Shown piece by piece: positions 1 through 39,084 of a stretch of 39,084 nucleotides of DNA (its first letter is position 1; each line of letters opens with the position of its first letter). Below the pieces are notes generated by a model. The model saw only the letters and a program-made list of their open reading frames with translations. It did not search any database and was not told the origin of the DNA. The DNA is taken from assembly GCA_018057825.1 (NCBI GenBank), contig JAGPCY010000058.1, forward strand, positions 1-39,084, in the 5' to 3' direction. The position numbers and the translations under genes were made by a program. The stretch is from Kofleriaceae bacterium. GTDB lineage: Bacteria; Myxococcota_A; Polyangia; Haliangiales; Haliangiaceae.

Positions 1-76
1 TGAACTCTGGCTTGAAGGTTCGCCGCCGACGCGGCAGCTTGGAAGGAGACGAAGTGCTCATGGATGCCTCGCTCAT
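1..76 (-). CDS. IS3-type transposase OrfA, 5' end only (runs off the left edge)
   Basis: Reading the minus strand from ATG at 76 (second in-frame ATG at 61) gives 25 codons up to the window edge. They end in a basic stretch, KLPRRRRTFKPEF, which looks like the start of the helix-turn-helix domain of IS3/IS911 OrfA transposases (typically RRRFxxEFK near the N-terminus). OrfA binds the element's terminal inverted repeats. Only the N-terminus is visible, so the subgroup and intactness cannot be judged. The sequence just upstream (100-126) looks like an IS end, which supports the reading. The call rests on a short motif. Confidence 0.55.
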   Translation of the reverse strand, partial: MSEASMSTSSPSKLPRRRRTFKPEF

Positions 77-99
77 CTTGACGGTGGTCGGATGGCGGG

Positions 100-126
100 T
101 GTCCAGAAAATCGGGGCAGGCTCAAA
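100..126 (-). repeat. Possible terminal inverted repeat of the IS3-type element
   Basis: On the minus strand this reads TGAGCCTGCCCCGATTTTCT and continues GGACAC, starting with TG about 25-50 bp upstream of the transposase start. That is the usual place and style of an IS3-family end. The other end is outside the window, so neither the inverted repeat nor a target duplication can be confirmed. Confidence 0.35.
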
Positions 127-232
127 CTCGAATCCGAACCCGCCCCCCGAACCCGAACCCGAGTCCGAGGCCGAGGCCGAGGCCGAGTCCGAGGCCGAGT
201 CCGAGACCGAGTCCGAGTCCGAGACCGAGGAA
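127..232. repeat. Hexanucleotide array 1 (GAGNCC)
   Basis: Tandem 6-bp units, mainly GAGTCC, GAGGCC and GAGACC on the plus strand, with degenerate GAACCC units at the left edge. It lies between the putative IS end and the stop codon of the PASTA gene (minus strand), whose 3' side sees it as CTCGGN about 30 bp after the stop. The units contain no stop codon in any frame, so ORFs run through it. It is one of five such arrays (10483, 16245, 25925 and 38848 are the others). The IS seems to sit at or inside its left edge. Confidence 0.9.
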
Positions 233-266
233 GATCGGCGGACCGAGCGGCGGAGCGGCGGCGCGC

Positions 267-902
267 CTACTGGCCGATCGTCAAGACGCCCTCGCGGGCG
301 TGGACCTTACGACCGCGCGGCGGCGGCGTGGTGTCGCACACCGCGTTGAGCGAGCAGCCCTGCTGCAGGTCGATGCGGAACTCGCTGGCCTTGAACCCGG
401 CCCGAGTCAGGGTCGCCAGGGCCTCGTCCTTGCTCATGCCGAGGACGTCGGGCATGCGCCGCCACTCCGAGGTCGTGCCCACCGAACCGTGCTCGAAGGT
501 GTCGCGCTCGATCGTCACCTTGATCTCCCGCGTCACGTCGACCACCGCGTCCTTCGACGGCTCCTGGTTGCAGATCGTGCCCTGGGTGACCATGTCGATC
601 TCGTCGGCGTAGCGACAGCCGAACTGGGCGTCGAGGACGATGAACTTCTCCGGGTCGAAGCCGGCCGTCTTCACCTGCTGGCGGGCCACATCCGGCGTGA
701 GGCCGTACAGATCCGGCACCGCCTTCGGCTTGGGCCGCGGCTTCTCGGCCTTCGGCTGGTTATCGCGCTCCGCCTTGTCGCGCGTCGCCTGGCCTTCGGC
801 CTCGCGCTTACGCGTCGCCTCACGCTTCTGCCACTCCTCGTAGCCGAAGTACCCGCCCGCGCCCAACACCAACACGGCTGCCCCAAGAACACCTGGCTTC
901 AT
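267..902 (-). CDS. Membrane-anchored double PASTA-domain protein
   Basis: 211 aa from ATG at 902; the frame is open further upstream, but this start puts a hydrophobic segment (residues 4-20) at the N-terminus, as expected for a signal anchor. A charged Lys/Glu/Arg-rich linker (about 22-60) follows, then two PASTA-like domains (about 60-132 and 148-211), each opening with the typical VPDLYGL or MPDVLGM motif followed by an A-x-x-x-L/V-x-x-AGF helix. PASTA domains bind muropeptides or beta-lactams and usually form the extracellular part of PknB kinases or PBPs. Here no kinase or transpeptidase domain is attached. Each domain has a pair of cysteines that may form a disulfide in the periplasm. 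It probably senses or binds the cell wall; no partner is visible next to it. Confidence 0.75.
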   Translation of the reverse strand: MKPGVLGAAVLVLGAGGYFGYEEWQKREATRKREAEGQATRDKAERDNQPKAEKPRPKPKAVPDLYGLTPDVARQQVKTAGFDPEKFIVLDAQFGCRYADEIDMVTQGTICNQEPSKDAVVDVTREIKVTIERDTFEHGSVGTTSEWRRMPDVLGMSKDEALATLTRAGFKASEFRIDLQQGCSLNAVCDTTPPPRGRKVHAREGVLTIGQ

Positions 903-1271
903 ATGGCCAAAGTTCACCACGACCCTCGGCCCGATGCCACCGCCGCGCCCGACATTTCGCTCGCAGGCCGCACCGGCCGCGCCTGGCCATGCAAGGAACG
1001 TGCGGCAGAGGCATACCGGTTGCGTCCGTCCTGACCACGAATCTCGTGGTGGGGTCGACCAGGAGCACGACGCCGAGGGAGCTCGTAACACCGTCGCGTC
1101 ACCCACTTCTTGGCGGGCGCCGTGCCCAGCTCCGATCCGGTCGTGCGGACGGTTCTACCTCACAGCCGCGGCGCGCGATCGGTCACCGCCGTTGATGCGC
1201 GTCAGCGGCAACGCCATCACCCAGCCCGCCTCACCGCCACGCTGTCCTCGGAGTCGAGTCAGGCGTGCTCA
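903..1271. other. Non-coding stretch between the PASTA gene and the IS66 remnant
   Basis: No open frame here has a credible start, family motif or codon pattern. It lies directly downstream (minus sense) of the IS66 transposase remnant, so it could be decayed IS66 sequence including its right end. I could not recognise a terminal repeat. Confidence 0.4.
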
Positions 1272-1375
1272 CTAACAGCAGAACAGCCAGCTCTTCCGGC
1301 CGACGACGATCTTGCGGAGCGTGCGCTCGGCACGGGGGGTGTCGAGCCGGATGTCCCCTCGATGAGGACGCGACA
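1272..1375 (-). pseudogene. IS66 transposase, decayed C-terminal fragment
   Basis: The minus strand, with stop codon at 1274-1272, reads DIRLDTPRAERTLRKIVVGR followed by KSWLF. This matches the conserved C-terminal block of IS66-family DDE transposases (IxLDNNxAERxLRxxVVGRKNWLF), which holds the catalytic glutamate of the DDE triad (E in AER). Just upstream, a second minus frame reads LCRVLIEG, like the normal preceding LxRFLEDG, so there is a frameshift at about 1356. A stop follows WLFCC, where family members normally continue with a GS(D) block and a further helical tail. No N-terminal part is found. It is a dead remnant marking past IS activity next to the helicase gene. Confidence 0.75.
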
Positions 1376-1443
1376 CAGTCACGGGCAGCGCCTGCGCCGC
1401 CACGCCCAGCAAGCTACCGGCCGTTGGGCGTTGACCCGTTCAC

Positions 1444-3894
1444 ATGACACTGCGAAGCTCCCGACGCATGCCGACCATCTGGATCCCGGGCGATGTTCTT
1501 CATGGAATTGGGACCGCACGGGCTGCGGAATTCTTCGATGCCGTTGAAGCTGCAGGCACCGATGGCCAAGGACGTCTAGCTCGCGGACAATCTGGTCTAC
1601 TAGGGCTGGTAGCGACGCAGCTGCTTGATGGTGTCGCGGCGATCCTTGCTGCCTACGTCGACGGCCAAGCCGTCGATGAGTACGCCCCAGGCTGGCGTTC
1701 GGTCGTCATTCCCAGCTACGTACTCGCGGAACTCAGCTCAGACGACGACCGGCGTGCACTCTACGACCGACTGCGAGATGCGTCGAACATCGACGAGGCG
1801 CAGCAGCGTGCCGGGCTGAAGTTCTTACGGCAGAAGCAGGTATCAACGATCTTCATTGCTGGCGGGTACCGGCGGCTTCACATGGCAATCGCCGAGCCTG
1901 AGCATGTGACGATCCTGGGCGTATTCGACGCCGACATGTGGACTACACACGCGAAGTCAAGCAAGGTCGTGCAGCCTTCTGTGACCGAACTTGCCGCCTG
2001 GCGCCGATTGCACGAACTCGCCGTGGCCACTCGATCCCGCCTACGACCAACGCTCAGCGACGGCACTCGGCCCGGTGCCACGACGCCCCTCGTGGACACA
2101 TGGATTGCCGTCAACCAGCTCCGCGAGTTGGGACTCAAAGACGATGACACCATTCGGAAGGTACTTGCCTGCACTACCGAGGTACACCTAGAGTCAGTTA
2201 TTGGAGACGTCACCGATGAGCAATTCGACCGGATCGATTCATCCTTCAGTCGCTTCCGCGCCGCCGAACTCCGCCATGCCGAGAACGGACTGAATCCGAT
2301 CGAGGTGCTCGCACTTCAAGGCACAACGCGACCTGACAGAACCGCGCGAACTTTTGAGGAGTGGCTCGACATTCTAAGCCCTTCACAAGAGAAAATCGTC
2401 TCACTCGATCGCGAGGTACCGATCCGCGTCAAGGGCGGTCCCGGCACCGGCAAGACGCTCACGGCGATGCTGCGCGCAGGCTACCTACTGCGCAGGGCGC
2501 GGCAGCGAGGGATGTCACTTCGAGTAGGCTTCCTCGTGTTCAACCCCGATCTTGGACGCGACATTTACGAGGAGATGGTTCGCATTGGACTCGCTGAGTT
2601 TCTGGACCCTGCGTCGCCGCAGCGGGTGACCGTCAGCAGCCTCCAGCAATGGTGCGAGCGATTCATCGACGTCGACAAGCTAGGTGTGGAGCCGATCGCG
2701 CCGTATCGCGCGGGCGGCACAGAAAAGAACCGTCGAGCTCTCCTTGAGCTTGCCCTTGAAGAGGCACGCCGGCGTCTGGCAGGCTACGAGTACGAGACGC
2801 TTTGGAAGGAGTTCGACACTCGCAGCAAGGCAGGCGTCCGCGAGATCGAAACGGAGATCAGCCAGTTCATAAAGGCCCGCGACGTCGCAGACCTTCAAAC
2901 GTACCTTGCAGAACGCCGACCGGCAAACTGGTGGATGTCCAACACAGACCGGACGTTCCGCAAGTTCGTATGGGAGATCTACAAGATCTATGAGGCCGCA
3001 CTCCAGCAGCTCGGAATGATCGACTCAGACGATCTGATCAACGATTCTCTGAAGGAGGTCACGAAGAGCGTCTGGCAGCAGTTCCAAAAGGCAAACGTAG
3101 CCTTTGACTATCTGATCCTCGATGAGGCACAGGACTTCTTCCGCCATCAGCTTACGCTCGTCCGGCACCTCGTGAAGCGCCCAGAAGGTCTAATGATCTG
3201 CTATGATGAGGCGCAGGCCGTATATTCGCGCTACCCGACCCTCCGCGACATCGGATTCGATACCGACAGCGCCTTCGAGGGGCTGCGACTGGAGGAGAAC
3301 TTCCGCAGTACGAAGCAGATTGTGCAGGCGATTCGATCGGTGGCAGCCAAGTACCCGACGTGTCATCTAGCAGACCACTGGGGCGACTTCTCTGGCGGGC
3401 CGAAGGCACGGGACGGTGCGCGCCCGATCGGCTTCGGCTTCGCTACCGAAGCAGCCATGTTCCAGCAGGCTGGCGATTTGGTGGACAGTGCACTCGCCAA
3501 GGGAATTCCACCCAAAGAAGTAGCAGTGATCGCATTCAACGACGAGATACTCCCGCGCTTGACGTCCACCCTTGTAAAACGCGGAGTTAAAGCTACAATC
3601 ATCGGCGGAGAAGCGCGACGACCAGCCCGTGGCTCGGTCAATCTTGTCACAGCGAAGCACGTCAAGGGCATGCAGTTCGAGACTTGTCTCGTTGTCGGCG
3701 CCGACCGCGATCACCTGCCGGACTTCGAGGGCGTCAAGACCGAGTATCAGCGCGAAGTCAAAATGGAGGACGATCTGCGCCTTTTCCTCGTTGCCGTTTC
3801 GCGTTGCAAGACGGAACTCTTCCTGCTTTGGAACGGAAGCGAGCCGAGCCAGTTCGTGACCGCGATGGGTACGGCGATCGACGTGCGAGGGTAG
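1444..3894 (+). CDS. UvrD/Rep-like superfamily 1 helicase with unknown N-terminal half
   Basis: 816 aa; ATG at 1468 is an alternative start and neither has a clear Shine-Dalgarno. The ATPase core begins at about residue 311: Q-motif-like LSPSQEKIV (311-319), Walker A GGPGTGKT (331-338), Walker B/motif II ILDEAQD (D560, E561). C-terminal UvrD-type motifs follow: RLEENFRST (motif IV-like), VTAKHVKGMQFETCLVVG (motif V) and LFLVAVSRCK (motif VI). Such proteins unwind nucleic acid with ATP. The first 300 residues resemble no domain I recognise; they contain no NERD or PD-(D/E)xK signature that I can see. Base composition is lower in GC than the core genes to the right. An IS66 fragment lies just upstream and a toxin-like operon downstream, so this is probably an accessory, possibly defence-related gene. 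Confidence 0.8.
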   Translation: MTLRSSRRMPTIWIPGDVLHGIGTARAAEFFDAVEAAGTDGQGRLARGQSGLLGLVATQLLDGVAAILAAYVDGQAVDEYAPGWRSVVIPSYVLAELSSDDDRRALYDRLRDASNIDEAQQRAGLKFLRQKQVSTIFIAGGYRRLHMAIAEPEHVTILGVFDADMWTTHAKSSKVVQPSVTELAAWRRLHELAVATRSRLRPTLSDGTRPGATTPLVDTWIAVNQLRELGLKDDDTIRKVLACTTEVHLESVIGDVTDEQFDRIDSSFSRFRAAELRHAENGLNPIEVLALQGTTRPDRTARTFEEWLDILSPSQEKIVSLDREVPIRVKGGPGTGKTLTAMLRAGYLLRRARQRGMSLRVGFLVFNPDLGRDIYEEMVRIGLAEFLDPASPQRVTVSSLQQWCERFIDVDKLGVEPIAPYRAGGTEKNRRALLELALEEARRRLAGYEYETLWKEFDTRSKAGVREIETEISQFIKARDVADLQTYLAERRPANWWMSNTDRTFRKFVWEIYKIYEAALQQLGMIDSDDLINDSLKEVTKSVWQQFQKANVAFDYLILDEAQDFFRHQLTLVRHLVKRPEGLMICYDEAQAVYSRYPTLRDIGFDTDSAFEGLRLEENFRSTKQIVQAIRSVAAKYPTCHLADHWGDFSGGPKARDGARPIGFGFATEAAMFQQAGDLVDSALAKGIPPKEVAVIAFNDEILPRLTSTLVKRGVKATIIGGEARRPARGSVNLVTAKHVKGMQFETCLVVGADRDHLPDFEGVKTEYQREVKMEDDLRLFLVAVSRCKTELFLLWNGSEPSQFVTAMGTAIDVRG

Positions 3895-3919
3895 TCCACT
3901 CGCCCGCGGTGAGTATCGG

Positions 3920-4420
3920 CTAGCCTATTTCTTGTCGCTCATCCGGGATGCCGCTGATGGAAAGGAACATGGGCGTTAGGCCCCCAACCGGGTCACCCAG
4001 CGTCACGAATCCGAGCTTCTGATACCAGCCGACGGCTGTGGGCTTCGAGTCCACAAACACCCCGACACACCCTACTGCAGCGCTAATCTGCCGTGCGAGC
4101 CGAAACACATGCTTAAGCAGGGTTTGACCGCGCCCCTGCGACTGTGATGCCTTGTCGACTCCAAGTCGTGCGAGCAGCAGCACGGGCAATGGTTGTGGCG
4201 GCAGCTTTCGTCTCTCAGGCCCGACCTGTTCTCGTCGCATCGTCACTACCGATACTGTGACGAAACCCACGACCGCATCATCGACGACGCCGACATAGGT
4301 TTGATTGGCAGCCACGCGCTGGTGCTGGCTTGCTTTCGTTCGAAGGTACTCATCGAGCTGATCGTTTCCGCACGAAAATGACCGGCGATTGTGGCTAGGA
4401 GAAAGCGCAACGACCTTCAT
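3920..4420 (-). CDS. GNAT acetyltransferase, TacT/AtaT-like toxin candidate
   Basis: 166 aa, close to the usual size of GNAT toxins. Features typical of this group: FSCGNDQLDEYL at the N-terminus (compare FxCGxxxLDxxL), a Y-V strand, LLARLGVDKASQSQGRG (acetyl-CoA pyrophosphate loop with Q-x-x-G-x-G), GVFVDSK, and a late WYQKLGF carrying the tyrosine often used as general acid. Family members acetylate the amino group of charged tRNAs and stop translation. The ATG at 4420 overlaps the stop of the upstream gene by 4 nt (ATGA), the coupling normal for antitoxin-toxin pairs. It converges on the helicase gene with 25 bp between them. Activity is inferred from family and context. Confidence 0.8.
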   Translation of the reverse strand: MKVVALSPSHNRRSFSCGNDQLDEYLRTKASQHQRVAANQTYVGVVDDAVVGFVTVSVVTMRREQVGPERRKLPPQPLPVLLLARLGVDKASQSQGRGQTLLKHVFRLARQISAAVGCVGVFVDSKPTAVGWYQKLGFVTLGDPVGGLTPMFLSISGIPDERQEIG

Positions 4421-4770
4421 GCGCGCCGAAACAACTCCAGCATCGCCGGTGTCGGACCGGGTCGCGTTTCAAGAAGGTCCGCAAGCGCATCCGCATCTTC
4501 GACACTCAGAATGACTTCATCGCGTTCGTCCACCCTCTCCCCAACCGCCCGCGATGGCGTCGGAACGACAACCGTGCCATGCTCGGCTGGAACTGTGCCA
4601 CGCCCATCGAGCTGTAGGGCATCGCTGGCGGACGCCAACACGAAGAGCGCAACCGCCACGCAGAGGCCAGGTGCCGCGACTGACGTCGCCGATTCTGCTA
4701 TCGGTACTCGTTCTACGGTGCCCGATGCTGCCACGACTTCCCTAACCACATGCCTAACCTCAAGGGACAT
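4417..4770 (-). CDS. Probable antitoxin partner of the GNAT toxin (atypical N-terminus)
   Basis: 117 aa from ATG at 4770 (an in-frame TTG at 4797 would add 9 residues). The C-terminal 35 residues (DEVILSVEDADALADLLETR followed by PGPTPAMLELFRR) resemble the toxin-neutralising tail of DUF1778/TacA antitoxins, which have a hydrophobic-S-x-x-D helix, then Pro-rich PxPNxAL and a basic end. The N-terminal part, however, does not look like the ribbon-helix-helix expected there; a short FVLASASDAL stretch is the only hint of it. Other minus frames give no better match, so a simple frameshift does not explain this. It overlaps the upstream gene by 11 nt and the toxin by 4 nt. Confidence 0.55.
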   Translation of the reverse strand: MSLEVRHVVREVVAASGTVERVPIAESATSVAAPGLCVAVALFVLASASDALQLDGRGTVPAEHGTVVVPTPSRAVGERVDERDEVILSVEDADALADLLETRPGPTPAMLELFRRA

Positions 4771-5509
4771 CGCCGACCTCCAGCAGTTCGCTTCCAAGCA
4801 TCTTAAGCTCGTCGATCACTGTCACGACCGTCGACACATCCAAAACGCCAGTGAACTCGGCGACTGTGTTCAGATCTAGTTCACATCGGCAGGCGAAAGC
4901 TGGGTCGCCAAGAATCGCAGGAGCAGTTCGGAACAGAGGGTCTAGGGCAATCCGGGCGTACTGGAGCCGCACGACAGACCAGCGCGAAAGGCGGTTAATC
5001 TGGACACTTGGCTCGACGGTGGACGTCCGGCGCCGGTTGATTTGGTAGTTGAAATCACTGGAATCCGGCGAGAGCGTCACAGCGGGAAGAAAAGCCTGCA
5101 GCCGGTCATATCCCGCTCGTGTCGAAGCTACGGGCATCCGCGCGACGACACCGAACGCTACACGCTTGACTCCGCGATCTTGCTTGGCGAGCCAGCCGCT
5201 GCAGATCGTCAGAAACGACCCTGCGGTCCCGGGATACTCTCCGAGCGACGGAATTTCGCTCGGCGACGCATCCGAGCCAACGACCAGCAGTACGTCGGTT
5301 CGCTCAGGAGTAGCGTCCGTGGAGAGCACCCCCGTGAGGAACGGTCCCTCCTCGTGTACGGCATGACTTCTCGGCGTCGAGCTTTGCGTTTCAGGTGGCT
5401 CGTTGGTGAGGGCAGCCCAGGCCCCGTAGCCCGGCTCGGCAGGCACCTGCCAGAACAGCGTGAGCCGAAGGCTCTCGATTCGCCATGTGTCTTTGCTTGC
5501 GGCGGTCAC
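4760..5509 (-). CDS. Hypothetical protein, first gene of the toxin-like operon
   Basis: 249 aa starting with GTG at 5509. I do not recognise the family. It lacks a signal peptide or membrane segment, so it is probably cytoplasmic. Distinct stretches include FNYQINRRR and INRLSRWSV in the second half, spaced like repeated strands of a beta-rich fold, and a C-terminal region of alternating hydrophobic residues. A distant relation to the TIGR04255 family (sporadic, function unknown) is conceivable but weak. It shares the operon with the antitoxin candidate and the GNAT gene (11-nt overlap), and its base composition is lower in GC than the core genes. Confidence 0.6.
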   Translation of the reverse strand: MTAASKDTWRIESLRLTLFWQVPAEPGYGAWAALTNEPPETQSSTPRSHAVHEEGPFLTGVLSTDATPERTDVLLVVGSDASPSEIPSLGEYPGTAGSFLTICSGWLAKQDRGVKRVAFGVVARMPVASTRAGYDRLQAFLPAVTLSPDSSDFNYQINRRRTSTVEPSVQINRLSRWSVVRLQYARIALDPLFRTAPAILGDPAFACRCELDLNTVAEFTGVLDVSTVVTVIDELKMLGSELLEVGDVP

Positions 5510-5545
5510 GGGGTTTCAGGGTATCAGAGATGGTATGGGTCGACC

Positions 5546-5551
5546 ATTGTA
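5546..5551 (-). promoter_or_regulatory. Possible -10 box for the toxin-like operon
   Basis: The minus strand reads TACAAT 36 bp upstream of the GTG at 5509, a good match to the sigma-70 -10 consensus. No convincing -35 box is found at 16-18 bp, so this is a weak prediction. Confidence 0.3.
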
Positions 5552-5735
5552 GCGCGCATCACCTGCAACCATTTCGCCAAACCAAGGCGAGGGCGCTGCC
5601 CCCTCTGTAGCCAGGCGGGTTGGGCGACGCTAAGGGCTGCGCTTGCCAGGCCCGGCATTCTTGCGCGGCCTGGCGACGTGCCGCCGGAGCCGCTGGCGCC
5701 GTCGACGAACCCCACGCAACCGCTACCGATGTTCG

Positions 5736-5808
<73 letters not shown>

Positions 5809-5923
5809 TGGGGATGCGGAACCTACCCGCGCGCTGGCGATCTTTCAATGGGGGGCGCGCGGATTTCTGCACCCGAGGCGGCTTCGCGCGGGCGCCTCGG
5901 GGCGACCTGGGATAGAACCAGTC

Positions 5924-7743
<1,820 letters not shown>

Positions 7744-7747
<4 letters not shown>

Positions 7748-8406
7748 GGGGCCCCCGGCTCGCGGCGGCGGTGGCGATGGCGGCGCTGGGCGCGACCGCC
7801 GGGTCGGCGGCCGCCGAGCCGCCGTCGGATCAGCGGCTGGTCGCGGTCGGCCTGGCCCTGGCCGTGCCGACCTACGGCGTCGGCGTCCTGCTCCACGAGG
7901 GCAGCCACGCGCTGGCCGCCGAGCTGGCCGGCGCCGACGTCACGGTGTTCCGACCGTGGCCCGGGCGCGATCGCAAGACCGGGGCCTTCCAGCTCGGGTT
8001 GACCCGGGTGGTCGGGCTGCGCGGAACCCCGAAACGCCTCGCCTTCTACCTCTCGCCGAAGATCACGGATCTCGCGCTCCTCGGCGCCTACACCGCCTAC
8101 TACTACTCCGACGCCTACCCCGATAGCTCCTACGGCCAGCTCGTGGTCACGGTCTTGGCCACCGGCTTCTGGCTCGACTTCGCCAAGGACACGGTCGTGT
8201 TCTCGCGCCACAACGACCTGGTCAAGGCCATGAACCTGGTCGGCGCCACCGACGAGCTGCGCCGCCTGCCGATCCGGCTGGGCTTCGCCGCGGCGTCGGT
8301 CGGCCTCGGCTACCTGGTGTGGCGCGGTCACGAGCGGCTGTTCGCGTCCAACGATCCGCCACAGGCGGCGCCGCTCATCCTGCCGCTCGTCACCGGTCGG
8401 ATGTAG
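7744..8406 (+). CDS. Membrane protein with HExxH motif, M50-like putative metalloprotease
   Basis: 220 aa from GTG at 7744, which overlaps the kinase stop by 4 nt. The N-terminus is a signal-like segment (residues 5-24). Residues 32-50 form a hydrophobic helix leading straight into HEGSHALAAELAG (H51, E52, H55), the zinc-binding HExxH of M50-type intramembrane peptidases and related PrsW/M50B-like proteins. Two or three more hydrophobic stretches follow (about 90-105, 120-140, 178-198). The third zinc ligand, usually NPDG or similar, is not obvious, though FWLDFAKDT may serve. Coupling to a transmembrane kinase suggests a shared envelope-signalling role. Protease activity is not certain. Confidence 0.6.
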
Positions 8407-8413
8407 CGCGCCG

Positions 8414-9016
8414 TCAGTCGACGGTGAACGGCGCGGTCACCACGGTCGGCGCCCCGGTCGCCGCGAAGCGCAGCCCGCGCGCGGCGCGCCGCAGGCAGGG
8501 GACCAGGCCGCGCTCGTGCAGGTAGGCCGGGGCCCGGGCCCGCAGCTTGTCGACCCGGCCGTCGCCGCCGACCAGGAGCTGGACCGTGATCTCCCCGGTC
8601 AAGGGCGCGCTGCCGATCGCCTGGGTGACGCAGGCGATGAGGGCGCTGGCGCCGGCGTCGACGCCGGCCGCGATCTCGCCGTCGTCCAAGGGACGAGCCT
8701 CGGCGTCGCTCGTGAGATCGTAGGTCCGGGGCGGCAGCGCCACCGCGTCGCCGCGCCACTCCAGGCGGCGGTCGGCGTCGGTCAGCACGACCTCGTCGTC
8801 GATCTCGCGCTCGACGGTGGCGCCGCCGGGCCGGGCCGCGCCGCCGCGCCGCCGCTTCTTGCCCTTGCCGGCGTCGGCGACCCCGGCGTCGACCGGAGCA
8901 GCCGCGACCGGCTCGGTCGGCGCGGGCGCGGCGGATCGCCACGGCGGCTCGAGCGCGAGGTACATTGCCCCGGCGCCGAGCACCAGGCCGATGGCGAGCC
9001 CGAGCCCGAACTTCAC
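8414..9016 (-). CDS. AgmX/TonB-like C-terminal domain protein, membrane anchored
   Basis: 200 aa from GTG at 9016. The N-terminus is a single transmembrane anchor (about 3-20), then an Ala/Pro-rich linker and a basic KGKKRRR patch. The C-terminal 75 residues have the pattern of the AgmX/PglI or TonB-like fold found in myxobacteria: a GEITVQLLVGGDGRV strand pair, then a conserved cysteine helix (VPCLRRAARGLRF) and a last VVTAPF strand. A second cysteine (ALIACVTQA) could pair with it. Proteins with this domain are linked to gliding and envelope machinery in Myxococcus, but many are uncharacterised. It converges on the M50-like gene and diverges from the CPBP gene. Confidence 0.6.
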   Translation of the reverse strand: MKFGLGLAIGLVLGAGAMYLALEPPWRSAAPAPTEPVAAAPVDAGVADAGKGKKRRRGGAARPGGATVEREIDDEVVLTDADRRLEWRGDAVALPPRTYDLTSDAEARPLDDGEIAAGVDAGASALIACVTQAIGSAPLTGEITVQLLVGGDGRVDKLRARAPAYLHERGLVPCLRRAARGLRFAATGAPTVVTAPFTVD

Positions 9017-9053
9017 GCCTCGCTTGTACCACGGCGCGCCGCTGCCAGCCGGG

Positions 9054-9794
9054 GTGACGCTGGCCGGCTACGGGCTCGCGATCGCCACCTTCCTCGCGGT
9101 CGGCCTGGTGATCGGCGGCGGCCGACGCGAGCTGGCGGTGGCCCAGGTCGCCGGCCTGGGGCTGGTACCGCTGGCCCTGGCGCGGCTCCACCAGGCGCCG
9201 CTCGCGGCCCTGGGCCTGGTCCGGCCGCGCTGGGGCGCGCTCGTCGGCGCGCTGGTCGCCGGCGCCGGGCTGTGGCTGGTCGCGCTCCACGCCGCCGCCC
9301 CGGTCCTCGAGGCCACGCGTCGCCACGCCGAGGTCGAGACCTGGTCGGCCACGGTCTTCGGCGGCGGCCCGTCGTGGTTCGAGATCGCGCTCACCGTCGT
9401 GATCGTGCCGTCGTTGTGCGAGGAGCTGACCCACCGCGGCCTCCTGGCCGGCGGCTTGACCCCGCGCCTGGGTCGGCTCGGCGCGATCGCGATCTCGACG
9501 GCGCTCTTCGCCGCGCTGCACCTCGAGCCGGCCCGGATCATCGCCACCGCGATCGTCGGCGGCGCGGCCGGCGCGGTCGCGGCGTGGTCGCGCTCGCTCG
9601 TGCCGGCGATCGCGCTGCACGCGGTCAACAACGCGATCGTCGCCGCGCTGTCCTTGGGACACGCACCCAGCCTGCGACGCGCGATCGATCACCACGCCGC
9701 GGCGACCTTGGCGATCGCCGTCGCCCTGGCGATCGGCGGCCTGGCGGTGGTGCGCGCCACTTCGCCTCGAGGTTCTGCTACGGTCCAGCCGTGA
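9054..9794 (+). CDS. CPBP family intramembrane metalloprotease
   Basis: 246 aa from GTG at 9054; TTG at 9024 would add 10 residues and the true start is unclear. It is multi-spanning (about 6-7 hydrophobic segments). The three CPBP (Rce1/Abi) motifs are all present in order: motif 1 CEELTHRG (the EExxxR-like glutamates), motif 2 ALFAALHLEP (F-x-x-x-H) and motif 3 IALHAVNN (H-x-x-x-N). Motif 1 has His-Arg two residues after the pair where EExxxR is usual, which is within family variation. Members cleave prenylated or membrane proteins, or act in bacteriocin immunity. The stop overlaps the GTG of the downstream Crp/Fnr gene, so the two are coupled. Confidence 0.85.
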   Translation: MTLAGYGLAIATFLAVGLVIGGGRRELAVAQVAGLGLVPLALARLHQAPLAALGLVRPRWGALVGALVAGAGLWLVALHAAAPVLEATRRHAEVETWSATVFGGGPSWFEIALTVVIVPSLCEELTHRGLLAGGLTPRLGRLGAIAISTALFAALHLEPARIIATAIVGGAAGAVAAWSRSLVPAIALHAVNNAIVAALSLGHAPSLRRAIDHHAAATLAIAVALAIGGLAVVRATSPRGSATVQP

Positions 9795-10480
9795 CCGACC
9801 CGAAGCGCGCGCTGTGGTACCTGAAGAAGGTCGCGCTCCTGGCCGAGGCCGGAGCCGATGGGCTGGCCCGGATCGCCGAGCACGTCGAGCTGCGCGAGGT
9901 CCGACGCCGCGACGTCGTCTACCTGCCGGGCGACGGCGCTCGCGCCCTGTACTTCGTGTGCGGTGGCCGGGTGAAGATCTGCAAGGTCACGCGCGACGGC
10001 AAATCCCTGACCCTGGGCTACTGCGGCCCGGGCGACATGTTCGGCGAAGCCGCGCTGGTCGGCGTCACCGCGCGCACCGAGATGGCCGAGGCGATCGAGA
10101 ACGCGCTCTTGGCCGAGATCGCGGTCGACACCTTCGATCGCATCATGGCCGGCAACCCCGGCCTGGCCGCCGCCCTGACCCGGGCGGTGATCACGCGCCG
10201 CATCGAGCTCGAGAACAAGGTCGAGGCCCTGGTGTTCCGCGACGTCTCGGCCAAGCTGGCCGAGCAGCTCATCAAGCTAGCCGACGACTACGGCGTCGAC
10301 GACGCCCGCGGCACCCTGGTCGGCCTGAAGATCACCCACCAGGAGCTGGCCAACCTGATCGGCTCGACGCGCGAGACCGTGTCGCTCACGCTGTCGCAGT
10401 TCAAGCGCCAGCGCTGGATCGTCACCGACGGCCGCAAGGTGATCCTGTCCGACGTGAGCGCGCTGCGCGCCCTGTTCTAG
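9791..10480 (+). CDS. Crp/Fnr family transcription regulator
   Basis: 229 aa from GTG at 9791 (GTGA overlap with the CPBP gene). The N-terminal 120 residues form a cyclic-nucleotide-binding beta-barrel: RRRDVVYLPGDGARALYFV, then GRVKICKV and the phosphate-binding-cassette region GPGDMFGEAALVG, followed by TARTEMAEA. A long dimerisation helix follows, then a winged helix with recognition helix ITHQELANLIGSTRETVSLT, the classic Crp motif. There are no N-terminal cysteines, so it is not an oxygen-sensing Fnr with an iron-sulfur cluster. The ligand (cAMP or another) cannot be told. Hexanucleotide array 2 starts 3 bp after the stop. Confidence 0.93.
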   Translation: MTDPKRALWYLKKVALLAEAGADGLARIAEHVELREVRRRDVVYLPGDGARALYFVCGGRVKICKVTRDGKSLTLGYCGPGDMFGEAALVGVTARTEMAEAIENALLAEIAVDTFDRIMAGNPGLAAALTRAVITRRIELENKVEALVFRDVSAKLAEQLIKLADDYGVDDARGTLVGLKITHQELANLIGSTRETVSLTLSQFKRQRWIVTDGRKVILSDVSALRALF

Positions 10481-10482
10481 CC

Positions 10483-10730
10483 CTCGGCCTCGGTCTCGGT
10501 CTCGGTCTCGGCCTCGGCCTCGGCCTCGGTCTCGGTCTCGGCCTCGGTCTCGGTCTCGGCCTCGGTCGCGGCCTCGGTCTCGGCCTCGGTCTCGGCCTCG
10601 GCCTCGGTCTCGGTCTCGGCCTCGGTCTCGGCCTCGGTCGCGGTCTCCGCCTCGGCCTCGGTCTCGGTCTCGGCCTCCGCCTCGGTCTCGGCCTCCGCCT
10701 CCGCCTCGACCTCCGCCCCGGCCTCCGCCC
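10483..10730. repeat. Hexanucleotide array 2 (CTCGGY)
   Basis: About 41 tandem 6-bp units on the plus strand, CTCGGC and CTCGGT in mixed order, with a few CTCCGC and GTCGCG variants that become frequent at the right end. It fills the whole gap between two convergent genes: it starts 3 bp after the Crp/Fnr stop and reaches the stop codon of the small membrane protein gene at 10730. The units contain no stop codon in any frame. Confidence 0.95.
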
Positions 10731-10987
10731 TACCGCCTCTTGCGCCCCTGCACGTAGGCGTCACCGACCGCGTAGACGTGGGTCGCCAAACCGACCACCG
10801 CGGCGACCCCGCCGACCAGCGGGATCGCGCCGATGAAGCCCAGGCCTGCGAGGCCCCACACCACGAACACCCCGATGGCCTTGTCGGTCTCGCCGTTCAC
10901 GAGCTGACCGACGCCGGGGACGATCAGGCTACACGCGGCCGGGACCACCCCGCTGCCACCGCCGCGACGGGTGAGCGCCTTGGTCAT
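10730..10987 (-). CDS. Small TM2-like membrane protein
   Basis: 85 aa from ATG at 10987. Two hydrophobic helices (about 14-30 and 36-75, the latter possibly split) follow a short basic N-terminus; the pattern SLIVPGVGQLVNGETDKAI resembles the TM2-domain start, where a Pro-Gly-x-G-Q helix cap precedes the first helix. The C-terminus is basic (GRKRR). Function is unknown. It is the last gene of an apparent operon with the FadL-type porin (49 bp upstream). Confidence 0.6.
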   Translation of the reverse strand: MTKALTRRGGGSGVVPAACSLIVPGVGQLVNGETDKAIGVFVVWGLAGLGFIGAIPLVGGVAAVVGLATHVYAVGDAYVQGRKRR

Positions 10988-11036
10988 GGCCCGATCATGC
11001 CACGCCACCCGCCGCGCGCACGCCGCCGCGCCGCGC

Positions 11037-12626
11037 TCAGAACCAGGTCGTGACGCCGATCATGAGCAGGCCGTAGCCCGACTTGTACGCGCCCTCGTTC
11101 ATCGGGCTCTGCTGCTGCTGATCGGAGGTCGACAGCGGCTGGATCGGATCCGGGCCCGTGCGCTCGTCGGGTGGCAGCCGCGGACCGCCGTTGCAGCCCT
11201 CGAGGGTCGTCTGCGGGTTGCAGCCGATGCCCTGGGTCCGGGTGCCCTCGTAGACCAGGCCGCCGCCGACGTCGATCCGGACCTTGGCCAGGGTGAGCGA
11301 CGCCCCGGCGGCCGCGGTGGTGCGCGCCGCGCCGTCGAAGTCGGCGCGCTCCCAGCCCTCGGGAGCGGCCGCGGTGTCGTAGGCGACGCCGCCGCGCACG
11401 GTCCACCGGCCCGGCCCCATCGTGCGGGCGTAGGAGCCGCCCAGGCGGAACGAGAAGGTGTCGTCGAAGTTGTGGCGGATGAGCGTGCGCTGCAGCGGCA
11501 GGCCGAAGTTGGTCGTGCCGTCGGTCGAGGCGAACCCATCGACGATGACCTCCTGGTTCGACGCGCGGTCGCTCGACCACTGCTCCCACTGCACGTTGGC
11601 CTCGACGTCGGCGACCTGCTGGCCGGTGGCGTCTCGTAGGACGTAGCGCCCGCCCACGGTCGCGGTGGTCGGCAGGTCGAAGTTGACGCAGGCCTTGAGC
11701 GCCTCGGCGGTGCCGCCGGTGGCGCACTCCGGGAAGTCGGTCGGGATCACGACGGGCGGCGGCTGGCCGGGCTGCAGCCCGTTGCCGGAGCCGGTGATCG
11801 CGTCGCCGGTGCCGAGGGCGCGGACCGGCACCGCGCTCGAGTACTGGGCGCCGAGCTCGAACGCCGGCGTCACCCGGTAGCGCACGCCCGCGCCGAAGGC
11901 CGGGATGAAGTTGTCCTTGACGTCGACGTTGAACTTGGAGTCCTTGCCGACCCACTCCTGCAGGTTGGTCAGGCCCCAGACGTAGGTCGTGGCCTTGATG
12001 TTGCCGACGCCGGCCGACAACCGCACGCCGAGATCGAGTTTCGGGATCGGGCGATAGGCGATCGCGATCGACGGCAAGACCACCGCGGCGTTGGTCTCGA
12101 CCACGTCGTAGCGGGTCGGCGGCGGCGGCACGTTGGGATCCTCGAAGGTGTACTCGGCGCCCATCTTGCGGCTGGGGTACGCGGTCGGCGCGAACAGCCC
12201 GGCGGCGATCACCACGCCCTTCAGGCGACCACCGAGGTTCGACGCCACCGCGACCAACGGCACCGCCTGGAACTCGCCGATGCCGATCGCCGGCTTCGAG
12301 GTGTCGGACACCGCACCGTAGGGCTGCCCCTCCCAGGAGTCGGCGCGATCCGGCACGTCCTCGTAGACCCCGTAACGGCCGACCGTCAGGTTGAAGCTGA
12401 CGAAGCTCGACGACACGTGGACCACGGTCCCGGTCGTGCCGGCCAGCGCCGCCGGGTTGGTGGCGATCGCCGATGGATCGTCGACCGACACGACCTGGGC
12501 GCCGGCCCGGGCGACCCCGATCGGGCCGTTGCCGGGGAGGTACAGACCACCGGCGCGGGCGGCGCTGACGGAGGCGCCGGTGGCGACGGCGCAGGCGAAC
12601 AGACACGCGGACAAGCGCGGCGACAT
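11037..12626 (-). CDS. OMPP1/FadL/TodX-type outer-membrane transport protein
   Basis: 529 aa. Signal peptide (about 1-24, ending SAARA), then GGLYLPGNGPIGVARAGA, which matches the N-terminal hatch of FadL-type barrels (G-x-x-x-xGxR-x-x-xGGA), then DDPSAIATNPAALAG, another hallmark. The rest shows alternating polar/aromatic beta strands and ends in TTWF, a C-terminal aromatic typical of barrels. The family carries long-chain fatty acids or aromatic compounds across the outer membrane; the substrate here is unknown. A loop of several Gln residues (about 507-512) lies near the end. It starts 13 bp after the mnmG stop and so is probably co-transcribed. Confidence 0.88.
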   Translation of the reverse strand: MSPRLSACLFACAVATGASVSAARAGGLYLPGNGPIGVARAGAQVVSVDDPSAIATNPAALAGTTGTVVHVSSSFVSFNLTVGRYGVYEDVPDRADSWEGQPYGAVSDTSKPAIGIGEFQAVPLVAVASNLGGRLKGVVIAAGLFAPTAYPSRKMGAEYTFEDPNVPPPPTRYDVVETNAAVVLPSIAIAYRPIPKLDLGVRLSAGVGNIKATTYVWGLTNLQEWVGKDSKFNVDVKDNFIPAFGAGVRYRVTPAFELGAQYSSAVPVRALGTGDAITGSGNGLQPGQPPPVVIPTDFPECATGGTAEALKACVNFDLPTTATVGGRYVLRDATGQQVADVEANVQWEQWSSDRASNQEVIVDGFASTDGTTNFGLPLQRTLIRHNFDDTFSFRLGGSYARTMGPGRWTVRGGVAYDTAAAPEGWERADFDGAARTTAAAGASLTLAKVRIDVGGGLVYEGTRTQGIGCNPQTTLEGCNGGPRLPPDERTGPDPIQPLSTSDQQQQSPMNEGAYKSGYGLLMIGVTTWF

Positions 12627-12639
12627 GGGCGCCAGCGTA

Positions 12640-14604
12640 TCAATCAGCGTCGGGACGCTCCAAGCGGTTCGCGTCGGATCCGGCCGCCGCGCGTCGCCGG
12701 ATCAGGGCGTGGTGCGTCATCAAGATCGACACCGCGGCGGCGGTGATGCCGTCGATGCGCGCGGCCTGACCGACCGAGGCGGGTCGCCGGGCCGACAGCT
12801 TCTCGACCACCTCGCGCGACAGCCCGGGGATGGCGGCGTAGTCGAGGTCGTCGGGCAGGCCCACGCGATCGGCCTCGGCCAGGCGAGCGGCGTCGGCGGC
12901 CTGTCGGCCCAGGTAGCCAGCGTAGGTCACCTCGGTCTCGATCCGCTCGGCCACCGCCACCTCGACCGGCGCCGGCGGCAAGCCGGCGGCGACCGCCACC
13001 TCCTCGACCGCTGCCCAGTCGAGCTCGGGCCGGCGCAAGAGCTCGGCCAGCGCGACCCGCCGCCCGACCAAGGACGCCGAGCCGCGGCGCGCCAGCACCG
13101 CCTCGACCGCGGGCGTCCCGGTGACGGTGGCGGCGATCCGCGCCTCGGCGGCGGCCGCCGCGGCCTGACGGCGCTCGAACCACGCCCAGCGCGCGTCGTC
13201 GATGAGCCCGGCGGCGCGCGCGATCGGGGTCAAGCGCTCGGCGGTGTTGTCCTCGCGCAGGAGCAGGCGGAACTCGGCCCGCGAGGTCATGATCCGGTAC
13301 GGCTCGGTGGTGCCGCGGGTGATCAGGTCGTCGACCAGGACGCCGCCGTAGGCCTCCGAGCGCGCCAGCACGAGCGGCGGCTTGCCACCGAGGGCCAGGG
13401 CAGCGTTGGCCCCGGCCAGGAGGCCCTGGATCGCCGCCTCCTCGTAGCCCGAGGTCCCGTTGATCTGCCCGCCCAGGTACAGCCCGACGACCCGGCGGGT
13501 CTCGAGGGTGGGGCGCAGCTCGCGCGGATCGACGTAGTCGTACTCGACGGCGTAGCCCGGGCGGGTCATCTCGGCCCGCTCGAGGCCCGGGATCGAGCGC
13601 ACCAGCGCGAGCTGGACGTCGTAGGGCAGCGAGGTCGAGATGCCGTTGGGGTAGATCTCGCCGCGGTCGTGGCCGTCGGCGCCCTCGGGCTCGAGGTAGA
13701 TCGGGTGACGCGGCTTGTCCGAAAACCGGACGACCTTGTCCTCGATCGACGGGCAGTAGCGCGGCCCGACCCCGGCGATCGCGCCCTGGTACAGCGGCGA
13801 GCGATGGAGGTTGGCGCGGATGAGGTCGTGGGTCGCGGCGGTGGTGTAGGTCAGCCAGCACGGCCGCTGCGGCAACGGCGGCGGCCGGCCGTCGTGATCG
13901 AGGGCGAAGCGCGGCAGCGGATCGTCGCCGGGCTGGACCTCGAGCCCGCGGTAGTCGATGGTCTTGCCGTCGAGGCGGCACGGCGTGCCGGTCTTCAAGC
14001 GGGCCAGGGGCAGCCCGAGGCGAGCCAGCGACGCCGACAGCGACAGCGCCGGGGCCTCGCCGGCCCGGCCGCCCGCGGCCCGGGCATCGCCGACGAAGAT
14101 CGCGCCGCGCAGGAAGGTGCCGGTGGTGATCACGACGGCCGGCGCGCGGTAGCTGACGCCCATCGTGGTGGTCACGCCCGTGACCCGCGGCCGCGGCCCG
14201 CTGTCGTCGGTGTCGATGCTGGCGACCTCGGCCTGGCGCAGGGCCAGGCCGGGCTGGTCCTCGAGGCGGGCCCGCATCGCCTCGCGGTAGCGGCGCTTGT
14301 CGGCCTGGGCCCGGGTCGAGCGCACCGCCGGCCCCTTCGAGGCGTTGAGCCGGCGGAACTGGATCCCGGTGGCGTCGATGATCTGGGCCATCGCGCCGCC
14401 CAGGGCGTCGATCTCCTTGACCAGGTGGCCCTTGGCGACGCCGCCGATCGCCGGGTTGCACGACATCTGCGCCACCAGCTCGAGGGAGCCGGTCAGGACC
14501 AAGGTGCGCGCGCCCAACCGGGCCGCGGCCAGCGCCGCTTCGCATCCGGCGTGGCCCGCTCCGACGACGATCACGTCGTAGCGATCGGGATAGACGAAGG
14601 TCAT
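12640..14604 (-). CDS. mnmG: tRNA uridine-5-carboxymethylaminomethyl(34) synthesis enzyme MnmG (GidA)
   Basis: 654 aa from ATG at 14604, chosen because the FAD-binding Rossmann motif [19 protein letters not shown] then lies at residues 10-28 as in the family; the open frame extends 27 codons upstream. Family motifs are present: [23 protein letters not shown], the [13 protein letters not shown] block, and a C-terminal [13 protein letters not shown]...RIDGIT helix bundle. With MnmE it modifies the wobble uridine of several tRNAs using FAD, glycine and folate. It is slightly longer than the roughly 620-630 aa usual form. It sits second in a minus-strand operon (19 bp after a lipoprotein gene), and mnmE is not in the window. 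Confidence 0.97.
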
Positions 14605-14623
14605 CGCGCGCCGTCGCCCGCCG

Positions 14624-15313
14624 TCAGTACTTCTCGGCGCACGCCGGATCGCCGTGGGGCCGCTTGGGCGTGAAGTCGAAGACATCGAAGGTGAAGTGGA
14701 CCGCCAGGTTGCCGGGGTGGACGGTGTCGGGCGCCAGGTCGGTGTCCCAGGTCAGGCCCTTGACCTTCACGCTGCCGCACGGATCGTGGATGCCGCGGAC
14801 GTAGCGCTCGAGGGTGCCGCGGTAGGTCTCGAGGTCGTCGTAGGCGCACACGCCCGGCGCCCCACACTCGAACCGGTAGCTCGCGTACCACGAGCTGGTC
14901 GCCGGGGCGTACTCCGAGATCGCGACCGCGGCCGAGACCCCGCCGGGGTTGGCGGCGCGGAAGGTGAAGCGGTGGTCGCCCGCCGGCAGGTCGACGTAGA
15001 AGCACTCCTCGGCCCGGGCCCGGCTCTTGTAGAGCACCATGTCGTCGACGGTCAGCCACAGCTCGTGCTCGCTCGGCCCCAGGCGGACCTCGAAGCGCTT
15101 GACGCCGTCGTCCGGGGTGCCGGCCCCACCGTCCCCCGCGGCGTCGGGATCGCGGCACGTACACGCAGCGCCGTCGCACAGCGGCCCGGCCAGGGTCGCG
15201 ACCGTGGTCGGCGCCGGCGGCGCGGTCAGGCCGCCGGCCTTGCGCGTCGACGACGCCCCGCAGGCCAGGCCGGTGGCGAGCGCGGCAACGAGACAGAGGC
15301 CGAGCTTGGACAT
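14624..15313 (-). CDS. Lipoprotein of unknown function
   Basis: 229 aa from ATG at 15313 (ATG at 15322 is also possible). Signal peptide with lipobox TGLAC gives a lipid-anchored cysteine near residue 18. The mature part carries five or more further cysteines ([32 protein letters not shown]), so disulfides in the periplasm are likely. A middle segment ([20 protein letters not shown] and then [14 protein letters not shown]) looks like a beta-sandwich of PEGA-like type. I recognise no family. First gene of the operon with mnmG, divergent from bamD with 118 bp between. Confidence 0.7.
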
Positions 15314-15431
15314 GGCGCCCATGGAGCCACAGACCGCGCGGCCCGGCAACCGCTGGGCCGCTTCGCCAGTCCAATCCCTTTGACCGATCCCCTGCGCCGG
15401 TGTACACCTCCCCAAGCTTGGGACTTCTCAC

Positions 15432-16497
<1,066 letters not shown>

Positions 16498-16573
16498 GCA
16501 GGCGATCGCCGCAAAGTCGCCACCATCGAACGGTTGGAGTACCGTAGGCCCGCTCATCGACTGGAGCGCGCCC

Positions 16574-17272
16574 ATGTCCGACCGCATCGACCAGCTCATC
16601 ACGCTCGGCCGCGAACACTACAAGGCCGGCGAGTACGACAAGGCCGAGCCGCTCCTGGCCGAGGCGGTGGGGCTGCGCCCCCGCTTGGCCGACGTCTCGA
16701 ACATGCTCGGGGTCATCTACCACGCCCAGGGCCGGTTCCAGGACGCCGAGGCCGCCTTCGAGGCCGCGCTGGCGATCAACCCCAACTACACCGAGGCGGC
16801 GCTCAACCTGTCGGTGACCTACAACGATCGCGGCAAGTACGATCGGGCGCGCGACATCTACACCCGCGTCGTCACCAACAGCGCGACCGCGCCGCGCGCC
16901 CTCGATCCGTTCGCGCGCGGCAAGCTCGCCAACATGCACGCCGACCTGGGCGCCGCCTACGCCAGCGTGGCGATGTACGACGAGGCGGTCCGCGAGTACC
17001 AGGCCGCCCTGGGGCTGTGCCCGGACTTCGCCGATCTGCGGACCCGCCTGGGCGCGGTCCTGCGCGACGCCGGCGACATCGACGGCGCGATCCGCGAGCT
17101 GTCGGCGGCCCGCGATCAGCGGCCCGAGTACATGACGGCCCGGGTCCAGCTCGGTCTCGCCTACTTCTCGGCCGGCCGGAAGGACGAGGCGGTGGCGACC
17201 TGGCGCGACGTGTTGACCCGAGATCCCGGCAACAAGAACGCCGCGCTGTACCTGCGGATGATGAAAGAGTAA
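16574..17272 (+). CDS. Tetratricopeptide repeat protein
   Basis: 232 aa from ATG at 16574; the frame is open far upstream only because it runs through the repeat array. About five TPR units cover almost the whole protein: [60 protein letters not shown], a unit with [20 protein letters not shown], and [20 protein letters not shown]. No signal peptide, so it is probably a cytoplasmic scaffold or adaptor. Partner unknown. Confidence 0.88.
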
Positions 17273-17361
17273 GGGGCGCGGCTACCCCGCGCCTGCCCCG
17301 GCGAATCCGGTCGCCGCCGGCCCGGCCTCCGCCGCGATCATGTAAGGCTCGCGCCATCCAC

Positions 17362-17369
17362 GAGGAGGA
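17362..17369 (+). promoter_or_regulatory. Ribosome binding site for the gene at 17374
   Basis: GAGGAGGA sits 4 bp before the ATG at 17374, one of the few strong Shine-Dalgarno sequences in this window. It supports that start over the other in-frame possibilities upstream. Confidence 0.7.
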
Positions 17370-17373
17370 CGCG

Positions 17374-18057
17374 ATGACCGACAACCGCAAGCTCGAGGCC
17401 GGACGGGACTGGAACCAGGCCGGCGACACCATCACCGGCGACGCCGCGACCCGCGAAATCTTCCGCGGCATCCAGGCCGACCTCAACTACTTCGCCGAGC
17501 CGTGCGGCTTCGAGGCGGTCAAGGTCGACGGGGTGCTCGGCCCCAAGAGCCTGGCCGCGCTCCAGGCGGTCAACGCCGCGGTGATCAAGGCCAACCCGGC
17601 CCTGACCGGCACGCTCATGCCGCCGACCACCGTCGCCGACGTCGCCACCTACGCGATGATGACCCGGGACTGGCTCGAGAAGACCGCGCGCTCGGCGCTG
17701 GGCGTCACCGATCTGCGCCGCTACCACAAGGGCACGGGCAAGGAGTGGAACGTCAAGGACGCGATCGCCTACGGCGCCGGCCCGGTCCACGCCGACTTCG
17801 TCGCGCTCCAGACGGACCTCAACCGGTTCGCCGGCGCGCTCGGCTTCGCCGCCCTGGACACCGACGGGATGATCGGGCCCAAGACCGCCAAGGCGGTGAA
17901 GGCGATCTACGACGCCCTGGTGGCCAAGAACCCGCTGAACGTGATCACCGCGTTCCCGGTGCCCGACACCAAGGAGGAGGTCGCCGAGTACTGCATGTTC
18001 ATCCGCGCCTGGCTGGCCACCAAGGCCGGCGCGCTCCTGGCCGAAGCCGGGGCGTAG
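17374..18057 (+). CDS. Tandem peptidoglycan-binding-like domain protein
   Basis: 227 aa. Two similar halves (about 20-105 and 125-220) each contain a PG_binding_1-like pattern: FRGIQADLNYFAEPCGFEAV then VDGVLGPKSLAALQAVN, and VALQTDLNRFAGALGFAALD then TDGMIGPKTAKAVKAI. These are the D-G-x-x-G-P-x-T/S helix turns of the domain. The N-terminus (MTDNRKLEAGRDWNQ) shows no signal peptide or membrane segment, which is odd for a cell-wall binder; it may be exported by another route or act in spores or lysed cells. The domain is a diverged form, so substrate binding is not assured. Confidence 0.7.
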   Translation: MTDNRKLEAGRDWNQAGDTITGDAATREIFRGIQADLNYFAEPCGFEAVKVDGVLGPKSLAALQAVNAAVIKANPALTGTLMPPTTVADVATYAMMTRDWLEKTARSALGVTDLRRYHKGTGKEWNVKDAIAYGAGPVHADFVALQTDLNRFAGALGFAALDTDGMIGPKTAKAVKAIYDALVAKNPLNVITAFPVPDTKEEVAEYCMFIRAWLATKAGALLAEAGA

Positions 18058-18225
18058 CCCCTGGCGGGCGCGGCGCCGCCGGCCCGTCGAGGACACCGCC
18101 GTCGTCGAGCGACCACGACCGCGCGCCGCGGCGCGTGCCCGCGCCGACCGTCGCTCGCAGTCGACCGGCGAACGGGCGCTGGTCGCCGCGCGCTCACCGC
18201 CGGCGGCAAGACGCTCGCCTGGACC

Positions 18226-18642
18226 TCACCTGATCAAGCGCCACTCGCCCTCAGGAAGCGGCGGATAGCGCGACTCGAACTGGCTCACAAGTCGAATGAA
18301 GTCATCGGGCCGAGACTCGGCAGTGGCAGGCCAGTCTCCTCGACTTGCATGCCATGCGCCGCCGGCCAGATTTCGCCAGGATTCAAGAGGGACGCCAAGG
18401 AAGCGCGCGTACGCCCGCGCGGCGCTCATGACGCAATCATAGTGAGCGCGAAAGACGATCTCCCCCTCGTCGAACAGACACCCCCTCTCAAGGTCGTACC
18501 AGTTGTATCGAATCTCTGCCATCCCCCATGGCAGAAGCCATGACTCAGTGACGCACCCCAGCATATCCGACACTGGACGAACATCCGCGAGCAAGCCTTG
18601 GCGCCCGAGGTTCGCAGCGGCTTCGATTTCTTCTGAGGTCAT
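18226..18642 (-). CDS. Hypothetical protein, accessory
   Basis: 138 aa, ATG at 18642, no signal peptide, Trp/Tyr-rich and acidic (ESWLLPWGMAEIRYNWYDLE and RYPPLPEGEWRLIR). I do not recognise the family. Its base composition is lower in GC than the flanking core genes and it lies 126 bp downstream of a SMI1/KNR4-like gene of the same length, on the same strand. That setting is typical of immunity genes of polymorphic toxins, but there is no direct evidence for that here. Confidence 0.5.
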   Translation of the reverse strand: MTSEEIEAAANLGRQGLLADVRPVSDMLGCVTESWLLPWGMAEIRYNWYDLERGCLFDEGEIVFRAHYDCVMSAARAYARFLGVPLESWRNLAGGAWHASRGDWPATAESRPDDFIRLVSQFESRYPPLPEGEWRLIR

Positions 18643-18768
18643 GACCCAACCAGGATAACCGCCCCAGTTCCGTCAAGGAAGACTGCATTGAAGCGGGGCA
18701 GCGGGGGGCAGCTCCGATCTTCACCGCCTCTAGCTGCGGCCGCCAGCCGAACGACGCCGCTTCGAGCT

Positions 18769-19185
18769 TCATTGCCCAACGTAGTAGGCAAGGAACTCTC
18801 GAAAAGACTGCCATCCGGGAGCCAAACGACCTGCCACCAGCTCACGCTCCCCGCCCTCGAAGTCGACGTTGTAGACCGCGTCAGACACGGCATCATATAC
18901 CAGAACCCCTCCGCCGAGCAGGTCGGTAAGAACAAGGTAGCGCGCCAGAAATGCGTACTGCTCGCGACACGCGACAGTGAGCGATACAATGGAAGGGGCG
19001 CCGACGCAGAGATCAAGCAACTGGAATCCGGAGTGGTCACTTGCGAATGGACCTTCGTAGCGCGAGTAGAAGTCGAAAAATGCAGCGGAGACCTGGACGC
19101 CGAGTTCGGCGAGTGCCACTTCGACCGCTCGAGGGTTCTTTCGCACGAACGCCGAACCGGCAAGTGCCGCTATTTCACTGATCAT
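18769..19185 (-). CDS. SMI1/KNR4 (SUKH) superfamily protein, possible immunity protein
   Basis: 138 aa from ATG at 19185. The fold pattern matches the SUKH superfamily: an N-terminal helix, FFDFYSRYEGPFASDHSGFQ (aromatic then Gly, the start of the conserved sheet), a central hydrophobic strand block, then GGGVLVYDAVSDAVYNVDFEG and the final SFREFLAYYV helix. Family members commonly neutralise nuclease or deaminase toxins of contact-dependent systems. No toxin gene lies in the window, so this is an orphan here. Lower GC than its neighbours suggests horizontal gain. Confidence 0.7.
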   Translation of the reverse strand: MISEIAALAGSAFVRKNPRAVEVALAELGVQVSAAFFDFYSRYEGPFASDHSGFQLLDLCVGAPSIVSLTVACREQYAFLARYLVLTDLLGGGVLVYDAVSDAVYNVDFEGGERELVAGRLAPGWQSFREFLAYYVGQ

Positions 19186-19236
19186 CTTGACCTCATCGCA
19201 CCCAGCCGCGCCCGCCGGCAGTCCAGCGGTGGGCCG

Positions 19237-20211
19237 TCATCGCTCGTCGGTCGACTCGGCCGCTGCGGCCGGCTCGGACGGGGCCGGCGGCGGCGTCATG
19301 ATCCACAGGTAGTCGACGCTGGCCTCGGTGACCGCGGCGGCGACCCCGCCGTCGCCGTCGTCGACCACGAACCGCACCGACACCACGGGCGCGACGGCGC
19401 GACGGCGCAGCCGCCCGGGGATGGCGCCGTCATGGCAGTGGCCGTTGCCAGCCAGGATCGCGATCGCGCCAGCACCGCCGCCGAGCCAGGTCGCGGCGCC
19501 GGCCGCCATGGCCTCGTCGCGCACCACCTGGGCGGCGTAGATGTCGTCGGGCCGCGGCCCCGCGCCGCCGTGACCGTGGCCGCCGCCGTGGCCGCCGCCG
19601 TGACCGGCCAGGCCACGCATGACGCCGTCGAACCAGGTGCGGTGACCGGCGTCGTCGAGGACCAGCTCGGGCAGGGCCGCGCGCTCGACCTCGGTGAGGC
19701 CGGCCAGGCCGGCGCGGGCCACGCGCTTGACGAGCTCGGCGTCGGCGTTCAAGGCGCGCAGGTCCCAGCCAGCGCCCCGGGCCGCGGCCACGATCGGCTG
19801 GTACAGGGGCCACGGGAAGCCCCACCGGGTCTCCCAGCCGACCCGGCTGACGAAGGTCGGCTCGTCGATCGCGCCGGTCGCGAGATCGTCGACGATGCCC
19901 TGCAGCGAGCCCTGCACCATCTCGAGGCCCAGGGCCCGGCGGCCGCCGCCGGCGATCAGCCGGCGCACGATCGCGAGCTGGGCCCAGTGGTGGTGCGGGT
20001 TGGGGTGCTCCTCGCCCAGGCACACCGCCCGCGCGGCGCCGACCGCGGTCCAGAACGTGGCCTCATCGACCGCGCGGCCGGTGCGGCCGTCGACCACCGC
20101 GTAGCCGAGGGCAGCGGCGTCGAGGCCGGTGGCCGGCGTCGGGGCCGGCTGGGGGTAGCGTCCGGCGCAGGCGGCGCCGAAGATCGAGGCGATCGCGACC
20201 GCGTGGCGCAC
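19237..20211 (-). CDS. ChaN-like lipoprotein with a His/Gly-rich insert
   Basis: 324 aa from GTG at 20211. Signal peptide ends at a lipobox-like GAAC. The main domain resembles ChaN/DUF399 (haem-binding in Campylobacter): LGEEHPNPHHHWAQLAIVRR at the start, LGLEMVQG, then YQPIVAAARGAGWDLRALNA and a later LAGNGHCHDGAIPGRL. These conserve the Glu/His cluster of the EreA/ChaN-like fold. Inside the domain is an insert of alternating Gly and His (residues about 200-213) that may bind metal. It diverges from truD with only 39 bp between the starts. Confidence 0.78.
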   Translation of the reverse strand: MRHAVAIASIFGAACAGRYPQPAPTPATGLDAAALGYAVVDGRTGRAVDEATFWTAVGAARAVCLGEEHPNPHHHWAQLAIVRRLIAGGGRRALGLEMVQGSLQGIVDDLATGAIDEPTFVSRVGWETRWGFPWPLYQPIVAAARGAGWDLRALNADAELVKRVARAGLAGLTEVERAALPELVLDDAGHRTWFDGVMRGLAGHGGGHGGGHGHGGAGPRPDDIYAAQVVRDEAMAAGAATWLGGGAGAIAILAGNGHCHDGAIPGRLRRRAVAPVVSVRFVVDDGDGGVAAAVTEASVDYLWIMTPPPAPSEPAAAAESTDER

Positions 20212-20250
20212 CGCGGGACTGTACCACCGCGGCCGTGCCAGAGTACGCGG

Positions 20251-21381
20251 GTGGAGCTGACGGCACCGCCCCTGCCCTACCGGACCCACGCGCTGCCCGG
20301 CATCGGCGGCCGCATCCGGACCGTCGACGCCGACTTCGCGGTCGACGAGGTCCCGGCATATCCGCCGAGCGGCGACGGCGATCACGTCTTCGTCCACATC
20401 GAGAAGCGCGGCCTGACCACGGTCGAGGCCGCCCGGCGCCTCGCGGTGCTGGCCCAGGTCCCGGCCAAGGACATCGGCTGGGCCGGGATGAAAGACCGCC
20501 ACGCCGTCACGCGACAGTGGCTGTCACTGCCGCCGCCAGCGCGCCCCGAGGCAGTGCTCGATCGCGACACCCCCGAGCTGACGGTGCTGGCCGCGGTCCG
20601 CCATCGCCACAAGCTGCGGACCGGGCACCTGCGCGGCAACCGCTTCACCCTGATCGTGCGCGAGGTCGGCGAGGCCGCGGAGGCGGCGACCCGCGCCCGC
20701 GCCGTCCTCGACGCCCTGGCCGCTGGCGCACCCAACTGGTACGGCGAGCAGCGGTTCGGCGCCCGCGGCGACAACGCCACCACCGGCCTGGCGCTCCTGC
20801 GGGCCGGCGGTCGCGGCGGCGGGGCGCCGCGCCACAAGCGCCTGTTGATCTCGGCCCTGCAGTCGCACCTGTTCAACGCCTGGCTGGCGGCCCGCGAGCG
20901 CGACGGCCTGGCGACCACGGTCCTCGCCGGGGACCTGCTGCAGAAGCTGGCCACCGGCGGGATGTTCGCGTCGGCCGACCCGGCGGTCGACCAGGCCCGC
21001 CTCGACGCCGGCGAGCTGGTCATCACCGGGCCGATGTTCGGCGCGACCATGCGGGCCCCGCTCCCCGACAGCCCGGCCTGGCTGCGCGAGGCCGCGACCC
21101 TCGCCGAGGTCGGGCTCGCGACCGACGCCTTCGTGCCGATCGCCAACCTGGCCCCGGGCACCCGCCGGGCGGCCGCGATCCACCTGGGCCAACCCGAGGT
21201 CGCGGTGGTTGCACCGGACGCGATCTCGGTCAGCTTCTCCCTACCGGCCGGCGCCTACGCGACCGCGATCTTGCGCGAGCTGCAGAAGCACCCCGAGGGC
21301 TTCGGCGCCGGGCCCGCCGCCGACCCACGCGCAGACGCAACCGCAGAACCTTCCGCCGAAACTCCCGAGGACCTCGAGTAG
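20251..21381 (+). CDS. truD: tRNA pseudouridine(13) synthase TruD
   Basis: 376 aa from GTG at 20251. The TruD signature GWAGMKDRHAVTRQW places the catalytic aspartate at D82 (D80 in E. coli). Other family blocks are present: DFAVDEVPAY at the N-terminus, RTGHLRGNRFTLIVRE, NWYGEQRFG and LLISALQSHLFNAWL. The enzyme makes pseudouridine at position 13 of tRNA-Glu. The C-terminal tail (about 350-376) is Ala/Glu-rich and probably disordered. It is followed after 3 bp by a TolQ/ExbB gene, so it is cotranscribed with an energy-transduction set. Confidence 0.95.
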   Translation: MELTAPPLPYRTHALPGIGGRIRTVDADFAVDEVPAYPPSGDGDHVFVHIEKRGLTTVEAARRLAVLAQVPAKDIGWAGMKDRHAVTRQWLSLPPPARPEAVLDRDTPELTVLAAVRHRHKLRTGHLRGNRFTLIVREVGEAAEAATRARAVLDALAAGAPNWYGEQRFGARGDNATTGLALLRAGGRGGGAPRHKRLLISALQSHLFNAWLAARERDGLATTVLAGDLLQKLATGGMFASADPAVDQARLDAGELVITGPMFGATMRAPLPDSPAWLREAATLAEVGLATDAFVPIANLAPGTRRAAAIHLGQPEVAVVAPDAISVSFSLPAGAYATAILRELQKHPEGFGAGPAADPRADATAEPSAETPEDLE

Positions 21382-21384
21382 CTC

Positions 21385-22023
21385 ATGAACCTGACCCAAT
21401 CGTTCGTCGACTTCGCGTTGCTGGGGGCCGAGTGGGTGATGTGGCTGCTCATCGCCTTGTCGGTGGTGTCGATCGCGATCATGGTCGATCGCTGGCTGTG
21501 GTTCCGCGGCAAGGACGGCGACACCGCGGCGGCGCGCAGCGAGCTCGCGCGGGCGGCCGACGCCGAGGCCCGGGCGGCCCTGGCCCGACGCTGGCGCGAC
21601 AGCCCGGCGATCCCGCTGCGGGTGGCGTCGGTGGGCCTCGAGGCCCTGGCCGGCGGCGCCGCCTCGGCGGCCGAGGCCATGCACGGCGAGCGGGCGCGCT
21701 GGCGGCGCGACGCCGACAAGAACCTCATCATCCTCGGCACGCTGGGCAACAACGTGCCCTTCGTCGGGCTGTTCGGCACCGTGCTCGGCGTCATCAAGGC
21801 CTTCGACGATCTCAAGCAGGCGTCGACCGGCAGCGAGGCCGCGGTCATGGCCGGCATCGCCGAGGCCCTCACCGCGACCGCGATCGGCCTCATGGTCGCG
21901 ATCCCCGCCGTGGTCGCCTACAACTACTTCAGCCGGCGGATGAAGGTGCTCATGGGCGGCGCCGACGAGATGGCCCACGCGGTCCTGGCCGCCGGCTACG
22001 CCGGCGAGAAGCAGGCCGGCTGA
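21385..22023 (+). CDS. MotA/TolQ/ExbB proton channel family protein
   Basis: 212 aa with three membrane segments: about 16-36 (EWVMWLLIALSVVSIAIMVD), about 118-140 and about 165-187. The channel signature lies in NVPFVGLFGTVLGVIKAF and AIGLMVAIPAVVAYNYF. With the downstream ExbD/TolR protein it should form the proton-driven inner-membrane motor feeding TonB- or Tol-type transducers. Whether it is a Tol or an Exb type cannot be told from sequence alone. Its stop overlaps the next start (TGATG). Confidence 0.92.
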   Translation: MNLTQSFVDFALLGAEWVMWLLIALSVVSIAIMVDRWLWFRGKDGDTAAARSELARAADAEARAALARRWRDSPAIPLRVASVGLEALAGGAASAAEAMHGERARWRRDADKNLIILGTLGNNVPFVGLFGTVLGVIKAFDDLKQASTGSEAAVMAGIAEALTATAIGLMVAIPAVVAYNYFSRRMKVLMGGADEMAHAVLAAGYAGEKQAG

Positions 22024-22463
22024 TGGCGGGCGGTAGCCTCTACCAGGACGACGACGGCGCGGCGATCACCGAGATCAACGTCACGCCGTTCGTCGACGTC
22101 GCGCTGGTGCTGCTGGTGATCTTCATGGTCACCGCCCGCTTGATCGTCGCGCGCGGCATCGAGGTCGACAAGCCGAAGTCCTCGGTCGGCCAAGACGTGC
22201 CCGGCACGGTGATCGTCACGGTCGACAAGGCCGGCGCGATCTACGTGAAGGGCGTGCCCTACCCCGATCGGGTCGCCGCCAAGGCCACCCTGACCGAGCT
22301 GGTCAAGCGCGACCCCAACGCCAAGGCCATCATCGTCGGCGACGCCGGCGCGTCCTACGGCGCGATCTACGGCGCGATCGAGCTGACCAAGTCGGCCGGC
22401 ATCGAGACCATCTCGCTGGCCAACGATCCCGGCCCTGCCACCCCGCTCGCGCCGTCGCCCTGA
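22023..22463 (+). CDS. ExbD/TolR family protein
   Basis: 146 aa. Short cytoplasmic N-terminus, then EINVTPFVDVALVLLVIFMV, the single membrane helix with the essential aspartate (DVALVLL) of the family, then a periplasmic domain with the family pattern IVTVDKAGAIYVKGVPY and IIVGDAGASYGAIYGAIEL. It completes the motor with the upstream TolQ/ExbB protein. One-base overlap with that gene and an 11-bp gap to the TonB gene place all three in one operon. Confidence 0.93.
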   Translation: MAGGSLYQDDDGAAITEINVTPFVDVALVLLVIFMVTARLIVARGIEVDKPKSSVGQDVPGTVIVTVDKAGAIYVKGVPYPDRVAAKATLTELVKRDPNAKAIIVGDAGASYGAIYGAIELTKSAGIETISLANDPGPATPLAPSP

Positions 22464-22474
22464 GCCGTCGCCCG

Positions 22475-23284
22475 ATGCCGTCGTACCTCCACCTCACGAT
22501 CGCCGCCACCGTCGCCGTCCACCTGATCGGCGCGGTGGTGATCGACGTCCTGGGGGTGGTGTCGAAGACTCCGCCGAAGCCGCCGCCGCCGCGGGTGTCG
22601 ATGGTCGACATCGACGTGTCGCGCCTGCCGACGCCCCCGCCCGAGCCCGAGCCGGTGCCCGCGCCCGAGGTGCCCCCGGCGCTGCCGACCGCGGCCCCGC
22701 CGCCGCCGACCCGCGCGCCGACCCCGCGGAGCCGGACCGCGCGGGCCGCCACCACCACCCGGCCGGTGGCGAGCTCGACGGTCGAGACCAGCGAGCCCAC
22801 CACGCCGACCGCCGGCGGCACCGAGACCTACACCCTGCCGTCGATCGGCGCCGAGGGCCGCGGCCCCAAGATGGCGGTCGGACGACGCCAGACCGAGCGC
22901 TTCGGCCGAGGCGGCACCGGCGGGGGCACCGGCACCGGCACGGGCACCGGCGGAGATCCAGGCGTCGCGCCGCCGCCGGTGTCGATCGCCGCGATCAAGA
23001 CCCCGGCCAAGCCCAAGGGCGACTTCGACTACTTCGACGCCCGCAAGGCCTACCCGCCCGAGGCCAAGGCCCTCGGGATCGCCGGGACGATCAAGGCCAA
23101 GCTCCAGGTCGACGACACCGGCGCGGTGCGCTCGGTCAAGCTCCTGAACCGGCTCGGCCACGGCCTCGACGAGCTGGCCGAGAAGCGGGCCCGCGCGCTG
23201 TCGTTCACCCCCGCGCTCGACGCCGAGGATCGGCCGGTGGCCTCGATCGTGATCTGGCGCTTCACCTTCGAGCTGCCCGAGTAG
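22475..23284 (+). CDS. TonB-like energy transducer
   Basis: 269 aa. N-terminal membrane anchor (about 5-27) with a His (VAVHLIGAVV) as in TonB, followed by a Pro-rich stretch (KPPPP, PTPPPEPEPVPAPEVPP) that spans the periplasm, then a Gly/Thr-rich spacer with GTGTGTG. The C-terminal domain (about 185-269) fits TonB: RKAYPPEAKALGIAGTIKAK, then LQVDDTGAVRSVKLL and a final FTFELPE strand. It links the TolQ/TolR motor to outer-membrane receptors, none of which is in the window. Confidence 0.88.
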   Translation: MPSYLHLTIAATVAVHLIGAVVIDVLGVVSKTPPKPPPPRVSMVDIDVSRLPTPPPEPEPVPAPEVPPALPTAAPPPPTRAPTPRSRTARAATTTRPVASSTVETSEPTTPTAGGTETYTLPSIGAEGRGPKMAVGRRQTERFGRGGTGGGTGTGTGTGGDPGVAPPPVSIAAIKTPAKPKGDFDYFDARKAYPPEAKALGIAGTIKAKLQVDDTGAVRSVKLLNRLGHGLDELAEKRARALSFTPALDAEDRPVASIVIWRFTFELPE

Positions 23285-23420
23285 ACGCACCGCGCGCGGG
23301 GGGCGCGCGTCGGGCTCCGGCGTAGGCGAAGGTGGGCCTTCCGGTCGGTCGACGACTACCCGGCAGGCACCCCAGCCCGGGCCTTTCGGCCCTGCCGGCG
23401 CTGGCGGTACTATCAGAGGG

Positions 23421-25919
<2,499 letters not shown>

Positions 25920-25924
25920 ACCGA

Positions 25925-26178
25925 CCGAGGCGGAGGAGGAGGCGGAGGCGGAGGCGGAGACCGAGGCGGAGGCGGAGGCCGAGACCGAGGCGGAGGCCGA
26001 GGCGGAGACCGAGACCGAGGCGGAGGCCGAGACCGAGTCCGAGGCCGAGGCCGAGACCGAGACCGAGGCCGAGACCGAGACCGAGGCGGAGGCCGAGGCG
26101 GAGACCGAGACCGAGGCGGAGTCCGAGACCGAGTCCGAGGCCGAGGCCGAGACCGAGGCGGAGGCGGAGACCGAGGGC
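25925..26178. repeat. Hexanucleotide array 4 (GAGGCG/GAGACC)
   Basis: About 42 units on the plus strand: GAGACC, GAGGCC, GAGTCC and, unlike the other arrays, many GAGGCG. It fills the gap between the OmpA gene (stop at 25919) and the convergent DUF6624-like gene (stop at 26185). From the side of that minus-strand gene it appears as CTCGGY starting about 8 bp after the stop. Confidence 0.95.
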
Positions 26179-26184
26179 CGGGGG

Positions 26185-27084
26185 TCAGCGCGCGTTCATC
26201 GCGGTGGCCTGGGCCTCAGCCTCGGCCAACGACGGCACGCCCCAGGCCGCGCGCTCGGCGTCGGTGGTCGACGGATCGACCTTCCACAGGACCCACCGGC
26301 CGTCCAGCCGCTTGTACTGGGTGCCGTACTTCTGCGGCTGGTCCTGGTACATGAGCTCGCGATCGAGGGCCGCGGCGGCCAGCCACCGCGCCCGCGCGTG
26401 GCCGTCCTCGAGCTTCACCGCGGCGAGGGCCAGCTCGCGCGCGCGCCGGATCTCGGCGACGTTCTCGCCGTGCTGGTAGACCATCGCGGCGTGGTAGTAG
26501 TCGTCGGCGACGCGCGCCCGCCCGGCGGCCACCAGCTCATCGACGCGGCGCCGGCGCTCGGCGTCGCGCGGCCCGACCGTCTTCCAGTCGATCTGATCGT
26601 AGGGTCGGGCCCGGTCGGCCTGATCGGCCTGGTACAGCGCCAGGAGCTCGGGCTCCACTGTGGCCAGGTACGCCTGGTGGTTGGCCGACGCCGCGGCGAC
26701 CGCGGTCGACCAGCGGGGGTCGGCGCGAAGGCTGGCTAGATCAGGATCGCGGTCCAGGTGGGCCACGTCGCGGAAGCCGTCAGCCATGACCCGCTCGAGC
26801 AGCGCGAACGCCAGGTCGAGCTCGCCACCTCGGGCCCGGCAACACGCGGCGTCGTACCAGTCGCCGGCCCGCGCCAGGAGGTCGGCGCAGGTGGCCCACG
26901 CCTGCTGCTCGTAGGCCGCCAGACCCTCGCGGCGCAGCGCCGCGCGCTCCGCCGCGGTCGGCGAAGTCAGCGCGGCGGGCCCATCGCCCGACGGTTGAGC
27001 CGCAGAGGAGGCCGGCGCCACCGCGGCCGGCGGGTTCGCTGCGCACGCGCCGAGCACCAGCGCGATCCAGAGATATCTACGCAT
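26185..27084 (-). CDS. Lipoprotein with TPR-like region and DUF6624-like C-terminus
   Basis: 299 aa. Signal peptide with lipobox VLGAC (C14) and an Ala/Pro linker. Residues about 45-120 resemble short helical repeats (WATCADLLARAGDWYDAACC and a LDRDPDLASLRADPRW stretch). The C-terminal half has the layout of DUF6624: a DQADRARPYD block, then an ARWLAAAALDRELMYQ helix and QKYGTQY, the most characteristic motif of the group. Function unknown. The region just upstream holds a near-palindrome, CTACGCGTGTAG, that might be an operator. Confidence 0.65.
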   Translation of the reverse strand: MRRYLWIALVLGACAANPPAAVAPASSAAQPSGDGPAALTSPTAAERAALRREGLAAYEQQAWATCADLLARAGDWYDAACCRARGGELDLAFALLERVMADGFRDVAHLDRDPDLASLRADPRWSTAVAAASANHQAYLATVEPELLALYQADQADRARPYDQIDWKTVGPRDAERRRRVDELVAAGRARVADDYYHAAMVYQHGENVAEIRRARELALAAVKLEDGHARARWLAAAALDRELMYQDQPQKYGTQYKRLDGRWVLWKVDPSTTDAERAAWGVPSLAEAEAQATAMNAR

Positions 27085-27158
27085 GTCGTTACATTACTAC
27101 ACGCGTAGCAGACGCGCCAGCGCGCGTCGCAGCCGGGGCATTCAACCCGTCCGGTCCG

Positions 27159-28147
27159 CTACGGCCCGGCGATGATCCGCGGGCCGGCGGCGGTCAGCTC
27201 GAGGGCCTGGCTCGGGCCGCCGTAGTGGCGGGCCAGGCCGACGTCGACGCGCCAGACCTTGCCGTCACAGGCGCTCGACACGCCGGCCGGCTGCGGGGTG
27301 TGGGCGATCACCATGCGCGCCACGCCCAGCTCGCCCAGGGCCACGGACAGCTCGGCGCAGTTGGGCTCGGGGCCGGCGAAGGAACGATCCCACAGGACGC
27401 CGTCGTCGTCGGTGAGCGCGGCCGGCGGGTCGCCCTGCCCGGCCAGCCAGCACCGGGCTCGCGCGAGATCGCCCGGCAGCCCAGCGGCCTTGCCGGGACG
27501 CACGCCGCCGTGGACGAACGCGGTATCGCCGACGACCACCGCCAGGTTCTGACCGGCCAGGATGCGCGCGTAGGGCCCCCCCGGCGCCAGGGCCGCGACC
27601 CGGGCCCGCGCGCCCTCCGGCACCTCGGCGAACCGCTCGAGCGGCAGGCCGGGCACGTCCTCGAAGTCGCGGAACCCACCCGGCGTCACGTAGCGCAGAT
27701 CGCCGGCGGCGTTCATGAGCTCGTGGTTGCCGAGCAACCACAGGAACCGTCCACCGGCGGCCGCCGCCTCGGCCTCGAGGCGCTCGAACCAGTCGACGAT
27801 GGCCTGCTCGTCATCGCCGCGATCGAGCAGATCGCCGCCCTGCACGACCCAGGTCGTGCCGCCGCGCCACCGGCCGGCGTCATCGACCACGCCGGCGGCG
27901 CGCAGGATCTTCTCGGTCGCCGCCAGATCGCCGTGGACGTCCCCGACCGCGACCACGCGCTCGACCGCCGGGAAGCGCCACGGCTGGGCCGGCAGCCCGC
28001 AGGCCAGCTCGACGGTCGCGCTGGGCGCGAGGGTCGCTCGCGCGTCCGCGCGCGGCGGTGCGAGCACATCCGCCGGCACCAGGTCGCGGCGCGCGTCGCG
28101 CCCGCAGCCCACCAGGGCGAACGCCATCGCCACCAGCGCCCGCGCGG

Positions 28148-28151
<4 letters not shown>
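27159..28151 (-). CDS. Calcineurin-like (PPP, Shewanella-like type) lipoprotein phosphatase
   Basis: 330 aa from GTG at 28151, overlapping the PP2C gene by 4 nt. Signal peptide with lipobox LVGC (C16). Metallophosphoesterase motifs in order: GDVHGD (70-75), GGDLLDRG (105-112), GNHE (141-144), FVHGG and IAHTPQ, i.e. the complete two-metal site of PPP-type Ser/Thr or Tyr phosphatases. The size and GDxHGD-GDxxDRG-GNHE order resemble Shewanella-like (Shelph) phosphatases. A periplasmic or surface location follows from the lipobox. It is the last gene of the prkA operon. Confidence 0.85.
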
Positions 28152-29008
<857 letters not shown>

Positions 29009-29010
29009 CG

Positions 29011-31622
<2,612 letters not shown>

Positions 31623-31650
31623 GACAGCTCCTCCCCGCGGGCGCGGGCGT

Positions 31651-31866
31651 TCACAGCACCACCTCCGCGGCCTCGCCCTGGCGGTTGACGAAGCACACCG
31701 CGTCGCCGCGTCGCCGCGCCGCCAGCGCCAGGTCGTAGAGGCCCAGGGCCTTGGACAGGACGCCGAGGTAGTCCTCGGTGTCCTCGCCGGCGCAGATCCG
31801 GGCCAGGAGCTCCGCCAGCGTGGGGTTGAGCTCGATCGTGACGGGGGCTTTTCCGCGGGGGTCCAT
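31651..31866 (-). CDS. Small protein, possible ribbon-helix-helix type, in prkA operon
   Basis: 71 aa from ATG at 31866. Starts with a [17 protein letters not shown] strand-helix pattern, then [20 protein letters not shown] and ends in a [15 protein letters not shown] strand pair. Similar small proteins with an alternating helix and a final strand pair occur as MetJ/Arc-like regulators, but I cannot assign a family with confidence. It is not part of the canonical prkA-yeaH-spoVR set and could be a specific regulator of this operon. Confidence 0.55.
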
Positions 31867-32210
31867 GGCCAGCTCAGGGGGGCGTCTTACAGGTCGTCTC
31901 GGTTGGAGCCCCTGGCGAATGCCGGGGGCGTCTTTGCGAAAAACCTCAGGGTACTCACGATGCGTCGGTCAGGGGCTCTGGGCCGTTTCGGGTGGGGGCC
32001 CCGGCGCATGCCGGGGGAGGGTCTTTTCGAAAGACCCTCAGCATATTCACGGGGGTGGGGGCGGGGTCGTTGCACAGACCTCAGGGTACTCACGATGCGT
32101 CGGTCAGGGGTTCTGGGCCGTTTCGGGTGGGGGCCCCGGCGTATGCCGGGGGAGGGTCTTTTCGAAAGACCCTCATCATCTAACGGAGGGTCTTTGCGAA
32201 AGACCCTCTA
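31867..32210. repeat. Repeat-hairpin element between prkA and the small gene
   Basis: Two direct copies of 102 bp (31943-32044 and 32078-32179, 3 mismatches, 135-bp period), with a shorter diverged unit to the left (about 31907-31942) and a hairpin-only unit to the right (32186-32208). Each full copy holds two hairpins, a CCCCGGC-GCAT-GCCGGGG stem (31999-32016) and a 10-bp GAGGGTCTTT/AAAGACCCTC stem with loop TCG (32017-32039; second copy 32152-32174). It lies just 3' of prkA and upstream of the small gene. Richer in A and T than surrounding sequence. Confidence 0.9.
32186..32208 (-). terminator. Hairpin directly after prkA (attenuator or terminator candidate)
   Basis: 10-bp stem GAGGGTCTTT/AAAGACCCTC with loop GCG, beginning 3 bp beyond the prkA stop on the minus strand. 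There is no U run after it in that direction, so a classic intrinsic terminator is not proven; it may instead stabilise the prkA mRNA 3' end or reduce read-through into yeaH. Confidence 0.45.
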
Positions 32211-34228
<2,018 letters not shown>

Positions 34229-34253
<25 letters not shown>

Positions 34254-35023
34254 GCCTCGAAGTTAACACGAGGCCCGCGGCCGGCCCCGCGACCGGCGCG
34301 GGCAAACCGTGGCGCGGCCTCGCGTCGCTGGCGGTCGCGCTCGTCGGCTGCGGCGGCGACGATCGCCTGCGCCCGGGCGCCGGCGATGACCCCGGCGATG
34401 GGACCGGGACGCTCCGGATCGACGCGGCGGCTGCGGCGGCGCCGTTCGCCGCCAACGGCACCGATCCGCGGGCCTTCGTCACCAGCTTCGCGGTCGTGGT
34501 CGAGCGCGCTGGCGTCGCGGTCGACGCGGCCGCGGTGACGATGACCTCGGCCGGCGGCCCGGTGGCGCTGACCTTCGACACCCGCGACGGCGGGAGCTGG
34601 CGCGGCCAGCAGCTCGGCTACTTCGAGGTCTACCGCCTCGACGTGATCGCCGGCGCCGACCGCGTCGAGGAGGTCCACGTCGACGGGCCCGATCCGGCGG
34701 TCTTCACCGCGCCGACCGCGGGCGCGACCGTCGACAGCGCCGCGCCTCTGGCGGTGGCCTGGACCCGCCGCGACGCCGCGCCGATCGCGACCCTGGCGAC
34801 CCGCGCGACCGCGGCCGCTCCGGTGGTCGACGCCGGGGCCGCCACCCTGGCGGCCGGCGCCCTGGGCAGCCGGCCCGACGGCGTCGTCGCCGAGGAGCTG
34901 CGCCTGGTGCGGTCGGCGGCCGTGACCCCGGCCGGGGCGGTGGCCGGTTCGCGGTTCGCGGTCGCGGTCGAGCAGCGCCAGGACGTCGTGGTCGCGGCCA
35001 CCGGGACCGCCACCGGCCTGTGA
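34229..35023 (+). CDS. Lipoprotein of unknown function
   Basis: 264 aa from ATG at 34229, which would overlap the divergent prkA start by 25 bp; a later non-ATG start closer to the lipobox is possible, so the start is uncertain. The lipobox ALVGC is at residue 37-41. The mature part is Ala-rich, with strands of the kind [11 protein letters not shown] and [15 protein letters not shown]. No family recognised. The next gene, also a lipoprotein, starts 30 bp after its stop. Confidence 0.6.
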
Positions 35024-35053
35024 CCGCGCCGGCGCCGGCGGTATCGTCGGGCG

Positions 35054-35680
35054 ATGCTCGTCCGCCCTCTCGCGCTCTTCGCAGCTCTCGCCGTCGCGGC
35101 CGCGTGCAAGTCCGAGTCGAAGCCCAAGGGCGCGGTCGGAGGACCGACGCCGACCGCGGCGCCGACCGCACCGCCGGCCGGCGCGGCTGACCCCGGCACC
35201 GGCCTGGCCCCCGGCGCGACCGCGGCGAGCTGTACGCCGGCCGCGCCCCATCAGCGCCCCGGCACCGCGACCGTCACCGTGGTCGGCGACGGCGTCGAGC
35301 TGCGCATGACCGACGGTCCGGCGGTGTGTGGCGCGCTGCACCTGGTCGAGACCAAACGGTTCCAGATCGGCGACGGCACGCTGTTTCGCGCCTGCCTGCC
35401 CGACGGCTCGAGCTTCGCGGTGAGCGCCGACGTCGCCCTGACCGGCAACGTCGACCCGCGCTTCAAGTACGAGAACTACAAGAAGACCGGGCCGCTCCTC
35501 GAGTACACCCGCCCCGGCGTCGGGACCTACAACCAGCGCGAGGAGCCCGACGGCGACAAGCTGTTCATCGAGTACGATCGCTCGGCCGCGACCGTGACCA
35601 CGACGGTGCAGTGGCCGTCCAAGGCCGACCGCACGATCGCGGTGACCGCGCGCTTCACCTGCGCGCCGCCGGCGCCGTGA
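35054..35680 (+). CDS. Lipoprotein of unknown function
   Basis: 208 aa. Signal peptide with lipobox VAAAC (C18), a Thr/Pro/Ala-rich linker to about residue 60, then a beta-rich domain with three cysteines (SCTPA, VCGAL, FRACLPDG) plus FTCAPP at the end. Beta-sandwich-like strands include TVTVVGDGVELRMTDG and TTTVQWPSKADRTIAVTARF. No family recognised. Probably follows the lipoprotein gene upstream in one transcript. Confidence 0.7.
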   Translation: MLVRPLALFAALAVAAACKSESKPKGAVGGPTPTAAPTAPPAGAADPGTGLAPGATAASCTPAAPHQRPGTATVTVVGDGVELRMTDGPAVCGALHLVETKRFQIGDGTLFRACLPDGSSFAVSADVALTGNVDPRFKYENYKKTGPLLEYTRPGVGTYNQREEPDGDKLFIEYDRSAATVTTTVQWPSKADRTIAVTARFTCAPPAP

Positions 35681-35705
35681 TCCGCCGTGGGCATCGGCGC
35701 CGCGG

Positions 35706-36836
35706 TCAGGGCTGGCTGTCGGCCCACTGCAGGTACTGCTGCACCGCGCGCTGGTGCTCGGCCATGGTCCGCGAGAACGCGTGGTGGCGGGCGTCCTTGG
35801 CGACGAAGAAGAAGTAGTCGGAGCCGTCGGGGGCGATCGCGGCCTCGATCGAGGCCCGGCCGGGGTTGGCGATCGGTCCGGGCGGCAGGCCGTCGTGGCG
35901 GTAGCTGTTGTACGGGTTGTCGACGTCGTCGAGCTGCGCCCGGCGCAGGCGCTCACAGCCGGGCTTGTCGGGCGGACACAGCGCCAGCCAGTCCTGGCAG
36001 GCCTTGCTCTTCTTGACCGGGACCAGGCAGCCGTAGCGGATGGTCGGATCGGTCTCGAGGCGCTTGGACGGGAACGACGGCGAGGTCAGGCGGTTGATGA
36101 AGACCTGGGCGATGCGCGGGCGCTCGCCGGGATCGACCGCCTCCTTCTCGACGATCGAGGCCAGGACCAGGACGTCGCGATCGCTCCACTTCATCCGGTC
36201 CTTCAGCTTGGCCAGGGACTTGGGGTTGGCGCGCGCGACCTCGTTCCACACCTTGCGGTGGGCGGTGATGAGCCGCTCGAGCACGCGCTTGGGCGAACTC
36301 GGCACGATGAAGTCGTAGGTGTCGGGGAACAGGTACCCGTCGACGGTGTCGCCGACGATCGCGTGGGCCGACAGGAACGCCGGATCGCGGGCCAGGGTCT
36401 CGAGGTCGCGGGCCTTGGCGACCCCGGCCGCCTCGAGGAGCGCGAAGTACTCGAGCATGTGCTTGCCCTCGGGCAAGGTCACGCTGACGGTGCGCGGTGG
36501 GACCCCGGCGACCAGGCGGTCGAGGACCTCGCGCGGGGTCAGGTCGTCGCGCAGGACGTAGGTGCCGGGCTTGATCGCGTTGGTCGCGCCGCGCCGCATG
36601 CCGTGGATGCGGAAGTAGGTCGGGTGGTCGATCACATCCTTGGCGACCAGCTCGCGGGTGACATCGAGGAAGGTCATGCGCGGCGCGATCACCACGGTGA
36701 CCTCGACGCCCTTACCGGCGTGCTTGGTGTCGGGGTAGCGGTAGACCCGGTAGGCGAACCAGCCGCCGACCACCAGGGCGATGGCCACGGTGGCGGCGAC
36801 GATCGCCAGGGCGATGCGGAACGGCTTGGCGGCCAT
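35706..36836 (-). CDS. mltG: Endolytic murein transglycosylase MltG
   Basis: 376 aa. N-terminal membrane anchor (about 7-28), then a LysM-like region (VEVTVVIAPRMTFLDVTREL) and the YceG/MltG catalytic domain: GYLFPDTYDF, VLASIVEKEA with the catalytic glutamate at about E230, ERPRIAQVFINRL, DPTIRYG and YNSYRHDGLPPGPIANPG. It cleaves nascent glycan strands in the cell wall and sets their length. A short Cys-containing insert (about 270-295, KSKACQDWLALCPPDKPGC) is unusual for the family. It starts 34 bp after ruvX, a common pairing. Confidence 0.95.
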   Translation of the reverse strand: MAAKPFRIALAIVAATVAIALVVGGWFAYRVYRYPDTKHAGKGVEVTVVIAPRMTFLDVTRELVAKDVIDHPTYFRIHGMRRGATNAIKPGTYVLRDDLTPREVLDRLVAGVPPRTVSVTLPEGKHMLEYFALLEAAGVAKARDLETLARDPAFLSAHAIVGDTVDGYLFPDTYDFIVPSSPKRVLERLITAHRKVWNEVARANPKSLAKLKDRMKWSDRDVLVLASIVEKEAVDPGERPRIAQVFINRLTSPSFPSKRLETDPTIRYGCLVPVKKSKACQDWLALCPPDKPGCERLRRAQLDDVDNPYNSYRHDGLPPGPIANPGRASIEAAIAPDGSDYFFFVAKDARHHAFSRTMAEHQRAVQQYLQWADSQP

Positions 36837-36870
36837 CGGCGGGACTGTAGCAAGGCGCGAGAGGTCGCGC

Positions 36871-39084: not shown

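Follow-up and report, generated by a model that had tools for sequence, protein, structure and literature searches.

A dispersed double-hairpin repeat at gene ends, represented in the prkA operon of a Kofleriaceae bacterium

Why the interval between prkA and the next gene of its operon should be filled with nearly identical, palindromic DNA, and whether that DNA serves the operon or belongs to the genome at large, is the question raised by this locus. The window, meaning the whole 39,084-nt stretch that was analysed (Kofleriaceae bacterium, GTDB family Haliangiaceae, GCA_018057825.1, contig JAGPCY010000058.1), carries a minus-strand operon in the order prkA, repeats, ORF71, yeaH/DUF444 and spoVR. 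A preliminary description of the interval had reported a 71-aa open reading frame, a 102-bp pair, partial copies and two hairpins, all of which were recovered in place.

Repeat units between prkA and ORF71

The features of the operon are listed below in window coordinates, scores being those of R1, a covariance model built from 37 copies.

32211-34253, minus strand: prkA (PF08298 and PF06798), with its stop codon TAA at 32211-32213
32186-32208, minus strand: unit of hairpin 1 only, an exact family match, 2 nt past the prkA stop
32175-32185, minus strand: 11-nt leader CGTTAGATGAT, preceding the first full unit
32119-32174, minus strand: first full core unit (87.1 bits, E 9.8e-14), with hairpin 1 at 32152-32174, hairpin 2 at 32134-32151 and a C-rich tract plus AAACG at 32119-32133
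31984-32039, minus strand: second full core unit (86.2 bits, E 1.4e-13), with hairpin 1 at 32017-32039, hairpin 2 at 31999-32016 and a C-rich tract plus AAACG at 31984-31998
31895-31945, minus strand: third, decayed unit (38.7 bits, E 5e-4), with decayed stems of hairpin 1 at 31925-31948 and of hairpin 2 near 31911-31928
32078-32179, minus strand: 102-bp local duplicate, first in operon sense (repeat search)
31943-32044, minus strand: 102-bp local duplicate, second in operon sense (repeat search)
31651-31866, minus strand: ORF71 (71 aa)
30507-31622, minus strand: yeaH/DUF444 (PF04285), downstream
29011-30507, minus strand: spoVR-like gene (PF04293), downstream

On the operon strand the unit comprises about 56 nt, consisting of hairpin 1 (GAGGGTYTTT/AAARACCCTC), hairpin 2 (CCCCRGC/GCYGGGG) and then CCCCCNCCCRAAACG, and the gene-sense consensus reads GAGGGTYTTTCGNAAARACCCTC, CCCCRGCATNCGCYGGGG, CCCCCNCCCRAAACG. 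The two 102-bp copies share 97% identity at a period of 135 bp, with about 79 nt separating the two full double hairpins. The 102-bp repeat described earlier is therefore real as a repeat but is a local duplication, the unit found across the genome being the core of about 56 nt. Leader and hairpin 1 are duplicated in tandem as one unit of about 34 nt (spacing 34), as they likewise are at L139, L191 and L200.

The first full core unit adopts a two-hairpin fold of -31.1 kcal/mol (z -3.3), and the region folds far more stably than its shuffles (RNA folding, z = -5.6), while the number of hairpin-1 matches expected in shuffles of the window is zero. No Rfam covariance model matched the region, either at the gathering threshold or at E values up to 0.5. 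ORF71 is a conserved small protein, with 69-89% identity across six related genomes, each time adjoining prkA, and it has no family match in Pfam or NCBIfam, in agreement with the earlier view of it as a small gene of no known family.

Distribution among genomes and insertion history

A search with R1 returns at least 133 matches in this genome (G000; 84 contigs, 8.9 Mb), forming about 65 clusters among the matches listed, and at least 140 matches in a sister species (G003). Five further species of the genus, and the remaining family members that were searched, have no R1 matches. Across the phylum, weak multi-copy matches occur in G220 and G389, both complete genomes from a different family, in which a second model, R2, finds at least 31 and at least 61 matches, respectively; the unit of these genomes (GAGGGGTCTTGGAAGACCCCTC, CCCCCGACCGGCRRAGCCGGATCGGGG, CCCCCNCCCCAAACG) has the same architecture in a different sequence. 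Extended to the class, the R2 scan matched 19 of 317 genomes in several families. The element has no match in viral contigs (searched by exact pattern) or in phage and plasmid collections, and the open-licence literature contains work on REP elements near stop codons and nothing on this family in Myxococcota.

The history of the prkA site can be read from five element-free sister species, all of which conserve the ORF71 protein. In two of them (L223 and L224) the prkA stop and the ORF71 start overlap as TGATG, and in two others (L227 and L226) they are 2-11 nt apart, with L225 as the exception, having a longer gap. Since the prkA stop is at or near the ORF71 start in four of the five sisters, the presence of the element here is derived, by insertion. 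The ends of groES, iscS, rplK, ssb, clpX and carD read in element-free sisters also lack the element (gene ends obtained through a single family search, its query a concatenation of ten C-termini, used for fetching only). In addition, occupied and free orthologous ends are found between G000 and G003 (L094/L177, L109/L195, L097/L179, L104/L154 and L106/L143), and at sites occupied in both species the subfamily often differs. About 18 of 69 upstream genes are occupied in both, against a chance expectation of about 1 (the cut being about 70% identity across most of the protein length), so that either some of these sites came by descent or certain genes are preferred in both species. It can be stated with high confidence that the repeats are a dispersed insertion family; the mobile palindromic repeat, one of the options in the preliminary description, is upheld by the number of model matches, by occupied and empty orthologous sites and by the narrow, patchy species range.

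The junctions follow a pattern of their own. In G003, linkers of 6 nt go with gTGA or gTAA (18 of 20) and those of 7-8 nt with cTGA (28 of 28; p = 3e-11), typical junction sequences being gTGA-TYCAGA and cTGA-GACCTTG. Where a stop would stand, internal copies of arrays and the copy past a tRNA-Leu have a leader resembling CGTGTTNNNGA, so that the stop codon, or a point just ahead of it, seems to be where the copied stretch begins. From these junctions we infer, short of proof, that the site of joining may be picked by short homology. The sequences of occupied and empty sites have drifted too far apart for target-site duplications to be compared. At the prkA site of G003 (L168 1574-1720), an ORF71-like start, ATGAGCGATCCGCGCGGC, precedes the element and the current, similar start follows it, as if the ORF71 start region had been duplicated on insertion.

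Units of a local array follow one another head-to-tail in the sense of the gene, and exceptions are rare. In G000, arrays that repeat at about 150 bp are seen at C12:174265-174793, C79:5838-6517 and C78:25131-25795, where downstream units often retain no more of hairpin 1 than its 3' half and carry a common motif like GTTCAGCCGCTGTCTGCTTCAGCGC. Two other kinds of repeat keep company with the element. In several copies (L138 near 3050 on the minus strand, G000:C46; L104, L106, L087 and L135), hairpin 2 is interrupted by a different element, about 200 bp long, whose terminal inverted repeats read GAGCAGCGAACGGTTGGAATGCC ... GGCATTCCAGCCGTTCGCTGCTC. Long, low-complexity tracts of 6-bp units also trail elements in 3' intergenic regions, reading CTCGGTCTCGGA in G000, downstream of many copies (L087, L089, L096), and GGAGCCGGAGTC in G003 (L143, L175).

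Placement relative to gene ends

Placement was scored for all G000 loci among the matches listed and for 80 G003 regions, with genes called by a simple codon model. In G000, every one of the 70 clusters with an upstream neighbour lies downstream of that gene in the same sense, as do 103 of 107 clusters in G003, and the distance from stop codon to element start peaks at 6-8 nt. Starts fall between -2 and 15 nt from the stop in 58 of 71 cases in G000 and 81 of 109 in G003, whereas 3.5% and 6.4% of intergenic strand positions, respectively, lie that close; the binomial p < 1e-70 is indicative only, because copies at orthologous sites occupied in both species are not independent. Where the start lies 25-60 nt past the stop, an additional hairpin-1 unit intervenes in most cases, and in two cases of apparently opposite sense an uncalled open frame ends 0 or 6 nt upstream. 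In the fetched regions, divergent gaps contain no clusters (0 of 64 and 0 of 53). A clear upstream gene end is lacking for a single copy in G003 (L163) and a single array in G000 (L100).

The remaining exceptions are informative. Copies lie 5 nt past a tRNA-Cys in G000 (L123), 7 nt past a tRNA-Cys in G003 (L204) and after a tRNA-Leu (L146), and one G003 copy (L158) directly follows the apparent ncRNA of a type-XIII-like retron. As the genuine exceptions trail tRNA or retron RNA, the anchor is the gene end and not the stop codon as such. At the retron locus (L158 1245-3100, G003:C165) the order is an apparent inverted-repeat ncRNA, the element copy and the RT gene; G000 has a retron RT of its own (L252) and a Drt6-like RT (L260), and no element was seen ahead of the L252 RT.

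By the gene calls, most of the 57 copies examined in G220 and G389 begin no more than 15 nt from the end of a gene in the same sense, typically 8 nt past TGA, with the codon-score test also passed by 39 of the 57. The strict gene-end rule is thus demonstrated for four genomes, drawn from two families. Among other Polyangia, some have an apparently looser link to stop codons or an unparsed context; G108 has one copy a few nt past a tRNA-Gly. That the element is anchored to gene ends is practically beyond doubt.

The genes upstream are many and unrelated. Pfam searches of about 70 of them identify the ribosomal proteins L11, L27 and L6, EF-Ts, IF-1, IF-2, IF-3, RNA polymerase omega, GyrB, LexA, GroES, ClpX, CarD, SSB, glutamate dehydrogenase and an Omp85 protein, and another is an aminotransferase class-V protein, IscS-like by appearance; the set is clearly, to the eye, rich in translation and core genes. 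The suggestion that the hairpins form an attenuator tuning the ratio of prkA to yeaH finds no support, because the same element trails about 70 unrelated genes as well as tRNAs; the element is not a regulator specific to prkA.

A transcription terminator or attenuator for prkA is a very improbable function. The element does resemble an intrinsic terminator in having a stable hairpin right past the stop codon, and some copies have a further downstream hairpin with a T-rich tail. However, hairpins 1 and 2 are trailed by a C-rich tract and not a U-tract, the sequence is a homologous repeat, and copies often lie inside operons, as behind prkA, groES and rplK. Furthermore, terminator-like signals are about equally rare with the element (9 of 70 and 7 of 102) and without it (8 of 108 and 11 of 98), and no enrichment was found.

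Placement also bears on whether the repeat is simply selfish, landing anywhere and being spared by selection at gene ends, where it does least harm. Its narrow and patchy range, variants that differ by species and nested arrays all fit this explanation. Purging alone, however, predicts antisense copies and distant copies in convergent spacers, whereas orientation is nearly uniform in both species, distance peaks at 6-8 nt and the junction correlates with the bases at the stop codon; survival of this kind is possible, if rather unlikely, as the whole account.

Stem pairing, related repeats and a candidate mechanism

Preservation of pairing in both stems is robust. In the R1 alignment, pairs are intact in 98.3% of cells and five pairs are altered on both sides, with a covariation score (0.139) above that of all shuffles and all slid registers. 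Both hairpins covary, the sequence changing while the pairing stays, and the stems of hairpin 2 are very diverse (GGC/GCC, AGC/GCT, ATTCGC/GCGAAT, TTTTCGGC/GCCGAAAA, CAC/GTG and others). The preliminary description expected, were its idea wrong, stems broken by uncompensated changes and no fixed relation to genes; other copies instead show compensated stems and a fixed gene relation.

It had also taken exact pairing as support for a function at the RNA level, and here the pairing stands while the proof does not, because template-switch repair of quasi-palindromes can likewise keep them perfect. Such repair, in place of RNA selection, is a doubtful though not negligible source of the paired changes, and is compatible with the other explanations. 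Stems are mostly perfect with few intermediates, and in hairpin 1 there are 15 G-U against 9 A-C pairs, no clear excess (the hairpin-2 counts for G220 and G389 are spoiled by a bulge); as wobble pairs are not clearly above A-C, the pairing does not demonstrate selection on the transcript. Template switching nevertheless leaves unexplained the orientation and gene-end placement, as well as the persistence of hairpin 2 across differing sequences and lengths. An RNA role of the double-hairpin element is, on the sequence evidence, likely and unproven.

REP elements are the nearest known kind, and the family is REP-like in where its units sit. REPs and BIMEs are short, dispersed extragenic palindromes of more than 100 copies, with species-specific variants and local clustering, mostly beside ORF 3' ends and likely transcribed (Di Nocera and colleagues, PMC3733652), all of which is shared by the element. 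Unlike them, it has two dissimilar hairpins in fixed order, a gene sense almost without exception, arrays that are head-to-tail and not alternating, no linked RAYT, and copies behind tRNAs and retron RNA.

That the element is a REP family moved by a Y1 transposase of the RAYT type, at targets such as CTGA or GTGA, is highly unlikely. Most REPs do lie less than 20 bp from ORF 3' ends and sometimes provide the stop codon, REPs of the CGTC type exist without a dedicated transposase (PMC3733652), and the 5' junction here is often (C/G)TGA at a set distance from the hairpin. Nevertheless, G000 has many copies despite having no match to Y1_Tnp, and in G003 the Y1 genes are unlinked to elements, 2 of 17 lying within 2.5 kb of a listed element, which is about chance; Y1 genes are also present in element-free sisters. 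No GTAG or CGTC tag was recognised at the hairpin foot in printed copies and leader tallies read by eye: leaders read TGAGACCTTG, TGATYCAGA or CGTGTTNNNGA, and the 3' side has AAACG followed by variable bases, spelling CGTC in one subfamily only. Tests of tag, alternation and RAYT having failed, and the unit being composite and polar, the family is therefore not filed as a REP member.

ERIC, NEMIS and similar MITE-like intergenic repeats are non-autonomous, transcribed and endowed with stable RNA folds. The element is likewise non-autonomous with a stable RNA fold, but it differs in having a fixed position and polarity to the upstream gene and no terminal inverted repeats, the aligned core copies running from GAGGG to AAACG without inverted ends.

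On balance, the prkA element is probably one locus of a dispersed, non-coding, gene-end double-hairpin repeat, copied by trans-acting machinery and serving as a 3'-UTR barrier. A trans-acting machinery would copy the unit to gene ends, where it would be co-transcribed as the first part of the 3' UTR; hairpin 1 would block 3'-to-5' RNA decay and may thereby set the 3' end of the mRNA, or the unit may act in processing on the 3' side of the message. At this locus, insertion would have parted prkA from ORF71, which elsewhere overlap or lie a few bases apart. Whether such an RNA-level 3'-end barrier would be the main effect is evenly balanced. As for the machinery, no linked enzyme was found among the RVT_1 genes, which are few in number and occur in element-free species as well. 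It is unlikely that a machinery sensing where a transcript or its translation ends copies the element specifically to gene 3' ends in sense, as it might by way of an RNA intermediate that is joined in at the stop codon or close to it; if true, this would be a new targeting mode for mobile DNA.

Bacterial repeats near gene ends are known, while their polarity and spread remain puzzling. Here polarity and distance are near-absolute in two myxobacterial families, with occupied and empty sites among close relatives, and the family makes the old question of REP-like repeats, whether they are targeted to gene ends or survive there, directly testable.
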